DNA from: Pseudobutyrivibrio sp. MD2005
Lineage (GTDB): Bacteria > Bacillota > Clostridia > Lachnospirales > Lachnospiraceae
Length of the DNA: 64,000 bases
Assembly (NCBI RefSeq): GCF_000621865.1
Contig: NZ_JHXE01000012.1
Span: forward strand, 124,001-188,000
Reading direction: 5' to 3'
In this document: positions 1 through 64,000 of the stretch, in pieces
Layout: each line of letters opens with the position of its first letter
Numbering within the stretch: position 1 is the first letter of the stretch
Made by a program: the position numbers and the translations under genes
Notes under the pieces: generated by a model
What the model saw: only the letters and a program-made list of their open reading frames with translations
Database searches by the model: none
What the model was told of the DNA's origin: nothing

Positions 1-1515
1 TGGAGTCTGCTGATATTCCTTAAGATAAGCTGTATGCTTAACAATCTCATCAATCTCTTCCTTTGAAAGTGAGGCCTTCTTAGCAGCAAGCTTGCTCTTA
101 AGCTCCTCGTCATCCCTTGCTGTAAGTCCCTGCTTTGGTCTGAGAGTTACAATTGATTTATGATTGTTTGAAAGCAAATAAACATCTGCAATATAATCAA
201 AAAGACCATTATCAACTCTAGTTTTAATTTTATCTAAAATCTCAACAGCATGCAGGTGTAGGAACGGTCTATTCTTATCGTAGAGCCAACTGTCAAGCAA
301 CTGAAGTCCTATAATAAGCCCCTTTGGTGCGCTACCAAAATCAAGCTCTCTGGCCCTAAACTGTTCTCCGTTAATTGCGGCAAACAATGTCTTTTTATCG
401 ATACTCTTTGCAATTTCATTCTTAAGAGTAGTTTCGATTATGTTTACGAATTTATCCTTATCTTCTTCATTTGCACCTCTGGCAACAATTGAAAAGTACA
501 TCTGTCGCTGAGAAGATTCAAATGAGCACTCCACATCTTCTGCAATATTAGCATCGATAAGCGCCTTATAAAGCGGAGCTCCTGGTGCCGATACAAGAGC
601 ATAATTGAGAATATCAAAGGCTCTGTACATATTAGGATCTAAAACGTCACCTATGCAGACATTATATGAAAGATACGCATTGTTCTTAACATCCTGATCT
701 GCACCAATTGGATAATCGATAGTAAGCTCTACCGGCTTATCAAATGGCTTCTGCATCTGTATCTCAGAATCTACTTCAAGATAATCGTAGTGTCTAAGGT
801 ATTTTTTATCCAAATATTCTAATATTTCATCAATATCAACATCTCCATATACGTAGATATAGGAATTGCTTGGATGATAGTATTTGCTATGGAAAGCTAA
901 AAAATCCTCATAAGTAAGACTTGGAATAACCTTTGGATCACCGCCAGATTCTATGGCATAAGTAGTCTCTGGGAACAGTGAATTAAGGATTTGCCTAGAT
1001 AGTACATCATCAGGAGATGAATAAGCGCCCTTCATTTCGTTGTATACAACACCGTTGATGGTTAAATCGCTTTCAGGATTTTCCATCTCGTAATGCCATC
1101 CCTCCTGCTCAAATATCTCACGGTATTTGTAGATATTTGGATGGAAAACTGCATCCATATATACATCGATAAGATTCATATAGTCAGCATCATTTGTGCT
1201 GGCAATAGGATAAACTGTCTTATCTGGATATGTCATAGCATTAAGGAAGGTGTTAAGACTTCCCTTAACAAGCTCCACAAAAGGATCCTTCACCGGATAT
1301 TTATCAGACCCGCAAAGAACTGTGTGCTCAACAATATGTGCAACACCAGTGGAATCCTTTGGAGGTGTTCTGAAACCTATGTAAAAGACCTTGTTTGTGT
1401 CATCGTTTGATATGAAACAGATTCTAGCCTTTGTTTTCTTGTGTTCAAAAATAAATCCTAAAGAATCAAGCCCCTCCAACTTTTCTTCTTTAAGTAACTC
1501 GTATGCTTTGTTCAA
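1..1515 (-). CDS. M16C (presequence-protease-like) zinc metallopeptidase, N-terminal part
   Basis: The first 505 residues are present; the gene runs off the left edge. The inverted zinc motif HxxEH is seen as HIVEH at residues 60-64, with a downstream NEMKG segment near residue 160 that supplies the usual third ligand. The order (catalytic M16 domain, then inactive M16-like region) and the text fit the large single-chain M16C family (PreP/Cym1-like), which degrades peptides. No ATG is available at the start; TTG at 1515 is chosen because AGAAAGG lies 7 bases upstream and an in-frame stop lies just before it. It follows mscS by 24 bases, so the two are probably co-transcribed. Substrate and location are not visible; no signal peptide is seen. 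Confidence 0.9.
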   Translation of the reverse strand, partial: MNKAYELLKEEKLEGLDSLGFIFEHKKTKARICFISNDDTNKVFYIGFRTPPKDSTGVAHIVEHTVLCGSDKYPVKDPFVELVKGSLNTFLNAMTYPDKTVYPIASTNDADYMNLIDVYMDAVFHPNIYKYREIFEQEGWHYEMENPESDLTINGVVYNEMKGAYSSPDDVLSRQILNSLFPETTYAIESGGDPKVIPSLTYEDFLAFHSKYYHPSNSYIYVYGDVDIDEILEYLDKKYLRHYDYLEVDSEIQMQKPFDKPVELTIDYPIGADQDVKNNAYLSYNVCIGDVLDPNMYRAFDILNYALVSAPGAPLYKALIDANIAEDVECSFESSQRQMYFSIVARGANEEDKDKFVNIIETTLKNEIAKSIDKKTLFAAINGEQFRARELDFGSAPKGLIIGLQLLDSWLYDKNRPFLHLHAVEILDKIKTRVDNGLFDYIADVYLLSNNHKSIVTLRPKQGLTARDDEELKSKLAAKKASLSKEEIDEIVKHTAYLKEYQQTP

Positions 1516-1539
1516 AATTATGCCTTTCTAATTCCCCAA

Positions 1540-2427
1540 TTATAATTGTTTTAAATTTACATCAAGCTGATTGAAGCAAATCTCTATATCAGCTTCATCA
1601 AATCTTCTTTTAATTTCTTCAAGTGTTTCCCATTTTACAGGCCAATACTGGCTAGTGGCTACTGCAAAACGAAGCCCAATCTTAACAGAACTATCAGATA
1701 AGTCCGCAACGAATGTCTGTATTGGTGCAAGCTCTAATCTATGCTCAGTCTTCTCTGCAATATCCTGAAGAATTTCCTTTGCTCTCTTGATATCACTGTC
1801 ATAACTGATTCCAACTGTTTCGTTGAAAAGCCTATACTCCTGGGCTGTGCAGTTTGTAAGAGAAGCTGCTGAAAGTGTACCATTTGGTATCTGAACTAAT
1901 CTACCATCAACCATCTTAAGTGTTGTGTAGATGATATTGATTCTGCTAACTGTGCCTTCCTGGCCAGTTGCATGCTCAATAATGTAATCCCCTACTTTGA
2001 ATGGATGCATCAAAAGAATAAGAATGCCTCCTGCAAAATTTGAAAGTGCTCCCTGCAACGCTAAACCAATTGTCACACCAAGACCTGCAACTGCCGCAGA
2101 GATAGATGTGGTGGTAACGCCAAACAATCCAAGGATTATAGTAATAAGAATGATGTACATAATCCATCTGAGAACAGACTCTAGGAATGTCTCAACACCA
2201 GGATCTACGTCCTTAAGGCTCATCGCCTTATGAAAAATCTTTATAATAGCCTTTATAATTCTTGTACCAATAAAAAATACAACTATCGCTAAAACTGCGC
2301 ACCATAAAAAGCTCCAAAACTTTGGAATCAAGCTTTCTAGCTGCTGCTGAATTACGCCTTTTTGAATATCTTCAACCAAATCTTCTGGTAAAGGTGCCGC
2401 TGTATCTGCTGTAAGTAATAACATCAT
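1540..2427 (-). CDS. mscS: Small-conductance mechanosensitive channel, MscS family
   Basis: A 295-residue membrane protein of normal length for short MscS channels. Hydrophobic segments lie near residues 37-58, 80-103 and 105-135. The last is the pore helix with the Gly/Ala pattern AGLGVTIGLALQGALSNFAG followed by PFKVGDYI, which is the family signature leading into the beta domain. Such channels open under membrane tension and release solutes during osmotic downshock. Two ATGs are adjacent (2427 and 2424); GGAGG sits 4 or 7 bases upstream, so the second may be used. It leads a two-gene unit with the M16 peptidase. Confidence 0.93.
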   Translation of the reverse strand: MMLLLTADTAAPLPEDLVEDIQKGVIQQQLESLIPKFWSFLWCAVLAIVVFFIGTRIIKAIIKIFHKAMSLKDVDPGVETFLESVLRWIMYIILITIILGLFGVTTTSISAAVAGLGVTIGLALQGALSNFAGGILILLMHPFKVGDYIIEHATGQEGTVSRINIIYTTLKMVDGRLVQIPNGTLSAASLTNCTAQEYRLFNETVGISYDSDIKRAKEILQDIAEKTEHRLELAPIQTFVADLSDSSVKIGLRFAVATSQYWPVKWETLEEIKRRFDEADIEICFNQLDVNLKQL

Positions 2428-2480
2428 AAATCCTCCCTCTTCGTTACAATCCGTTAAATTATATCACACTTTAGGGCATG

Positions 2481-2505
2481 AAAAAAGCGGTAGAAATCTA
2501 CCGCT
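2481..2505 (-). terminator. Rho-independent terminator after the leu-ilv-ser operon
   Basis: On the minus strand a 9-bp stem AGCGGTAGA/TCTACCGCT is followed by six T residues, immediately after the DUF1015 stop codon. It ends the long amino-acid operon before mscS. Confidence 0.85.
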
Positions 2506-2509
2506 CGTC

Positions 2510-3745
2510 TTATATCAAATGTATAAACAGTCCACTTCTAAGCTTTGGCTCAAACCAAGTAGACTTTGGTGGCATCAAAAGTCCTGCATCTGCCACATCA
2601 AATAATTCTGTAATACTTGTAGGATACATTGCAAATGCAACCTTGCAATCTGTAGCACAGCGTCTTTCAAGCTCTTCGAGGCCTCTGATACCGCCGACAA
2701 AGTCAATTCTATCGCTTGTCTTTGGATCATCGATTCCAAGTAATGGCTCTAACACTAGATTTTGTAATAATGAAACATCAAGACCTTCTACTGGGTCATC
2801 GCTAGTGAATTCTTCAAGCACCTGAAGAAGGTACCATGTACCATCCATGTACATGCTAAATTGTCCTTTTTTATCAGGGCGAATTGGTGTATCTGATGTC
2901 TTGAGAATGTCCGCTATATTCTCAAGTTCCATCAAGAATTCATCTTCCGCAAGCCCGTTTAAATCCTTTACAACTCTGTTGTAATCATAGATTTTAAGCT
3001 CATCATCTGGAAAGAGCACTGATAAAAAGAAATTATATGGTTCGTCTCCCTTATAACCTGGATTCTCCTGGCGGCGTTTCAAGCCCACCTTTACTGCGCT
3101 AGCAGCTCTATGATGTCCATCTGCAATATAAATCGAATCCATCTTGTCAAATGTTGTTGCAAGTAGGGCACAGGTCACTTTATCATCAATAACCCAGCAG
3201 CGATGTCCAATTCCATCTTCCGCTACAAAATCATAAATTGGAAGTCTGCTTTTTGCCTTTGCAACTATGCTATTTATGGTAGCATCACTTCTATATGCAA
3301 GGAAAATAGGTCCAGTCTGTGCACTGCAAGTGTCTACATGACGAATTCTGTCCTGCTCCTTCTCTTCCCTGGTATTTTCATGCTTTTTGATTACACCATT
3401 AAGATAATCATCTATTGAAGCGCAAGCAACAATCCCCGTCTGTGAACGGCCATCCATCGTAAGCTCATATACATAATAGAAGTATTGCTCGTCTTGAATA
3501 AATCTCCCTTGAGCAACCCATTCCTGAAGCATGCTGGCAGCTTTCTCATAGACCTCGTCAGAATACATATCAACATCAGGCGCGAACTGAGTCTCAGGTC
3601 TATCTATTGCTAGAAAAGAATCTGGCTGCTCTTTAACTTTTTCGTAGGCTTCTGCTCTACTGTATACATCATAAGGAAGCGCTGCAATCTTTGCAGCTTC
3701 TTCCTTTGTTGGTCTTACCGCTGGAAATGGAACTATATATGCCAT
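2510..3745 (-). CDS. DUF1015 family protein coupled to serA
   Basis: A 411-residue protein of the DUF1015 family, recognised by its start (VPFPAVRP, then LPYDVYS) and by the conserved stretches KKHENTREEKEQDR (residues 120-133) and ADGHHRAASA (208-217). The DGHHR loop resembles the GxxR loop of ParB/sulfiredoxin-fold proteins; that is my comparison, not a proven fold. Its ATG overlaps the serA stop by one base (TAATG), so translation is coupled. The family often sits beside serA and serC in clostridia. No serB is present in the window, so a role in phosphoserine or serine metabolism is a reasonable but unproven guess. It could also be a regulator of the pathway. Confidence 0.8.
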   Translation of the reverse strand: MAYIVPFPAVRPTKEEAAKIAALPYDVYSRAEAYEKVKEQPDSFLAIDRPETQFAPDVDMYSDEVYEKAASMLQEWVAQGRFIQDEQYFYYVYELTMDGRSQTGIVACASIDDYLNGVIKKHENTREEKEQDRIRHVDTCSAQTGPIFLAYRSDATINSIVAKAKSRLPIYDFVAEDGIGHRCWVIDDKVTCALLATTFDKMDSIYIADGHHRAASAVKVGLKRRQENPGYKGDEPYNFFLSVLFPDDELKIYDYNRVVKDLNGLAEDEFLMELENIADILKTSDTPIRPDKKGQFSMYMDGTWYLLQVLEEFTSDDPVEGLDVSLLQNLVLEPLLGIDDPKTSDRIDFVGGIRGLEELERRCATDCKVAFAMYPTSITELFDVADAGLLMPPKSTWFEPKLRSGLFIHLI

Positions 3746-4908
3746 TATTTAACCACCCTAACTTTGATTACTCCATCAACCTTCTCAATTTCTGCTATCT
3801 GCGCATCAGTAAGCTTTGTTCCAAGATCAAGTAACGTATATGCGAAGTCACCACGGCTCTTGTTGGTCATATCTTCTACGTTTACATCATCCTTACTGAG
3901 GATTGTTGTAAATGAAGCGATAAGGCCTGCCTTATTCTTATGAAGAATAGCTACACGGCTCTCTGTCTGGCAGATTCCCATATCGCAATCTGGATAGTTT
4001 ACAGAATGGCAGATGTTACCATTTTCCATGTAATCCATAACTTCTTTAACTGCCATGATTGCACAGTTATCTTCTGCTTCTTCTGTAGATGCACCAAGAT
4101 GAGGTGTACAAATAACACCCTTCTTGCCAGCAACCGTTGGATTAGCAAAGTCTGTAACATAATGACGAATCTTGCCTGATTCGATTCCGTTCATAACAGC
4201 CTGCTCATCAACAAGTAAATCTCTAGCAAAGTTAAGAATAACTACGCCCTTCTTCATCATCTGAACAGCTTCTTTATTAATCATGCCCTTTGTAGCATCA
4301 AGAAGTGGAACATGAACTGTAATGAAATCACATTCTTTGTAGATTTCTTCTACGTTTGTAACATGCTTAACATTTCTAGAAAGATTCCATGCTGCATTAA
4401 CCGAAATATATGGGTCATAGCCGAGCACTTCCATGCCTAGTCGATTTGCATCATTTGCAACCTTAACACCGATAGCGCCAAGACCAATAACACCAAGCTT
4501 TTTGCCTGCAATTTCTGTACCTGCAAAAGCTTTCTTTGCCTTTTCAGCTGTCTTTCCTATATTTTCATCTGACTGATTTTCAAGAACCCAATTGATACCG
4601 CCAACGATATCACGTGATGCAAGAAGCATTCCTGCAAAAACAAGCTCCTTTACACCATTTGCGTTAGCACCTGGAGTGTTGAAAACAACGATACCTTCCT
4701 CTGCGCACTTATCAAGAGGGATGTTATTAACACCTGCGCCAGCACGAGCGATACAAGCAAGCTTTTTGCCAAGCTCCATGTCATGCATAGCAGCTGAACG
4801 TACTAAGCATGCCTCAGCATCGCTGATATTCTCTACCTTCTTATAATCTGTAGAAAAGTTTGTAAGTCCCTTATCAGAAATTGGATTTAAGCAATTATAT
4901 GTAAACAT
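3745..4908 (-). CDS. serA: D-3-phosphoglycerate dehydrogenase
   Basis: This enzyme oxidises 3-phosphoglycerate to 3-phosphohydroxypyruvate with NAD, the first step of serine synthesis. The NAD-binding GLGAIG motif is at residues 142-147. The catalytic Arg lies in LNFARD and the catalytic His in CTPHLGAST. The last 65-70 residues form an ACT-type domain, so this is the short 387-residue form with likely serine feedback. It lies between serC (120-base gap holding a hairpin repeat) and the coupled DUF1015 gene. Confidence 0.96.
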   Translation of the reverse strand: MFTYNCLNPISDKGLTNFSTDYKKVENISDAEACLVRSAAMHDMELGKKLACIARAGAGVNNIPLDKCAEEGIVVFNTPGANANGVKELVFAGMLLASRDIVGGINWVLENQSDENIGKTAEKAKKAFAGTEIAGKKLGVIGLGAIGVKVANDANRLGMEVLGYDPYISVNAAWNLSRNVKHVTNVEEIYKECDFITVHVPLLDATKGMINKEAVQMMKKGVVILNFARDLLVDEQAVMNGIESGKIRHYVTDFANPTVAGKKGVICTPHLGASTEEAEDNCAIMAVKEVMDYMENGNICHSVNYPDCDMGICQTESRVAILHKNKAGLIASFTTILSKDDVNVEDMTNKSRGDFAYTLLDLGTKLTDAQIAEIEKVDGVIKVRVVK

Positions 4909-4930
4909 TCTATATGACCTCCTGTAATTT

Positions 4931-5015
4931 GCAAGTTACAGAAACAAGCCTTAGCATTTCTCCGCTCAACTAGCATGTTTCGCTTGAGAAATCAAAGAGC
5001 TTGTTTCCTACTTGC
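4931..5015. repeat. Family A hairpin repeat, copy 1 (serC-serA gap)
   Basis: An 85-base near-perfect fold-back. Outer arms GCAAGT (4931-4936)/ACTTGC (5010-5015), middle arms GAAACAAGC (4941-4949)/GCTTGTTTC (4999-5007), inner arms ATTTCTC (4956-4962)/GAGAAAT (4986-4992). The middle and inner arms recur at 7862-7947 and 27473-27559, while the outer arms differ but stay complementary. It is too long and lacks a T-run for a simple terminator. Confidence 0.85.
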
Positions 5016-5028
5016 TCATCTAAATCTC

Positions 5029-6111
5029 TTATGAATTTGCCTCTTCAAAATTACGCATAAACTCAACAAGCTTCTCTACACCTTCGATTGGCATAGCATT
5101 GTAAATAGAAGCGCGCATACCACCAACAGTTCTGTGTCCCTTAAGGTTTACAAAACCTGCTGCTGTTGCCTCTTTTACAAACTTAGCATCAAGCTCTTCG
5201 TTTCCAGTAACAAATGGTACGTTCATAAGAGAACGATCTTCTTTTCTTACTGTACCCTTGAAAAGCTTTGAAGAATCAAGATAATCATATAAAATCTTAG
5301 CCTTCTTCTCGTTAAGCTCCTTCATAGCTGAAAGGCCGCCGTTTTTAAGAAGCCACTTGAACACCTTGCCACAAATGTAGATATCGTAGCATGGAGGTGT
5401 ATTGTAAAGGCTGTCATTGTCTGCCTGTGTCTTGTATTTAAGCATTGTAGGTGTGCCTGGAAGTACATCATCGCGGATAAGATCCTCTCTGATAATTACG
5501 ATAACCATACCTGCTGGTCCTACATTCTTCTGAACGCCACCATAGATGATGCCGTACTTTGTAACATCAACTGGCTCTGAAAGGAAGCATGAACTTACGT
5601 CAGCTACCAAATCTTTCCCCTTTGTATTTGGAAGAGTCTTAAACTTTGTGCCATAGATTGTGTTGTTCTCACAGATATACACATAATCCATATCATCTGT
5701 AATAGGAAGGTCTGAACAATCTGGAATATAGCTGAATGTTTCGTCAGCTGATGATGCAAGCTCTACTGCCTCACCATACATCTTTGCTTCCTGATACGCC
5801 TTCTTTGCCCACTGTCCTGTGATGATATAGCCAGCTTTCTTATTCTTCATAAGGTTCATAGGAATTGCTGCAAACTGCTGGCTTGCTCCTCCCTGAAGGA
5901 AAAGAACCTTATAGTTATCAGGGATGTTCATAAGAGTTCTAATATCAGCTTCTGCCTCTTTGATAATGTCATCAAAAACCTTTGAACGGTGGCTCATCTC
6001 CATTACAGACATGCCACAGCCCTTGTAATCTAGCATTTCATCCGCTGCTTCTCTTAGGACCTCCTCTGGTAAAACTGCTGGTCCTGCACTAAAATTGTAA
6101 ACTCTGCTCAT
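5029..6111 (-). CDS. serC: Phosphoserine aminotransferase
   Basis: PLP enzyme that transaminates 3-phosphohydroxypyruvate to phosphoserine with glutamate. Length 360 is standard. The N-terminus YNFSAGPAVLPEEVL and the PLP lysine in YGGVQKNVGPAG are diagnostic, as is the C-terminal HRTVGGMRASIYNAMP. AAGGAG lies before the ATG. It follows ilvB by 24 bases, so serine synthesis is joined to the branched-chain genes in one transcript. Confidence 0.97.
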   Translation of the reverse strand: MSRVYNFSAGPAVLPEEVLREAADEMLDYKGCGMSVMEMSHRSKVFDDIIKEAEADIRTLMNIPDNYKVLFLQGGASQQFAAIPMNLMKNKKAGYIITGQWAKKAYQEAKMYGEAVELASSADETFSYIPDCSDLPITDDMDYVYICENNTIYGTKFKTLPNTKGKDLVADVSSCFLSEPVDVTKYGIIYGGVQKNVGPAGMVIVIIREDLIRDDVLPGTPTMLKYKTQADNDSLYNTPPCYDIYICGKVFKWLLKNGGLSAMKELNEKKAKILYDYLDSSKLFKGTVRKEDRSLMNVPFVTGNEELDAKFVKEATAAGFVNLKGHRTVGGMRASIYNAMPIEGVEKLVEFMRNFEEANS

Positions 6112-6135
6112 TATTCTTTCTCCTTTTCTTTAGAG

Positions 6136-7806
6136 TTAATCTTCTTCGAAAAATTCGTTGATAGGTGCGCCCGGTGCTACCATTGGCCATACTTTGTCAT
6201 CAGAATTGATGATACAGTCAATGAGCACAGGCTTCTCGGAGGACAGCGCCTCCTTAAGAGCCGATCTGAATTCTTCTTGAGTAGTAACTCTAATTCCCTT
6301 AGCCCCCATAGCCTCGGCTAACATAACATAATCCACTCCGTCATCGAGGACTGTTGCAGAATAATGCTTGTTATAGAAAATTGTCTGCCACTGTCGTACC
6401 ATTCCAAGTACATGATTGTTAACAACAATCTCTATAATAGGAAGTTTTTCTCGAGATGCAGTCGCCATCTCGTTCATGTTCATTCTAAAGCAACCATCAC
6501 CAGCAATATTAATTACTTTTTTATCTGGATTTCCTGTCTTGGCTCCAATAGCTGCTCCAAGGCCATAGCCCATTGTTCCAAGACCACCTGATGTAAGTAA
6601 CTGATGTGGTTTCTTATATTTATAATACTGAGCCGCCCACATTTGATGCTGGCCGACTTCTGTAGTGATAATTGCATCACCCTTAGTCTGACGATATGTT
6701 TCAGCAACAATAAACTGACCTGAAAGACCTTCAGCTGGAACCACAAGTGGATACTTTTCTGAAAGCTCTTTAGTGTGCTTCATCCAAGCTTCATGATTCT
6801 GCTCGTCAAGAATCTTATTCATTCTAGATAAGATTTCTTTAACATCACCTATGATTGAATGATCTGTCATTATATTTTTATTGATTTCCGCTGGATCCAC
6901 ATCAAACTGTAAAATCTTAGCGTTGCTTGCAAACTTTTCTGGATTACCAAGGACTCTATCTGAGAATCTTGTTCCAATAGCGATAAGCAAATCACACTCA
7001 GAAACGCTTAAGTTAGAAGCTTTGCAGCCATGCATACCTAACATCCCAAGGTATCTCTCATCAGTACCATTGAAGGCGCCTTTTCCCATAAGTGTGTCGC
7101 ACACTGGGGCATCAACAAGCTCAACAAATTTCTTAAGCTCTTTAGCTGCTCCTGCAATTACAGCACCACCGCCAACAAATACTACTGGCTTCTTTGCCTT
7201 CTTTATCATATTTACAGCTTCTACCAATGCAGCCTCTGTAATGCTCTTCTTAACTCGACCTACAGGAATAGGCTTCATTGGCATAAACTCACATTTTTTC
7301 TTTAAGTCTGTAACATCCTTTGGCACATCAATAAGAACTGGGCCAGGACGTCCGCTCTTTGCAATGACGAAAGCTCTACGAATTGTCTCTGCCAAATCTT
7401 TTATATCTTTAACAATAAAATTATGCTTTGTTATAGGCATTGTGATGCCTGAAATATCAATCTCCTGAAATGAATCTTTTCCAAGCAAAGAAACATTTAC
7501 ATTACATGTGATTGCAATCAAAGGAACTGAATCCATGTGAGCTGTAGCAATTCCTGTAACAAGGTTTGTTGCACCAGGGCCACTTGTTGCAAAGCATACA
7601 CCTACCTTGCCGGTAGACCTTGCGTATCCATCAGCTGCATGTGCAGCCCCCTGTTCGTGGCTTGTAAGTACATGATGAATCTCATCCTTATGCTTATAAA
7701 GCTCATCATAAAGATTAAGGATTGCCCCACCAGGATAACCAAATACTGTATCTACCCCTTGTTCTTTCAAACATTCAATTATTATCTCTGAACCATTTAA
7801 TAACAT
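6136..7806 (-). CDS. ilvB: Acetolactate synthase, catalytic (large) subunit
   Basis: Thiamine-diphosphate enzyme that condenses two pyruvates, or pyruvate with 2-oxobutyrate, for valine, leucine and isoleucine synthesis. Three TPP-enzyme domains are visible over 556 residues: the catalytic Glu in TSHEQGAAHAADGYAR near residue 50, the central FAD/nucleotide-type domain, and the GDGCFRMNMNE metal-TPP motif. No regulatory small subunit (ilvN) is adjacent, and none is seen in the window. A catabolic AlsS role is less likely given the neighbours ilvD, leuB and serC. Confidence 0.95.
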   Translation of the reverse strand: MLLNGSEIIIECLKEQGVDTVFGYPGGAILNLYDELYKHKDEIHHVLTSHEQGAAHAADGYARSTGKVGVCFATSGPGATNLVTGIATAHMDSVPLIAITCNVNVSLLGKDSFQEIDISGITMPITKHNFIVKDIKDLAETIRRAFVIAKSGRPGPVLIDVPKDVTDLKKKCEFMPMKPIPVGRVKKSITEAALVEAVNMIKKAKKPVVFVGGGAVIAGAAKELKKFVELVDAPVCDTLMGKGAFNGTDERYLGMLGMHGCKASNLSVSECDLLIAIGTRFSDRVLGNPEKFASNAKILQFDVDPAEINKNIMTDHSIIGDVKEILSRMNKILDEQNHEAWMKHTKELSEKYPLVVPAEGLSGQFIVAETYRQTKGDAIITTEVGQHQMWAAQYYKYKKPHQLLTSGGLGTMGYGLGAAIGAKTGNPDKKVINIAGDGCFRMNMNEMATASREKLPIIEIVVNNHVLGMVRQWQTIFYNKHYSATVLDDGVDYVMLAEAMGAKGIRVTTQEEFRSALKEALSSEKPVLIDCIINSDDKVWPMVAPGAPINEFFEED

Positions 7807-7861
7807 ATCTTTACCTTTCTCGTATCGTATATACGCTGGCTACGTTCGCGAGCACCCCTTC

Positions 7862-7947
7862 GACTGTTACGCTCACAAGCATTATGATTTCTTCGCTTCG
7901 CATAGAAAGCTCCGCTCAAGAAATATAATAGCTTGTTAGCTACAGTC
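7862..7947. repeat. Family A hairpin repeat, copy 2 (ilvB-ilvD gap)
   Basis: An 86-base fold-back with outer arms GACTGT (7862-7867)/ACAGTC (7942-7947), middle arms ACAAGC (7875-7880)/GCTTGT (7931-7936) and inner arms ATTTCTT (7887-7893)/AAGAAAT (7918-7924). It shares the middle and inner arms with the copies at 4931 and 27473. It sits directly beside a GC-rich family G repeat. Confidence 0.82.
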
Positions 7948-7984
7948 TTAATTATGTATATAATCCGCCAGCTCAGCTAATCTT

Positions 7985-8114
7985 GCGGCTACTCAACCTA
8001 GGCAAGCGCGAGCAGGGGATACCGTGCCGAGCGAGGGAGGACCTACGCCGGCGGTAGGACCCTCGCGAAGGTGCGGAGGGTGCCCTGCGGGAGCACGAAA
8101 ACCTACGAAGCCGC
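7985..8114 (+). repeat. Family G GC-rich structured repeat, copy 1 (plus orientation)
   Basis: A GC-rich island in otherwise AT-rich DNA. The conserved core is 8001-8097, starting GGCAAGCGCGAG and ending GGGAGCACG. Its centre CCTACGCCGGCGGTAGG is palindromic and is flanked by GCGAGGG/CCCTCGC. Outer arms GCGGCT (7985-7990)/AGCCGC (8109-8114) close it. Related cores lie at 9831-9928 and 28487-28584 in the opposite orientation. It fills most of the 312-base gap between ilvB and ilvD together with the family A copy; no gene is seen in the gap. Confidence 0.82.
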
Positions 8115-8118
8115 GCTA

Positions 8119-9789
8119 TTAGAATTCTGGTGTACGAAGGATTGCACCGCGGTTTCCTGAGGTTACCTGAGCTGCGTAGCGGCGAAGGTAGCCTGTGGTT
8201 ACTTTAGGCTCGCGTGGTTGCCACTTAGCCTTGCGGGCTGCAAGCTCTTCGTCTGAAACTTTAAGTGTCATTGTGTAATTTGGTATATCGATGGCGATAA
8301 TGTCGCCTTCTTCTACAAGTGCGATAGGACCACCTACGGCTGCCTCTGGCGAAACATGCCCGATGGAAGCTCCACGGCTGGCACCTGAGAAACGACCATC
8401 AGTGATAAGAGCAACTGATGAGCCAAGTCCCATACCTGCAATTGCAGATGTAGGATTGAGCATCTCTCTCATTCCTGGGCCCCCCTTTGGTCCCTCATAG
8501 CGGATGACTACCACATCACCTTCAACGATTTTGCCACCCTTGATAGCTGCAATAGCATCTTCCTCTGAATCAAAGACTCTGGCAGGACCTTCGTGAACAA
8601 GCATCTCTGGAACAACAGCACTACGCTTTACAACAGAACCGTCTGGTGCAAGATTTCCCTTAAGAACTGCAAGTCCACCTGTCTTTGTATATGGGTTATC
8701 CACAGGTCTGATAACCTCTGGATTTTTGTTTATCGCATTTGCGATATTTTCTCCAACAGTTTTTCCTGTAACTGTCAAACAGTCTGTGTTGAGAAGTCCG
8801 ATGTCTGCAAGCTCCTTCATTACAGCCCATACACCGCCTGCCTCGTTAAGGTCTTCCATATATGTAGGACCTGCTGGTGCAAGGTGACAAAGGTTTGGAG
8901 TTTTTTCTGATATCGGATTTGCGAATTCAATATCAAAATCAAAGCCAATCTCATGTGCAATAGCTGGAAGATGAAGCATTGAGTTTGTAGAACAACCAAG
9001 TGCCATATCTACTGTAAGAGCATTAAGGACTGCTTCTTTTGTCATAATCTGGCGAGCTGTAATGCCCTTGTTATACATATCCATAACAGCGTAACCAGCA
9101 CGCTTTGCAAGACGGATTCTTTCTGAATATACTGCTGGGATTGTGCCGTTTCCTCTCAAGCCCATACCAAGTGCCTCTGTAAGGCAGTTCATTGAATTAG
9201 CTGTGTACATGCCCGAACAGCTTCCGCATGTAGGACAAACATTTTCTACGAAGTTCTCTACCTCTTCCTCTGACATATTGCCAGCAGCATGAGCGCCAAC
9301 TGCCTCAAACATAGAAGAAAGCGAACGCTTCTGACCACCCACATGACCTGCAAGCATTGGACCACCTGATACAAATACTGTAGGAAGATCAAGACGAGCT
9401 GCTGCCATAAGAAGTCCTGGAACATTCTTATCACAGTTTGGCACCATAACAAGCGCGTCAAACTGATGAGCAAGTGCCATACACTCTGTAGAGTCAGCAA
9501 TCAAATCACGAGTTACAAGGGAATATTTCATTCCTATATGTCCCATTGCAATACCATCGCAAACTGCGATTGCCGGGAAAACAACTGGAACACCGCCTGC
9601 CTCAGCAACACCAAGCTTTACGGCATCCACGATTTTATCAATATTCATATGGCCTGGTACGATTTCGTTATACGAAGATACAATACCAACCATTGGCTTT
9701 TTCATTTCTTCTGATGTAAACCCAAGTGCATTAAACAACGAACGCGCTGGTGCCTGCTGCATGCCAGCTCTTGCATTATCACTTCTCAT
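8119..9789 (-). CDS. ilvD: Dihydroxy-acid dehydratase
   Basis: Iron-sulphur enzyme that dehydrates 2,3-dihydroxy-isovalerate and its methyl analogue, the third step of valine/isoleucine synthesis. The 556-residue length is standard. Cluster and metal ligands are visible in [10 protein letters not shown] and in [19 protein letters not shown], and the active-site serine region in [16 protein letters not shown]. It lies between leuB and ilvB on the same strand. Both flanking gaps (about 280 and 310 bases) are filled with paired family A-like and G repeats. These may affect mRNA stability or stoichiometry within the operon. Confidence 0.97.
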
Positions 9790-9810
9790 TTCTAGACTCC
9801 TTTCATAAAC

Positions 9811-9944
9811 GCGGCCATTTTACGTTTCCATGCTCCCGCAAGCCAACTCCCATTGGGAACAAAAGAAACTCCCCGCCGGCGTGGGTCCCCTCTTTTGTTC
9901 CCATGGGGCCTTCTTGCTCGCGCCTGCCAAGACTGTGTAGCCGC
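9811..9944 (-). repeat. Family G GC-rich structured repeat, copy 2
   Basis: Core 9831-9928 begins TGCTCCCGCA and ends CTCGCGCCTGCC on the plus strand, which is the reverse-complement orientation of copy 1. The shared centre GCCGGCG is kept, but the arms are entirely different: TGGGAACAAAAGA pairs with TCTTTTGTTCCCA. Outer arms GCGGC (9811-9815)/GCCGC (9940-9944) close it. Confidence 0.8.
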
Positions 9945-9965
9945 TTATAAGTATTCTCATCGTAA

Positions 9966-10054
9966 GCTTGTAACTATCAATCTCTGAGTGTTGCTCAAGG
10001 AGAGCTTTCTTCAGCTCGACGGAGCAATATCTCAGGATTGAAAGTGTAACAAGC
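9966..10054. repeat. Family A-like hairpin repeat, copy 3 (ilvD-leuB gap)
   Basis: An 89-base fold-back with arms GCTTGT (9966-9971)/ACAAGC (10049-10054), TCAATC (9977-9982)/GATTGA (10036-10041), CTGAG/CTCAG and TTGCTC (9991-9996)/GAGCAA (10022-10027). It shares the GCTTGT/ACAAGC arm with family A but has a different interior, so membership is probable rather than certain. It again lies next to a family G repeat. Confidence 0.65.
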
Positions 10055-10070
10055 GTATATTCTAGATAAC

Positions 10071-11162
10071 CTACAGGTTAGCCACGATTAAGTCGCCCAT
10101 CTCCACGGTGCCGACGCGAGTTACGGCTGAGCCGTCACGAGGCATAATGTCGATTGTGCGATAGCCATCTTTAAGAACCTGCTTTACCGCATTTTCGATA
10201 GCATCGGCTTCAGCATCAAGGTCGAAGCTGTAGCGAAGCATCATTGCAGCCGATAGGATTGTAGCTATCGGATTTGCGATACCCTGTCCTGCTATATCAG
10301 GAGCGCTTCCGCCTGATGGTTCATAAAGACCAAACTTTGTATCATTAAGTGATGCTGACGAAAGCATTCCAATTGAACCGGTAACCATGGATGCCTCATC
10401 ACTTAAAATATCTCCAAACATATTCTCTGTAAGAATAACATCAAACTGACCTGGATTCTTAACCAGCTGCATTGCACAGTTATCAACAAGCATGTGCTCA
10501 TATTCAACTTCTGGATAATCTGCCGCAACTTCCTCAACTATCTTTCTCCAAAGTCGTGACGAATCTAGGACATTTGCTTTATCAACAGAAGTAACCTTCT
10601 TGCGACGCTTCATTGCAATATCAAATCCGCGCTTTGCAATACGTCGAATCTCTGTCTCGGTGTATGTCAAAGAGTCACGAGCAACAAGCTGGCCATCTTC
10701 TTCTTTTGTGGAGCGTTCTCCAAAGTACAATCCACCTGTAAGTTCTCTCATAATCATCATATCGAATCCATCACCGATGATGTCATCTCTAAGAGGACAA
10801 GCTTCCTTCAATTCATCATATAAATATGCTGGTCTGAGATTTGCAAATAGATTTAGACTCTTTCTAAGCTTAAGAAGTCCTGCTTCTGGACGCTTATCTG
10901 CTGGAAGCTTATACCAAGGACTGGTAGAAGTGTTGCCTCCAATCGAACCCATGAGGACTGCATGTGACGCCTTTGCTGCTTCGATTGCCTCATCGGTAAG
11001 TGGCTCACCTGTGGCATCAATTGAGCATCCGCCCATTAATATTTCAGTATATTCGAATTCGTGACCGAACTTTGTTCCTATGGCATCTAATACCTTAACC
11101 GCCTCAGTAACAACCTCCGGACCTATTCCATCTCCCCTAATTACACCTATTTTGTATGCCAT
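10071..11162 (-). CDS. leuB: 3-isopropylmalate dehydrogenase
   Basis: NAD-dependent oxidative decarboxylation of 3-isopropylmalate in leucine synthesis; 363 residues. The N-terminus YKIGVIRGDGIGPEVV, the substrate region RELTGGLYFGER and the NAD region GSAPDIAGQGIANP are diagnostic. ATG 11162 is chosen because AGGAGA lies just upstream and the family begins here. An in-frame upstream ATG at 11204 would add 14 residues unlike the family. It is the first gene of the operon that runs to DUF1015. Confidence 0.96.
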   Translation of the reverse strand: MAYKIGVIRGDGIGPEVVTEAVKVLDAIGTKFGHEFEYTEILMGGCSIDATGEPLTDEAIEAAKASHAVLMGSIGGNTSTSPWYKLPADKRPEAGLLKLRKSLNLFANLRPAYLYDELKEACPLRDDIIGDGFDMMIMRELTGGLYFGERSTKEEDGQLVARDSLTYTETEIRRIAKRGFDIAMKRRKKVTSVDKANVLDSSRLWRKIVEEVAADYPEVEYEHMLVDNCAMQLVKNPGQFDVILTENMFGDILSDEASMVTGSIGMLSSASLNDTKFGLYEPSGGSAPDIAGQGIANPIATILSAAMMLRYSFDLDAEADAIENAVKQVLKDGYRTIDIMPRDGSAVTRVGTVEMGDLIVANL

Positions 11163-11203
11163 ATTACTCTGTCTCCTAGATAGTCTTCTATATAATAGTA
11201 ACA

Positions 11204-11220
11204 TTTTAGTACACTAAAGC
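11204..11220. promoter_or_regulatory. Dyad upstream of leuB, shared with the 55.2-kb ABC operon
   Basis: TTTTAGTACACTAAAGC is palindromic around TTTAGTACACTAAA and lies 42 bases before the leuB start. A near copy, CTTTAGCATACTAAAGC, lies at 55207-55223 before an amino-acid ABC operon. It may be an operator for an amino-acid-responsive regulator; the regulator is not identified. Confidence 0.4.
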
Positions 11221-11257
11221 GTGAAATTCAAGAAAGTTGAAAGTCATTTTAATATCT

Positions 11258-11287
11258 TTGACAAAATAGCATAAATACTTCTACAAT
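11258..11287 (+). promoter_or_regulatory. Predicted sigma-A promoter of birA
   Basis: TTGACA at 11258-11263 and TACAAT at 11282-11287, 18 bases apart, reading toward birA. The start codon lies 80 bases downstream. Confidence 0.5.
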
Positions 11288-11366
11288 ACTGGTATATGGT
11301 TTAGTAAACTTTACCACTTTAAAGTGAGAAAACAATATTGTTATTCACAGTAATTAGGAGAAACCC

Positions 11367-12203
11367 ATGACTTCAAAAGAGAAAATACTAGCATTTCTAG
11401 AGACAAATAAAGATACATATACTTCTGGCGAAGCTATGGCAAACGCCCTTGGCTTATCACGTAATGCCATTTGGAAAGCCATAAACGAATTAAGAAAATC
11501 AGGTTACCAAATTGATGCTGTAAGCAATAAAGGTTATCAGTTAGCCCAAAGCAATGACATCATTTCAAAGCAAGGTATTCTTTCATATATAAATACAGAT
11601 ATTTCAAATGTCACTGATAATATTTACATACATGACTCCCTTGCTTCTACCAACAGAACCGCCAAAGAAATGGCAATAGCTGGTAGTCCCCACGGAACTC
11701 TTGTAATCGCTAAAAAGCAGGAATCAGGCAAAGGCCGCCGCGAGCATAACTTTTTTTCACCTGACGGTGGTATATACATGAGCATAATTCTCTCACCATC
11801 AAAGCTTCCTTGCCTTGATCCTGATGTTATAACCGCCTACACTGGCGTATCAGTTTGTAATGCCATTAATGACCTCTGCTCAATCAACCCCAAAATCAAG
11901 CCAATCAATGACCTTTTTGTTGACGGCCGCAAAATCTGCGGAATACTTACAGAGTCTGGCATCGAATTTGAGACTGGACTTGTTCAATGGATTGTTGTTG
12001 GCATTGGAATTAACTTTGATTCAGATATTAGCGCCTTTCCTACAGAATTGCAGAACATAGTTGGCTCCCTCTACTCTCCTGGGAATGCACCCATCAGTAA
12101 AAACCAGCTGATAGCAAATATTTATGAGCGTCTGCTTTGCTGGGATAATCTTGATGCAGATAGGATCAAATCTGAATACAATAAAAGACTGATATGTAAA
12201 TAA
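11367..12203 (+). CDS. birA: Biotin-protein ligase / biotin repressor, short C-terminus
   Basis: Makes biotinyl-AMP, transfers biotin to acceptor proteins and, through an N-terminal winged helix (about residues 1-60), represses biotin genes. The catalytic domain shows ESGKGRREHNFFSPDG and the lysine segment DGRKICGILTE. The usual KWPND is replaced by KPIND. The chain ends at YNKRLICK, residue 278, so the C-terminal SH3-like domain (about 45-50 residues) normally present is missing. No frameshifted continuation is seen downstream. The DNA-binding half is intact and a BirA box lies 1.9 kb away, between bioB and bioY. Confidence 0.9.
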   Translation: MTSKEKILAFLETNKDTYTSGEAMANALGLSRNAIWKAINELRKSGYQIDAVSNKGYQLAQSNDIISKQGILSYINTDISNVTDNIYIHDSLASTNRTAKEMAIAGSPHGTLVIAKKQESGKGRREHNFFSPDGGIYMSIILSPSKLPCLDPDVITAYTGVSVCNAINDLCSINPKIKPINDLFVDGRKICGILTESGIEFETGLVQWIVVGIGINFDSDISAFPTELQNIVGSLYSPGNAPISKNQLIANIYERLLCWDNLDADRIKSEYNKRLICK

Positions 12204-12249
12204 TCAACATTCAATCTACATATTAAATGCTTAACCATTCTGATTTAAT

Positions 12250-13206
12250 TTATGCCAACTTATACCCCAGTGCTTTAATATTCTTAAGGTCTTCTTCCAT
12301 GGATACTCCTTTTACAGTTAGCATGTTTCCAGTGATAGTGGCGTTACAGCCCCCTGTAAAACACTTCATTCCGGAATCTTCGAGTACGTCACGGCCTGCT
12401 GCAAATCTGATAAAAGACTTAGGTAAAATGAATTTGAAAATAGCAATGATTCTACGAAGTTCATCCTCACCAATCATTTCTCTATCTTCCATTGGTGTTC
12501 CCTGGATAGGCTTTAACATATTAATAGGAATAGACTCTGGTTGAATTTCTGTCAGTGCAAATGCCATATCGATTCTATCCTGCCAGCTTTCCCCTACACC
12601 AAAAACTCCGCCGCTGCAAAGCTCAAGGCCTGCCTCATGAACCATCTTCATTACCTTTATTTTGTCGTCTGTAGTATGAGTACTGCAGAGATTTCCAAAG
12701 AATTCAGGGCTACTTTCAATATTATTGTGTACTCTCTGAAGACCTGCTTCCTTTAATAATTCAAGGTCTTCTCTATCAATTAACCCAAGTGACACACATG
12801 GCTTTAGATTAGTTTCTTTAACAATGCGTTTTATATTTTCAGCAATCTGAGCCACTTCCTTTTTATTGAGTCTACGGCCAGATGATACCTGGCAATACCT
12901 TGCCACTCCAATGCCATCATACTTTTTTGCATCTGCAGCCACGTAATCTTCATTTCGTACTTCAAATGAATCTATACTAGCTGATGAGCAGCTAGACTGG
13001 GCGCAGAATTTGCAGTTTTCAGAACATCTTCCTCCCTTAACACTAAGGATTGCACACATATCAAATTCATCACCATTAAAATGTTTTCTTAATCTATCTG
13101 CCTCATAACAAAGCTCATCAAGTGGCGCGTTCACAAGCTCCAGCGCCTCAGACTTAGTGATACTTCCCCCTGAAATAATCTTTTCTGTTAATGCCTTAAT
13201 TTCCAT
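12250..13206 (-). CDS. bioB: Biotin synthase (radical SAM)
   Basis: Inserts sulphur into dethiobiotin. The radical-SAM cluster motif is CSENCKFC; the second cluster ligands include the Cys of YCQVSSGRR and the C-terminal FTGGCNATITGN region. Length 318 is typical. It converges on birA and is divergent from bioY across a BirA box. No other biotin-synthesis genes (bioA, D, F) are in the window, so salvage of dethiobiotin or distant genes must complete the pathway. Confidence 0.95.
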   Translation of the reverse strand: MEIKALTEKIISGGSITKSEALELVNAPLDELCYEADRLRKHFNGDEFDMCAILSVKGGRCSENCKFCAQSSCSSASIDSFEVRNEDYVAADAKKYDGIGVARYCQVSSGRRLNKKEVAQIAENIKRIVKETNLKPCVSLGLIDREDLELLKEAGLQRVHNNIESSPEFFGNLCSTHTTDDKIKVMKMVHEAGLELCSGGVFGVGESWQDRIDMAFALTEIQPESIPINMLKPIQGTPMEDREMIGEDELRRIIAIFKFILPKSFIRFAAGRDVLEDSGMKCFTGGCNATITGNMLTVKGVSMEEDLKNIKALGYKLA

Positions 13207-13264
13207 AGTATTATTCTCCTTTTTTACACATCAATTTATTTATATATCTTAACCGAATCGTTCA

Positions 13265-13300
13265 GATTGTCAACCTGTGTAAAACTATAAGTTGACAATC
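13265..13300. promoter_or_regulatory. BirA operator between bioB and bioY
   Basis: Perfect 10-bp arms GATTGTCAAC (13265-13274) and GTTGACAATC (13291-13300) with a 16-base spacer, the known Firmicute BirA-box layout. Its position in the divergent bioB-bioY promoter region predicts joint repression by biotinyl-AMP-bound BirA. Confidence 0.9.
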
Positions 13301-13363
13301 GTTACCTGATTTATTATCCTATAGTTGCTAAAAAATTTACTAATCACACAAGGAGAATATATA

Positions 13364-13930
13364 ATGGATAACACTTTCAACACAGCCACATCATCAAAAC
13401 AATTACTATCAACTAAACACCTTGTTATATGCGGATTATTTGCGGCAATACTTTGCGTTTCCGCTTATTTAAGCATACCAACACCACTTCCAATGGCACC
13501 TAAGATTACACTTATGAACTTTGTTCTTTTCTTAATTGCACTACTATTTCCACTAACAGAGTCATTCTTGATTGGTCTTGTTTGGTTTTTACTTGGAGTC
13601 GTTGGCCTTCCTGTATTCATTGGTGGCGGTAGCGGTGTAGGATACCTTATCGCACCTTACGGAGCCTATACATGGGCTTTCCCAATTGTACTCATCGTAC
13701 TTCCACTTATCCGTGGCAAGAAATACAACCGTGTCTGGTATACAATTTGCGGAATAATTGGTGTACTTATAATAGATGTAATCGGAATGTTTTGGTTACA
13801 GCATTCAATGAATTATGATTTAAAGACTGCCTTCTTAACTGGATTCATTCCTTTCATTCCACTAGATTTAGTCAAAGCAGTTGTTGTTGCTCAGATTGTT
13901 CCAGCATTCAAAAGAATAATGGAAGTTTAA
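13364..13930 (+). CDS. bioY: BioY biotin ECF transporter substrate-binding subunit
   Basis: Six-helix membrane S component that captures biotin. The family pattern is seen in LVWFLLGVVGLPVFIGGGSGVGYLIAP-type text (Gly-rich loop after helix 3) and in the IPTPLPMAPK segment. ATG 13364 is chosen because AAGGAG lies 8 bases upstream; the longer reading from 13325 lacks a ribosome-binding site. 188 residues. It is controlled by the adjacent BirA box. The shared ECF ATPase/T subunits are not in the window. Confidence 0.93.
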   Translation: MDNTFNTATSSKQLLSTKHLVICGLFAAILCVSAYLSIPTPLPMAPKITLMNFVLFLIALLFPLTESFLIGLVWFLLGVVGLPVFIGGGSGVGYLIAPYGAYTWAFPIVLIVLPLIRGKKYNRVWYTICGIIGVLIIDVIGMFWLQHSMNYDLKTAFLTGFIPFIPLDLVKAVVVAQIVPAFKRIMEV

Positions 13931-13962
13931 AATGACCTCTACAATAATATTCACATAACCAA

Positions 13963-14002
13963 AGGGCCAACCTCCACAAAAGAGGTTGGCCCTATCTTTT
14001 TA
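13963..14002. terminator. Bidirectional terminator between bioY and cysK
   Basis: AGGGCCAACCTC/GAGGTTGGCCCT, a perfect 12-bp stem with an 8-base loop (positions 13963-13993), followed by a T-run on the plus strand and preceded by A residues. It separates the convergent bioY and cysK. Confidence 0.9.
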
Positions 14003-14935
14003 TTATTCAGTAAATAGTGGTGTTGAGTAATATCTGTCACCTGAATCTGGCAATAAAGCTACGATTGTCTTTCCCTTATTTTCTGGCTTTTTGGCAAGCT
14101 CAATTGCACCATGTAATGCTGCACCAGAAGAGATTCCAACTGAAATACCTTCCTTCTTAGCAAGAAGCTTTGCAGCTTCAAAAGCATCTGCGCTATCTGC
14201 AACAAATATCTCATCATAGATTTTTGTGTTAAGTACATCTGGAACAAAACCTGCACCGATTCCCTGAATCTTGTGGGCACCAGCACGTCCCTCTGAAAGA
14301 ACTGGTGAATCCTTTGGCTCTAAAGCAACAACCTTAACCTTTGGATTCTGGCTCTTAAGGTACTCACCAACACCTGTAACAGTTCCACCTGTTCCTACGC
14401 CTGCAATAAAGATATCTACATTTCCATCTGTGTCTTTCCAGATCTCAGGGCCTGTTGTTTCGCGGTGAGCTGCTGCATTTGCAGGATTTACAAATTGACC
14501 TGGAATAAAGCTGCCTTCGATTTCAGCTGCAAGTTCCTCAGCCTTTGCGATTGCCCCCCTCATACCCTTAGCACCTTCTGTAAGAACGATTTCTGCACCA
14601 TATGCCTTAAGAATATTTCTACGCTCAACAGACATTGTCTCTGGCATAGTAAGGATTGCACGGTAGCCCTTTGCTGCTGCAATAGCTGCAAGACCAATAC
14701 CAGTATTTCCTGATGTTGGCTCGATAATTACAGAGCCTTCCTTAAGTAGTCCCTTCTTTTCTGCGTCCTCAATCATTGCAAGTGCTACTCTATCTTTTAC
14801 CGAACCTGCTGGATTAAAGTACTCAAGCTTCACTAAAACTGTAGCCTCAAGTCCTAATTCCTTTTCAATGTTTGTAACCTCAACAAGTGGAGTGTTTCCA
14901 ATAAGCTCACTTGCACCCTTGTAAATATTTGACAT
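14003..14935 (-). CDS. cysK: O-acetylserine sulfhydrylase (cysteine synthase)
   Basis: PLP enzyme making cysteine from O-acetylserine and sulphide; 310 residues. The PLP lysine lies in PAGSVKDRVA, with TSGNTGIG binding the substrate carboxylate and GTGGTVTG binding phosphate. ATG 14935 is preceded by GGAGGA at 7 bases, so the upstream ATG at 14950 is not used. It follows metY by 48 bases and is read from the Rrf2-type operator and poly-Cys leader at 16.4-16.5 kb. Confidence 0.96.
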   Translation of the reverse strand: MSNIYKGASELIGNTPLVEVTNIEKELGLEATVLVKLEYFNPAGSVKDRVALAMIEDAEKKGLLKEGSVIIEPTSGNTGIGLAAIAAAKGYRAILTMPETMSVERRNILKAYGAEIVLTEGAKGMRGAIAKAEELAAEIEGSFIPGQFVNPANAAAHRETTGPEIWKDTDGNVDIFIAGVGTGGTVTGVGEYLKSQNPKVKVVALEPKDSPVLSEGRAGAHKIQGIGAGFVPDVLNTKIYDEIFVADSADAFEAAKLLAKKEGISVGISSGAALHGAIELAKKPENKGKTIVALLPDSGDRYYSTPLFTE

Positions 14936-14983
14936 AACATGGTCCTCCATATCCGTTAAATTCTATCTATTACTATATAACTA

Positions 14984-16321
14984 TTAAACACTGGCTGCAA
15001 AGCCTTTTTCTGCATTCTGAACATCTTGAATGTGTTCTTCTTCGATTGCTGCAAAGCCATTCTCAAGATCCTCAATGATGTCATCAATATGCTCTGTTCC
15101 AATTGAGAGTCTGATTGTAGACTGTGTAATGCCCTGATCAAGTAGCTCCTCTTCTGTGAGCTGTGAATGTGTTGTTGTCGCTGGGTGAATAACAAGGCTC
15201 TTAACATCAGCTACATTTGCAAGGATTGAGAAAATCTTGAGATTGTCGATAAACTTAAATGCTGCTTCCTTGCCACCCTTAATTTCAAATGTGAAAATGC
15301 TTCCACCATTCTTAGGGAAATACTTCTTATATAATTCGTGATCTGGATGATCCTCAAGTGAAGGATGATTAACCTTTGCAACCTTTGGATGATTCTTCAG
15401 GAACTCAACAACCTTTGTTGTATTCTCTGCATGTCTGTCGAGACGAAGTGGTAATGTCTCGATTCCCTGAAGAAGAAGGAATGCATTGAATGGTGAAATT
15501 GTAGCTCCTGTATCACGAAGAAGGATTGCTCTAATATATGTAACGAACGCTGCTGGCGCAGTTGCATCTGCAAATGAGATACCATGGTAGCTTGGGTTGG
15601 GCTCAGCAATTGCAGGGAACTTACCGCTCTTCTTCCAGTCATATGTGCCAGCTTCTACGATGACACCACCAAGTGTTGTTCCATGTCCGCCAAAGAACTT
15701 TGTTGCTGAATGAACTACGATGTCTGCGCCGTGCTCAATTGGGCGTACCCAGTAAGCTGCTCCAAATGTGTTATCAACTACCAGAGGAAGATCATGGCGA
15801 TGTGCGATTTCAGCGATTGCATCGATATCTGGAATATCTGAATTTGGATTGCCAAGTGTCTCGATGTAGATTGCCTTTGTGTCTTCCTGAATTGCATCCT
15901 CAACCTCTTTAAGATTGTGAGCATCTACAAATGTTGCTGTAACACCATACTGTGGAAGTGTGTGTGCTAAGAGGTTATAGCTTCCACCATAGATTGTCTT
16001 CTGTGCTACGATGTGTCCGCCGCCTGCTGCAAGTGCTTCGATTGTATAAGTGATAGCTGCTGCACCAGATGCAACTGCAAGTGCTGCTGAACCGCCTTCA
16101 ATAGCTGCCACTCTAGCTTCTAAAACTCCCTGTGTTGAATTTGTAAGTCTTCCGTAAATGTTGCCTGCATCTGCAAGACCAAATCTGTCTGCTGCATGCT
16201 GTGAGTCTCTAAACACATAAGATGTTGTCTGGTAAATAGGTACTGCTCTTGCATCAGATGCTGGATCTGGATTTTCCTGTCCTACGTGAAGTGCTAATGT
16301 TTCAAATCTATAATTACTCAT
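14984..16321 (-). CDS. metY: O-acetylhomoserine sulfhydrylase
   Basis: PLP enzyme of the Cys/Met-metabolism family that makes homocysteine from O-acetylhomoserine and sulphide. At 445 residues it is slightly longer than most MetY proteins. The N-terminus ETLALHVGQ, the PLP lysine in SATKFFGGHGTTLGG and the C-terminal RLSIGTEHIDDIIEDLE are typical. The ATG has AAGGAGAT upstream. It heads metY-cysK, with a 190-base leader holding a poly-Cys upstream ORF and an Rrf2-type operator. A second, divergent MetY-like gene lies at 28626-29846. Confidence 0.95.
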   Translation of the reverse strand: MSNYRFETLALHVGQENPDPASDARAVPIYQTTSYVFRDSQHAADRFGLADAGNIYGRLTNSTQGVLEARVAAIEGGSAALAVASGAAAITYTIEALAAGGGHIVAQKTIYGGSYNLLAHTLPQYGVTATFVDAHNLKEVEDAIQEDTKAIYIETLGNPNSDIPDIDAIAEIAHRHDLPLVVDNTFGAAYWVRPIEHGADIVVHSATKFFGGHGTTLGGVIVEAGTYDWKKSGKFPAIAEPNPSYHGISFADATAPAAFVTYIRAILLRDTGATISPFNAFLLLQGIETLPLRLDRHAENTTKVVEFLKNHPKVAKVNHPSLEDHPDHELYKKYFPKNGGSIFTFEIKGGKEAAFKFIDNLKIFSILANVADVKSLVIHPATTTHSQLTEEELLDQGITQSTIRLSIGTEHIDDIIEDLENGFAAIEEEHIQDVQNAEKGFAASV

Positions 16322-16374
16322 AATTTTAATCTCCTTTTTATCAACTTTTTATCTATTACAATTTCAATTTATTT

Positions 16375-16458
16375 CTAACAACATCGACAACAGCAACAAA
16401 GCTGCATTCGCTCTATTCTATAATTATGTCTTACAAAATCAATTAATAACCGCTTCAT
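16375..16458 (-). CDS. Poly-cysteine upstream ORF (candidate cysteine-sensing leader peptide)
   Basis: A 27-codon ORF in the metY leader. Its last ten codons read MQLCCCCRCC before TAG, so six of the last seven sense codons are Cys (TGT TGC TGT TGT CGA TGT TGT). The stop is 53 bases before the metY ATG. An internal ATG at the Met of MQLCC could start a ten-codon version. The predicted promoter -10 lies 40 bases upstream of the ATG, so the ORF would be transcribed. No strong terminator stem follows, so control would act through translation or a weak structure. The 321-base gap 16322-16642 also holds the promoter, operator and terminator. Confidence 0.6.
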   Translation of the reverse strand: MKRLLIDFVRHNYRIERMQLCCCCRCC

Positions 16459-16497
16459 TTGTACTGCCTGCCTTTCCTTTGTTTTCTTGTTGTGACT

Positions 16498-16526
16498 ATA
16501 ATATACGTTATTACCTACTAGGTCAA
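16498..16526 (-). promoter_or_regulatory. Promoter of metY-cysK
   Basis: On the minus strand TTGACC (16521-16526) and TATTAT (16498-16503) are 17 bases apart. The -35 box lies inside the Rrf2-type operator, so binding should block RNA polymerase. Confidence 0.7.
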
Positions 16527-16531
16527 TAGGT
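16513..16531 (-). promoter_or_regulatory. Rrf2-type sulphur operator, metY-cysK
   Basis: Sense sequence ACCTATTGACCTAGTAGGT. It is identical over 19 bases to the site at 20372-20390 and closely matches the sites before metY2, the sulphate-binding protein, iscS and ttcA. Confidence 0.8.
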
Positions 16532-16558
16532 ATTACGATAAGCAAAAATTATAGCTGG

Positions 16559-16577
16559 CTATAAATTCAATTTATAG
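16559..16577. promoter_or_regulatory. Upstream dyad (candidate activator site), metY-cysK
   Basis: CTATAAATTCAATTTATAG, a 19-base dyad ending exactly 32 bases before the -35 box. The same dyad at the same distance occurs at three other sulphur promoters (20418, 29952, 39904). Confidence 0.6.
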
Positions 16578-16595
16578 CAGAGTGGATAGCGCAGT

Positions 16596-16624
16596 AAAAA
16601 AGCAGATAGGCCCACCTATCTGCT
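16596..16624 (-). terminator. Terminator of the SGNH-ABC operon
   Basis: Minus-strand stem AGCAGATAGG/CCTATCTGCT with a 4-base loop, followed by six T residues, just after the ATPase gene stop. Confidence 0.85.
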
Positions 16625-16642
16625 CACCTATCTGCTTTATCT

Positions 16643-17383
16643 TTATTCATATGCAAAAGTCTTTAAAAATCTTTTTGCTCTTTCAGTCTTAGGCTCTGTA
16701 AAGAACCCCTTCACATCATTGGCTTCTTCAACTATGTCTCCCTTGTCAAGAAATATGACCCTATCTGCTATTGCTCTGGCAAATGACATTTCGTGAGTCA
16801 CTATAAGCATTGTGGAGCCAGCCTTTGCCAATGCAAGCATTGTCTCTAAAACTTCATGAACCATTTCTGGATCAAGAGCTGCCGTGACCTCGTCAAATAA
16901 CAATATATCTGGATGCATCAAAAGTGCTCTTACTATTGCAACTCTTTGCTTTTGTCCTCCTGAAAGCTGACGTGGATAATAATCCTTTTTCTCTACAAGC
17001 CCTACTTTATCAAGAAGCTCTAAAGCCTCTTTTATTGCTTCCTCCTTCGAACGCTTCTGCACCTTAAGAGGGGCGAGGATTATATTTTCCAGAACAGTTT
17101 TGTGTGGGAAGAGTTCGTATGATTGGAACACCATTCCTATCTTCTGGCGAAGCTTTGTGATTTCTCTTTTTCCAGCCTCTACAGGAAGACCATCCACCAC
17201 AATTACACCATCCTGGATTTCTTCCAATCCATTTAGGCAGCGTAAAAATGTGCTTTTCCCGCAGCCTGATGGCCCAATTATCACAACCACCTCACCTTTT
17301 TTAACTGTAAGATTTATGTCCTTCAGAACTACATTGTCACCAAATTTTTTCTGTAAGTGTGTAACCTTTAATAATTCGCTCAT
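16643..17383 (-). CDS. Amino-acid (probably cystine) ABC transporter ATPase
   Basis: ATP-binding subunit of the polar amino-acid (PAAT) family, 246 residues. Walker A GPSGCGKST, Q-loop VFQSYELFPH, signature LSGGQKQRVAIVRAL and Walker B ILLFDEVTAALD are all present. The ATG at 17383 overlaps the stop of the permease gene as TAATG; an upstream GTG (17392) is in frame but less likely. The operon is driven from an Rrf2-type sulphur operator at 20.37 kb, so cystine or a related sulphur amino acid is the likely cargo. That is an inference from context. Confidence 0.92.
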   Translation of the reverse strand: MSELLKVTHLQKKFGDNVVLKDINLTVKKGEVVVIIGPSGCGKSTFLRCLNGLEEIQDGVIVVDGLPVEAGKREITKLRQKIGMVFQSYELFPHKTVLENIILAPLKVQKRSKEEAIKEALELLDKVGLVEKKDYYPRQLSGGQKQRVAIVRALLMHPDILLFDEVTAALDPEMVHEVLETMLALAKAGSTMLIVTHEMSFARAIADRVIFLDKGDIVEEANDVKGFFTEPKTERAKRFLKTFAYE

Positions 17384-18057
17384 TACGCCCACCTTTTCTC
17401 TAAATATACTGCAAGTCTACTGATTGGCCAGCAGACAATAAAATACAACAGAAATACTACTGCAAAAACACCAAACGCTGCATTTGGCGAAGTCTTTCTA
17501 TTAGCTTCTATTATCTGTTGAGCCACCTTCAAAACTTCTACTATACCAATCATCATTACAAGAGATGTTGTCTTAATCATACGTGTAATAAGATTGATTG
17601 AAAGGGGAATCAGTCTTCTAATTGTCTGTGGAAGGATGATGTAAAAGTAAGTCTGCTTTTTATCCATTCCAAGAGCAAAGGCTGATTCAAACTGAATTTT
17701 AGGAATACTTTTTATAGACCCTCTAACTAGATCTCCCATCTCAGCAATTCCCCAAAAGCTAAATACAAATATTGCAGCGCTCTCTGCTGACACATCCCAG
17801 CCAAACACTCGAGTAGTACCAAAATATACAATGAACAGCAACACCATCTGAGGCATTATTCTTACAATTTCCAGGTAGATTTTAAGAATGACTTTTAACC
17901 ACATTTTTTCCAGAGTCATAAGTGCGCCTACCACAAGTCCAAGAATAATGCTAATCACAACTGAAACTATACTGATTTCCACTGATACCCAAAGGCCCTG
18001 CAAAAGTCTGATAAAATTGGTTCCTTTAAACAGAACATCAATCCCCAAATTGTCCAT
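17383..18057 (-). CDS. Amino-acid ABC transporter permease (second subunit)
   Basis: HisM/GlnP-like inner-membrane permease, 224 residues with about five hydrophobic helices. The EAA loop is seen around GMDKKQTYFYIILPQTIRRLIP. ATG 18057 is preceded by AAGGAGGG; its start lies 20 bases inside the end of the preceding permease gene, indicating translational coupling. It pairs with the 18038-18697 product to form the heterodimeric channel. Confidence 0.92.
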   Translation of the reverse strand: MDNLGIDVLFKGTNFIRLLQGLWVSVEISIVSVVISIILGLVVGALMTLEKMWLKVILKIYLEIVRIMPQMVLLFIVYFGTTRVFGWDVSAESAAIFVFSFWGIAEMGDLVRGSIKSIPKIQFESAFALGMDKKQTYFYIILPQTIRRLIPLSINLITRMIKTTSLVMMIGIVEVLKVAQQIIEANRKTSPNAAFGVFAVVFLLYFIVCWPISRLAVYLEKRWA

Positions 18058-18697
18058 AGCGGGCCCTCCTTTCAATAATTGCTCCCAATAAAGAAACGGG
18101 AAGTAGCATTATCAAGTAAAATACAACTAAAAGGAACAGGCACTCTATAGTCTTTGCATACATTCCTATTAAATCCTTAGCCGTAAACATCAAATCCATC
18201 AAACTGATTGTTGAGAATACTGATGTCTCTTTCAAAAGAAAGATTACATTTGCAAGTAATCCTGGCACGCTCACCGAAACTGCCTGTGGCAGTATCACAT
18301 GATAGAAAGTTTGGCCATTTGTCATTCCTAGGCTCAAAGCACTTTCAGTTTGAATTGTAGGAATTGATTCCAGTCCACTTCGAAAAGTCTCTATCATGTA
18401 GGCTCCACCTAAAAGACCAAGTCCTAAAACACCACAGGTTTCTGCAGTGATTTGTATGCCAACCTTTGGAAGCGCAAAATATATAAAAAATAACTGTACC
18501 AAAAGCGGTGTATTTCTAAATATTTCAATATAAATTCCAGTTATAGTTTTAAGCACTGGTACCTTAAAATGAAGAATGGCAGCGCCAATCAGTCCTAAAA
18601 TCAAGCTTAAGAATATGCCCTGCCATCCAATCTTCAATGTAAGAATTAGTGCTTCTTTATATAACGGAATATACTCTTTAAGTATATCTATATCCAT
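18038..18697 (-). CDS. Amino-acid ABC transporter permease (first subunit)
   Basis: A PAAT-family permease of 219 residues with helices near residues 18-40, 57-75, 85-105 and 185-208. The EAA loop is GMTNGQTFYHVILPQAVSVSVP. It follows the binding-protein gene after a 102-base gap with two hairpins, so permease expression is probably lower than that of the binding protein. Confidence 0.92.
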   Translation of the reverse strand: MDIDILKEYIPLYKEALILTLKIGWQGIFLSLILGLIGAAILHFKVPVLKTITGIYIEIFRNTPLLVQLFFIYFALPKVGIQITAETCGVLGLGLLGGAYMIETFRSGLESIPTIQTESALSLGMTNGQTFYHVILPQAVSVSVPGLLANVIFLLKETSVFSTISLMDLMFTAKDLIGMYAKTIECLFLLVVFYLIMLLPVSLLGAIIERRARYGQFGD

Positions 18698-18749
18698 TAT
18701 TAATCAAATTGCCTTTCGCTTATTTAACTTCTCCACCCTCAACTTGGTT

Positions 18750-18809
18750 AAAATGCAGTCAAAGAAAACTGCATTTTACGCTGAGCAATAATCTGATGAT
18801 TATTGCTCA
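18750..18809 (-). terminator. Two hairpins between binding-protein and permease genes
   Basis: AAAATGCAGT/ACTGCATTTT (18750-18777) and TGAGCAATAAT/ATTATTGCTCA (18782-18809). The second overlaps the last codons of the binding-protein gene. Neither has a strong T-run, so they look like a partial terminator or mRNA 3' stabiliser rather than a full stop. Confidence 0.6.
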
Positions 18810-19681
18810 ACTACTAGCTCATCCTCATAATCTGCGCCGTATGTATCAAGAAGTGTCTCTTCATAGTCAGCATGGAAGAACTGCTCGCCGCCAAGTGTTT
18901 TAATCTCATCATTTAACCATGTGAGAAGTGTCTCATTACCCTTTGTTACTGCTGGAGCAATTGTATCCTGATCACCAAGTGATGGAATTCCAACTGTATA
19001 GCCCTCATTTTCTATCGCAAATGCGATAACCTCTGTATTATCGTTTGCCCATGCAACTCCGTTGCCATTTTCAAATGCTGTCTTTGCCTCTGCATACGCA
19101 TCATACTTCTGAAGCTTGATATCTGGATAATTCTTTGTAAGATATGTCTCTGCTGTTGTTCCTGAAATAACGATAACTTCATCATCAGCGCCTAAATCAT
19201 CAAGGCTTTCTACAACTGCATCATCAGGTGATACAACTCCAAGGGCTACGTTCATATAAGGAAGTGCAAAATCAACTTCCTGGGCACGCTCTTCTGTTAC
19301 TGTGAAATTAGCAAGAATGATATCTACCTTTCCAGTCTGAAGATATTCAATTCTATTAGCAGCTTCAGTTGAAACATAATTGATATCAACACCAAGATCC
19401 TCTCCGATTCTCTCTGCAAAATATACATCATAACCTGCATACTCACCATTCTCATCTACATATCCAAATGGGCTCTTATCAGAAAATACACCGATGTTGA
19501 TAGTTCCGCTTTCCTTAATTTCATCAAGTGTTCTATATCCTGCATTTGAACCTGCTGCCTGTGCTGTTGTGTCATCGCCTGCAGCCTTATCAGATGCTCC
19601 ACCGCATCCTGTAAGTGATGCTGCTAAAAGTCCTGTTACTAAAAGTCCGCTTGTTAATCTCTTTACAAATGTGTTTTTCAT
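18800..19681 (-). CDS. Amino-acid (probably cystine) ABC transporter binding lipoprotein
   Basis: A 293-residue secreted binding protein. It has a lipoprotein signal with lipobox ASLTGC at about residue 26 and a low-complexity linker. The SBP family-3 fold follows, with the FGYVDENGEYAGYDVYFAE and NFTVTEERAQEVDFALPY regions that mark polar amino-acid binders. The operon and the sulphur operator suggest cystine. RBS AGAGGAT precedes the ATG. Confidence 0.92.
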   Translation of the reverse strand: MKNTFVKRLTSGLLVTGLLAASLTGCGGASDKAAGDDTTAQAAGSNAGYRTLDEIKESGTINIGVFSDKSPFGYVDENGEYAGYDVYFAERIGEDLGVDINYVSTEAANRIEYLQTGKVDIILANFTVTEERAQEVDFALPYMNVALGVVSPDDAVVESLDDLGADDEVIVISGTTAETYLTKNYPDIKLQKYDAYAEAKTAFENGNGVAWANDNTEVIAFAIENEGYTVGIPSLGDQDTIAPAVTKGNETLLTWLNDEIKTLGGEQFFHADYEETLLDTYGADYEDELVVEQ

Positions 19682-19705
19682 TTTTTAATCCTCTTTTCTA
19701 TATTT

Positions 19706-20323
19706 TTATGCGCTTAATTTTTCAAAAATCGCCCCCGCGAGAAGCCTATGACCTTCTGCATCCATATGCTCCTGATCCAATTCTGAAGGCTTCGCCACAT
19801 CAGATGCTGCCAAAAACTTACAATCATATTCCTCTGCCAACTTCTGAAATACAGCCTTTAATTCTTTGGAGGTAACCACTGAGTTTTCATTAAATTCAGG
19901 ATCATACTGTTTCATCCAAACTCTTTCCCCCAGATGAATAGGTGATATCAAAATGATTTCCATATCACTTTTATATGCTCTAATTTGTTTAAGGAGAATT
20001 TCTATGCCTCTACCAATTACGGTAGCGCTTGCATTATATATAGTTTTGCAATCGTTAGTTCCAAGCATTAGTACCACTGTATCGATAGGATAATGTGACT
20101 CTAAGAAAACCGGTAAGTAAAGAGAGCCATTTCTTCCGATGCGAGTGTTATCCTCGAAAACTGTCGTTCTTCCACAAAGCCCTTCCTCGACGATTCTGTA
20201 ATCATTCGTTCCAAGCTTCTTAGTAAGAATTCCTGTCCAACGATCATCGCTTGAATATCTATCACCATTATCTGGTCTAAGTCCGTATGTATTTGAATCA
20301 CCAAAGCATAAAATGTTTTTCAT
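19706..20323 (-). CDS. SGNH/GDSL-family hydrolase
   Basis: A 205-residue cytosolic esterase-type protein. Block I FGDSNTYG carries the catalytic Ser, block III GTNDCK the oxyanion Asn, and the C-terminal DAEGHR the catalytic Asp/His pair. It resembles arylesterase/acyl-hydrolase SGNH enzymes. It is the first gene of the operon with the cystine-type ABC transporter and lies directly behind an Rrf2-type operator, so it may hydrolyse an O-acetyl or thioester compound in sulphur salvage; the substrate is unknown. AAGGAGG lies before the ATG. Confidence 0.88.
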   Translation of the reverse strand: MKNILCFGDSNTYGLRPDNGDRYSSDDRWTGILTKKLGTNDYRIVEEGLCGRTTVFEDNTRIGRNGSLYLPVFLESHYPIDTVVLMLGTNDCKTIYNASATVIGRGIEILLKQIRAYKSDMEIILISPIHLGERVWMKQYDPEFNENSVVTSKELKAVFQKLAEEYDCKFLAASDVAKPSELDQEHMDAEGHRLLAGAIFEKLSA

Positions 20324-20356
20324 GTGTTACCTCCTTTCTCGTTTGCTATGTCAGAT

Positions 20357-20385
20357 ATATTAAACCACATTACCTACTAGGTCAA
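20357..20385 (-). promoter_or_regulatory. Promoter of the SGNH-ABC operon
   Basis: TTGACC (20380-20385) and TAATAT (20357-20362) with a 17-base spacer on the minus strand. As at metY, the -35 box lies within the operator. Confidence 0.7.
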
Positions 20386-20390
20386 TAGGT
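20372..20390 (-). promoter_or_regulatory. Rrf2-type sulphur operator, SGNH-ABC operon
   Basis: Sense ACCTATTGACCTAGTAGGT, identical to the metY site. It covers the -35 region. Confidence 0.8.
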
Positions 20391-20417
20391 TTTATAATCG
20401 CAAAAAATAATAGCTGC

Positions 20418-20436
20418 TTCTCAATTATATTTATAG
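20418..20436. promoter_or_regulatory. Upstream half-dyad at the SGNH-ABC promoter
   Basis: Plus strand TTCTCAATTATATTTATAG. One half matches the CTATARAT dyad half-site; the other half is degenerate. It sits at the same 32-base distance from the -35 box as the full dyads at the other promoters. Confidence 0.45.
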
Positions 20437-20439
20437 CCA

Positions 20440-20939
20440 CAAGCATTCACAGCCATGCTGTGCCCTGCCCCCTCTAACCTCCTACTGCTGCTCACATGAG
20501 GGGCGGACATTGAAGTTTATAGTGTACTTTTCAGACTGAGGGGACTTGGTTTCATATTCCGCTTGCTAAGTAACATGACAAAGCAGGTTTTGCATATATA
20601 ATCACCGTGGCACATTCAACATCGTGTTTTAAGTGACCACTTGCGCTGCCGTCCATGGCAGCGCATGCTTATATATTGCAAAACCTGCTTTTATGTTACT
20701 AAGCTCGCTTCAAAATCAACCAAGTCCCCCTCAGTCTAAGAAGTACAATTTATACTATGTTGTGTGTCCGCCAATTAAAAACATTGTTTCAAACTGTACA
20801 GACCTGCAAAAGACACATGTAAATAAGGATGCCTAAATGGTCCATTAGAAAAACGTAATATTCATGCAATGTCCCCCCTCATGTGAGCAGCAGCCGACGG
20901 TTAGAGTGGGCAGGGCCCTATAAAAACTGTGAATGCTTG
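20440..20939. repeat. 500-bp nested fold-back element, possible large structured RNA
   Basis: Paired arms, outside to inside: 20440-20452 with 20927-20939 (13/13); 20462-20479 with 20899-20916 (17/18); 20485-20511 with 20868-20893; 20523-20551 with 20718-20747; 20569-20601 with 20669-20700; apex TGCGCTGCC (20642-20650) with GGCAGCGCA (20657-20665). A roughly 110-base segment (20757-20867) is unpaired on the right side only. It fills the 696-base gap between two divergent, Rrf2-controlled promoters. The only ORF inside (67 codons) crosses the arms and is not convincing. It could be a structural RNA or a non-autonomous mobile element. Confidence 0.8.
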
Positions 20940-20949
20940 CAATCAATGA

Positions 20950-20979
20950 TTGCAATTACCTACTTACCTATCGTAAAAT
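20950..20979 (+). promoter_or_regulatory. Promoter of the rrf2 gene
   Basis: TTGCAA (20950-20955) and TAAAAT (20974-20979) with an 18-base spacer. The -10 box lies inside the palindrome at 20966-20983. Confidence 0.5.
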
Positions 20980-20983
20980 AGGT
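20966..20983. promoter_or_regulatory. Probable Rrf2 autoregulatory operator
   Basis: ACCTATCGTAAAATAGGT: perfect 6-bp arms ACCTAT/ATAGGT, the same half-sites as the other sulphur operators but one base shorter in total. It overlaps the predicted rrf2 -10 box. Confidence 0.65.
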
Positions 20984-21019
20984 TAATAAAGATATTAAAA
21001 AAATATAGGAGGAGCAAAT

Positions 21020-21421
21020 ATGTTTAGTACAAAAGGACGATACGCGCTTCGTGTCATGATAGATTTAGCACAGCAGAATCCTGAAGAATATATTCCTCTT
21101 AAGGATATTGCTGAACGTCAAGATATTTCAAAGAAGTATTTAGAGATTATAGTTAAAGAGCTTGTTCATGGTGGACTTGTTGCTGGTGTAAGTGGCAAGG
21201 GAGGTGGCTACAAGCTTACAAGAAAGCCTGATGAGTATTCTATTGGAGAGATTATAGAGCTGTTAGAAGGAAGCCTCGCACCCGTTGCTTGTCTTGCAGA
21301 TGGCGCAACTGATTGCCCTCGGGAAAATGTGTGCAAGACGCTTCCTATGTGGACTGAATTTTATCTACTTGAAAGAGATTTCTTCTATGGAAAGAAGCTC
21401 AGTGATTTGGTTAATTCCTAG
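21020..21421 (+). CDS. Rrf2-family transcriptional regulator (CymR/IscR-like)
   Basis: A 133-residue winged-helix regulator. The N-terminus FSTKGRYALRVMIDLAQ, the recognition region QDISKKYLEIIVKEL and the wing GLVAGVSGKGGGYKL are typical of Rrf2. Near residue 95 there are three cysteines spaced C-x7-C-x5-C, close to the cluster-ligand pattern of IscR, so a labile Fe-S cluster is possible. Alternatively it acts like CymR with a cysteine-synthase partner. Palindromes built from CCTAT/ATAGG are found at its own promoter and before at least six sulphur units, which makes it the likely regulator of the region. AGGAGG precedes the ATG. Confidence 0.92.
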   Translation: MFSTKGRYALRVMIDLAQQNPEEYIPLKDIAERQDISKKYLEIIVKELVHGGLVAGVSGKGGGYKLTRKPDEYSIGEIIELLEGSLAPVACLADGATDCPRENVCKTLPMWTEFYLLERDFFYGKKLSDLVNS

Positions 21422-21423
21422 GG

Positions 21424-22362
21424 CTAGAAATCAAATAAATTCATTTGATTGTCAATCCAGGATTTCTGTGGGACATCATGAATGATATCGTCTTTACGAT
21501 AATTGCCCACTAAGAATGGTGAATTATCATCGTGTAGCCTGTTGTTTTGGGCAACATAATCAAGATCATTATTGGCGTAACAATACCTGCAAAAATGCTT
21601 ACATGTATCATATGCACCTATGTCTGCTCCTAAGTAGCAGGCGCAGGTTGCACGAGCAGGTTTGACATTTGATTTTGGTGCGATGATGTGTGCATCTATT
21701 GCTTTTTCATACATTTCTACTGTCATGCATCCGCTGCAATCAGCACCATATCTACCTAAAAAATCGCCTTCGGCACAAGGCTTTACTACCATGTCATTTT
21801 TTGCAGCTATCTCAATTATTTTCTGACCAAGCCTCACTTTGTCATCAGCCAATACTGGCACAGCTTCGGGAAAATTTCTCTTTACCTTGTCATATATATC
21901 AATAAAGCTTATTACTACATGATTGGTGTAACCTCGCAGGTTTGCAGCCATCTTCGTAAAAGCTTCAATGTGAAAATCCACTGTATATTTCTCATCAATA
22001 AAGATTGGGTCGTAGCGCCACCCGATTCGATTGATACCAACAGTCTTAGACAAAAACTTAAAGGATTCCATTACTGTAGATTTCTCTGGAACACCTGGCT
22101 CAATGTCTTTTCCATAAGGCGTGATTGTGATGTACCAATACTGTCCATATTCTTTTACAAGATTCAAGTACGGAAAAAAAGGTGCTGGATTCTTGCTGCA
22201 AAAGCCAATAGCATCCACCACCTCTGGATTCAATTTGTACCTACTTACCTGGGTAGGATTATAAGGATTACGCACGCATACCATGCCTTCCTTCAGCCTG
22301 TTTGCCAACCATTTAGGAAAAAAGGCCGGTATATCGGTGCGTTGCCCCGTATTAATAATCAT
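21424..22362 (-). CDS. DUF1848 family protein
   Basis: A 312-residue protein recognised as DUF1848 from RTDIPAFFPKWLANRL, VRNPYNPTQVSRYKL and IGFCSKNPAP near the N-terminus. Cysteines cluster at the C-terminus as CKHFCRYCYAN, preceded by others in CSGC and CACYLGAD. The pattern suggests Fe-S binding with a distant likeness to radical-SAM spore-photoproduct-lyase proteins. Function is unknown. It is the last gene of the minus-strand sulphur/sirohaem operon, 10 bases after cobA-hemD, and meets rrf2 tail to tail with 2 bases between stops. Confidence 0.82.
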   Translation of the reverse strand: MIINTGQRTDIPAFFPKWLANRLKEGMVCVRNPYNPTQVSRYKLNPEVVDAIGFCSKNPAPFFPYLNLVKEYGQYWYITITPYGKDIEPGVPEKSTVMESFKFLSKTVGINRIGWRYDPIFIDEKYTVDFHIEAFTKMAANLRGYTNHVVISFIDIYDKVKRNFPEAVPVLADDKVRLGQKIIEIAAKNDMVVKPCAEGDFLGRYGADCSGCMTVEMYEKAIDAHIIAPKSNVKPARATCACYLGADIGAYDTCKHFCRYCYANNDLDYVAQNNRLHDDNSPFLVGNYRKDDIIHDVPQKSWIDNQMNLFDF

Positions 22363-22372
22363 TTTCTTATCC

Positions 22373-23884
22373 TTAATAACTTTCTATTAACAATTCGACT
22401 AAAGCTGAATATGACGATTCACTAGATTCTATTATATCATCAAATCCATTTTTTCTAATTTCATTACTGCAGCTTTTTCCGATAGAGTATATATAAAATG
22501 GAAGCTGCCCTCCTAGCGCATCTATACTTATGCTAGCTGCGCTTCCACTTGTAAATATAGCCCCATCACAGTTCATTATATCTGCTTTATGACTGTCATC
22601 TATTGTAAAGGAATTTGGCACATTTTCATAGCTTACAACTTTAGTAAGATTAAAGCGTTCGCTAAGATTATCTTCAAATCCACCTGCTTGCTTGGCCGCA
22701 CAAATCCAGTAAACATCAGAAGATAGTGTCACTCTTCTATTGATAACATCTGCCAAATCTTTTCCAGACTGCTTCGTAGATACGATATCTGCACGAATAC
22801 CGAATGAAGCTAATGTGTCATAGGTCTTCTTGCCAACAACTGCAAAATGGCAGTTGTGGATGGCACGCAAATCCTTTCCAGCTACCTCGAACAGATTATA
22901 GAAAAAAGCTTTGACACCGTTTGCGCTGGTGAAAGCAATAATGTCATTTTCTGTCATCTTGCTTAGAAAGCTTAAGTCGATACCCTTTGGCATAATCTTT
23001 CCTGTTTTAATGGAAATTATTTCTGCACCATTTTCCATAAGCTTCGATTCAAGCTCATTAGTAGAAGCAGGCTTTCTTTCCTTTAACGAATACTCAAAGC
23101 TTTCTATCTTTGGCAGAAAATATTTACGACCAAACAATGGCCGCTTTTCGAAGAAATTGAGAGTGTCCGATAGCTTTACTACCTCACCAACCACAATGAT
23201 TGCTGGAGATTCCAATTCAGCTTCCACCACAAGCTTCTCTATTGTCTCTAAAGTGCCAACGCACTTCTTTTGATGATTTGTGGTTCCGTTTGAAACAACC
23301 GCCACTGGAGTGTCACTACTTCTACCTACATTAAGTAATCCCTGCGCAATTTCTCCCACATGGGCCAGTCCCATCAGAAAAACAAGGGTAATCTTCTCAT
23401 CTGTCAGCTTGCTATAATCAATATCTGTTGCCTTATCTTTTCTACTGTGGGCTGTGATGACCTGAAAACCTTTGGCAAGTCCTCTATGAGTGATTGGAAT
23501 GCCCGCTGCTGATAGTGCTGCAACCGAAGAACTAATTCCTGGAATAACTTCCACTTCAATTCCTTTATCAATGAGATATAAGGCTTCCTCTCCACCTCTT
23601 CCAAATACATATGGATCACCGCCCTTAAGGCGAACTACTAATTTATGCTCACAGGCTTTCTTAAACAAAAGCTCATTGATCTCATCCTGTGGAATTACAT
23701 GAAAATGATTCTCTTTGCCAACAAAAATCTTTTCACACCCTTGCGGCGTCAAATCTAAAAAACCTTCATTTAAAAGACGATCATAAATTACACAATCTGC
23801 CTGTTTTAGAATTTCTGCTCCTTTTAAAGTGAGCAGGCCCCATTCTCCAGGACCTGCTCCAAGTAAAACAACTTTTCCACTCAC
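22373..23884 (-). CDS. cobA-hemD: Uroporphyrinogen-III methyltransferase / uroporphyrinogen-III synthase fusion
   Basis: Two enzymes in one 503-residue chain. Residues 1 to about 245 are the SUMT methyltransferase, with GAGPGEWGLLTLKG, GGDPYVFGRGGEE and a SAM-binding VVSNGTT region. Residues from about 255 are a HemD-type synthase with TSANGVKAFF and ITSGSAAS-like segments. Together they cyclise hydroxymethylbilane and methylate it to precorrin-2, the sirohaem and cobalamin precursor. The GTG start overlaps the hemC stop (TAGTG), with GGAGG 8 bases upstream. In this operon the product most likely feeds the sirohaem of the sulphite reductase. No precorrin-2 dehydrogenase/chelatase gene is present in the window. 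Confidence 0.94.
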   Translation of the reverse strand: MSGKVVLLGAGPGEWGLLTLKGAEILKQADCVIYDRLLNEGFLDLTPQGCEKIFVGKENHFHVIPQDEINELLFKKACEHKLVVRLKGGDPYVFGRGGEEALYLIDKGIEVEVIPGISSSVAALSAAGIPITHRGLAKGFQVITAHSRKDKATDIDYSKLTDEKITLVFLMGLAHVGEIAQGLLNVGRSSDTPVAVVSNGTTNHQKKCVGTLETIEKLVVEAELESPAIIVVGEVVKLSDTLNFFEKRPLFGRKYFLPKIESFEYSLKERKPASTNELESKLMENGAEIISIKTGKIMPKGIDLSFLSKMTENDIIAFTSANGVKAFFYNLFEVAGKDLRAIHNCHFAVVGKKTYDTLASFGIRADIVSTKQSGKDLADVINRRVTLSSDVYWICAAKQAGGFEDNLSERFNLTKVVSYENVPNSFTIDDSHKADIMNCDGAIFTSGSAASISIDALGGQLPFYIYSIGKSCSNEIRKNGFDDIIESSESSYSALVELLIESY

Positions 23885-24807
23885 TATTTATCCTCCAGCT
23901 GTCTTCTGATATCAGAAACAGCCCTATCTATCAATTCCTCTGTAGCATCAGCCGCTATCACTTTGGTGTTTGCAAGCCTGCTGCCATCCTCAGTTCCAAA
24001 TAAGGCTCTAAGCTCATAACCATCCGATGTAACACTGGCGTAAGCGCCTATTGGCAAATGACAGTCGCCACCTATCTTTTTAAGGAATCCTCTCTCCAAA
24101 AATGTAATATTTTTGATTGTATCGTCGGAGAATGAATTCACCATATCAAGCAAATCTTTATTATCACCCTTTAGCTCTATAGCGAGTGTGCCCTGCGCTG
24201 GAGCCGGAATCATTTCATCCACATCAAAATATGCTGATATTTCATCTGCTCGGCCAATTCGCTTTATGCCTGCCGCTGCAATTACGATTCCATCTAAGTG
24301 AGTGCCATCCTCGAGGCCCTCTCTTAGCTTTCTAATTCTTGTATCAATGTTTCCTCTGATTGGAAAAATATTAATATCTGGACGAAGTGATAAAAGCTGA
24401 TATGAACGCCTTTTGCTTCCTGTGGCAATATTTGCCCCCTTAGGCAGTTCATCAAGGGATTTTACTTTCTTACCATTTATAGGATTAAGAATCAGAACAT
24501 CCCTGGCATCTTCCCTATTCCATGGATCTGCAAATATCAGTCCCTCTTTTATAGAATCTGGCATATCCTTCATGGAATGCACCGCAAGCTGTATCTCATC
24601 ATTAAGTAATGCCTGCTCAATTTCTTCTGTAAAAATTCCCTTTGAACCGATTGCATCTAGTGGCCTTGTCTGGTCCAAATCACCTGTTGTTTTTATAACC
24701 ACTATCTCGTACTCATTATCTGGAAATCTTTCCTTTAATGTATCAAGGACATAATTTGCCTGAGCTAAGGCCAGTTTCGAGCCACGTGTTCCTATCTTAA
24801 TATTCAT
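23884..24807 (-). CDS. hemC: Hydroxymethylbilane synthase (porphobilinogen deaminase)
   Basis: Polymerises four porphobilinogens; 307 residues. The start IGTRGSKLALAQANYV and the region VHSMKDMP are diagnostic, and the dipyrromethane-cofactor cysteine lies in KIGGDCHLPIGAYA. It is coupled to cobA-hemD and follows bioY2 by 8 bases. hemA, hemL and hemB are not in the window. Confidence 0.95.
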   Translation of the reverse strand: MNIKIGTRGSKLALAQANYVLDTLKERFPDNEYEIVVIKTTGDLDQTRPLDAIGSKGIFTEEIEQALLNDEIQLAVHSMKDMPDSIKEGLIFADPWNREDARDVLILNPINGKKVKSLDELPKGANIATGSKRRSYQLLSLRPDINIFPIRGNIDTRIRKLREGLEDGTHLDGIVIAAAGIKRIGRADEISAYFDVDEMIPAPAQGTLAIELKGDNKDLLDMVNSFSDDTIKNITFLERGFLKKIGGDCHLPIGAYASVTSDGYELRALFGTEDGSRLANTKVIAADATEELIDRAVSDIRRQLEDK

Positions 24808-24815
24808 TATTACCT

Positions 24816-25388
24816 CTATGCATTTACTAAAACTATTTTCTTAAATGCAGGTATGAGCTGTGCCGAAAGGCTTGCTGCCAATACACATAGTATGAAATCC
24901 GGCAACACAGTAATTAGGCAATACTGAACCACTACTACTGCAAAAGACACTGCTTCACCCACATATAGATTCTTTATTAAATAAAAATATACCGCACCTA
25001 CACTGTAATATGCAATAAGTCCAATGGTTGCCGGAATAATAAGATAAAGCAGATTTTTGGATGGTAGCTTTTCAGTGTAGTATCCAATTAAAAATGCAGC
25101 TAAAATAAATCCTAATAAAAAACCAAATCCTGGGCGTAAAACATAGCCAATTCCACCACCTGCTGCAAAAACAGGAACTCCCGCAAGACCAACTAATATA
25201 TATGTCAATACGCTAAGACTTCCTAGCTTTTTGCCAAGGATAAATCCTGCTAATAATACAAATAGCCACTGAAAAGTAAAGTGCATTGTATAAAGTGGTA
25301 AAGGGATATCTATTTTAATAAAAGCTCCCACTGTTATAAGTGCTGCAAATAATCCTACAAATGATATTTCTCTTGCTGTTAATTTCAT
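24816..25388 (-). CDS. BioY-family ECF substrate-binding protein, second copy
   Basis: A 190-residue six-helix membrane protein with the BioY pattern: IDIPLPLYTMHFTFQWLFV, then GLAGVPVFAAGGGIGYVLRP. It is only distantly similar to the BirA-controlled BioY at 13364-13930. It is embedded between the JAMM protease and hemC genes in a sulphur/sirohaem operon and has no BirA box, so it may carry biotin under other control or another small molecule. AGGAGAA precedes its ATG. Confidence 0.85.
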   Translation of the reverse strand: MKLTAREISFVGLFAALITVGAFIKIDIPLPLYTMHFTFQWLFVLLAGFILGKKLGSLSVLTYILVGLAGVPVFAAGGGIGYVLRPGFGFLLGFILAAFLIGYYTEKLPSKNLLYLIIPATIGLIAYYSVGAVYFYLIKNLYVGEAVSFAVVVVQYCLITVLPDFILCVLAASLSAQLIPAFKKIVLVNA

Positions 25389-25403
25389 TCAATTTCTCCT
25401 CAT

Positions 25404-25835
25404 CTAGTAATAATACTTTTCTGAAATGATTCTTAGATCTTCTTTTTCTACATTTTTATCTTCTATATGAAAGCTATTAAGCACCGGATTTGCTGCCATT
25501 AATGATAAAATCATATAACTGGCCTTGGAATCAAAGGCCAACCTAATGTCCTCTTCCGAAGGTCTCGACGGAGACTCTGGATGAGAATGCCAATTGCCTA
25601 ATGGCTTTAAATCAAGACTTCGCATATCCTTAATTGCCAACATCTGATCTTTAGGGTCAAGAGTAAAATGGTCAGTAGAATGATCAATATTCTCTAAGTA
25701 GTATATCTTTTCTACAGTAAACCCGCCATCTTTTTCTTTTCCTGCAAGCAATCCACAGGCCTCTTCAGGAAGATGTTCAGTTGCATATGCTACAAGTTCA
25801 TCGTATATACGATAATCCATTCTAATTATTTTCAT
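25404..25835 (-). CDS. hcyD: JAMM/MPN+ metalloprotease, HcyD/Mec+-like
   Basis: A 143-residue JAMM peptidase. The zinc motif is complete: a Glu in EEACGLLAG, then H-S-H followed by ten residues and Asp in NWHSHPESPSRPSEED. Family members remove a residue from the C-terminus of ubiquitin-like sulphur carriers (HcyD, QbsD) or release cysteine from CysO (Mec+). Here the neighbouring carrier ends in GGGC, so trimming the last Cys is the predicted job. ATG 25835 with GAGGT upstream lies 14 bases inside the end of the E1-like gene. Confidence 0.88.
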   Translation of the reverse strand: MKIIRMDYRIYDELVAYATEHLPEEACGLLAGKEKDGGFTVEKIYYLENIDHSTDHFTLDPKDQMLAIKDMRSLDLKPLGNWHSHPESPSRPSEEDIRLAFDSKASYMILSLMAANPVLNSFHIEDKNVEKEDLRIISEKYYY

Positions 25836-26661
25836 TTTTAACCTCAAATCTGCCTGCTGTTTCCTCACAAACCTCCTGCTCATAATCAATAAGCTCTGTG
25901 ATAGTAGGATTTGCCCCACACACAGGGCAGGTACTGGTGTCATGAGGAAGCTTAATCTTTCTAAAATCCTGATTTACAGCATCATAGGTAAGAAGCTTGC
26001 CTGTCAGCAAATCTCCTACGCCAACAATGTATTTAATAGCTTCCATAGCCTGAAGTGAGCCAATAACACCGCCCATAGCGCCAATTACGCCTGCCTGCTT
26101 ACATGTAGGCACCGCATCCTTTGGAGGCGGATTCTTAAATACACATCTGTAGCATGGACCTTCACCAGGCACGTATGTCATAAGCTGGCCCTTAAAGCGA
26201 ATAATTCCTGCATGAGAAAATGGCTTCTTCTCCATTACACAAGCATCATTTATAAGGAACTTTGCCGGAAAATTATCTGTACCATCAATAACAAAATCAT
26301 ATTCACGAATCAATTCTCTAATATTTGTTGAATCAACAAATTTGTGGTAGGTAACAACCTCAACATCCGGGTTCATTGCATTCATTGTTTCTTTGGCAGA
26401 TTTAACCTTTGGCTTGCCTATATCTGCTGTGCTATGAATAATCTGACGCTGAAGATTGGATAAATCAACCTCATCCGCATCTACGATACCGATTTTACCA
26501 ACGCCAGCCGCAGCAAGATACATTGCTGCCGGTGCACCAAGACCGCCTGCACCAATGATCAATACGCTTGAATTTAAAAGCTTCTTTTGTCCCTTTGCCC
26601 CAACTTCCTTAAGGATAATATGGCGGCTATAACGTTCAATCTGCTGATCTGTCATTGCCAT
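25822..26661 (-). CDS. hcyF: E1-like adenylyltransferase, ThiF/MoeB/HcyF family
   Basis: A 279-residue enzyme that adenylates the C-terminal Gly of a ubiquitin-like sulphur carrier. ATP loop GAGGLGAPAAMYLA lies at about 37-50. The Arg in SRHIILKEVG, the NLQRQ motif and Cys pairs CYRC and CPVC for structural zinc are visible. A further Cys in PTCKQAGVIGAMGG fits the ThiF/MoeB crossover loop. It overlaps the carrier stop by one base (TAATG) and the protease start by 14. ThiF or MoeB remain possible names, but no thiamine or molybdopterin genes are nearby. Confidence 0.88.
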   Translation of the reverse strand: MAMTDQQIERYSRHIILKEVGAKGQKKLLNSSVLIIGAGGLGAPAAMYLAAAGVGKIGIVDADEVDLSNLQRQIIHSTADIGKPKVKSAKETMNAMNPDVEVVTYHKFVDSTNIRELIREYDFVIDGTDNFPAKFLINDACVMEKKPFSHAGIIRFKGQLMTYVPGEGPCYRCVFKNPPPKDAVPTCKQAGVIGAMGGVIGSLQAMEAIKYIVGVGDLLTGKLLTYDAVNQDFRKIKLPHDTSTCPVCGANPTITELIDYEQEVCEETAGRFEVKNENN

Positions 26662-26867
26662 TAGCAGCCACCTCCCATGAAGTAAAGAAACTCAACACTA
26701 TCGCCTTCATTTAAGACTGTAGTATCTCTATTTTCTGTTAATATAAATTCATCATTAATAGAAACTGTAACATACTGAGGTGTCTCCACTTTCTCAAGCT
26801 CAATAAGCTCTGGCAGTGTTAACCCGTCCTTATATTCCTTCTTTTCTCCAGCAACAGTAATTGTCAT
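26661..26867 (-). CDS. hcyS: Ubiquitin-like sulphur-carrier protein ending -GGGC (HcyS/ThiS-like)
   Basis: A 68-residue beta-grasp protein of the ThiS/MoaD type. The C-terminus reads FMGGGC: the glycines required for adenylation are followed by a cysteine. ThiS ends in GG, whereas HcyS of Wolinella and QbsE carry extra residues that a JAMM protease removes; the adjacent JAMM gene fits that maturation. It probably carries a C-terminal thiocarboxylate that donates sulphur to homocysteine synthesis. Translation of the E1-like gene is coupled through TAATG. Confidence 0.88.
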   Translation of the reverse strand: MTITVAGEKKEYKDGLTLPELIELEKVETPQYVTVSINDEFILTENRDTTVLNEGDSVEFLYFMGGGC

Positions 26868-26888
26868 AACAAATATCCTCCTGATTCA

Positions 26889-27206
26889 TTAAATATATTC
26901 TTCAATCCAATCCACTAAATCATCATAGTCTCTTGGGCCAACCTGCTTTCCAACAGCCTTTCCATCTTTAAATAAGATAAGCGTTGGATTAGCCTTAATT
27001 TCATATTCTTCTACAAGCTTTGTATCATAATTAGTATTTACCTTAAACACGTTAAGCTTGCCTTCATACTCTTCCTCAATGACACAAAGTGTAGGCGCCA
27101 GCTTCTTACATGTAATGCATGAGTCTGAATAAAAATCCACCACAACTGGCACATTACTCTCAAGAACCTTTGCAGAAAAATCATCTGTATAAATTCTCAC
27201 TGCCAT
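26889..27206 (-). CDS. Thioredoxin-like protein with CITC active site
   Basis: A 105-residue thioredoxin fold. The redox motif is SDSCITCKKLAP instead of WCGPC, and the cis-Pro is in IKANPTLILF. Its gene starts 1 base after the TusA-like gene and precedes hcyS by 21 bases. A dedicated reductant for the carrier, protease or sulphite-reduction step is likely; a general thioredoxin role is less likely given the motif and operon. Confidence 0.9.
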   Translation of the reverse strand: MAVRIYTDDFSAKVLESNVPVVVDFYSDSCITCKKLAPTLCVIEEEYEGKLNVFKVNTNYDTKLVEEYEIKANPTLILFKDGKAVGKQVGPRDYDDLVDWIEEYI

Positions 27207-27207
27207 A

Positions 27208-27456
27208 CTATTCCTCCACCTTTCTCACAAACAAAGTATATGTTCCATCCTCATTATCAATTAGCTTCAAAATCTGATGGCCATCCTCCTTAAAGGAACG
27301 AGGCACGTTCTGAACTGGCTCACCATCATTCATGCGAACTGCCAACACTTCGCCATCCTCAAGCTCCTCTATTGCCACCTTCGCAGTAACAAATGTAAGC
27401 GGACAAACCTTATCCGTAATATCTACCTGCTCATCAAATTCTAAAACTTCACTCAT
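27208..27456 (-). CDS. TusA/SirA-like sulphur-transfer protein
   Basis: An 82-residue TusA-family protein with Cys in VCPLTFVTAKVAIEEL; the usual CPxP is replaced by CPLT, as in the variant found in sulphite/sulphide operons. The C-terminal strand pair with HQILKLIDNEDGTYTLFVRK fits the family. It probably passes persulphide or binds a sulphur intermediate between the reductase and the carrier protein. It is separated from the reductase gene by a family A hairpin. Confidence 0.85.
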   Translation of the reverse strand: MSEVLEFDEQVDITDKVCPLTFVTAKVAIEELEDGEVLAVRMNDGEPVQNVPRSFKEDGHQILKLIDNEDGTYTLFVRKVEE

Positions 27457-27472
27457 ATTCTACCTCCAGTCC

Positions 27473-27559
27473 GTCGGTTACGCTGACAAGCCTTAGTATT
27501 TCTCCGCTCAGCTGAAGAAAGCTTCGCTTGAGAAATCAAAGAGCTTGTCAACTACCGAC
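27473..27559. repeat. Family A hairpin repeat, copy 4 (sulphite reductase-TusA gap)
   Basis: An 87-base fold-back with outer arms GTCGGT (27473-27478)/ACCGAC (27554-27559), middle arms GACAAGC (27485-27491)/GCTTGTC (27543-27549) and inner arms ATTTCTC (27498-27504)/GAGAAAT (27530-27536). Long blocks such as CTCCGCTCA and CGCTTGAGAAATCAAAGAGC are identical to the copy at 4931. The outer stem is different but complementary. Confidence 0.87.
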
Positions 27560-27563
27560 TCAT

Positions 27564-28439
27564 CTAATAATTTACTGTTCCATACGCCTTGTCCAGCACT
27601 TCGCGGAGGCCTTCGTCGCCGAGGCGAGTAAGGGTTCCGCGGAAGCGTTCAGATGACTTCGCGTTAGCCTCGAAGTAATCGATGGCTGCATCTGTGACGC
27701 GGAAGAGCGTTTCCTTATCACGAATGATTGGAACAAGCTCTTCGGCTTTGTGTATTTTGTTGCCAAAGGTGCCTCCAAAGGATACGATGTATCCCGGTGT
27801 GCCGAGCCAAGCATCTGTTGGGCAACTCTTTACGCAACGAGCGCAATGATTACACTTGCTCTCATCAATTTCAACCTTGCCATCCTTCATTGAAAGGGCG
27901 CTCTCACGGCAAGCCTTAACGCATACTCCGCAGGAAATACAAGCATCTTCCTTGTACTCTACAGTCATGCCGCCCTTGATTCCTACATCATTTTCCTCTG
28001 CCTTTAAGCAGTTATTCTGGCATCCTGTTACGCCAAACTTAAATTTATGTGGAAGCTCTCTACCAAAATATCTTGCATCCAATTCCTTTGCCAAAGTGTA
28101 TGTGTCAATACATCCACTTGGACAGATTTCCGAGCCCTGACAGGCTGTAATAGTACGGACTCTAGGTCCACATACGCCGGCTCCAACTCCACCTGCTGCA
28201 AGTTCTTCTTTTACCTTATCCAAATCATTTACATGAATAAAAGGAATCTCTATTCCCTGGCGAGATGTCATATGCACATAGCCGTGACCATACTTTTCTG
28301 CCACATCAGCTACTGCCTTAACCCCCTTAACATCTAAATTTCCGCCCACAACCTGAATTCTTAGTGAGCCATATCCTTTTTGTACCTGCTTCATGAAGCC
28401 GCCAGCCTTCAAAGCCTTATAATCTATCTTTTCTGCCAT
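27564..28439 (-). CDS. Small sirohaem-[4Fe-4S] sulphite reductase with ferredoxin insert
   Basis: A 291-residue reductase. Residues 1-75 form the ferrite-like half (GGFMKQVQKGYGSLRIQ, then SRQGIEIPF). The sirohaem-cluster cysteines are in TACQGSEICPSG and TGCQNNC. A 2x[4Fe-4S] ferredoxin insert follows, CISCGVCVKACRESAL and CNHCARCVKSCPTDAW, at about residues 172-215. The layout matches AsrC/dissimilatory-like small sulphite reductases that reduce sulphite to sulphide with ferredoxin electrons. Downstream genes make the sirohaem precursor and take up the sulphide. Nitrite reduction is possible but the context argues for sulphite. Confidence 0.9.
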   Translation of the reverse strand: MAEKIDYKALKAGGFMKQVQKGYGSLRIQVVGGNLDVKGVKAVADVAEKYGHGYVHMTSRQGIEIPFIHVNDLDKVKEELAAGGVGAGVCGPRVRTITACQGSEICPSGCIDTYTLAKELDARYFGRELPHKFKFGVTGCQNNCLKAEENDVGIKGGMTVEYKEDACISCGVCVKACRESALSMKDGKVEIDESKCNHCARCVKSCPTDAWLGTPGYIVSFGGTFGNKIHKAEELVPIIRDKETLFRVTDAAIDYFEANAKSSERFRGTLTRLGDEGLREVLDKAYGTVNY

Positions 28440-28457
28440 ATTTACTCCTTTTCTTAC

Positions 28458-28601
28458 GAGACGCTTCTTAGTTTTTTAGTTTTACATGCTCCCGTAGGGC
28501 ACCCTCCATACCTTCGCATGGGCGCCCTCCCGCCGGCGTAGGTCCTTCCCATGCTCGGCATGGCGCTCCCTACTCGCGCTTGCCCAGATCATGAGCGTCT
28601 C
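28458..28601 (-). repeat. Family G GC-rich structured repeat, copy 3
   Basis: Core 28487-28584 begins TGCTCCCGTAGGGCACCCTC and ends CTACTCGCGCTTGCC. It matches the reverse complement of copy 1 along most of its length. The arms around the shared CCGCCGGCGTAGG centre are CATGGG/CCCATG here. Outer arms GAGACGC (28458-28464)/GCGTCTC (28595-28601) close it. It fills the 186-base gap between metY2 and the sulphite reductase. Confidence 0.85.
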
Positions 28602-28625
28602 TAATTTAATCAGACACTAGAAAAT

Positions 28626-29846
28626 CTAACTTATTGCGTTACGGAAGTCTTCGATGATATCTTCCACATCTTCGATTCCTACACTGATGCGTATTAAATC
28701 ATCGTAAACCCCAGCATCCTCAAGTTCCTTCTGCGTACTATGTAACGAAATAGTCGAAGAGGGATGCACAACCAAAGTTTTTGTATCTCCTATATTTGAT
28801 AGTATGTATGGAATGGTGAGCTTATTCATTATTTCGAAGGCTCGTTTTTTAGAGCCTGTTCTAATAGTAAGGATTGCCCCGTATCCATTTTTTAATATCG
28901 TATTTGCGATAGTGTGCCAATTGCTGGACTCAAGTCCTGGATAATTGACCTGTATATCTGAATAAGTCTCCTGCAACCAGCTTGCTAGCTTTAATGCATT
29001 GCTACATTGCTTATCCATTCTAAGTCCAAGTGTCTCTAGCCCTAGTACATTCAAGTATGCATTAAATGGTGAAAGACATGTTCCAATATTTCTGTATAAT
29101 CCACTTCGCATTTTCGATATATATGCAAATGGCCCATACTTTATGTACTCTCCTAAGACTGGATAGCGTTCTTTTGTCCATTTAAAATGTCCGCTATCCG
29201 TAAGCACACCACTTATTGAATTACTGCTTCCATTGATGTACTTTGATGAAGAATTCACTACAATATCAGCCCCATGGTCTAATACTCTTATTAAATATGG
29301 GGTGGCCGTGGTATTGTCAATTATCAGCGGCACGCCATGACTATGAGCAATTTTTGCAAGCCTATCTACATCAGTTACGTCCAAACAGGGATTCCCGATG
29401 GTCTCTGCAAATACCACCTTGGTCCGCTCATTAAATGCGGCTTCAATTTCTTCCCAATCGTTGTTCTTTACATATTTTGTCTTAATTCCAAAAGCCTCAA
29501 TGTCTCTAAACAAATCTATGGATCCACCGTATAGACTTGCACTTGATATTATTTCATCTCCTGCCTCTAAAATATTTAGTAGCGCCATTGACAATGCTGC
29601 CATGCCCGATGCACAGGCTACCGATCCTATTCCACCTTCGAGCTTTGTAATTCTCTCTTCAAAGGATGATACAGTAGGATTAGCCACCCTCGTGTAACAG
29701 TAGCCCATCTTCTTATTCTCAAAGATTCCCGCTAAATCTTCTGCTGATTCCTGGGCAAATGCACTACTTTGAAATATAGGAGGAAATGTTGCTCCATTTG
29801 GCTCTTTTTTTACTCCATCATGAAGTAATTTAGTATTAAAATTCAT
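28626..29846 (-). CDS. Second O-acetylhomoserine sulfhydrylase-like PLP enzyme
   Basis: A 406-residue Cys/Met-metabolism PLP enzyme, divergent from the MetY at 14984-16321. The PLP lysine is in SSSKYINGSSNSISG. The C-terminus RISVGIEDVEDIIEDFRNA is typical. ATG 29846 has GGGAG upstream; the longer reading from 29900 would run through the operator and is rejected. As first gene of the sulphite reductase/HcyS operon it is the best candidate to use the HcyS thiocarboxylate as sulphur donor for homocysteine. Ordinary sulphide use cannot be excluded. Confidence 0.88.
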   Translation of the reverse strand: MNFNTKLLHDGVKKEPNGATFPPIFQSSAFAQESAEDLAGIFENKKMGYCYTRVANPTVSSFEERITKLEGGIGSVACASGMAALSMALLNILEAGDEIISSASLYGGSIDLFRDIEAFGIKTKYVKNNDWEEIEAAFNERTKVVFAETIGNPCLDVTDVDRLAKIAHSHGVPLIIDNTTATPYLIRVLDHGADIVVNSSSKYINGSSNSISGVLTDSGHFKWTKERYPVLGEYIKYGPFAYISKMRSGLYRNIGTCLSPFNAYLNVLGLETLGLRMDKQCSNALKLASWLQETYSDIQVNYPGLESSNWHTIANTILKNGYGAILTIRTGSKKRAFEIMNKLTIPYILSNIGDTKTLVVHPSSTISLHSTQKELEDAGVYDDLIRISVGIEDVEDIIEDFRNAIS

Positions 29847-29872
29847 CCAACATACTCCCTTATTCTCCAATT

Positions 29873-29891
29873 GCCTACTAGGTTGATAGGA
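29873..29891 (-). promoter_or_regulatory. Rrf2-type sulphur operator, metY2/HcyS operon
   Basis: Sense TCCTATCAACCTAGTAGGC, 27 bases before the ATG and immediately downstream of the predicted -10 box, where a bound repressor would block initiation. Confidence 0.75.
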
Positions 29892-29919
29892 TAATAACAA
29901 ATAATAGCCTCCGCTTCAA
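29891..29919 (-). promoter_or_regulatory. Promoter of the metY2/HcyS operon
   Basis: TTGAAG (29914-29919) and TATTAT (29891-29896) with a 17-base spacer on the minus strand, upstream of the operator. Confidence 0.65.
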
Positions 29920-29943
29920 TATCTGCAGTTCCTAAATAAAATT

Positions 29944-29978
29944 AGAGCTAGCTATAAATCAAATCTATAGCTAGCTCT
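29944..29978. promoter_or_regulatory. Upstream dyad at metY2 promoter, extended hairpin
   Basis: The core CTATAAATCAAATCTATAG (29952-29970) ends exactly 32 bases before the -35 box. It is embedded in perfect 13-bp arms AGAGCTAGCTATA/TATAGCTAGCTCT, which may also terminate the ttcA transcript on the minus strand (a T-rich tract follows). Confidence 0.6.
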
Positions 29979-30010
29979 ATCAAAAAAACTATATCGTTTA
30001 TACGAATTAT

Positions 30011-31177
30011 TTATTTGTCATATTCATCAAGGAAATGATGTTTAACCCCATCCTGCTTATAGGCAATTACTGTGGCAAGATTTACGTTTTCAACACTGCG
30101 GAAAATATTAGATTCCACGTATGGATTTACCTTCTTAAGTTCAGCAATCAGGTTTCTGGTCTCAAGGCGCTTTGATGCACTGGTTCCATCAACTGAACAG
30201 CTGTCACATGTCTCCGTAAAATGACACGCGCACTGCAAGAAATGAAGCCCATTATATCTTTGCCAAGCAATGATGTCATCCTGTCGAACAAGATATAAAG
30301 GTCTAATAAGTTCCATTCCCTCGAAATTTGTAGAATGAAGCTTAGGCATCATTGTCTGAATCTGTGCACCATAAAGCATTCCCATAAGAATAGTCTCTAT
30401 AACATCATCATAATGGTGACCAAGGGCTATTTTGTTGCAGCCAAGTTCCTTTGCCTTTGAATACAAATGTCCTCGACGCATTCTAGCACAAAGATAACAA
30501 GGATTTTTGTCAACTGTATCTACAGCATCAAAAATATCACTTTCATAAATGACAATTGGTATGCCCATAAGCTTTGCATTACTTTCGATTAAGCGACGAT
30601 TAACCTCACTATAGCCTGGATCCATTACTAGGAATGTCAATTCAAAATTAACCTTCTGATGACGCTTTATTTCCTGAAAAAGCTTTGCCATCAGCATGGA
30701 ATCCTTACCACCAGAAATGCACACTGCAATGTGATCCCCTTCTTTTATAAGCTCATATGTCTTACAGGCTCTTGCAAATGGAGAGAAAAGGCTTTTATGA
30801 AATTTCTTTCTAATACTCTTTTCTATCTCGGCAGTCTTTTCACTAATCTCATCCTCGGCCTCGCTGTTTTGCTTATCCATCATGGCCGAAAGATAACTAT
30901 TGTAGCCACCCGTTAGACTTACAGCATCAAAACCCTGTTCAGATAAAATATCTGCATCCTCCATTGAAATCTGGCCTCGAACGCAGTACAAAACAATCTT
31001 CTTTGACTTATCAAGCTTTGCCACCACACCATCTAAATCAGTTTCAAACAATTCGTGGGTAATACTGATAGCCCCAGGAATCATACCATATTTAAGGCTT
31101 CCCTCATTTCTGGTATCAACAAGTATATATTTATCCTTGTTAAGTTTTGTAAGCTCTTCGAATGTTATTTCCTTCAT
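30011..31177 (-). CDS. Rhodanese-TtcA-like tRNA thiolation fusion
   Basis: A 388-residue fusion. The first ~100 residues are a rhodanese domain with active-site Cys in VLYCVRGQIS. The remainder is a TtcA/TilS-type PP-loop ATPase: SGGKDSMLMAKLF, CYLCARMRRG, GHHYDDVIETILM and a later CACHFTETCDSC. TtcA uses an Fe-S cluster bound by such cysteines to make 2-thiocytidine in tRNA. Fusing the persulphide donor to the thiolase removes the need for a separate carrier. ATG 31177 (MKEITFEEL) is preferred to 31204. It has its own promoter and operator after cysN. Confidence 0.87.
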   Translation of the reverse strand: MKEITFEELTKLNKDKYILVDTRNEGSLKYGMIPGAISITHELFETDLDGVVAKLDKSKKIVLYCVRGQISMEDADILSEQGFDAVSLTGGYNSYLSAMMDKQNSEAEDEISEKTAEIEKSIRKKFHKSLFSPFARACKTYELIKEGDHIAVCISGGKDSMLMAKLFQEIKRHQKVNFELTFLVMDPGYSEVNRRLIESNAKLMGIPIVIYESDIFDAVDTVDKNPCYLCARMRRGHLYSKAKELGCNKIALGHHYDDVIETILMGMLYGAQIQTMMPKLHSTNFEGMELIRPLYLVRQDDIIAWQRYNGLHFLQCACHFTETCDSCSVDGTSASKRLETRNLIAELKKVNPYVESNIFRSVENVNLATVIAYKQDGVKHHFLDEYDK

Positions 31178-31232
31178 ATTTACCTCTATATTAAAACGCA
31201 CCAAAAGCAGATGGAAACCATCTGCTTTTATT

Positions 31233-31251
31233 TTCCTATCTAATTAATAGG
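31233..31251 (-). promoter_or_regulatory. Rrf2-type sulphur operator, rhodanese-ttcA
   Basis: Sense GCCTATTAATTAGATAGGA, palindromic CCTAT/ATAGG, starting 5 bases after the predicted -10 box. It is less conserved in the middle than the other sites. Confidence 0.6.
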
Positions 31252-31256
31252 CTTTT

Positions 31257-31285
31257 ATATTATTTTCTTTTTGGTGTTTTGTCAA
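31257..31285 (-). promoter_or_regulatory. Promoter of rhodanese-ttcA
   Basis: TTGACA (31280-31285) and TAATAT (31257-31262) with a 17-base spacer. The -35 box overlaps the cysN stop codon, so ttcA can be transcribed independently of the sulphate operon. Confidence 0.65.
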
Positions 31286-32922
31286 ATAAAATCGCCGCCT
31301 ACTGCAAGATCACCATGAATTCCTGATGCCTTATATACAAAATCTGCTGCCTCATTAACAGTGATTTTATCAGCCTCAATCCAATCACTGTAATAGCCTC
31401 TGGTCTCTCTGAAAATAGATGTATCTACAGTAGGATATGCTGCAAGTAACACTAGCACTCCCGCATCATTTAAGTGTTTGACAATACCCTTTATTCCATG
31501 GGTTGAAGTAGGCGCAAACAGATAGGTATGACGCCCTCTATTGCTCAACTCCCTTTCCACTTTCTTAACAAGATTTAAATCTATTCCAGCTCTTCCTATA
31601 GGAAATTCGACAGTAATTGCTCTTTGCCCCTTCCAATTACTTCTTGCTTCCCTGTCTATTTCATGGCTTGCCTCAAAGCCATCCTCCTTGTAAATCTGTG
31701 TAACAACACCACAAGCCGATGTCATATTTGTAACTCTATCAATAAGAATAAGCTCGCCAAGGGTTTTGTGAGTTTCAAATGTAGATAAAACAATATTGTC
31801 CGCCAGCTTTAGTTCGCAAACAGCAATCTCATTTTTCTTTAATGTGGATGCTTCACGTTTTTCCCCTGTATTAACATCTATTGTGTTCCTAATATCCTTA
31901 ACAACTCCAGGTATCAGCTTTGTGCCAAGCTTCACGAAGAAATTCTTTCCCTGCTCAAGCTCCTCATCATCCATCCATAAAAGAGTTGCCTCTAGTGAAC
32001 TTGAAACACCAAGCTCTACATCTTTTGCAAGGACACAGCCTCTTGATACATCTACTTCTCTATCAAGCTGGACTGTTACAGCCTGGCCTATGGTGATTTC
32101 ATCTACCTCTTTATCTAAAACATGAAGACTCTTTACCTTTGCCTGCTCTTTGCTTGGCAAGATGACTACTTCATCTCCTACCTGCAGGCTGCCTGCCTCC
32201 ACCTGCCCCTGGAAGCCTCTGAAAGTATGATTTGGTCTGCACACCCTCTGCACTGGCAAATAGAATCCCGTTTCTGTTGTACTTGCAGACACATCCACAT
32301 TTTCCAAATACTCAAGTAACACTGGGCCTGTATACCAATCAATGTTTTCAGAACGTGTTGTAACATTATCTCCTTCTGTGGCTGACACTGGGATAATAAC
32401 AACATTTTCAAGCTTTAGCTCTGCTGCAAGCTCGTTGATTTGTTCTGTGATTTCTTCAAAACGGGCCTTGCTGTAGGAGACCAAATCCATTTTGTTTACC
32501 GCAAATGCGAAGTGTCTAATTCCCATTAGCGAACAGATTCTGGCATGTCTCTTTGTTTGTACCAGCACCCCTTGCTTTGCATCTATAAGGATTACAGATA
32601 AATCCGCAAAAGATGCACCTACAGCCATGTTTCTTGTGTATTCTTCATGGCCTGGCGTATCTGCAACGATAAAGCTTCGATTGTCAGTGGTGAAATATCG
32701 ATATGCAACATCTATTGTGATGCCCTGCTCTCGCTCTGCCATCAACCCATCTAAAAGCAATGAATAGTCAATGGCGCCACCTCTACTTCCAACTTTAGAA
32801 TCAAGCTCCAACGCCTTCTCCTGATCTGCATAAATCAGCTTTGCATCATATAGAATATGGCCTATTAAGGTAGACTTTCCGTCATCAACGCTACCACATG
32901 TTATAAATTTTAGTAATTGCAT
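31282..32922 (-). CDS. cysN: Sulphate adenylyltransferase subunit 1 with degenerate APS-kinase-like tail
   Basis: The GTPase subunit of ATP sulphurylase, 546 residues. GTPase motifs GSVDDGKSTLIG, DTPGHEEY and NKMD and the EF-Tu-like domains fill residues 1 to about 425. Residues 430-546 align by eye with an APS kinase (CysC) domain, for example HLNDAGVLVLLAAYPTVD, but the P-loop GLSGSGKST is replaced by PIGRAGIDL and the domain is short. ATG 32922 sits 1 base after the cysD stop; the longer reading from 32973 overlaps cysD and is rejected. A dead APS-kinase domain fits an organism that reduces APS directly. Confidence 0.93.
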   Translation of the reverse strand: MQLLKFITCGSVDDGKSTLIGHILYDAKLIYADQEKALELDSKVGSRGGAIDYSLLLDGLMAEREQGITIDVAYRYFTTDNRSFIVADTPGHEEYTRNMAVGASFADLSVILIDAKQGVLVQTKRHARICSLMGIRHFAFAVNKMDLVSYSKARFEEITEQINELAAELKLENVVIIPVSATEGDNVTTRSENIDWYTGPVLLEYLENVDVSASTTETGFYLPVQRVCRPNHTFRGFQGQVEAGSLQVGDEVVILPSKEQAKVKSLHVLDKEVDEITIGQAVTVQLDREVDVSRGCVLAKDVELGVSSSLEATLLWMDDEELEQGKNFFVKLGTKLIPGVVKDIRNTIDVNTGEKREASTLKKNEIAVCELKLADNIVLSTFETHKTLGELILIDRVTNMTSACGVVTQIYKEDGFEASHEIDREARSNWKGQRAITVEFPIGRAGIDLNLVKKVERELSNRGRHTYLFAPTSTHGIKGIVKHLNDAGVLVLLAAYPTVDTSIFRETRGYYSDWIEADKITVNEAADFVYKASGIHGDLAVGGDFI

Positions 32923-32923
32923 T

Positions 32924-33829
32924 CTAGAAGTACCCCTCTCTCTTTCGTCTTTCCATTGAACCTGCAGCCTCATTATCGATTACTCGTGTTGTACGCTCAC
33001 TTGATACTGCGCTTAAGGTTTCTTCTATGATTTCATCTAACGTATCTGCATCTGACTCAACACCGCCAGTAAGTGGATAACATCCTAATGTTCTAAATCT
33101 CACCTTCTTATTTACTATTTCCTCACCTGGCAAAAGTCTATCTTTCAGTCTGTAATCATCAACCATAATGATATTGTTGTCTCGATAGATTACAGGTCTC
33201 TCTTTTGCAAAATACAATGAAGGTATTTCTATATTTTCTCTTTTGATATATTGCCAGATGTCTTTTTCAGTCCAATTTGAAAGAGGGAATACTCTCACCT
33301 CTTCGCCCTTAAAAAGCTTTGTGTTAAATAACTTCCACATCTCTGGACGCTGATTCTTTGGGTCCCATGCATGAGCCGAATTTCTAAATGAAAAGATTCG
33401 CTCCTTTGCTCTTGATTTTTCCTCATCTCGCCTACCGCCACCAAAAGCGGCAGTAAATCCATATTTATCTAGTGCTTGTTTTAGAGCCTGAGTCTTCATG
33501 ATATCTGTGTAGGCGCTGCCATGATCAAATGGGTTGATTCCTTGCTTAACACCATCTTCATTTATATATTCAAGCATCTCTAATCCATATTTTTCAGCCA
33601 CATGGTCGCGAAATTCAATCATCTCCCTAAACTTCCATGTGGTGTTTACATGTAAAAATGGGAAAGGTGGTTTTTCTGGATAAAAAGCCTTAAGCGCCAA
33701 ATGTAGCATTACCGAACTGTCTTTTCCAATTGAATAAAGCATTACTGGCTTTTCGCACTCTGCTGCAACCTCACGGATAATATATATTGCCTCAGCTTCT
33801 AGCTCATCAAGATGTGTAAAGTTACTCAT
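32924..33829 (-). CDS. cysD: Sulphate adenylyltransferase subunit 2
   Basis: Catalytic subunit that forms APS from sulphate and ATP; 301 residues, standard length. The PP-loop is [18 protein letters not shown]. The segments [18 protein letters not shown] and [19 protein letters not shown] are conserved in the family, as is the C-terminal RRKREGYF. It lies between aprB and cysN in the sulphate operon. Confidence 0.97.
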
Positions 33830-33842
33830 TTCATACCTCGCT

Positions 33843-34154
33843 TTAGTATTTGTTTGATTCTTTAGTATTAATTGTGATTGTCTTTATACTTCCATCGACA
33901 GCTGTCACAATCCAGTGTCGTAAATCTCCCTGCTGCTTCGTAGAAAGAATAGAGCCCTTTCCACCAATATCTGCTCCAAGGAAAAACTCAATGGCACCTG
34001 TAGCGCATTCCTTTAGACAGGACGTGCAACCCCAGCAATCCTTTTCTCTTTTGATTTCTGCCTTGCCATCCTTTAATTTGATTAGATTTCCAGGACAAGC
34101 CTCTATACATCTTTTGCACCCTACACAGGACGTTTGATTAATTCTAATGCTCAT
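33843..34154 (-). CDS. aprB: APS reductase beta subunit, 2x[4Fe-4S] ferredoxin
   Basis: A 103-residue iron-sulphur protein with two cluster motifs, [13 protein letters not shown] (about residues 10-22) and [15 protein letters not shown] (about 40-54). Spacing and the tryptophan are as in AprB. It is shorter than the sulphate-reducer protein, lacking most of the C-terminal tail that wraps AprA. The start lies 11 bases inside the aprA end. It passes electrons to the FAD of AprA. Confidence 0.9.
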
Positions 34155-35880
34155 CTACCACACCTCCTGCATAGCCAATTGTTCCATCATCATTAAAGGA
34201 AAACTCAAGTGGACTGTAATCCCCTACCAAAAGAGGTCGTTTTATTATTCTGATTTCATCATCTTGCTTAACAGAATTTATGTAGGCCTCAAAGCTTTCA
34301 CTTACTTTAGTATGACTCATGTTTTCAGCAAAGCTGTGCCATCTGGTTTCCTTTCGAGCTTTCAGATGCTCTATCAACGATAAACAGACGGTAAGTCTTT
34401 CCTTGATTTCGTAGATTTGTAGCAAATCATCTGTATCGGTGGCCTGCAATGCTTCTAGCACAGGATAAAGGCCTTTGATTTTAGTGGTTGCCAGTTCAAG
34501 TCCTGTTTCATTAAACTGATATCCCTTCGTGATGCCTCCGGCATATTCATCCATTATCTTTTGCATAGCTTCTTCCACTTGAGAAATAGTAATGTTTGAA
34601 GCTGTGTTATCAAAATAATGCTTATAGTCTGATATGATTTTCTTCCAAGAATCATTCTGCTCCTGTTTAAAATCATTTTTCAGATACTCTTCTATTCCCA
34701 AAGCAGCCAGCTTTCCTTCTGCCAATGCTCCAGTAACATATTTTTGAGGAGCACCACCTGCCACATCACCTGCTGCATATAATCCTTGGACGGTAGTAGC
34801 ACGATTGTTATCAACCCAATATCCACTTGCAGTATGACCGCCTACAATATATGGCTCGGTACCTTCTATTTCTACATTCTGTTCAGCTGGTCCCTGGCCT
34901 CCTTCCAACCATTTCAAGGTTTGGGATGGAGCCATGTTAAGATATGCCTTGTATAAATCTTCTTCCTGTTCTTTTGAAATAACATCTGTTTTTAAATAGC
35001 AAGGCCCTCTGCCTTCAGCATTTTCTTTGGTAGTTCCATATACTCTTTCGCAGGTGGCAACGCCGTATTTTGTCTCATATATTTCACCCAGGCCATTCAT
35101 CTGCTTTGCCTTAACTCCTTGGGCTATGGTTCCAGTGGGTGCAATTGTATCCTTGCATCTTAAAGCTATGAATCGCATCTCAAAAGTAGTCATTTCAGCT
35201 CCTGCATTAATTCCCATTGCATAGCCAGCGCCAGTATTAAATGGTGGATACCACATTTTGTGCCTTGAAAAGCCTGGATTGTTAGGTCGATATAGCCCTG
35301 CTGCCCCTCCAGTAGCCATCAGAATAGCCTTTGCAAAAATCGCATAGGCTTTCTTCTCATTAACGTCAAAGCCTACCGCTCCGTATATACGATTATTCTC
35401 AACTAGCAAATCTGTAATATTAACATGATTTAACACTGAAACATTTTTACTTTCCGAAGCCATCTTGGCTAAGATAGGCTTTATATTTTCCCCATTAATC
35501 TTTATATTTCTATTTCCACGAGTGACATATTTTCCATTCTCATCCTTTAGAATTACCAGACCATTATCCTCAAGAGTATGGGTTACCTCATTAAGGTTTT
35601 CCGAGATTGATAAAAGTAAATCCTCTCTTACAATGCCTTTGGCATCATTCTTACAATAATCAACGTAATCCTGAGGCACTCTACCTTCTGTGATATATGC
35701 ATTGATTGCATTTACTCCAGCTGCCAGGCATCCGCTTCGCTTTATATTTGCCTTTTCAGCAATTAAGACTTTATATTGTCCTTCAAGTCCCAAGGTGTAC
35801 GCACTATAGCAGCCTGCTGTACCGCCGCCTACAATAAGTACATCTGTGTTTATCTTTTCAACTAATAGATTTTCTAGCAT
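34144..35880 (-). CDS. aprA: APS reductase alpha subunit (FAD flavoprotein)
   Basis: A 578-residue flavoprotein of the fumarate-reductase/AprA group that reduces APS to sulphite and AMP. The FAD-binding segment is VLIVGGGTAGCYSAYTLG near the N-terminus. The motifs RSGCLAAGVNAINAYI and WYPPFNTGAGYAMGINAGAEM are AprA-like, and the FAD-binding C-terminal stretch is GLYAAGDVAGGAPQKYVTGA. It sits between cysA and aprB in a sulphate-uptake operon, so its job is assimilatory. Confidence 0.93.
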   Translation of the reverse strand: MLENLLVEKINTDVLIVGGGTAGCYSAYTLGLEGQYKVLIAEKANIKRSGCLAAGVNAINAYITEGRVPQDYVDYCKNDAKGIVREDLLLSISENLNEVTHTLEDNGLVILKDENGKYVTRGNRNIKINGENIKPILAKMASESKNVSVLNHVNITDLLVENNRIYGAVGFDVNEKKAYAIFAKAILMATGGAAGLYRPNNPGFSRHKMWYPPFNTGAGYAMGINAGAEMTTFEMRFIALRCKDTIAPTGTIAQGVKAKQMNGLGEIYETKYGVATCERVYGTTKENAEGRGPCYLKTDVISKEQEEDLYKAYLNMAPSQTLKWLEGGQGPAEQNVEIEGTEPYIVGGHTASGYWVDNNRATTVQGLYAAGDVAGGAPQKYVTGALAEGKLAALGIEEYLKNDFKQEQNDSWKKIISDYKHYFDNTASNITISQVEEAMQKIMDEYAGGITKGYQFNETGLELATTKIKGLYPVLEALQATDTDDLLQIYEIKERLTVCLSLIEHLKARKETRWHSFAENMSHTKVSESFEAYINSVKQDDEIRIIKRPLLVGDYSPLEFSFNDDGTIGYAGGVVDEH

Positions 35881-35890
35881 ATTAAATTCC

Positions 35891-36952
35891 TTAAATTACA
35901 ACTTCTTCATCCTTCAGTGAACTGTTAGTCTCTAAAATAACTTCATTTCCTGATACTACGTATAAACGATATATAAATACATCAACCTTTTCGCCAACTT
36001 TTATTTCTGCATCATTTATACTTCTGATGGCTGAAATAAGATTGCCATGTATTCTAGCTCGCACTTCAATGTTGCTGCCTCTGAATATTGTGTCTTCCAC
36101 AATAGCTTCCTCGGCTGAACTAGCAAACTGAACGCTTTCCCCTTTTTTGAAAATGCTTACAAACTCTGGACGAAGATATGCAATTGAATCATCAGATTGC
36201 TTATCGAAATGCTTAAACTGCTCATAGTTTTTCACTTCAACAGAATTACCGATAAACTGAGCAACAAAAGGTGTGGCAGGATTCTTGTAAAGTTCCTGCG
36301 GTGTGCCTGCTTGCTCAACTTTGCCTTGGTTTGTCACTATAATCTCATCTGCAACTTCTATTGCTTCATCCTGATCATGAGTCACAAAGATGCTTGTAAT
36401 CTGAAGCTTTGTAATCATTTCTCTTAGCCATGTACGAAGCTCTGATCTTACCTTTGCATCAATAGCAGCAAATGGCTCATCCAAAAGAAGAATCTGAGGA
36501 TTTGGAGCTAAAGCCCTTGCAAAAGCTACACGCTGTCGTTGGCCTCCTGATAGTTGACTAGGAAATCTTTTTTCCAATCCCTGGCAGTCAATAAGTGTGA
36601 GTAGCTCTGTAACTCTCGCCTTAATTTTATCCTCAGGAATTTTCTTTACCCTTAGTCCAAATGCAATGTTGTCATATACATTCATATATCTAAACAATGC
36701 ATAGTTTTGGAAAACAAAGCCTATTCCTCTTTCACTACCAGGTGTGTTGTTTACCACCTTGCCATCTATCAGTATTTCTCCTGAGTCTGGATTTTCAAGT
36801 CCTGCAATCATTCTAAGAATTGTAGTTTTTCCACTTCCCGAAGGGCCTAAAAGTGCTACGAGCTTGCCCTTTTCTATAGAAATATTAATATCCTTTGATG
36901 CATGAAACTTTTTAAAATGTTTATTTATATCTCTTAATTCAACATATCCCAT
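35891..36952 (-). CDS. cysA: Sulphate/thiosulphate ABC transporter ATPase
   Basis: A 353-residue ATPase of the CysA family. Walker A is GPSGSGKTT, the Q-loop VFQNYALFRYMNVYDNI, the signature LSGGQRQRVAFARAL and Walker B ILLLDEPFAAID. A C-terminal regulatory domain of about 110 residues (TOBE-like) follows. It powers sulphate import with CysT and CysW. It is followed 10 bases later by aprA. Confidence 0.95.
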   Translation of the reverse strand: MGYVELRDINKHFKKFHASKDINISIEKGKLVALLGPSGSGKTTILRMIAGLENPDSGEILIDGKVVNNTPGSERGIGFVFQNYALFRYMNVYDNIAFGLRVKKIPEDKIKARVTELLTLIDCQGLEKRFPSQLSGGQRQRVAFARALAPNPQILLLDEPFAAIDAKVRSELRTWLREMITKLQITSIFVTHDQDEAIEVADEIIVTNQGKVEQAGTPQELYKNPATPFVAQFIGNSVEVKNYEQFKHFDKQSDDSIAYLRPEFVSIFKKGESVQFASSAEEAIVEDTIFRGSNIEVRARIHGNLISAIRSINDAEIKVGEKVDVFIYRLYVVSGNEVILETNSSLKDEEVVI

Positions 36953-36966
36953 AACAGTTGCCCTCT

Positions 36967-37797
36967 CTATTTATTTAGGTCTAATTCTTTCTGCCCTCTT
37001 TTTTCTATTACAAGCCTAAGTATCAACACAACTATGGCAAGTACCACCAAAATCGATGATGCTGCAAAGGCTCCTGTGAAATCATAGCCTTGATACAACA
37101 GCTCTATATACAAAGGCAAAGTATTTGTCTTTCCTCTTAAGTGGCCAGATAAAACGGATACCGCGCCAAACTCTCCCATAGCTCTTGCGGTACAAAGCAC
37201 TACACCATATAAAAGTGCCCACTTAATATGAGGAAATGTAATCTTCCTAAAAATAGTAAAAGTCTTTGCCCCCATCAGTGCTGCCGCTTCTTCCTCATCT
37301 GTTCCCTGGGAGGTAAGAACTGGTATTAATTCTCTTGAAATAAATGGAAATGTAACAAAAATGGTAGCAAGCACAATTCCAGGAACAGCAAATATAATCT
37401 GTATTCCATATGAATCTAAAATAGGATATAAATCACTTTGCCTACCAAATGTAAGAACATATATCAAACCTGCAATAATAGGTGAAACGGTTACAGGCAA
37501 ATCAATAAATGTAGATAATACTTTCTTCCCCTTAAACGCATACTTTGTTATTAACCAGGCTGCTGCAATGCCAAATATCGTATTTACGATAACCGCCCAT
37601 ATTGTTGCCTGAACAGTTAGTAATGCCGCCTTGATTGCATATTCATCGGATACAGCTGTCAAATACCCCATGATTCCATCTCTAAGTGCAGTTACCACTA
37701 TATAAATGAGTGGCAATATCAAAAACACTCCTAAAAAGACAAAGCTTACGGTTATGAAAAAAAATTTTAAAACTCTATTTTCTTTTCTTAGTTCCAT
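36967..37797 (-). CDS. cysW: Sulphate ABC transporter permease CysW
   Basis: A 276-residue inner-membrane permease with about six hydrophobic helices. The EAA loop is EEAAALMGAKTFTIFRKITFPHIKWALLYG-like, followed by ARAMGEFGAVSVLSGH, typical of CysW. It forms the channel with CysT. Confidence 0.94.
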   Translation of the reverse strand: MELRKENRVLKFFFITVSFVFLGVFLILPLIYIVVTALRDGIMGYLTAVSDEYAIKAALLTVQATIWAVIVNTIFGIAAAWLITKYAFKGKKVLSTFIDLPVTVSPIIAGLIYVLTFGRQSDLYPILDSYGIQIIFAVPGIVLATIFVTFPFISRELIPVLTSQGTDEEEAAALMGAKTFTIFRKITFPHIKWALLYGVVLCTARAMGEFGAVSVLSGHLRGKTNTLPLYIELLYQGYDFTGAFAASSILVVLAIVVLILRLVIEKRGQKELDLNK

Positions 37798-37808
37798 ATC
37801 AAATCCCC

Positions 37809-38642
37809 CTAGATTTTTCCATTAACTCTCTTGGATACACTAGCTTGTACAATAGCATTGATTGATAAAATCACTATTGATATTCCAAGCATCACAAGAG
37901 CTATGGAAGTTGCAGCTGAGTAATCATATTCCTGCAGTTCAGACATGATTAGAAGTGGTGCGATTTCTGTCTCATAGGGAGTGTTTCCCGCAATAAAAAC
38001 AACACTTCCGTATTCTCCAATACATCTTGCAAAGGCCAAGGTAAATCCCGAAATTATCGCTGGAAGAATTTCTGGAAAGATGACTTTTGTAAAAGTTGTC
38101 TTTGCATCGGCCCCTAAAATAAATGCTGCTTCCTCATACTGAATATCTATTTTTTCAAGCACCGGCTGAACCGATCTAACCACAAATGGAATGCCAATAA
38201 AAATCAACGCAACTGTTATACCTATTCTTGTATAGGCTATCTGAATTCCAAAAAGCTTATAAAAAATCTGTCCTACCCATCCATTAGTAGTAGTTAGATG
38301 TGTTAAGGATATGCCAGCTACAGCTGTTGGCAGAGCAAATGGCAATTCAATTATTCCATCAATAAATCTCTTGCCCTTAAAATCATATCTAACTAAAATC
38401 CATGCAAGTATTATTCCCATCACTACATTGACTAAAGATGCAATAAATGCAGTTGAGATTGATACAAAATATCCCGATAAGATTCTTGGTCTCGTTACCG
38501 TATATACGAACTCAGAAAAACTAAGCTTTGCAGAAAAGACTACTAATGAACACAAGGGAATCAATACCACAATACTTAATATGGTTATTGTTATTCCCAT
38601 TGATATTCCAAATCCAGGTATTACGCTTTTATGTCTATTCAT
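37809..38642 (-). CDS. cysT: Sulphate ABC transporter permease CysT
   Basis: A 277-residue permease with about six helices. The loop QYEEAAFILGADAKTTFTKV and the segment FARCIGEYGSVVFIAGNTPY are diagnostic of CysT/CysU. ATG 38642 (MNRHKS) with AGAGAGGAT upstream is chosen; the reading from 38690 would start inside a hairpin. It follows the binding-protein gene across an attenuator-like stem. Confidence 0.93.
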   Translation of the reverse strand: MNRHKSVIPGFGISMGITITILSIVVLIPLCSLVVFSAKLSFSEFVYTVTRPRILSGYFVSISTAFIASLVNVVMGIILAWILVRYDFKGKRFIDGIIELPFALPTAVAGISLTHLTTTNGWVGQIFYKLFGIQIAYTRIGITVALIFIGIPFVVRSVQPVLEKIDIQYEEAAFILGADAKTTFTKVIFPEILPAIISGFTLAFARCIGEYGSVVFIAGNTPYETEIAPLLIMSELQEYDYSAATSIALVMLGISIVILSINAIVQASVSKRVNGKI

Positions 38643-38660
38643 ATTCACAATCCTCTCTGA

Positions 38661-38691
38661 AAAACTTTGGAATGGGTTGCCCCATTCCAAA
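38661..38691 (-). terminator. Attenuator-like terminator between sulphate-binding protein and cysT
   Basis: Minus-strand stem TTTGGAATGGG/CCCATTCCAAA (38666-38691) with a 4-base loop, followed by G and five T. Partial termination would give more binding protein than permease. Confidence 0.75.
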
Positions 38692-38698
38692 ATTGCTT

Positions 38699-39796
38699 TT
38701 ACTGTTCATAAATACTGTCAAAGTTTGCTCCATCAGCAAAATGTGTAGCGCGTGCCTTTGTCCAGCCACCAAAATGATTAATATCTGTAAGTGTGATATT
38801 GTCGTTAATCCACTTGCCATCTGCTGGTACCTCTGTAATAGTGTTTGAATCAGCTGTAAATACATACTTGTCATAGATTGACTTTGTGCTTGGACGATAG
38901 AAATTCTGTGCCTCTATCTCCTGTGCCTCATCTGAATACAGATAGCTTAAATATTCTTTTGCTACATCTTCTGTGCCATGCTTCTTTGCTACTTCATCAA
39001 CTACAGCAACTGTTGGCTGGCATAAAATAGACACTGAAGGAACTACAATTTCATACTCCCCTGGATATTCCTGAAGTGAAAGGAATGCCTCATTCTCCCA
39101 AGCAATCAGAACATCACCCTGCTTATTCTCTACAAATGATGTGGTTGCACCTCTTGCACCAGAATCAAGAACTACTACGTTTGCATATAATTGTCTGATT
39201 GACTCTAATATCTCATCTTCGCTCTGTCCCTGCTGCTCGAAATAATACCAGGCTGCAAGGTAATTCCACATTGCTCCACCAGATGTCTTTGGATTTGGTG
39301 TGATAACGCCTACATCCTTACGTGTTAAATCGTCCCAATCATTAATATTCTTTGGATTACCTGAACGTACAAGAAATACGATTGTTGATGTGTATGGAGA
39401 ACTATCTACATCAAACTCAGATGTGAATCCATCATCAATGAGTCCTGCATCTGCAACTACCTGAACATCACCCTCAAGTGCAAGTGTAACAACATCTGCC
39501 TCAAGTCCGTTTGCAACTTCAAGAGCCTGCTTTCCAGATCCACCATGTGACTGTGTAATCTCTACTGTCTGTCCAAACTCTTCTTCATAATGCTTTGCAA
39601 ACAATTCGTTGTATGCTGCGTAAAGCTCTCTGGTTGGATCGTATGAAACATTTGTGAGCTCTATCTTTTCTCCCCCAGCCTTTGGAACATCTTCTCCATC
39701 GATTGAAGCTGTTCCTCCTTTACTTCCACATCCAACAACGCTAGCCCCAAGTGCTGCGATTAAAATCAAAGATAACAATTTCTTTTTCATATTCAC
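38699..39796 (-). CDS. Sulphate ABC transporter binding lipoprotein
   Basis: A 365-residue sulphate-binding protein of the CysP/Sbp family. It has a lipoprotein signal with Cys in ASVVGCG near residue 22. The family segments VSYDPTRELYAAYNELFAKHY-like text, SHGGSGKQAL and TPNPKTSGGAMWNYLAAW are diagnostic. ATG 39796 has GGAGG 8 bases upstream. It is the first gene of the operon that runs through cysTWA, aprAB and cysDN, behind an Rrf2-type operator. Confidence 0.94.
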   Translation of the reverse strand: MNMKKKLLSLILIAALGASVVGCGSKGGTASIDGEDVPKAGGEKIELTNVSYDPTRELYAAYNELFAKHYEEEFGQTVEITQSHGGSGKQALEVANGLEADVVTLALEGDVQVVADAGLIDDGFTSEFDVDSSPYTSTIVFLVRSGNPKNINDWDDLTRKDVGVITPNPKTSGGAMWNYLAAWYYFEQQGQSEDEILESIRQLYANVVVLDSGARGATTSFVENKQGDVLIAWENEAFLSLQEYPGEYEIVVPSVSILCQPTVAVVDEVAKKHGTEDVAKEYLSYLYSDEAQEIEAQNFYRPSTKSIYDKYVFTADSNTITEVPADGKWINDNITLTDINHFGGWTKARATHFADGANFDSIYEQ

Positions 39797-39824
39797 TACC
39801 TCCGCTCTGTTTTATTAACTACTT

Positions 39825-39843
39825 ATCTACTAGGTTGATAGGA
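39825..39843 (-). promoter_or_regulatory. Rrf2-type sulphur operator, sulphate operon
   Basis: Sense TCCTATCAACCTAGTAGAT, directly after the predicted -10 box and 28 bases before the start codon. Confidence 0.75.
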
Positions 39844-39871
39844 TTATATGTTACAAAGCCTGTAAATTCAA
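39843..39871 (-). promoter_or_regulatory. Promoter of the sulphate operon
   Basis: TTGAAT (39866-39871) and TATAAT (39843-39848) with a 17-base spacer on the minus strand. Confidence 0.7.
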
Positions 39872-39894
39872 TACTTCTAGCTCCTAAAGAAAAT

Positions 39895-39931
39895 GAGAAC
39901 CCGTTATAGATTCAATCTATAGCAGGCTCTC
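39895..39931. promoter_or_regulatory. Upstream dyad at the sulphate-operon promoter
   Basis: The core TTATAGATTCAATCTATAG (39904-39922) ends exactly 32 bases before the -35 box. It is extended outward by TGAGA/TCTCA arms into a 37-base hairpin. Confidence 0.6.
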
Positions 39932-39937
39932 ACGGCG

Positions 39938-39966
39938 TAAAAAAGCAGGTGCGAAAAGCACCTGCC
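39938..39966 (-). terminator. Terminator of the sulphonate-type ABC operon
   Basis: Minus-strand stem GCAGGTGC/GCACCTGC with a 5-base loop, followed by six T residues, just after the binding-protein stop at 39984. Confidence 0.88.
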
Positions 39967-39983
39967 ATCGTTTTTATTAATCA

Positions 39984-40976
39984 TTAAAATAGTGTTGAAG
40001 TATCAAACTCTTCGTCAATCATTCCAGCTTCATACATGAAATCTGCTGTTCTCTGGAATCCAGCCTTATCTTCATCTGTGATTTCCAGTGAGAAATCATA
40101 ATACTGGTACATATCCTTTACAGCAGCCTCATCTAGATCGAGCTCTGTTGCAACAGCTGCCAGAGCTTCATCTTCATTTTCTGAGATATAGCTTAAGATT
40201 TCTTTCTGAGCACTCTCAAGCTTTTCAATAACTTCTGGATGAGCCTCATAGAATTCATTTGTTACTGCAACAGCGATGATTGCGTTGATAAGACCTTCGC
40301 CGTCTGTCACAAGATTGTAGCCCTGTGACTGTGTCTGATATGCTGCCGCACCTGCAAGTAATGCACAGTCAATGCTTCCACCTTCAAGTGCTGCCTTTGC
40401 ATCAGGAATTCCCATGTTTACAAAATTAACATCATCTATTGAAAGTCCTGCTGTAGCAAGATATGCTGCAAGTAACTCATGAAGATTAGTACCTGTAGGT
40501 CCAGCGATTGTTTTGCCAACTAAATCCTCTGGACTCTTAATTGAGTCATCCTTTGCGAATAAGCAAAATGCCTTTGGAGAGCGGCTATACATATTTACAA
40601 CCTTGATATCTCCACCATTTGCAGCTGAAAGAATTACAGATGTTGCTCCAACTGCATAAAGCACCTGCACATCACCTGAGGCAAGTGCCTGTGTCTGGTC
40701 TGCACCAGAAGTAATCTCTGCATAATTTACTTTTGTGCCCTCAAAAGCCTTCTCAAAAATCTTTTGATCCTTATCAATAATAGATGGTACGTTTAGGGGT
40801 GATGTTACATATGTGAATGTAAGCTCATCTAAAGCTTCCTCCGAAGCTGCTGTATCAGCTGATTCTGTTTGGCCAGCATCGTTATTTGCTGCTCCCTCTT
40901 TGCTACTTCCGCAGCCAACAAAAAGGCTTACGGCAAGGCTCGCTACAAGCATTGTCGAAATTATTTTCTTTAACAT
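39984..40976 (-). CDS. Sulphonate/taurine-type ABC transporter binding lipoprotein
   Basis: A 330-residue periplasmic-binding-type lipoprotein of the SsuA/TauA/NMT1 group. The signal has lipobox SLFVGC at about residues 17-22. The segments KTIAGPTGTNLHELLAAYL and FVNMGIPDAKAALEGGSID are family-typical. The start lies 74 bases inside the 3' end of the ATPase gene, with AAGGAGG before ATG 40976. The ligand is probably an organosulphur compound from context; nitrate or thiamine precursors are less likely. Confidence 0.88.
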   Translation of the reverse strand: MLKKIISTMLVASLAVSLFVGCGSSKEGAANNDAGQTESADTAASEEALDELTFTYVTSPLNVPSIIDKDQKIFEKAFEGTKVNYAEITSGADQTQALASGDVQVLYAVGATSVILSAANGGDIKVVNMYSRSPKAFCLFAKDDSIKSPEDLVGKTIAGPTGTNLHELLAAYLATAGLSIDDVNFVNMGIPDAKAALEGGSIDCALLAGAAAYQTQSQGYNLVTDGEGLINAIIAVAVTNEFYEAHPEVIEKLESAQKEILSYISENEDEALAAVATELDLDEAAVKDMYQYYDFSLEITDEDKAGFQRTADFMYEAGMIDEEFDTSTLF

Positions 40977-41718
40977 TCTTTTCCTCCTTAGAAAATGTAA
41001 TTGTATTTTTAAATTGCTCTAAAATCTGTTGTTTTATTGCAATCATTGACGGATTCATTAAATCTCTAACTGAGTCTGACTCGGGTATATTAAAGGACTT
41101 TTTAATCCTTCCATTTTCAATAAGAACGATATTGTTGCCTAGAAGTAAAGCCTCATCAATGCTATGGGTAACAAAAAGTATACTCATATGCTGCTTGTGC
41201 TGCATTTCCCTCAACTCATTTTGCATCTGCTCTCTAGTAAAATAATCCAAAGCTGCAAAAGGCTCATCCATCATTATAAAGGATGGTTTGTAAGCCATAG
41301 CTCGTGCTATTGAAACCCTGTGCTGCATTCCTCCTGACAGCTGATTAGGGTAGGAATTGTCAAAACCTCTAAGGCCAACAATATTAATCAGATTTCTGAT
41401 TTCATTGTCCGTAATGCCTATTTTCTTTCCACTAAATTTAATGTTGTCGTAAACTGACAACCATGGCATTAATCTTGGCTCCTGAAAAACAAAAGCCATT
41501 CTGGAATCACCTTCATATTCAATCTGGCCAGCATCTGCCTTTTCAAGCCCTCCGATAATACGAAGCAACGTAGTCTTACCACATCCGCTTTTGCCTAAGA
41601 TTACGGTAATCTCCTTAGGATGAAGCTCTAGAGAGATATCATCAAGAACAGTAGTATTTTTGCCATTTACTGGAAAACTTTTCGATATGTTTTTTACATG
41701 AATTTCACCTATTGCCAT
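40903..41718 (-). CDS. Sulphonate/taurine-type ABC transporter ATPase
   Basis: A 271-residue ATPase of the SsuB/TauB group. Walker A is GKSGCGKTT, the Q-loop VFQEPRLMPWLSVYDNI, the signature LSGGMQHRVSIARAM and Walker B FIMMDEPFAALD. The final 24 residues are Cys-rich and are encoded over the start of the binding-protein gene. They look like an extension into the next gene rather than conserved protein. It overlaps the permease end by 10 bases. Confidence 0.9.
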   Translation of the reverse strand: MAIGEIHVKNISKSFPVNGKNTTVLDDISLELHPKEITVILGKSGCGKTTLLRIIGGLEKADAGQIEYEGDSRMAFVFQEPRLMPWLSVYDNIKFSGKKIGITDNEIRNLINIVGLRGFDNSYPNQLSGGMQHRVSIARAMAYKPSFIMMDEPFAALDYFTREQMQNELREMQHKQHMSILFVTHSIDEALLLGNNIVLIENGRIKKSFNIPESDSVRDLMNPSMIAIKQQILEQFKNTITFSKEEKNVKENNFDNACSEPCRKPFCWLRK

Positions 41719-42500
41719 CCGTTCTCTCCAACACCCTTTAATACTACTTTTATTATCATTCCAAATAGCTTATCTGAAAGATAACCAATGGTTCCAATCA
41801 GAATAATTCCAATGATGACCTTATCTGTTCTGGACATCTGCTGGGCAAAAAGTATCATATGGCCAAGTCCTGATGCTGCTGCAACCATCTCGGCACCTAT
41901 AATCGCCCTCCAGCTGTACCCCAGCCCGATTCTCATTCCAACTAAAATATCTGCTGCTGCATAAGGAAGAATGATTCCAAATAATTTTTCTTTTGCTGAG
42001 TAATCGTAGACATCTCCCACCTCTAACAGTTTTTCATCACAGCCTAGGATACCTTTTACAATATTAAGGTATATTGGGAAAAATGACGCAAGTACAATGA
42101 TTATTATTTTGGACGTTTCCCCAATTCCATACCAAAGAATTAATAAAGGTATTAAGCTAAGAGGTGGTACATTTCTAAAGAATTGAACAAGAGGCTCATA
42201 CCATATCCTGCTGTTTGGTAACAGCGATGTGAGTGTTCCTAAGAAAAATGCTAATATAAACGCAATAGTAAAGCCTTTTAATACTCTGATAAGACTTATG
42301 ATAATATCTTCCCATATGTCTCCCGATTCAAGCAGTTTAAGAAACGTGTTCCAAACCTTGCCTGGTGAAGGCAGGACATATTCACTGAAGGTGCCAGATG
42401 CACATACTGCCGACCATGCGAAAATTATAATCAGTATTGTGATTACTGGTGCTATATATTTTTTGTATTTATTCCAAAAACTATTCATTATGTTTAGCAA
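41709..42500 (-). CDS. Sulphonate/taurine-type ABC transporter permease
   Basis: A 263-residue SsuC/TauC-type permease with about six helices. The segment FFRNVPPLSLIPLLILWYGIGE and the loop DYSAKEKLFGIILPYAAADILVGMRIGLGYSW are typical. It is the first gene of the permease-ATPase-binding protein operon. No clear Rrf2 operator was found here; a 16/19 match to the CTATARAT dyad at 42547-42565 lies at the wrong distance. Confidence 0.9.
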   Translation of the reverse strand: MLNIMNSFWNKYKKYIAPVITILIIIFAWSAVCASGTFSEYVLPSPGKVWNTFLKLLESGDIWEDIIISLIRVLKGFTIAFILAFFLGTLTSLLPNSRIWYEPLVQFFRNVPPLSLIPLLILWYGIGETSKIIIIVLASFFPIYLNIVKGILGCDEKLLEVGDVYDYSAKEKLFGIILPYAAADILVGMRIGLGYSWRAIIGAEMVAAASGLGHMILFAQQMSRTDKVIIGIILIGTIGYLSDKLFGMIIKVVLKGVGENGWQ

Positions 42501-42548
42501 ACTCCATTCACATTACAGTATACTCTTTTAGAACCACTTTGACACACT

Positions 42549-43181
42549 CTAAATCAAATCTGTAATACTGCATTTCAAAACTCTGCTGAGTGCTTCCAAC
42601 GTGGATACAGAAGCTTTTCGAATATCCTTTGCACCAATTTCATACTGCTGCAATGTCCTGAGATTGACATCCGCAGCTTTTGCCAGCTCACTTTGTGACA
42701 AGCCAAAGAGCTTTCGATACATCTGTAGTCTATTGACTGCATCTGCATGTTCAGCCCTGGAATTTATATAATCCACAATTTTTTGCTCATCCATCTCATG
42801 ATATGGGTTGTATCTTTCTCTTAATTCTTCAGCGGTGATTATGTTTTGTATTTCTCTAAAGCTTTTTCCTGTGTACCACTGATAGTAGGCTAGCACCCAG
42901 CCTGTCCAATAATCTTCTTTGGGCGCAATAAAAGATTTGGTAACCGCCTTTAAATCTGCAGCACCAGTCTTAAGAACTATTTCCTGTGTAAGCTCTGGCC
43001 CCGATTTTCCAACAATATACTTAGGATTTCCTACCTCAAACTGTGCTGCTATTCCCGAATTTATAAATAAGCTCATAAAAAAATTCAGCTTAAATTTATA
43101 ATCCCTAGCAGCTGTTTGAAATGCCTCCGCCAGATTAATCATTGCATCATTTAAATATATTTGATTGTATGAATTAACCAT
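42549..43181 (-). CDS. HTH regulator, probable antitoxin partner of the DUF3990 gene
   Basis: A 210-residue protein. Residues 1 to about 75 hold a helical segment (AEAFQTAARDYKFKLNFFMS, then GNPKYIVGKSGPELTQEI), followed by a linker. An XRE-type HTH lies at about 148-205: LQMYRKLFGLSQSELAKAADV, then LRTLQQYEIGAKDIRKAS. It overlaps the end of the DUF3990 gene by 8 bases, the usual coupling of toxin-antitoxin pairs. It is expected to bind the repeated AGAAGTAYAGCTT sites upstream and to neutralise its partner. A plain regulator role is also possible. Confidence 0.82.
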   Translation of the reverse strand: MVNSYNQIYLNDAMINLAEAFQTAARDYKFKLNFFMSLFINSGIAAQFEVGNPKYIVGKSGPELTQEIVLKTGAADLKAVTKSFIAPKEDYWTGWVLAYYQWYTGKSFREIQNIITAEELRERYNPYHEMDEQKIVDYINSRAEHADAVNRLQMYRKLFGLSQSELAKAADVNLRTLQQYEIGAKDIRKASVSTLEALSRVLKCSITDLI

Positions 43182-43848
43182 GGGACTCCTCCCTTCTTAC
43201 CAAATCCAAAAGATATACTCCATCCTTATCCATCTTACCTGAAATACTAATAAAATCCTCTCTAGCCTTATTATCTCGAACCATTTTTTGAGGAAAATAC
43301 ACTGTATAGTCTACTGGCACTGCTTCTTTAAATTTTAGTTTCGAAAATGCTTTCTCGCTCTTTATAAAATATTGTTGTCCCAATTCACCAAGATACATTG
43401 ACTGTTCAAGCTGATTAAGGCTAATTGCATTTGATAAAAAAGCTCTGGCAAAAGAAAAATATGAATCATCAGCCCTATAACCAATTATTAAATCATAATC
43501 TTCAATATTTAGATGATAGTGAGACTTGAGATAGTTAAATCCCTCACTTGCTAAGGGGCTGTTCACACTAAAAGTTCTATGTTCTAGTAGAACTGTAAGC
43601 CAATGCAATATAGAATACTTTTCATCATTTAGATTAAGAATCTTTAGCCCCTTATCATCTATTTCATAGACATTAACAAATCCATCTCTTTTATCATCAA
43701 CCGCCCACTCTTTGGCAAGTTCGAGATGCTTTGTGCAATAGAAACCCTGCCCGTAGTCATTGAATGGCTTACCATATCCAAACTGAGGGGTACTAATTAT
43801 TCTATCTGATCCATGATATAAAACTAATTTGCTCAATATAATCACCAT
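43174..43848 (-). CDS. DUF3990 protein, ADP-ribosyltransferase-like, probable toxin
   Basis: A 224-residue protein. The N-terminal LYHGS and GQGFYCTKHLELAKEWA stretches match DUF3990, which belongs to the H-Y-E class of ADP-ribosyltransferase-like folds: His in LYHGS, Tyr in GFYCT. A third acidic residue is not certain. ATG 43848 is preferred to 43983, because the longer reading runs back through the inverted repeats at 43863-43917; TTG 43836 is an alternative. It pairs with the overlapping HTH gene as a toxin-antitoxin-like unit. Target unknown. Confidence 0.8.
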   Translation of the reverse strand: MVIILSKLVLYHGSDRIISTPQFGYGKPFNDYGQGFYCTKHLELAKEWAVDDKRDGFVNVYEIDDKGLKILNLNDEKYSILHWLTVLLEHRTFSVNSPLASEGFNYLKSHYHLNIEDYDLIIGYRADDSYFSFARAFLSNAISLNQLEQSMYLGELGQQYFIKSEKAFSKLKFKEAVPVDYTVYFPQKMVRDNKAREDFISISGKMDKDGVYLLDLVRREESHG

Positions 43849-43862
43849 TCTTTCAAAAAATA

Positions 43863-43917
43863 AAGCTATACTTCTACAGAAGTACAGCTTTATTATAACT
43901 CTGTAGAAGTATAGCTT
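43863..43917. promoter_or_regulatory. Triple operator upstream of the DUF3990-HTH pair
   Basis: Three copies of AGAAGTAYAGCTT: inverted at 43863-43875, direct at 43878-43890 and direct at 43905-43917. The outer two form perfect 18-bp arms AAGCTATACTTCTACAGA/TCTGTAGAAGTATAGCTT. It lies 15 bases before the DUF3990 start, where a self-repressing HTH antitoxin would bind. Confidence 0.7.
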
Positions 43918-43930
43918 CAAGAGATTGCTA

Positions 43931-43988
43931 AAAATCCCTTGGCAAAGCCAAGTTCTTGTGGGCTTTTTCCTTAAGTAGCCCACAAGAA
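43931..43988 (-). terminator. Hairpin plus terminator in the MerR-controlled leader
   Basis: TTCTTGTGGGC/GCCCACAAGAA (43953-43988) is followed on the minus strand by CTTGGC-AAA-GCCAAG (43938-43952) and a T5 run (43931-43935). Together they should end a short transcript coming from the promoter at 44032-44062. Confidence 0.65.
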
Positions 43989-43997
43989 GTCATACAT
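43971..43997 (-). CDS. Eight-codon ORF MYDFLWAT after the MerR-type promoter
   Basis: ATG at 43997 with AAGGAAG 8 bases upstream, then seven sense codons and TAA. Its last codons form one side of a strong hairpin. It is either a leader peptide or the stump of a lost gene. Confidence 0.35.
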   Translation of the reverse strand: MYDFLWAT

Positions 43998-44031
43998 AGT
44001 TTTTACTTCCTTTCTCTTTGATACAAGAGGT

Positions 44032-44062
44032 ATACTAACATCTAAAGTTAACTTTAGGTCAA
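44032..44062 (-). promoter_or_regulatory. MerR-type promoter with 19-bp spacer
   Basis: On the minus strand TTGACC (44057-44062) and TAGTAT (44032-44037) are separated by 19 bases. A perfect 16-base palindrome CTAAAGTTAACTTTAG (44042-44057) lies between them. This stretched spacing with a central dyad is the classic target of MerR activators, and the merR gene starts about 90 bases away on the other strand. Confidence 0.75.
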
Positions 44063-44144
44063 GCTTTTTCTTGCACATTATTTTATATCATGCTAAAATC
44101 CACGTAATTAAAGTATTTTTGTAGTACAAGCTTTTGGAGGTCTT

Positions 44145-44594
44145 ATGATGTATACAATTGGCCAAGTTTCAGAAATGTTTAATATCCCTATTTCAACTTT
44201 GCGCTACTACGATAAGGAAGGTTTCTTTCCTAATATGGAGCGCCAGTCTGGAATAAGAAAGTTTTCAGATGCAGAAATTTCAGCATTACATTTAATTGAA
44301 TGCCTAAAATGTTCTGGCTTAGAAATCAAAGAAATCAAGCAGTTCATGGAAATGACTACAAAGGGAGCTGAAACCTACGAAGCTAGAAAGAAGCTCTTTG
44401 AAACAAGACGTGCCGCTGTGGAAGCTGAAATTGCACAACTTCAAAGCACTCTGGATATGCTTAAATACAAATGCTGGTACTATGAAACAGCCATAAAGGA
44501 TGGAAATGAAGATGGAATCAAAGCCATGCTTCCTGACAATCTTCCACCTGAGATTCAAAAGCTTTATGACAGTGGAAATGGGCATAAAGCCTAA
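44145..44594 (+). CDS. MerR-family transcriptional regulator
   Basis: A 149-residue MerR regulator. Residues 1-70 hold the winged HTH (TIGQVSEMFNIPISTLRYYDKEGFFP). A coiled-coil dimerisation helix follows (about 78-118) and a short effector tail. No cysteine pair for metals is seen in the tail, so an organic effector is likely. GGAGG lies 4 bases before ATG 44145 and 7 before ATG 44148; either may start. Its expected target promoter is the one at 44032-44062 pointing leftward, but no full gene follows there. Confidence 0.92.
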   Translation: MMYTIGQVSEMFNIPISTLRYYDKEGFFPNMERQSGIRKFSDAEISALHLIECLKCSGLEIKEIKQFMEMTTKGAETYEARKKLFETRRAAVEAEIAQLQSTLDMLKYKCWYYETAIKDGNEDGIKAMLPDNLPPEIQKLYDSGNGHKA

Positions 44595-44621
44595 ATCCCT
44601 AGCATATTACTTAGATAAGAA

Positions 44622-44644
44622 AGAGTTTTGCTTTGCAAAACTCT
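44622..44644. terminator. Hairpin after merR
   Basis: AGAGTTTTGC/GCAAAACTCT with a 3-base loop, 28 bases after the merR stop. There is no strong T-run. Downstream to 44761 lie two further stems: GCCGGC (44655-44660)/GCCGGC (44688-44693) and TACTTTATAGGAAAT/ATTTCCTATAAAGTA (44724-44761). The 186-base gap holds no gene. Confidence 0.6.
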
Positions 44645-44762
44645 AGCAGTGCGAGCCGGCAATTGCTGTAAGCAATTATCTTCCTATGCCGGCGAGACAC
44701 ATCCTTCAAGCGCAGCTTGTTTTTACTTTATAGGAAATACAGAGTAATTTCCTATAAAGTAA

Positions 44763-44799
44763 GAAAAGCTCGAGCAATACTTATGAATATTGCTCGAGC
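44763..44799 (-). terminator. Terminator of the XRE-family gene
   Basis: Minus-strand stem GCTCGAGCAATA/TATTGCTCGAGC (44768-44799) followed by TTTTCTT. It overlaps the last codons of the gene. Confidence 0.85.
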
Positions 44800-45284
44800 T
44801 TTTCTTTGTCAATTTTTCCTTCAGCAATCATGTTAGAAACCCAGAGTTTAAGGGACTCTACTGTTAAATCTATTTGATCAAGTTGCTTCTGAATAGCCAC
44901 AAAATCCTCAATTTCATCATCAGAAATCACTCCATCTGCTGTGATATCAATTAGTCGTTCTTTCTGGTTGTTGAGAGAATTAAGTGCTGAGAGCATACCT
45001 AGAACAATCTCTGGAAGCGAAGAAATTTTTACTTCCGGAACAGATTCCTGACCGATTCGACACTCATGTGTACAGTAGTGGTTGCATAGATCTTGTCGCT
45101 TATAAGCATTTGCTAAATCTACCACATCCTCAGGGTATATAGCTACTTTGCCTGTTTCTATCTTTTCCAATCGGCTTTCCGATATTGTTCCTATTAATTC
45201 ACTGGCTTGAGCCCTTGTTAATCCAGCTTCTTCTCGAGCCTTGAAATATATGCTTTTATCTTCTTTTATTGATTTTCTTCCCAT
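44781..45284 (-). CDS. XRE-type HTH protein with Cys-rich CNHYCTHEC segment
   Basis: A 167-residue protein. An HTH_3-type DNA-binding domain occupies about residues 10-60 (AREEAGLTRAQASELIGTIS, then SRLEKIETGK). A short cysteine motif CNHYCTHECRIG (about 73-84) follows, then an amphipathic helical tail. The same layout is common in gut Firmicutes regulators of unknown target. It is divergent from the small-ORF/PspC unit and may control it. Confidence 0.82.
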   Translation of the reverse strand: MGRKSIKEDKSIYFKAREEAGLTRAQASELIGTISESRLEKIETGKVAIYPEDVVDLANAYKRQDLCNHYCTHECRIGQESVPEVKISSLPEIVLGMLSALNSLNNQKERLIDITADGVISDDEIEDFVAIQKQLDQIDLTVESLKLWVSNMIAEGKIDKEKLEQYS

Positions 45285-45438
45285 TGTGGTGTCCCCCTTT
45301 ACTATAATCCATTATATCTATTTTGCTAAAAAAGAAAAATAGGGTATAAATATTTGCCTAATTAATGATATACTAATCAGCATTTACCTAATAAAATATA
45401 AGCAAGAACAGAGAAATATTAAAAAGAGGTACTAATCT

Positions 45439-45597
45439 ATGACGGTACAAGATCGAATCAAAAGATGTAAAATACTGATGCTCATGGATGAGTATCCCGA
45501 GTTAGCAAAAGAAATCGGATTATCAAATGAATCCTTTTTTACTAACAACAAGTCTGATAATGTAGAGGTTTTAAAAGAGCCAGATATCGGATTCTAA
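45439..45597 (+). CDS. Small hypothetical protein, 52 residues
   Basis: MTVQDRIKRCKILMLMDEYP begins a 52-residue ORF with AGAGGT 10 bases before the ATG. The middle part (DEYPELAKEIGLSNESFF) looks helical. It lies 39 bases before the PspC-domain gene on the same strand, so the two probably form an operon. No family was recognised. Confidence 0.55.
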   Translation: MTVQDRIKRCKILMLMDEYPELAKEIGLSNESFFTNNKSDNVEVLKEPDIGF

Positions 45598-45636
45598 TCT
45601 GGACTAATATTTAATAGAAATAAGAGGTAATTGATT

Positions 45637-45834
45637 ATGAATGGAAAAAGATTATACAAAAGCAATAACAAAAAAATCTGCGGTGTTTGTGCAGGTATAG
45701 CAGAATACTTTGACATTGATCCAACGATAGTTAGATTAATATGGGCAGCTTTTACATTAGCTGGAGGTAGCGGAATCTTAGTATACATCATTGCAGCACT
45801 GGTTATGGACGATAATCCAATGAATATCGTTTAA
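45637..45834 (+). CDS. PspC-domain small membrane protein
   Basis: A 65-residue PspC protein: GKRLYKSNNKKICGVCAGIAEYF, then DIDPTIVRLIWAAFTLAGG and one membrane helix, VYIIAALVM. PspC-domain proteins take part in envelope-stress responses. ATG 45637 has AAGAGGT upstream. It is followed 12 bases later by a second small membrane protein. Confidence 0.9.
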   Translation: MNGKRLYKSNNKKICGVCAGIAEYFDIDPTIVRLIWAAFTLAGGSGILVYIIAALVMDDNPMNIV

Positions 45835-45846
45835 GGAGGGATTACT

Positions 45847-46056
45847 ATGACATTATTATTTTTCGTCTTATTTTTTATTGTATTTGGGAAAATGATAGGT
45901 TTTGCATTTAGAGCTACCTGGGGAATATTTAAGTTGATGACTTACATCGTATTTCTACCATTCATATTGGTAATGCTAGTGTTCGGTGGCTTGCTATATA
46001 TTGCATTTCCACTCCTTGTAGTTGTTGGGCTATTTTCACTAATAGTAAAAGACTAA
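45847..46056 (+). CDS. Small membrane protein next to PspC
   Basis: A 69-residue, almost wholly hydrophobic protein with two membrane segments (about 1-20 and 30-65). GGAGGG lies before the ATG. It is the last gene of the small-ORF/PspC unit and is followed by a strong terminator. Function unknown; it probably works with the PspC protein in the membrane. Confidence 0.75.
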   Translation: MTLLFFVLFFIVFGKMIGFAFRATWGIFKLMTYIVFLPFILVMLVFGGLLYIAFPLLVVVGLFSLIVKD

Positions 46057-46084
46057 TTAATGCACTGCATTAATTAGTCTTTTA
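46047..46084. terminator. Bidirectional terminator
   Basis: A 17-bp stem, AAAAGACTAATTAATGC against its complement, with a minimal loop and T-runs on both strands. It separates the PspC unit from the convergent flavoprotein gene. Confidence 0.88.
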
Positions 46085-46107
46085 TTTGTTCATTTCAACT
46101 GATTTAA

Positions 46108-46734
46108 TTACTTTCCGTCTGAGAAGCTAGTGAAGAAACTTCTTTCTACTTCTGGCTCGCCGTATTTTTCTTTGGCATCGGCAAAAGCCTTTATCATGAA
46201 TGCCATATTTCGAGCTAGATTTCTCATAGTCTGCAAGCCTTCTAAATCTTTTCTTACATCATCTGCTGTAAATCCATGAACTTGATTCCAATATGTACTT
46301 GTAGCAATTGGCATTCCACTAATTGAAAAATACTTGTTTAACACATCAAATGATGCCGAATTGCCACCGCGTCTGGCACTTACAACAGCCGCACCTACCT
46401 TAAGATGCTTAGAAAAAGATGTGCTATAGAATAACCTATCCATAAATGAAAGAATTGTCCCATTAGGAGATGCATAATAAACAGGACTACCTACTACTAG
46501 CCCATCTGCTTCCTCAAATTTTGGTGCAACTTCATTTACCAAATCATCAAAAACACATTTACCAAGCTCTTCACATTTGCCACAAGCGATACATCCTCTG
46601 ATGTTTTTATTTCCAACATTAATAATTTCTGACTCAATTCCTTCTTTTTCAAAAACCTGAGCCATTTCTTGTAATGCTGTTGCTGTGCAGCCATTTGATT
46701 TTGCACTTCCGTTTAATAATAGTACCTTTGCCAT
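46108..46734 (-). CDS. Flavodoxin-family NAD(P)H-dependent FMN reductase, Cys-rich
   Basis: A 208-residue flavoprotein. The FMN phosphate loop is LLNGSAKSNGCTATAL, the flavin-ring region GSPVYYASPNGTILSFMDRL. A cysteine set CIACGKCEELGKC (about residues 48-60) resembles iron-sulphur flavoproteins. It likely carries out small-molecule or quinone reduction in the cytosol. It precedes no obvious operon partner except the macro-domain gene 34 bases upstream. Confidence 0.88.
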   Translation of the reverse strand: MAKVLLLNGSAKSNGCTATALQEMAQVFEKEGIESEIINVGNKNIRGCIACGKCEELGKCVFDDLVNEVAPKFEEADGLVVGSPVYYASPNGTILSFMDRLFYSTSFSKHLKVGAAVVSARRGGNSASFDVLNKYFSISGMPIATSTYWNQVHGFTADDVRKDLEGLQTMRNLARNMAFMIKAFADAKEKYGEPEVERSFFTSFSDGK

Positions 46735-46768
46735 AATAGACTCCTTTTTTGTAATCTAAAAATATTAT

Positions 46769-47311
46769 TTAATCCATAATAAAATGATTATTAAACTCCT
46801 CTTGCGCTGCCGACATTTCATGTGCTCCATACGCACATAGCATAACATCAATCTCATAGTTTGGATATTCATCTATAAATCTCTTATAAGCTCTGCAGCA
46901 TTGTTTTGTTGATTCAGCAACTGGATTTTTTAAATTGCCACCAAATATGCCAGCACTAATAAGAGGAAATGATATGCTATGATATCCATTATCCATCATA
47001 ACTACCAGCGAATTGTAATATGCGTCATAAAGTGCATTAAATGCAGTTGGCGTAACTGCAAAATTAGGCCCAATGGCATGAATAATTGCTTTGGCATTAG
47101 ATAGTCTAAACGCTGGTGTGATAACTGCAGCTCCATCACTTAAAGGTGTCTTATATCTGCCACATGCCTCGCTTAATTCTTGTATGCCAGCTTTATCAAA
47201 AATAACTCCGCATATTCCTCCACCTGCCCAAAGACCTGAATTTGCAGCATTTACAATTATATCTGCCTTTTGATCTGCACATGAACCATTAATTAAACTA
47301 ATCTTACTCAT
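46769..47311 (-). CDS. Macro-domain (ADP-ribose-binding) protein
   Basis: A 180-residue stand-alone macro domain. The ADP-ribose motifs are VNAANSGLWAGGGICGVIF, AIIHAIGPNF and SFPLISAGIFGGN. Such proteins bind or hydrolyse ADP-ribose groups or O-acetyl-ADP-ribose. ATG 47311 with GAGGTGG upstream is chosen; the longer reading from 47407 lacks a ribosome-binding site. A DUF3990 ADP-ribosyltransferase-like gene lies 3 kb away, and a nicotinamidase-like gene lies beyond the repeat array. Confidence 0.9.
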   Translation of the reverse strand: MSKISLINGSCADQKADIIVNAANSGLWAGGGICGVIFDKAGIQELSEACGRYKTPLSDGAAVITPAFRLSNAKAIIHAIGPNFAVTPTAFNALYDAYYNSLVVMMDNGYHSISFPLISAGIFGGNLKNPVAESTKQCCRAYKRFIDEYPNYEIDVMLCAYGAHEMSAAQEEFNNHFIMD

Positions 47312-47431
47312 TTCACCACCTCTACCTTCGCAGACTTCTTGCGAGACAAACAGAGCAAACTCCCGCAAAAATCTGGCTTCGCCTGATACGCCTTTGCATA
47401 AATGCAACGCTTAGTCAAATACGATTATATT

Positions 47432-47782
47432 TTACTTGTAAAATTGACTTTAGTAATGAATAACAAGTAGAGATTTCTTATCAAAATGTAAAGCTACTTG
47501 TAATTCGGATAATTATATTTAATTACAAGTAGTTTTTAATCACCAGGTTTTAGGAACTACTTGTATTTATAAAAATATGCCACTATCACAAGTAGCCAGC
47601 ATTGCAATGTTACCAAATCCTACTTGTGATAAGCATAATACAAATAGTCGCAAGTAGTGGATAATATGAACAATTATAATACTACTTGTGATATAAAGAA
47701 AAATAACGTTCACAAGTAGGATTAAAAGAAAAAGTATTGAAAGCTACTTGTATAACACAATTTTTTTATTTCACACAAGTAA
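47432..47782. repeat. Periodic array of twelve alternating CTACTTGT / ACAAGTAG sites
   Basis: ACTTGT begins at 47434, 47496, 47559, 47622, 47684 and 47746. The inverted ACAAGT begins at 47463, 47525, 47588, 47650 (GCAAGT) and at 47712 and 47775. Steps alternate 28-29 and 33-34 bases, giving a repeat period of 62-63 bases, about six DNA turns. The intervening segments are unrelated in sequence. The full motif is CTACTTGT with RAT often following. The array fills the 560-base gap 47312-47871, which holds no gene. It is not a CRISPR: the repeats are too short and alternate in strand. Confidence 0.9.
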
Positions 47783-47871
47783 ATTAATAACAATCGTTAG
47801 TATATTAGCGCAAAATTGTTTGAATCATTGTGAGCCACTCATGAAATAAGCCCACCAAAACCTTTATATGC

Positions 47872-48417
47872 CTATCGCCAGTCCTCTAAGCCTTCATTGA
47901 GTATGTGAATGTGGCATGCTTTCATAGCCTCTATTGCTGTATCGTGGCTTTGAGGGGTAACACCTGCACATCCCTTGGCATCAACAAATATTCTAACATT
48001 TGGTAATACAGATTTAATTAGTAGAGCATTTGATATTACGCAAATATCAGTACATACTCCTACGATTTCAACAGATTCTACATCGCCTTCTTTACCCTCA
48101 AAAAATTGGGCTAGCTCTTTTGAGCCGAATGTGTTTTTATTGAATATATTTTTCTTATCAACATAAGGCGCTAATTCTGAAGTGATTTCCCACCCTTGGG
48201 TATTTTCAATACAATGTGGTACAGGTAGATTTGCACCTTCCTCTGTAGACATATAGTTTTCCTGATGCGTATCCCTTGTAAAAATAATATGAGTATCGGA
48301 ATCTACATGATCCAGTTTATCTTTGATGTACTTGATAACTTGAACACCCTCATCATTTTTTAGTGCCCCCGTCAAAAAATCATTTTGCATATCGATTACT
48401 ACTAAATACTTATCCAT
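47872..48417 (-). CDS. Nicotinamidase-like cysteine hydrolase (isochorismatase family)
   Basis: A 181-residue hydrolase. The catalytic Asp is in VIDMQNDFLTGAL. The metal-site segment is FTRDTHQENY, and PVPHCIENTQGWEI matches the PncA pattern. The catalytic Cys is in VGVCTDICVISNALL. It probably deamidates nicotinamide for NAD salvage; another amide substrate is possible. It starts after a strong AAGGGGGA ribosome site. The periodic repeat array lies just beyond its 3' end. Confidence 0.88.
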   Translation of the reverse strand: MDKYLVVIDMQNDFLTGALKNDEGVQVIKYIKDKLDHVDSDTHIIFTRDTHQENYMSTEEGANLPVPHCIENTQGWEITSELAPYVDKKNIFNKNTFGSKELAQFFEGKEGDVESVEIVGVCTDICVISNALLIKSVLPNVRIFVDAKGCAGVTPQSHDTAIEAMKACHIHILNEGLEDWR

Positions 48418-48496
48418 ATCGGTCCCCCTTTGTCTTTTATAATCATCTTATATGATTAATTAAACAGATAGCAAGTCATAATTCAAGGTTGCCCGT

Positions 48497-48521
48497 AAAA
48501 AAGGGCGCCCTGCTGGCGCCC
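48497..48521 (-). terminator. Terminator after the lipoprotein gene
   Basis: Minus-strand stem GGGCGCC/GGCGCCC followed by six T residues. Confidence 0.88.
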
Positions 48522-48527
48522 ATTCTA

Positions 48528-49442
48528 TTATTCTTCATAATCTAAGAATTCTATTGAATCTATTATTTCTGCTAACGTATCGCTTACGAGATAGTTCTGT
48601 TCCTCGTCCTCTCCCATGTGTTCAGTAAACTCAAATACAAGAGCTCCATCCATATAATCTCTTGCAACAGCTGTCATATATAATCCAGAACCATCTGTAC
48701 TTGGAGCGGACTGTACCCAATAGCTTTTAACATCTTCTGTTCCAGGGAATGTACCTTCAGAATATGTTACTGCATCGCCGTATGGCTCTCCAAGTGTTTT
48801 GATTATACCTTCGGCATTGTCATCAACAGTATATGTAACTGTAATCATATTTGTTCCTGCAGATTCGCCAGTAAACACAAATGTGGTGATTGGGCCGCCT
48901 TCATTTACCTGAATTAATTCAGGATTGTAATGTACGCTCCAACCGTTTGCATCCGTATATACGAAGTGCTCACCATTAGCTTCATTTACATAATTTACTG
49001 CGCTAAATGTATCTACATCCACACCTTCAACAGGTTCAAAAACAAGCTCTATACCATCATCAAATGAGCCCTTAACTATTCCATTCTCACAAGAAATAAC
49101 CTTAAACTCTTCATCAATTGGATCAATACTTCCTATATGAAATGTAACGCTATCTTCTTTTTGCTCGCACTCAAAATAATTTGCTGTATTTGCAACTCCA
49201 TCTTCGATACTTCCCGAGCCATCTCCAAAGAATACATAAAAATATGTCTTTTCTGGATTTTCAGCCTCTGCAGCATAATTTACATAAACACCCTTTGTAA
49301 ATATTTCCTCTGCTGCTTCAGTCCCTTTATCCACATTTTTTGACTCTTCTTTAGCATCAGCTCCACAGCCTACAACCGAAGTAGCCGAAAGCATTGCAAT
49401 TGAAAGTATAGCAACCATCTTTTTTACATTAGCACAAAACAT
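48528..49442 (-). CDS. Lipoprotein of unknown function
   Basis: A 304-residue secreted lipoprotein: signal helix MVAILSIAMLSATSVVGC with the lipid Cys near residue 26, then a Glu/Lys-rich linker. The body is beta-rich and acidic (FVFTGESAGTNMITVTYTVD) with no family recognised by eye. ATG 49442 has GGAGGGA upstream. It stands alone between the nicotinamidase and iscU genes with its own terminator. Confidence 0.75.
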   Translation of the reverse strand: MFCANVKKMVAILSIAMLSATSVVGCGADAKEESKNVDKGTEAAEEIFTKGVYVNYAAEAENPEKTYFYVFFGDGSGSIEDGVANTANYFECEQKEDSVTFHIGSIDPIDEEFKVISCENGIVKGSFDDGIELVFEPVEGVDVDTFSAVNYVNEANGEHFVYTDANGWSVHYNPELIQVNEGGPITTFVFTGESAGTNMITVTYTVDDNAEGIIKTLGEPYGDAVTYSEGTFPGTEDVKSYWVQSAPSTDGSGLYMTAVARDYMDGALVFEFTEHMGEDEEQNYLVSDTLAEIIDSIEFLDYEE

Positions 49443-49522
49443 GTTTATTCCCTCCAACTAGATTCATTGTTTTCGTTTACATGGGAATATTATCACAAGT
49501 TTTGTCACATTAATGTCACACC

Positions 49523-49957
49523 CTAGTGCATATGGCAAGACTCAACCTCTGGATCAGGGAAATCCTTTGGATCATATTCGATGCCATTCTTGTCATAGTA
49601 ATTCTTTACAGCAGACTTTATTGCCTCCTCTGCTAACACAGAACAATGAAGCTTGTGTGTTGGCAGACCGTCAAGCGCTTCCGTAACTGCTTTATTTGTA
49701 AGCTGAAGTGCCTCATCAAGTGGTTTGCCCTTAATAAGTTCTGTAGCCATTGAACTAGATGCAATAGCGCTGCCGCAGCCAAATGTTTCAAACTTTACGT
49801 CATCAATAACCTTGTCATCATTAATCTTTAAATATATCTTCATGATGTCGCCACAGACAGGATTTCCAACTTCCCCAACACCATCTGCATCCTCTATCAC
49901 TCCTACATTTCTAGGATTTCTGAAATGATCCATAACCTTTTCACTATATAATGCCAT
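49523..49957 (-). CDS. iscU: IscU/NifU-type Fe-S cluster scaffold
   Basis: A 144-residue scaffold. Cluster ligands are visible as Cys in GNPVCGDIMKIYLKI, Cys in FETFGCGSAIASSSMATELI and Cys in THKLHCSVLAEEAIK. The partner cysteine desulphurase gene lies 31 bases upstream. Sulphur from IscS and iron are assembled here before transfer to apoproteins. The short chain lacks the extra NifU C-terminal domain. Confidence 0.95.
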   Translation of the reverse strand: MALYSEKVMDHFRNPRNVGVIEDADGVGEVGNPVCGDIMKIYLKINDDKVIDDVKFETFGCGSAIASSSMATELIKGKPLDEALQLTNKAVTEALDGLPTHKLHCSVLAEEAIKSAVKNYYDKNGIEYDPKDFPDPEVESCHMH

Positions 49958-49988
49958 TTTTTATTCCTCCAATTACTTTTATGTTTTA

Positions 49989-51194
49989 TTAAGCTACAGA
50001 ATGCTCTGCAAAAATATGTGGTCGTTTTCCACTTACTAAATCACCCCAGAATGGTGAGAATCCTCTTAAGTATTCAACAACCTCTGAAACCGATTTGATG
50101 ATATAGTCAACCTGTTCCTCTGTAGCATCTTCGCCAAGAGAAATACGAAGTGACCCATGAGCAACCTCATGCGGTCTTCCGATAGCAAGAAGCACATGGC
50201 TTGGATCAAGTGAGCCTGATGTACATGCTGAACCAGATGAAACTGCAACGCCCTTATCATCTAACAAAAGAAGCAATGACTCGCCTTCGATACCCTCAAA
50301 ACAGAAGTTTACATTTGACTTTACTCTCTGATTTCTATCCCCGTTTAACTCTGAATAAGGTATCTTTGAAAGTCCCTCAATTAATCTATCCTGAAGCTTC
50401 TCGAACTTGGCATTGTTCTCATCAATATGTGCAACTGCATCTTCAAGTGCAACAGTCATTCCTACAATACCAGCAAGATTTTCTGTGCCTGCTCTCTTGC
50501 CTCGTTCCTGGGCTCCACCGTTAATAACATTTGTAAGAACTATTCCGCCTCTTGCATAAAGAACACCTACACCTTTAGGTCCATGGAATTTGTGAGCTGA
50601 AATTGAAAGCATATCAATATTCTGCTCCTTAACATCAATGTGAAGATGACTCACAGCCTGAACAGCATCTGTATGAAAAATTACACCGGCCTCTTTACAT
50701 ACGGCACCAATTTCAGCGATAGGCTGAATTGTACCAATTTCGTTATTGGCATACATGATAGTAACTAAGGCTGTATCCTCGCGGATTGCGTTTTTTACTT
50801 CCTCAGCTGTAACTACACCATTAGTGTGCACATCGAGAAGTGTTACCTCAAAGCCTTCCTTTTCAAGTGCTTGTAGTGTGTGAAGAACTGCATGATGCTC
50901 AAACTTAGTTGAAATGATATGCTTCTTTCCCTTTTTCTCGCCAATTCTTGCCGCCGAAATAATGGCCTGGTTATCCGCCTCACTTCCACCTGATGTAAAG
51001 TAGATTTCTCTAGGAGCTGCCCCGAGAATCTTTGCTACTCTTTCTCTTGCCTCCTCAAGAACCTCCTTAGCCTTCTGTCCTACTGAATACAAACTAGATG
51101 GATTTCCATAAACCTCCGTAAAATATGGTAGCATAGCTTCTACAACCTTAGGACTTACGGCTGTAGTTGCTGCGTTATCTGCATATACAAACAT
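49989..51194 (-). CDS. iscS: Cysteine desulphurase
   Basis: A 401-residue class-V PLP enzyme that takes sulphur from cysteine and passes it as persulphide to IscU and tRNA-thiolation enzymes. The PLP lysine is in [17 protein letters not shown], and the active Cys in [17 protein letters not shown]. The GG dinucleotides and [11 protein letters not shown] are typical of NifS/IscS. Upstream lies an Rrf2-type operator inside a 41-base palindrome, tying Fe-S assembly to the sulphur regulon. Confidence 0.96.
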
Positions 51195-51255
51195 TATTAG
51201 TTCCTTCCTTTCACATATTTGCTAATCACCTATCAATTAGCTATGTAAAAGAAAA

Positions 51256-51296
51256 TATCACCTATAACCTACTTAGTCAATAGGTTATAGGTGATA
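51256..51296. promoter_or_regulatory. 41-base palindrome: putP terminator and iscS operator
   Basis: Perfect 16-bp arms TATCACCTATAACCTA/TAGGTTATAGGTGATA. The inner part is the Rrf2-type operator ACCTATTGACTAAGTAGGT (51267-51285, sense). The -35 TTGACT lies in it and TATTTT follows after 17 bases. On the minus strand it is followed by TTTTCTTTT, so it may also end the putP transcript. Confidence 0.7.
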
Positions 51297-51327
51297 AATT
51301 GTCTTGTTGATATATATTATCAATATG

Positions 51328-52839
51328 TTAAATTGATTCGAACTCTTCTACAATTTCCTTTTCAGGAGCTGGTGTAATTAAGCTTACGATTACACATAAA
51401 AGCATAGCTACAATAAATGCAGGAAGCAGCTCATAGATTCCAAAAATACCGCCCATTGGCTTAATCAAAAACTTCCATACGAAAATCATAATTCCGCCGC
51501 CAAGCATACCTGCGATTGCACCGTATCTGTTTGCTCTCTTCCATGTAAGTGCAAGTATCATAATTGGACCAAATGCAGCACCAAAACCGGCCCATGCAAA
51601 TGATACAATACCAAATACTGAACTGTTAGGATCTCTAGCTATAAACACTCCAATTCCTGCAATAATAACAAGCACTATTCTAGCCATTACCATCTGCATG
51701 TGTTCTGAAAGCTCGATTCCAAAAGTCTCATGTAAGATATTTTCAGAAACTGATGATGAAGCAGCAAGCATCTGTGAATCACATGTAGACATTGTACATG
51801 CAAGAATTCCGGCTAAGATAACACCTGCTAAAAGTGATGCTGCAAAACCATGCTCTGCTAAAGTCTGGGCGATGATAACGATTGCACGCTCTGAATCTTC
51901 AAGCTCTGCAAGGGCACCAACGTGAACCATTGTACGTGTCATAACACCGATAAAAATTGCAACGCCCATTGCTATAAATACCCATACAGTAGAAATACGA
52001 CGGCTCAATTTTATTTTCTCTGGATCTTCAATAGCCATAAATCTCAAAAGAATATGTGGCATACCAAAATATCCTAAGCCCCATGCCATGGTAGAAATGA
52101 TAGTAACAATTCCACCATAAGAAACCCTAGATGCATTAGTAAAATCGTGAGTAGCAAGCAAGCTGATATATCCGTCTAAAGATGTAGCGAAGTTATTAAC
52201 CACATCTATTCCACCTACGCTAGATAAGCCAAAGCATACTACTGCAATAAGTGCAACTGTCATAATAATCGACTGAACAAAATCAGTAACTGACGCAGCT
52301 GTAAATCCACCTGTTGCTGTATATCCAATGATAACTGCTGCAGAAACAATCATGGCGATTGTGTAATCTAATCCAAACAATGATGAAAATAGCTTTCCAC
52401 ATGCAGCAAAACCTGAACCAACATATGGGATAAAGAATACAACTATTATTGCTGATGAAATCAATAATAATGTGTGACTCTTATCTCTAAATCGATGTTC
52501 GAAGAAATCTGGAATAGTAACCGAATCATTCTTCTCAGAGTATTTACGAAGCTTTTTCGCTACCAATAACCAGTTGAGGTATGTACCAATTCCAAGACCT
52601 AACGCAGTCCAGAACACATCACAAATACCACTTGCATAAGCTATACCAGGCAATCCCATGAGAAGCCATGATGACATATCTGATGCTTCAGCACTCATGG
52701 CTGTAACAAAAGGCCCTAGCTTTCTTCCTCCTAAATAATAATCTCCAACCGTGTGGTTGTCTTTTGCAAAAGTAGCACCCATGATCAACAATGCTGCCAA
52801 ATAAACTACTATCGCAATTACGATACCAAGTGTTGCCAT
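51328..52839 (-). CDS. putP: Sodium/proline symporter-type transporter (SSS family)
   Basis: A 503-residue sodium:solute symporter with about 12-13 helices. The second-helix segment SAEASDMSSWLLMGLPGIAY and the GYTATGGFTAASVTDFVQSI region are PutP-like. Proline is the usual cargo; another substrate cannot be excluded. It lies 21 bases after the amino-acid ABC ATPase gene, so it is probably read from that operon. Confidence 0.9.
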   Translation of the reverse strand: MATLGIVIAIVVYLAALLIMGATFAKDNHTVGDYYLGGRKLGPFVTAMSAEASDMSSWLLMGLPGIAYASGICDVFWTALGLGIGTYLNWLLVAKKLRKYSEKNDSVTIPDFFEHRFRDKSHTLLLISSAIIVVFFIPYVGSGFAACGKLFSSLFGLDYTIAMIVSAAVIIGYTATGGFTAASVTDFVQSIIMTVALIAVVCFGLSSVGGIDVVNNFATSLDGYISLLATHDFTNASRVSYGGIVTIISTMAWGLGYFGMPHILLRFMAIEDPEKIKLSRRISTVWVFIAMGVAIFIGVMTRTMVHVGALAELEDSERAIVIIAQTLAEHGFAASLLAGVILAGILACTMSTCDSQMLAASSSVSENILHETFGIELSEHMQMVMARIVLVIIAGIGVFIARDPNSSVFGIVSFAWAGFGAAFGPIMILALTWKRANRYGAIAGMLGGGIMIFVWKFLIKPMGGIFGIYELLPAFIVAMLLCVIVSLITPAPEKEIVEEFESI

Positions 52840-52860
52840 ATTAATCTCTCTTTCTAATTT

Positions 52861-53616
52861 CTATTTTAGGTAATTTGCAAGAAACTGTTTTGTTCTTTCA
52901 TTTGACGGGTTATCAATAACCTGCTCAGGAGTTCCCTGCTCTGCAATTACACCACCATCCATAAATATTATCTCATCTGATACTTCTCTGGCAAATCCAA
53001 TTTCATGAGTAACAATAATCATGGTTGTATGCTGACTTGCAAGTTCCTTTATAACCTTTAAAACTTCTCCTGTAAGCTCAGGATCAAGGGCTGATGTAGG
53101 CTCGTCAAAGCATAATATATCCGGGCTAAGCGCCAAAGCTCTTGCTATAGCAACTCTTTGCTGCTGTCCACCAGAAAGCTGATGAGGGTAATTATCCATC
53201 TTTTCTGACAACCCCATTTTTGTAAGCAGTTCTTTTCCTCTTTCAATTATCTCATTGACCTCTTCTTTTGATTTGGCCTCGAGCTTAGGTGCAAGTATTA
53301 CATTTTCTAAAGCAGTATACTGCGGGAAAAGATTAAACTGCTGAAATACCATTCCAAAATGATGACGATTCTTTCTAATTTGAACATCAGTCAATTTAGC
53401 ATTGTCTGCAAAGAAAAGTAAATCTTCATTTACTGATATTGTGCCATCATCTGGCACCTCCAAAAAATTCAGACAACGGAGAAGTGTTGTCTTTCCTGAA
53501 CCAGAACTTCCTAAAATAGAAAGAGTCTGTCCCTTCTCCATGCTAAATGAAATGCCCTTTAGTATTTCATCATCATCAAATTTTTTCTTTAATCCGTTAA
53601 CTTCTAAAATTGCCAT
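52861..53616 (-). CDS. Amino-acid ABC transporter ATPase
   Basis: A 251-residue PAAT-family ATPase. Walker A is GSSGSGKTT, the Q-loop [17 protein letters not shown], the signature [15 protein letters not shown] and Walker [13 protein letters not shown]. It is the third gene of binding protein-permease-ATPase and is followed by putP. Confidence 0.94.
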
Positions 53617-53637
53617 ATTCTTCTCACTTATTATTTG

Positions 53638-54294
53638 TTATTTGAAATAGCTGAGTCTCTTTTCTATATAACCAAATAGCAGTGTCAATAATCCGCTAAA
53701 GACTAGATAGAATACTCCAGTGTAAAACAGAGGCCAGATTATACCTGCACTCTTGATGAAACGTTCGCCCTCCCAAATAATTTCATAAAACGCAATAACT
53801 CTGGCAAGGGATGTATCCTTTACCAGGGTGATAACTTCGTTTGAAATTGGCGGAACGATTTTCTTTATTACCTGAAACAATACAATTTTAAAAAATGTCT
53901 GTCGCTTAGTGAGGCCTAAGACTGCAGCTGCTTCGTACTGTCCTTTTGGAATAGACTGAATACCACCTCTAAAAATTTCACTGAAATAGCAGGCATAGTT
54001 GATTACAAAAGCTACAAGAGCTGCTGTGAATCGGCCGCTATCTCCAGAGCCCCAGAGGTTGACTCCAAGAAAAACTCCTGGTCCATAGAAAATAATAAGA
54101 AGTTGTAGCATCAGAGGTGTTCCTCTGATAATCCATATAATAAACCTGATTGGTAAACGAACTATACTACTTTTGTTCATGGAACCAAAGCTTATTATAA
54201 GTCCTAATGGTAATGAAAATAATAGTGTTAATGAAAATAATTTGAGGGTTCCGAAGAACCCCTCTAATAGTGATATTGTTACGTTTGTAAACAT
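53638..54294 (-). CDS. Amino-acid ABC transporter permease
   Basis: A 218-residue PAAT permease with about five helices. The EAA loop is GLTKRQTFFKIVLFQVIKKIVP. As the only permease gene it probably forms a homodimeric channel with the adjacent ATPase. Confidence 0.93.
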   Translation of the reverse strand: MFTNVTISLLEGFFGTLKLFSLTLLFSLPLGLIISFGSMNKSSIVRLPIRFIIWIIRGTPLMLQLLIIFYGPGVFLGVNLWGSGDSGRFTAALVAFVINYACYFSEIFRGGIQSIPKGQYEAAAVLGLTKRQTFFKIVLFQVIKKIVPPISNEVITLVKDTSLARVIAFYEIIWEGERFIKSAGIIWPLFYTGVFYLVFSGLLTLLFGYIEKRLSYFK

Positions 54295-54317
54295 ATTGCG
54301 TCCTTAGTTAATTATTT

Positions 54318-55139
54318 TTATTGAGCAACGATTGCTTCTTGTACTCCGTATGTAGTGGCAATCTTTTCCATTGTGCCATCGTCATACATTGTTTTAAATT
54401 GATCATTGATGAATGCAGCTAAGTCTGAACCCTGACGGCAGCCTACACCGTATTCCTCTGTAGTAAGCTCTACTGTATGTGTAAGATTATCATAGCTAGT
54501 ACCTTCTCCAACCATAGCACCTGCCATTAAAAGATCGATTATGCACGCATCTGATGTTCCTGCAGAAACTTCCATTACTGCGTCAGACTGTGACTTAACA
54601 GCAACATAATCAAATCCATTTTCTTCTGCAGCTGCTTCACCAGCAGAACCTGATTCAACAGCAAAGCTAAGATCAGCTGCTGTGTCAACACTTGTTACAT
54701 CTGCGGCTTTATCCTTATTAACTACAACAACCTGTGCATTATTAAGGTAAGGAACTGTGCACTCCATTGAATTCTCAACTTCAGGAGTAAGAGTCATACC
54801 ATTCCATACAACATCAATCGACTTATTCTGAAGCTCGAGGATTTTGTTATCCCAATCGATTTCTACGAATTCAACATCTACTCCAAGTGCTTCTGCTACT
54901 TCTCTTGCAAGATCTGCATCATAGCCAATCCACTCTCCATTGTCATCCTTGTAATCCATTGGAGCGAAATCTGTGATACCAACGATTAATGTGCCCTTGT
55001 CCTTGATATATTCAACATCGCTTTCTGCTGTATCAGCACCATTTGCTGCATCTTTATTGTCTGTAGCTGAAGAACCACAAGCTACCATTGAAAGTCCCAT
55101 CATTAATGCTAGTGTACTTGCTAAAAACTTTTTCCTCAT
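54318..55139 (-). CDS. Amino-acid ABC transporter binding lipoprotein
   Basis: A 273-residue SBP family-3 lipoprotein. The lipid Cys is in LSMVACG near residue 21. FAPMDYKDDNGEWIGYDADL and WNGMTLTPEVENSMECTVPY are typical of polar amino-acid binders. The operon starts here; its specificity is not visible. A dyad shared with leuB lies about 70 bases upstream. Confidence 0.93.
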   Translation of the reverse strand: MRKKFLASTLALMMGLSMVACGSSATDNKDAANGADTAESDVEYIKDKGTLIVGITDFAPMDYKDDNGEWIGYDADLAREVAEALGVDVEFVEIDWDNKILELQNKSIDVVWNGMTLTPEVENSMECTVPYLNNAQVVVVNKDKAADVTSVDTAADLSFAVESGSAGEAAAEENGFDYVAVKSQSDAVMEVSAGTSDACIIDLLMAGAMVGEGTSYDNLTHTVELTTEEYGVGCRQGSDLAAFINDQFKTMYDDGTMEKIATTYGVQEAIVAQ

Positions 55140-55206
55140 TATATAATCTCCTCAATCCATTTATTCACTTTATTGTGATAAAGCATTAAATTAGTGTACT
55201 TATACA

Positions 55207-55223
55207 CTTTAGCATACTAAAGC
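55207..55223. promoter_or_regulatory. Dyad upstream of the amino-acid ABC operon
   Basis: CTTTAGCATACTAAAGC, perfect 6-bp arms CTTTAG/CTAAAG, 68 bases before the binding-protein start. It nearly matches the site before leuB at 11204-11220. It ends just before the mocR stop codon (55225-55227). Confidence 0.4.
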
Positions 55224-55224
55224 A

Positions 55225-56511
55225 TTATTGTAAACTACAATTTAATTTTTCTACTGCTGGAATTATATTTTCTTTTTGAATCTTGCTACAGGATATTAAA
55301 ATAGTTGCTGTATTTTCACCGTATTCCATAATATTTAACTTAACTTTACTTTTCTCAAGCCTTTCTTTAATGCCAGCGCCCTGAAGTTTTATTCCCATCT
55401 CCATTCCACTATCACCCATAAAGATGTCCGCGTTGTCACCAAAGTTTTTCTGCATTATCTTATACATCATTTTTCGCTTGCCTTCATAAAAACGTTTCAT
55501 CTTTTTAATGTGCCTGTTTAGATGTCCGTCCCTCAAAAACTGTGCCAAGGCAATTTGTTCTGCCAAAGATGCAGTCTGATTATAATAATCCCTAATCTCG
55601 TTATACATCTCCTTAGTTCCTTTTGGCAAAATCAAAAAACTGATTCTGACACTAGGCAAAAGAATTCTTGAAAATGAACCTAAAAAAGCTGTGTTTTCAC
55701 CACCAGTCATTGCATATAAACTGGGCGTTGGTTTGCTTGAAAAAACAAACTCATTTTGATAATCATCCTCTATGATTAGATGGTTGTTTTTCAAGGCATG
55801 CTCTATCAGCTCATGACGCCTTTTCATGGTCATGACCTCTCCCCATTTAGTCATGTATGATGGTGTCACATATATAACATGGCTTTCCTTATCACGATAA
55901 TTTACATTAAAGCCTGCGTTCTTAAATGTCATTGCGCCATCGGCAAAGCTTTTTGTAGGAAAAGATATACTTTTCTCTCCAGGGATTAAGGAAATCAGTA
56001 TTGGCAATAGATTCTGAAATCCTGCACCAATTACAATCTCTTCTGGGCTGCAGATTATATTTCTATTCTTTCTAACATAGGACGCAATCTCTTGCCTTAA
56101 ATCATCTTCTCCCTGATTTTTGGCATACGCAAGCAATCTATCTTCCTGTCTCAAAGAGGATTTCATATATCTTCTCCACAAATCAAGGCAAGATACTTCC
56201 TTATCCTCTCCAATAGTCGACAAATCATATTGATAGCTTTGATTTTCCTTATTTATTGTATTGAAATTATCTTCATATTGCTCACCCTTGGAAAATCTCG
56301 AAACAGTTTCTGAGACAAAATATCCAATTTTTTCAACTGAGTAGATATAACCATCTGCCGCCAGTTGCAAATATGCTGTTTCTATTGAAGTTTTACTAAC
56401 CCCCAATGTCTTTTCTGATTCCCTGATTGATGGCATTCTATCCCCTGGCTTTAGGCTTGCATTAAGAATCTGATTTACGTAAAAACTATATACCTTTTCG
56501 TATACTTTCAT
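55225..56511 (-). CDS. MocR-type regulator (GntR HTH fused to aminotransferase fold)
   Basis: A 428-residue chimera. Residues 1 to about 70 are a GntR winged helix (GDRMPSIRESEKTLGVSKTS). From about 100 on it has a class-I aminotransferase fold, with IIEDDYQNEF and the PLP-lysine region SFSRILLPSVRISF, where the Lys is replaced by Arg in this reading. MocR proteins sense PLP or an amino-acid substrate. It is divergent from an ECF S component, which is its likely target. Confidence 0.9.
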   Translation of the reverse strand: MKVYEKVYSFYVNQILNASLKPGDRMPSIRESEKTLGVSKTSIETAYLQLAADGYIYSVEKIGYFVSETVSRFSKGEQYEDNFNTINKENQSYQYDLSTIGEDKEVSCLDLWRRYMKSSLRQEDRLLAYAKNQGEDDLRQEIASYVRKNRNIICSPEEIVIGAGFQNLLPILISLIPGEKSISFPTKSFADGAMTFKNAGFNVNYRDKESHVIYVTPSYMTKWGEVMTMKRRHELIEHALKNNHLIIEDDYQNEFVFSSKPTPSLYAMTGGENTAFLGSFSRILLPSVRISFLILPKGTKEMYNEIRDYYNQTASLAEQIALAQFLRDGHLNRHIKKMKRFYEGKRKMMYKIMQKNFGDNADIFMGDSGMEMGIKLQGAGIKERLEKSKVKLNIMEYGENTATILISCSKIQKENIIPAVEKLNCSLQ

Positions 56512-56644
56512 ATCTGTCCCCTAAATTATTTTCATTTTTGCTCATTTTTATAATAACAGGTTGGTGATATTATAGCTCCAACATAAAATTTAGAAAAGAG
56601 CTTTTTTCACGTAATCAATCTTAGACGCAGGAGGTATATTTGTT

Positions 56645-57211
56645 ATGACTGACACTTCAGTAACTAAAAATGCTACTAATTCAGATAGCGTTAAACTCAC
56701 TATCACCGCTGCTTTATTTGCCGCTCTAACTTGTATTGGAACAATGATAATTAAAATTCCAACGCCAACACTTGGGTATATACATCCTGGCGATGGCTTC
56801 GTTTTGTTATCTGGACTTTTGCTTGGACCTCTATGGGGTGGTCTTGCTGCTGGCATCGGCTCAGGACTTTCAGATTTAATCGGAGGCTATTTCATATATG
56901 TGCCAGCAACCTTTATAATCAAGGCTTTAACAGCCATCGTGGCATATTTCACTTTTAGATTTTCAAGTAAGCTACTAAAGTCAAAATCAAACATCTCAGC
57001 AATTATTTTTAGCGGTATAATCGGGGAAGCTGTTATGATATTTGGTTATTTTATATTTGAAATATTCATGTTATCTATTGTAAATAAAACAACACTTTCT
57101 GCAGGCGTCATTGCATCCCTCGCAGGTATTATTCCAAATATCATCCAAGGAGTATTTGGAGTAATAATATCAACAACTCTATATCCACTTTTAAATCGTT
57201 TGAGCAAATAA
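56645..57211 (+). CDS. ECF transporter S component, probably for a vitamin B6 form
   Basis: A 188-residue six-helix membrane protein. Features include MIIKIPTPTLGYIHPGDGFV, then GPLWGGLAAGIGSGLSDLIGGY, common to ECF S components. The divergent MocR gene 133 bases away suggests vitamin B6 as substrate, as for PdxU-type proteins; this is an inference. AGGAGGT lies before the ATG. A terminator follows directly. Confidence 0.82.
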   Translation: MTDTSVTKNATNSDSVKLTITAALFAALTCIGTMIIKIPTPTLGYIHPGDGFVLLSGLLLGPLWGGLAAGIGSGLSDLIGGYFIYVPATFIIKALTAIVAYFTFRFSSKLLKSKSNISAIIFSGIIGEAVMIFGYFIFEIFMLSIVNKTTLSAGVIASLAGIIPNIIQGVFGVIISTTLYPLLNRLSK

Positions 57212-57214
57212 AAT

Positions 57215-57253
57215 AGCCCCTGACAGTTGTCAATTAAGCAACTATCAGGGGCT
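57215..57253. terminator. Bidirectional terminator
   Basis: AGCCCCTGA/TCAGGGGCT outer stem with a second inner stem AGTTG/CAACT, and T-rich flanks on both strands. It separates the convergent ECF gene and the zinc-ribbon membrane-protein gene. Confidence 0.85.
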
Positions 57254-57265
57254 TTATATTTTATA

Positions 57266-58195
57266 TTAGTTAATCTGATATGAATTATATGCAACCTTCT
57301 TAGACTTGATTACATTGATAATCATAGGAACAGCTCCTAATGCTGTAAATAAATATACAAGTAAAAGTGAGCCAATGAAATCAGATGTAACTCCTGCGCC
57401 ATCTATTAATGCACTAAAGTTCTGGAATACCTCTGCAAATGACCAACCAACCTCTTTTGAAATTGTGATTGTCCAATCAATCTTTTCAGCCAAATATGTC
57501 ATAACAACCATGAAGATGCAGCAAACAACAATGCCCTTTGTGCTGAGCTTCTTTGCCATGAACTCGTATCCCTTTACAGTACATACACCCATTACAATAC
57601 CAGAGACAACTGAAACATATCCCATCTGACCAATAATGATGATTGCAATAAGGCCAATTAATGCGCCAAGAAATGCACCAACAATACCGCCAATAAAGTT
57701 CTCATTTGTGTTGCTCATCTCAACCTCAGCCTGCTGTAATGACTGGCTGATATTTGTGTAGCAATCTCCACATAAGAATGATACACCACCACCAATGTAG
57801 TAGCTTCCGATATTTGAAACTGGCTTACCACAGCCTTCACATACATCTTCAAATCCGTTTAATCTAAATGCATCTGTCATTCCCTTGATTGCGGAAATAA
57901 GATTCTCAATTACCTTCTTAGATGTCATTCCAGTAACATTTGCTACGACATTGTTCTTCTGAACTGCAAGAGCAGAAATACCAGGGATTGACTTCTTCAT
58001 ATTCTTGAGAAGATCCTTTTCAGGGAACTGTCCGTTCTTTCTTACTGAGGCATATACTGTGTAAAAATTGCCTGTGTAGATAGCATATAAATGATATCCG
58101 TTATATTGTCCTAAAAGTGCACCAACATTCTCGTCGCAACGTAATCCGGTCTCTGCTGATACTGCTTCAAAGACTTTTTTTATAGTGCCGTTCAT
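57266..58195 (-). CDS. Membrane protein with zinc ribbon, unknown function
   Basis: A 309-residue protein in three parts. Residues 1 to about 110 are soluble and contain two short repeats of alternating strands. A CxxC...CxxC zinc ribbon (CEGCGKPV, then CGDCYTNI) lies at about 119-149. Four or five membrane helices follow from about 168. No family was recognised. It has its own terminators on both sides. Confidence 0.75.
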   Translation of the reverse strand: MNGTIKKVFEAVSAETGLRCDENVGALLGQYNGYHLYAIYTGNFYTVYASVRKNGQFPEKDLLKNMKKSIPGISALAVQKNNVVANVTGMTSKKVIENLISAIKGMTDAFRLNGFEDVCEGCGKPVSNIGSYYIGGGVSFLCGDCYTNISQSLQQAEVEMSNTNENFIGGIVGAFLGALIGLIAIIIIGQMGYVSVVSGIVMGVCTVKGYEFMAKKLSTKGIVVCCIFMVVMTYLAEKIDWTITISKEVGWSFAEVFQNFSALIDGAGVTSDFIGSLLLVYLFTALGAVPMIINVIKSKKVAYNSYQIN

Positions 58196-58297
58196 ATATT
58201 TTCTCCTTTTTCTTAAAATCCTTACATATAATAATTATTATTTTTGTGATTGTCAATAGGTATTCAATTAATACTTTATTTTATTTTTATGTGGCAA

Positions 58298-58334
58298 AAA
58301 AAAAGCTTGCTTTCCCAATGAAAGCAAGCTTTTT
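58298..58334. terminator. Bidirectional terminator after the GH25 gene
   Basis: AAAAAGCTTGCTTT/AAAGCAAGCTTTTT with a 6-base loop and runs of A and T on each side. Confidence 0.88.
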
Positions 58335-58342
58335 AGCATTTT

Positions 58343-59986
58343 CTATTTTGTAGCAGCAGGTGCTGGAGCAACAGCGATTACCATTCCGCTTTCATCAGTT
58401 TGATACAAATTAGTACCAACCTGAATTACCTGATTAACTACAAGCTTTCCATCAGCTCCGAAGAGGAAGTCACCTGCGCCAATCTTAACTGTCTGGCCTG
58501 CAATAAGCTTTCCATCAGCTCCTGCGTAATATACACCTTCCTTAGTCTGAACAAGACCTGTCATCATAGCACCGTCTGTTCCAAAGAAGTATGTAGCATC
58601 ACCGATTGTCTGCATTCCTGTGAGCATCTTTCCATCTGCTCCGAAGTCATATGTAACGCCATTGACATTAACAACACCAACCTGCATCTGGCCTGCTTCG
58701 TTGAAGTAATATACAGCGCCATCGATTGTTGCCAATCCTGTTACTCTATGAGCATCCTTTGGATCTAAGTAGTATGTGCCAGTAGCATCTGTCCACCAGC
58801 CTCTATACATCTTACCACCATCGTTTGGATTGAACATGTATGTCACACCATCGATATCAACCCATCCAACCTGCAAGAAACCTTGCTCGTTGAAATAATA
58901 CATATCCTTATCGATAACACAAAGACCAACTAACATATGTCCATCTGTTGTGTCTAAGTAACGAGTACCAACTGTTGGATCTGTCCACCAACCTGTATAT
59001 AACTTACCATTATCAGCTGGGTTAAATAAGAATGTATATCCGCCAAGCTCTAACCATCCAGTCTGTAACTGTGCTGCTTCGTTGAAGTAGTAGATACCAC
59101 CATCAATTGTGCTAAGTCCTGTAGCTGCTGCAGCTGTGCCTGGTGTGAAGTAATATGCTCCAGTCTCATCTGAGTACCAGCCATATGTAACAATACCTGT
59201 AGCAGGATCAGTGTGATACTTTGTACCAGCTACATCTACCCAACCGAACTGTTTACGGAAATTGTTAAAGAAATATGCATTTCCACCACCCAGGTCAAGC
59301 ACGCCTGCCTGTGGAATAAATGCTGTATAATCCTTTGCTGCAAGGTTAACATCTACTCTACCATTGATACCTGCAACAGATCCGCTAGAAGAATACTGCC
59401 AAATTGCCCAACCAGCAATGTCATTGTGATCTGAGTATTGTGCAATCCACTTGTCGTATGCTAATGCAGATGTGAAATGTGATTTATAGAAATTTGTGTA
59501 TGTGTAAAGCATTGGAGTGTATCCAGCTGATGAAATAACACCACAGAAGGCATTTGCCATTGCTGTACATGTATTTGCATCAAGACCCTTTTGAACACTG
59601 TCCTCTATATCAAAAGCTACTGGGAAATTGATATTGTATGGCTCAATCCACTTTAAAACCAATTCAGCTTCCTGAGCTGCTGCCTCAACGCTAGTAGCGT
59701 ATGAGTAAATATAAACACCAGTACGAATACCTGCAGCCTGAGCGCCCTGAACGTTTGCTGCGAAATATGGATCCACACCGCTCTTTGTACTACCAACCTT
59801 GATGAAAGCGTATGAAACACCTGACTGTGCAACTGCGCCCCAATTGATGGCCCCCTGATACTTTGATACGTCAATACCCTGTGCGCCTGCAGCCTTAGCA
59901 GTGACAGATACTGACAAAGTCATGCACACTGCTAACATTAAAGCAGCTACAGACTTGACAAACTTTGTAGCTTTTAATTTTTTCAC
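58343..59986 (-). CDS. Secreted GH25 muramidase with cell-wall-binding repeats
   Basis: A 547-residue exported lysozyme. A signal peptide (about 1-32, ending AKA) is followed by a GH25 domain (about 33-215) with GIDVSKYQGAINW and the catalytic DxE pair in VAFDIEDS. From about 225 on there are Tyr/Trp/Gly-rich repeats of the choline-binding type, such as GGIYYFNEAAQLQTGW. The start is GTG 59986 with AGGAGG 9 bases upstream; the reading from 60046 has no ribosome site. It cleaves peptidoglycan, probably during growth or lysis. Confidence 0.93.
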   Translation of the reverse strand: MKKLKATKFVKSVAALMLAVCMTLSVSVTAKAAGAQGIDVSKYQGAINWGAVAQSGVSYAFIKVGSTKSGVDPYFAANVQGAQAAGIRTGVYIYSYATSVEAAAQEAELVLKWIEPYNINFPVAFDIEDSVQKGLDANTCTAMANAFCGVISSAGYTPMLYTYTNFYKSHFTSALAYDKWIAQYSDHNDIAGWAIWQYSSSGSVAGINGRVDVNLAAKDYTAFIPQAGVLDLGGGNAYFFNNFRKQFGWVDVAGTKYHTDPATGIVTYGWYSDETGAYYFTPGTAAAATGLSTIDGGIYYFNEAAQLQTGWLELGGYTFLFNPADNGKLYTGWWTDPTVGTRYLDTTDGHMLVGLCVIDKDMYYFNEQGFLQVGWVDIDGVTYMFNPNDGGKMYRGWWTDATGTYYLDPKDAHRVTGLATIDGAVYYFNEAGQMQVGVVNVNGVTYDFGADGKMLTGMQTIGDATYFFGTDGAMMTGLVQTKEGVYYAGADGKLIAGQTVKIGAGDFLFGADGKLVVNQVIQVGTNLYQTDESGMVIAVAPAPAATK

Positions 59987-60066
59987 TTCGCTATACCTCC
60001 TAATAATCCTAATTTTAATTTTATAATAAGCCGATACCAAGGTCAATAAACCTCAGCAGTTTTATA

Positions 60067-60273
60067 CTACATTTGGTGTCTAACCACCTTATATTCATCG
60101 CCATTAACAAAATATGGACAATCCTTATAATGCCCCGTCACTAATCTGACATAGTCATCCTCGTCCATATCCATCTCGCAGTAATACTGCTCATCTTCTT
60201 CGTCCCAGACAAAATTGTTGCAATACTCACATGCAACTCCACTGGATTTTTTTACCTTACTATTACCAGCCAT
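60067..60273 (-). CDS. DUF6472-type small Cys protein
   Basis: A 68-residue acidic protein with CEYCNNFVWDEEDEQYYCEM, then DCPYFVNGDEYKVVRHQM: four cysteines that may bind metal. It matches the small DUF6472-like proteins of Lachnospiraceae. It overlaps the previous small membrane gene by 22 bases. Function unknown. Confidence 0.8.
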   Translation of the reverse strand: MAGNSKVKKSSGVACEYCNNFVWDEEDEQYYCEMDMDEDDYVRLVTGHYKDCPYFVNGDEYKVVRHQM

Positions 60274-60437
60274 CTAATAAAACCTCCAACAAGCACAGCA
60301 CAAAGAATTGTGCCAAGCATTATTGCATACATATACTCCTGATGCTTCTTGCCCCATGCAGAATTCATAACCCCCATGTAAAGCCCTAAGCCAACAAGAA
60401 TTGCTATTACATTAATAAGCATATTAACTGTATCCAT
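60252..60437 (-). CDS. Small two-helix membrane protein
   Basis: About 61 residues with two membrane helices (about 4-22 and 38-58) joined by a basic loop. ATG 60437 or 60443 could start it. It lies between the COG2426 and DUF6472 genes in the hisC operon. Function unknown. Confidence 0.65.
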   Translation of the reverse strand: MDTVNMLINVIAILVGLGLYMGVMNSAWGKKHQEYMYAIMLGTILCAVLVGGFIRWLVIVR

Positions 60438-60450
60438 ATACAACCTCTAT

Positions 60451-60921
60451 TTAGAATAAGCTAGCAATAAGTGTAATAATCTTGGTGCCTGCACCCATGA
60501 TAACACCTGCAAGAACAACACCTGCCATAGTAGCCTTAACACTTCTCTTGAAATCCATATCTAGAATAGATGCTGCAAGTGTCCCTGTCCATGCACCTGT
60601 ACCAGGTACTGGGATACCTACAAATAAGAAAAGCGCAATGTAAAGACCATTTCCTGCCTTTTCCTTAAGCTTTTCTCCACCCTTATGTCCTTTTTCAAGA
60701 CAGAAAGTGAAGAACTTTCCAATAACTGGCTTATCCTTTCCCCACTCAAGAACCTTTCTTGCAAAGAAAAAGATAAATGGCATTGGAAGCATGTTACCAA
60801 TAATTGCAATAATATAGCTCTGTAAAAGGGGCATATTATTTATAACCGCATAAGGAATAGCTCCTCTAAGCTCAACTAATGGTACCATTGAAATCAAAAA
60901 CACTATTACGAAATTTAACAT
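60451..60921 (-). CDS. Small multidrug-export family (COG2426) membrane protein
   Basis: A 156-residue membrane protein with about four helices. VPLVELRGAIPYAV at the N-terminus and FVGIPVPGTGAWTGTLAA are signatures of the COG2426 family. Export substrate is not known. It begins 3 bases after the hisC stop. Confidence 0.88.
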   Translation of the reverse strand: MLNFVIVFLISMVPLVELRGAIPYAVINNMPLLQSYIIAIIGNMLPMPFIFFFARKVLEWGKDKPVIGKFFTFCLEKGHKGGEKLKEKAGNGLYIALFLFVGIPVPGTGAWTGTLAASILDMDFKRSVKATMAGVVLAGVIMGAGTKIITLIASLF

Positions 60922-60924
60922 TTA

Positions 60925-61989
60925 TTATTTATACTCCTTTAAAATACTATCTAATTCATTAATAAATATCTGCATCTCCTCATCAGTTCCGATGCTAATG
61001 CGCAGATAATCAGCTATGCGCTCAGGCTTCGAAAAATGTCTAACATAAATGCCACGCGCCTTAAGCTGCTCAAATATATATGTAGCTTCTACTGATTCAT
61101 GCTTTGCAAAAATAAAATTGCTCTTTGAATCAGGGAATGTAAAGCCTAGCTCTGTAAGCTTTTGCTTTGTCCACTCTCTTGTATTTACTACATCTACAAG
61201 TCTTGCTTTAAAGTACTCATCATCCTCAATTGAGGCAACTCCAGTTGCAAGGGTAATGCAATCCATAGTATATGAATTAAATGAAAACTTGCAATCTGAT
61301 AAGAATTTAATAAGTTCCTTAGAACCAACAGCATATCCAATTCTATTTCCAGCCATGGCTCTAGATTTAGAGAATGTCCTAACCACTAAAACATTATCGT
61401 ATTTACGAACAAGTTCTATGCAAGAATCTGCTCCAAAATCCACATAGGCCTCATCGATTATAATGACACACTCTGGGTGGGCCTTTATGATATTCTCAAA
61501 AAACTCGACTGGCTCTGCTATTCCCGTTGGTGCATTAGGGTTTGGTATTACAATACCTCCACAAGGCTCTTTGTAATCCTCTGATAGAATTTTGAAATTA
61601 GAATCCAATGCTTTTGTGGTATAAGGTATTCTAAACAAATCAGCCCATACATCATAAAATGAATATGTAATATCAGGGAAAAAGACAGGCTCCTTTGAAT
61701 TAAAAAATGTAAGAAAGCTCATAGCAAGTACATCATCTGAGCCAACTCCTACAAAAACATTTTCCTCATCAAATCCATGATATTTTGCAATAGCTGAAAT
61801 AAGCACACTGCAATTTGGGTCTGGGTACTTTCTCAGTAAATCTACCTTAAACTCTGATATAGCTTTACCCACCAAAGGACTTGGTGGGTATGGATTTTCA
61901 TTTGTATTGAGCTTTATTACTTTTGTCTTTGGCTGCTCGCCTGGAGTGTAAGGTACTACTGTTCTAACATTATTCTTCCAACTCGTCAT
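60925..61989 (-). CDS. hisC: Histidinol-phosphate aminotransferase
   Basis: A 354-residue class-I PLP enzyme that transaminates imidazole-acetol phosphate in histidine synthesis. LNTNENPYPPSPLV at the start and the PLP lysine in VVRTFSKSRAMAGNRIGY are diagnostic. No other his genes are near, so it stands outside the his operon. Action on phenylalanine or tyrosine precursors is possible. Confidence 0.92.
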   Translation of the reverse strand: MTSWKNNVRTVVPYTPGEQPKTKVIKLNTNENPYPPSPLVGKAISEFKVDLLRKYPDPNCSVLISAIAKYHGFDEENVFVGVGSDDVLAMSFLTFFNSKEPVFFPDITYSFYDVWADLFRIPYTTKALDSNFKILSEDYKEPCGGIVIPNPNAPTGIAEPVEFFENIIKAHPECVIIIDEAYVDFGADSCIELVRKYDNVLVVRTFSKSRAMAGNRIGYAVGSKELIKFLSDCKFSFNSYTMDCITLATGVASIEDDEYFKARLVDVVNTREWTKQKLTELGFTFPDSKSNFIFAKHESVEATYIFEQLKARGIYVRHFSKPERIADYLRISIGTDEEMQIFINELDSILKEYK

Positions 61990-62009
61990 TATTTTTTCCT
62001 CACAAAATG

Positions 62010-63737
62010 CTATTGTTGAACAGTTCCATCAGTAACTGTCGGATCGACAGTTGCTGGATCTATAGCTGCAGGGTCTTCAGCTGGCAAAATACCATCTGCT
62101 ATTGCCTGCTGCTTTAATGCTTGAAGTGTTAACTCCGCATTAACAAGCTGATCATAGTTTGTAACTAATGCCTTTTGCTCCTCTGAAAGTGCCTCGTAAG
62201 CTGCTCTTGCTGCTGCAATCTGAGGTTCAGATTCAAGTGTTACAGTTTCTATCTCTGAAATCAGGTCAATAACATTAACCTGAGGATTTGACATAACGTA
62301 GTTCTGCTCCTCTGTGTCACCAGTATAGAACACTAAAACTGGCCATCCGGCGTCAACTATATTGTATATTTCTTCTGCTGCAGAAAGTGGTAGGTTAACA
62401 CAGCCATGGCTACCACTGTTTTTATAAATAGTGCCGCCAAAGCTTGAACGCCATGTAGCATCATGCAAACCTTCACCCATATTAAAAGGCATCCAGAAGT
62501 TAACATGTGATTCGTAATTATCGCCTCTAAGTGTGGCATCTTTTTGCTTGTATGCAATAGGATAAACACCAGTATGAGTGCCGTGGTTATTTGAAATCTT
62601 TCCAGAAACGCAAGGAGTATCAAATACCATCTCGCCATCCTTATATACATATACATGCTGCTCTGTAAGATTTACCTCAACGTATGAATTGCCGTAATCA
62701 TGCTCACCATGGCTTGTTCCGTAGTAAAGGTAAGTGAAATCACGAGTGACATCTTCACCACCTTCAAGATCAGCGATTATAGCATCTATCTCACCTTCGT
62801 AAGCAATTCTCCATCCAAAAGAACCTGCTGGAACCTCAATGCTTTCACCTGAAGTTGTAGTGAATTCCTTTTTCTTGCCATAAGTGTTGTATTTATCACC
62901 CATGGTATTTACAAATTCTCCGATGGCATCACGATCAAATGAGACTTTAAAATCGTCATCTACTTTAAACCAAGTAGCCTTTGTTGCAGCTGGTATCTCC
63001 TCTTTGAAGCCCTCACCTAAATCATAATGAATATCTGTATCCATGTAGTCATTAAGCTTTTTAAGAGCTGCCTTGATATTATCATCATCAGCCTTAACAT
63101 CTGGCTTATTGTAACAAGTGCCATCAGATAGATTGATTACAGTCTGAAGATTTTCAACAGCGTAGATGATTGCTTCCTCTACACCCTCTTCATCAATTCT
63201 ATCGCCATAAACTTCATCTACGATGTAGAATTTTTCTCCATCAAAATCGATATATGCATCCTTTGATTCTTTTGTAGATTTTTGATGACTGAAATCCAAG
63301 CTTGATGCAACTGCCTTTACCTTTGCGCTATCATATGCATTTCCAGTGGCAGTGTAGTATTCAGCTGGGAAAAATAATCGTACAACCCAGTTAAATCCTG
63401 TCTGTGTATCAAGAATGTCCTGAACCTGAGAAGCATCATAATTAACACCCACACCAAGATCGCTAGAGCTGACCTCATTTATGACATTGTTATCTGCATC
63501 AATAAAAGATATTGTGTATTTATCTGCACTATTAACTATCTTTTCGTAAGTGGCTTCGGCGCCCTTAAATGATGCTCCAACACCATTTACCTTACTTCTG
63601 ATGTAAAAATGGCTTCTGAAAAATAAGCTTCCCAACAAATAAACAATCAAAATAATACCCAGAATAATACCGAGCTTTGCATATTGTATTTGTCTATCAA
63701 AAAGAGAACTTTTGAATTTTTTCTTTTTCTTGCTCAT
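62010..63737 (-). CDS. L,D-transpeptidase (YkuD) with peptidoglycan-binding repeats
   Basis: A 575-residue membrane-anchored wall enzyme. One membrane helix lies near residues 20-42, followed by two PG-binding_4-type domains. The YkuD domain holds VSGKISNNHGTHTGVYPI and the catalytic Cys in SHGCVNLP. The tail is Pro/Asp/Thr-rich. It crosslinks peptidoglycan by 3-3 or similar bonds or attaches wall proteins. Confidence 0.93.
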   Translation of the reverse strand: MSKKKKKFKSSLFDRQIQYAKLGIILGIILIVYLLGSLFFRSHFYIRSKVNGVGASFKGAEATYEKIVNSADKYTISFIDADNNVINEVSSSDLGVGVNYDASQVQDILDTQTGFNWVVRLFFPAEYYTATGNAYDSAKVKAVASSLDFSHQKSTKESKDAYIDFDGEKFYIVDEVYGDRIDEEGVEEAIIYAVENLQTVINLSDGTCYNKPDVKADDDNIKAALKKLNDYMDTDIHYDLGEGFKEEIPAATKATWFKVDDDFKVSFDRDAIGEFVNTMGDKYNTYGKKKEFTTTSGESIEVPAGSFGWRIAYEGEIDAIIADLEGGEDVTRDFTYLYYGTSHGEHDYGNSYVEVNLTEQHVYVYKDGEMVFDTPCVSGKISNNHGTHTGVYPIAYKQKDATLRGDNYESHVNFWMPFNMGEGLHDATWRSSFGGTIYKNSGSHGCVNLPLSAAEEIYNIVDAGWPVLVFYTGDTEEQNYVMSNPQVNVIDLISEIETVTLESEPQIAAARAAYEALSEEQKALVTNYDQLVNAELTLQALKQQAIADGILPAEDPAAIDPATVDPTVTDGTVQQ

Positions 63738-63844
63738 GATTAATCCTTCTATCTAAACGTACGTAGAATACTCCGTTTCCTAGTTTACCGGAAATCTGAA
63801 AATAAAAACGACAAAAATTCGCCCTTTACTAAGGGATAATTTGA

Positions 63845-64000
63845 CTAATTCCTCCTAAAACTCTTTAGCTCGTCAATGCTGAACTCATAGGCTTCATTGC
63901 AGAACTGGCATTTAACCTCAACTGGCTTGCCATCAGCAATAATACTGTCCATATCTTCTTTACCAAGTGAAGCCAGACTCTTAATAACACGTTCTCTTGA
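63845..64000 (-). CDS. hslO: Redox-regulated chaperone Hsp33, C-terminal part
   Basis: The last 51 residues are present; the gene continues past the right edge. The zinc-site end KCQFCNEAYEFSIDELKSF and the preceding SRERVIKSLASLGKEDMDSI match the Hsp33 C-terminal redox switch. The N-terminal cysteine pair lies outside the window. Confidence 0.9.
   Translation of the reverse strand, partial: SRERVIKSLASLGKEDMDSIIADGKPVEVKCQFCNEAYEFSIDELKSFRRN

Follow-up and report, generated by a model that had tools for sequence, protein, structure and literature searches.

Array A of Pseudobutyrivibrio sp. MD2005, a probable stand-alone copy of an inverted-site array linked to a gene for a PD-(D/E)XK-like protein

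Array A and its counterpart on contig C17

Between a Macro-domain gene and an isochorismatase-domain gene of Pseudobutyrivibrio sp. MD2005 lies a run of twelve short sites in alternating orientation, here called array A, and the question it raises is what kind of element it is. It was found in a stretch of 64,000 nucleotides (the window). The first-pass annotation described a 12-site alternating array under selection for spacing, with all sites on one face of the helix, and proposed a protein-binding array, a partition-like centromere, a replication-control locus or a string of small hairpins. The array is real: scanning 451,751 bases of the window genome (G000) de novo recovered 10 arrays, though not a partial one on contig C8, while three first-order resampled copies yielded none. 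The array and its flanking genes are as follows.

46769-47311, minus strand: flanking gene, Macro domain (PF01661), with its first ATG taken as the start, about 120 bp away from array A
47432-47782, no strand assigned: array A, 12 alternating inverted 8-mer sites, a probable solo copy of the C17 gene-linked array
47432-47439, plus strand: site 1, TTACTTGT, left end variant, also in array B
47463-47470, minus strand: site 2, ACAAGTAG
47494-47501, plus strand: site 3, CTACTTGT
47525-47532, minus strand: site 4, ACAAGTAG
47557-47564, plus strand: site 5, CTACTTGT
47588-47595, minus strand: site 6, ACAAGTAG
47620-47627, plus strand: site 7, CTACTTGT
47650-47657, minus strand: site 8, GCAAGTAG
47682-47689, plus strand: site 9, CTACTTGT
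47712-47719, minus strand: site 10, ACAAGTAG
47744-47751, plus strand: site 11, CTACTTGT
47775-47782, minus strand: site 12, ACAAGTAA, right end variant, also in array B
47872-48417, minus strand: flanking gene, isochorismatase domain (PF00857), its stop about 90 bp from array A

Exact CTACTTGT or ACAAGTAG occurs at 9 of the 12 sites, the exceptions being the two outermost and the one at 47650, and the word has GTAG at one end. Start-to-start steps of 31, 31, 31, 32, 31, 32, 30, 32, 30, 32 and 31 bp place the sites evenly, about three turns apart, in alternating orientation. The same-strand spacing of 62-63 bp per pair was correctly described, as was its closeness to six helical turns in this array; an alternation of 28-29 and 33-34 bases, also described, was not found between the 8-mers and depends on which bases are taken as anchors. 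The Macro-domain ORF has an earlier TTG start at 47407 in the ORF list, and our Pfam query for this gene began one codon upstream of its first ATG.

Using a two-site search of the same genome, we found a second 12-site array (array B) at C17:3996-4346, as the suggestion to look for further arrays had anticipated. By blastn, window positions 47430-47783 correspond to C17:3994-4347 with 66.5% identity over 364 columns. The alignment ends within 2 bp of the outermost sites on both sides, where the flanks become unrelated, so that the copied piece appears to be the array itself. Of the 96 site bases, 93 are the same in arrays A and B. Between the two arrays the spacers correspond position by position, with an equally good score in 0 of 20,000 permutations. 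Within array A the spacers are, by eye, unrelated to one another, as the first-pass annotation stated; the correspondence between copies argues that the spacers are not acquired guides.

A 269-aa ORF begins 233 bp past array B, and its homologues also come after arrays in two named MAGs. We consider it likely that this C17-encoded, PD-(D/E)XK-like protein has its cognate DNA-binding array in B and that array A is a copy of B standing alone; lying upstream of the Macro-domain gene, array A is probably a solo target to which the protein would bind. The first-pass annotation, whose interpretation is partly supported overall, had missed this membership in a gene-linked family.

Other arrays of the window genome show the same division into gene-linked and solo copies. 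In the 451,751 bases, each of the five paralogue frames has a detected array chain at a distance of 26-185 bp. The five solo arrays there, array A included, use words of gene-linked arrays or close variants of them. Copying is not always restricted to the array: in two other solo pairs the shared sequence extends into the flank, at 97% over 264 bp for the pair on C8 and 93% over 356 bp for that on C7. The C8 pair consists of solo TATCACA arrays at G000:C8:148170-148432 and 156219-156482, with about 110 bp of the 264-bp match outside the array. The partial array on C8 (L004 1501-1707; G000:C8:50442) comprises two sites, a 129-bp gap and two further sites, the terminal one being the ACAAGTAA variant. 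A hairpin-rich stretch of about 110 bp follows array B (L005 1833-1950) and, by eye, apparently recurs beside the C10 paralogue L109; it is perhaps another repeat element of this genome.

Solo arrays could instead be remnants of protein-plus-array loci that have lost the gene. The positional homology of A and B is old enough (66.5%) to allow for this. We regard it as highly improbable: the protein family profile finds no match in the window at E 1e-5, the A/B homology stops at both outermost sites, and one relative carries arrays on 10 contigs with only 3 protein matches.

A nuclease-like protein family and its linked arrays

Searches with a profile of the partner protein family matched nine proteins in the window genome and nine in Butyrivibrio sp. 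VCD2006. The family is present in 28 of 29 genomes of the genus, in 81 of 250 genomes of a family sample (E<=1e-30) and in 7 of 299 genomes of a phylum sample (E<=1e-20), where the full-length form occurs in four, all Lachnospiraceae. None of the members tested (3, then 14) has a Pfam match above cut-off. The C-terminal domain matched PADLOC PDC-S68 in 14 of 14 members (best 3.8e-30), and PDC-S68 and HEAT_CxxC_PDDEXK resemble the array-linked proteins in this homologous nuclease domain; the PDC-S68 models span about 1200-1270 positions, of which only the C-terminal end matches. Residues E162, D193, E208 and H209 are invariant across all 14 proteins.

In an AlphaFold model of the L023 protein (mean pLDDT 72), confidence is about 85-94 across most of residues 151-260. 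The N-terminal half is poorly predicted, and a role for it in DNA binding is putative. Foldseek placed DrdV, Bax1 and R2 endonuclease chains at the top (best E 0.012) and MunI, BamHI, Vsr and FAN1 lower, with unrelated folds further down; 0 of 267 matches reached E<=0.001. We take DrdV, Bax1, R2 and the like to belong to the PD-(D/E)XK superfamily. With both the modelled fold and an acidic motif present, the partner protein is predicted to have a PD-(D/E)XK-like C-terminal domain, with putative cleavage activity.

One paralogue of the window genome, L182 (G000:C1:160791-161594), has an internal TAA in frame and may therefore be decaying; its 5-site array is still detectable. The same nuclease domain, again matching PDC-S68, ends long ORFs in viral contigs (L205-L213, L215), which we presume to be RecD-type helicases from their appearance. 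The 12 viral loci that carry the domain have no arrays. A viral origin of the array system was rejected, as the array pattern gave 0 matches in viral contigs and the viral, plasmid and phage protein matches cover mainly the C-terminal domain.

To survey linkage, we used a motif-free scan for alternating inverted 7-mers. An array was detected at 73 of 107 unique Lachnospiraceae loci (81 of 115 before 8 duplicate places were dropped) and at 21 of 35 loci of a second set, mostly from other genera, from which 4 of 39 loci had first been removed (L269, L270 and L271 as domain-only, L273 as an own-genome duplicate). We ourselves chose the score threshold (3.4) and the regularity filter, which keeps a chain if at least 75% of same-strand steps fall within 2 bp of the median. 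No array was detected at 34 of 107 and 14 of 35 loci; arrays that are short or decayed score below the threshold, and contig edges cut some loci. Control stretches gave a match in 2 of 28, namely the window's own array and a RAYT (Y1_Tnp) locus of Butyrivibrio sp. VCD2006 (L084). Positions 957-1332 of that locus contain an array of 12 alternating sites whose median period is 72 bp, and REP-type arrays thus seem to coexist with the new kind in this strain.

In the window genome, 8 of 9 paralogues adjoin an array, with 8 different words (one is a weak 5-site array), and the frame of the ninth starts about 350 bp from a contig edge. Across loci, 78 of 94 main arrays lie upstream of the gene and 16 downstream. 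The number of detected sites ranges from 5 to 29 and is even in 64 of the 94. Words vary widely, many being TAC-type, with no common GTAG tag; by eye, the first site is often, not always, of the TAC-outward type. At L108, L186, L189 and L098, arrays occupy both sides of the gene, like an array-flanked unit.

A pattern scan of one genome from each of 84,980 species returned 27 stretches, 20 of them, with units of about 64-65 bp, in four Lachnospiraceae genomes (Butyrivibrio sp. VCD2006, RGIG5105, RGIG3232 and SRR12081303_bin.78). The remaining seven (L014, L015, L016, L025, L032, L034, L040), all outside Lachnospiraceae, contain a single match apiece and were discounted as chance. The word of array A was found neither as an exact two-site pattern in 28 genus mates nor as a degenerate three-site pattern in 396 other genomes of a family sample, and we read this as other genomes using other words.

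Some gene lineages keep their chromosomal place: 15 loci follow a guaA-like gene, ten a gene that we take to be comEC-like (the piece used had no Pfam match) and four the ribosomal protein S9 gene. Pfam confirmed the S9 neighbour and gave only a PP-loop match for the guaA-like one. At the guaA-like position, words and period vary across species. From these sequences, we read the protein and array pairs as orthogonal, each type of protein presumably binding its own repeat word. Among gut and rumen bacteria, arrays of this kind usually stand beside a nuclease-like gene, and the pattern suggests a family of proteins paired with DNA arrays that has yet to be described; a search of a partial literature collection found no description of such arrays.

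Helical phasing and the nature of the sites

The unit lengths of the main arrays fall into three classes, with 56 arrays at 52.51 bp, 16 at 63.26 bp and 21 at 73.90 bp. These correspond to 5, 6 and 7 turns at 10.50, 10.54 and 10.56 bp per turn and account for 93 of 94 main arrays; the one exception is L172 (90 bp), and among 11 secondary arrays only L169 (44 bp) falls outside. In the second set, all 21 main periods fall within the same classes. The phase offset is 0.14 bp at 10.5 bp per turn, compared with a required -2.65 bp at 11 bp per turn. A Rayleigh test over 41 cluster-level values gave R 0.84, a value reached in 0 of 20,000 draws from either of two null models. Shared ancestry among related genes makes a count of period-class changes the fairer measure, and a quick tree of 106 proteins, of which 72 have an array, gives at least 11, counting the one odd array. 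The related pair L165 and L167 combines the same word with periods of 53 and 63 bp, and locus L174 holds two similar words at 52 and 73 bp.

Within 77 first-set arrays, which had been pre-filtered for regularity, 646 of 737 intervals are exactly modal and 714 are within 1 bp of the mode. Several outliers lie near +9 to +11 or +/-18 to 21; others (-4, +4, +6, +7, +8, +13, +15) do not fit, and the outliers are only suggestive of phasing. Taken across many loci, and from their sequences alone, it is strongly supported that selection keeps array units at whole helical turns. The first-pass proposal of a protein-binding array with selected spacing and sites on one helix face gains strong support from the related arrays at 5, 6 and 7 turns, with the binding itself presumed.

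The conservation of the sites is consistent with this. Successive same-phase sites differ at 4.3% of positions (185/4256, a figure bounded by the site-finding method), compared with 36.7% (3604/9808) of spacer positions between successive units, and when 8 loci, each from a different genome, are aligned, the words hardly vary, in contrast to the diverged spacers. Fixed words within diverged spacers look like a protein footprint, as judged from these comparisons.

We then considered transcription. At 25 of 80 loci, the 300 bp upstream of the array contain a strong sigma-A-like promoter, compared with 3.1 expected from shuffles; about 12 of these loci form a single related group, and the scan left out L131. 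On the opposite strand upstream, the count was 1 of 80. Within arrays it was 1 of 80, where 3.95 would be expected, and in the stretch separating array from gene it was 3 of 80, where 3.25 would be expected. Given the upstream promoters and the leader position, gene-linked arrays are probably transcribed, at least at promoter-bearing loci.

Such transcription would also suit an array that acts as RNA, a hairpin string forming a leader or guide-like RNA that the neighbouring nuclease processes or binds. The arms are complementary, array A folds well (z -5.7 for the plus strand, -3.9 for the minus strand), and paired arms have changed in step in a few arrays (L022, L024, L031). Across 89 main arrays with at least 6 sites, however, an arm mutation was matched by the neighbouring arm in only 18 of 229 and 6 of 207 cases, compared with about 37 expected each from within-array frequencies, an expectation raised by variants shared on one strand. 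A change was shared with the next same-strand site in 108 of 392 cases. Since arm mutations are rarely compensated, hairpins are probably not the conserved feature, and the small-hairpin string suggested at first is disfavoured, although array A folds as that idea would predict. The quantised unit length, at 10.50-10.56 bp per turn rather than 11, also speaks against an RNA element. We judge the RNA reading improbable. In Rfam, array A has no match at gathering score, only a sub-threshold match to mir-2797.

Under the preferred reading, that of a DNA-binding array, protein dimers would bind the dyads of half-sites and align cooperatively on one helix face. At its own gene, where promoter and start codon often have the array between them, binding could throttle transcription and amount to autoregulation; with 16 of 94 main arrays downstream of the gene, simple autoregulation is not valid for all. 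Solo arrays would then be additional occupied sites.

A related possibility is that the protein is mainly a transcription factor, with a reused or inactive nuclease fold, and that solo arrays are operators of other genes. About 120 bp separate array A from the first ATG of the downstream Macro-domain gene, the solo array L020 ends 14 bp ahead of an ORF, and some gene loci have the array placed between the promoter and the gene. We nevertheless think this unlikely, as the invariance of the four residues in 14 of 14 proteins would be hard to explain without catalysis, the ORFs adjoining solo arrays have no common theme by eye, and the downstream arrays fit it poorly.

Relation to known systems and the spread of solo arrays

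A partition-like centromere, replication-control locus or iteron origin, as first suggested, is not supported for array A: its flanking genes are Macro and isochorismatase with no Par or Rep, each genome has several arrays with paralogue-specific words, and the partner is PD-(D/E)XK-like. Autoregulatory operator arrays and iterons are repeated sites beside the gene of their binding protein. The arrays described here resemble them in keeping sites on one helix face and in adjoining the gene of the presumed binding protein, and differ in their alternating inverted orientation over 5-29 detected sites, their solo copies elsewhere, their different word per paralogue and the nuclease domain.

CRISPR arrays consist of direct repeats with unique acquired spacers beside a nuclease-type gene. 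TIGR-Tas, in the excerpted account, likewise has a regular array beside a nuclease-type gene (PMC12045711). The present arrays share with CRISPR, and with TIGR-Tas to the extent of that excerpt, a regular array adjoining a nuclease-type gene; unlike either as so described, their repeats alternate in strand, the spacers of A and B match and were not acquired, and no Rfam family is found at gathering score.

The nearest analogue is the RAYT/REPIN system. The excerpted accounts of REPIN/BIME elements describe short, dispersed, inverted extragenic repeats in several families per genome, each family having a cognate gene that adjoins one of its copies, the RAYT being a Y1, HUH transposase (PMC3116915, PMC3733652). 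Our arrays are likewise dispersed extragenic inverted pairs with one copy beside the cognate gene. Unlike a RAYT, the partner protein is PD-(D/E)XK-like and not HUH, and unlike REPINs the arrays are long and regular, have a unit locked to whole helical turns, lack a shared GTAG tag and have arms that rarely compensate. A search for Y1_Tnp (PF01797) found no match in the window genome, G425 or G427, 7 in G424 and 1 in G426; a RAYT explanation was thus ruled out for the window genome.

By analogy with the role supposed for RAYTs in REPINs, solo arrays may spread through copying that the nuclease may promote. This raises the prospect of REP-like miniature elements mobilised by the nuclease, with phasing imposed by a transpososome or filament and no host function. 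Solo arrays in five genomes, the copying of B into A with exact ends and unrelated flanks, and the turnover of word and period between related genes would all fit. Against it, the only target-site duplication by eye is a 3-bp match (ATT) at A, with none at B; no empty site for array A was found among 11 macro-gene relatives, none of which shows the 12-site array (their other neighbours differ, two loci are cut short, and L239 has a different array about 1 kb away); and some gene lineages hold their chromosomal place, as at the 15 loci after the guaA-like gene. A purely selfish element is a serious possibility, though we lean away from it.

Our broader proposal, which we put forward tentatively and with some doubt, is that these loci are a new class in which many orthogonal PD-(D/E)XK protein and array pairs occur within one bacterial family. 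The protein would read its array by a helical ruler of whole-turn dyads, control its own gene from a transcribed leader and copy units elsewhere, with motif, period and protein diversifying together.

A multi-paralogue nuclease-like family without a Pfam match is now tied to probable DNA targets, and each protein has a natural set of candidate binding sites. The array and protein pairs may serve as ready-made material for studying how DNA-binding specificity diversifies, and they would constitute a non-HUH parallel to REPINs.
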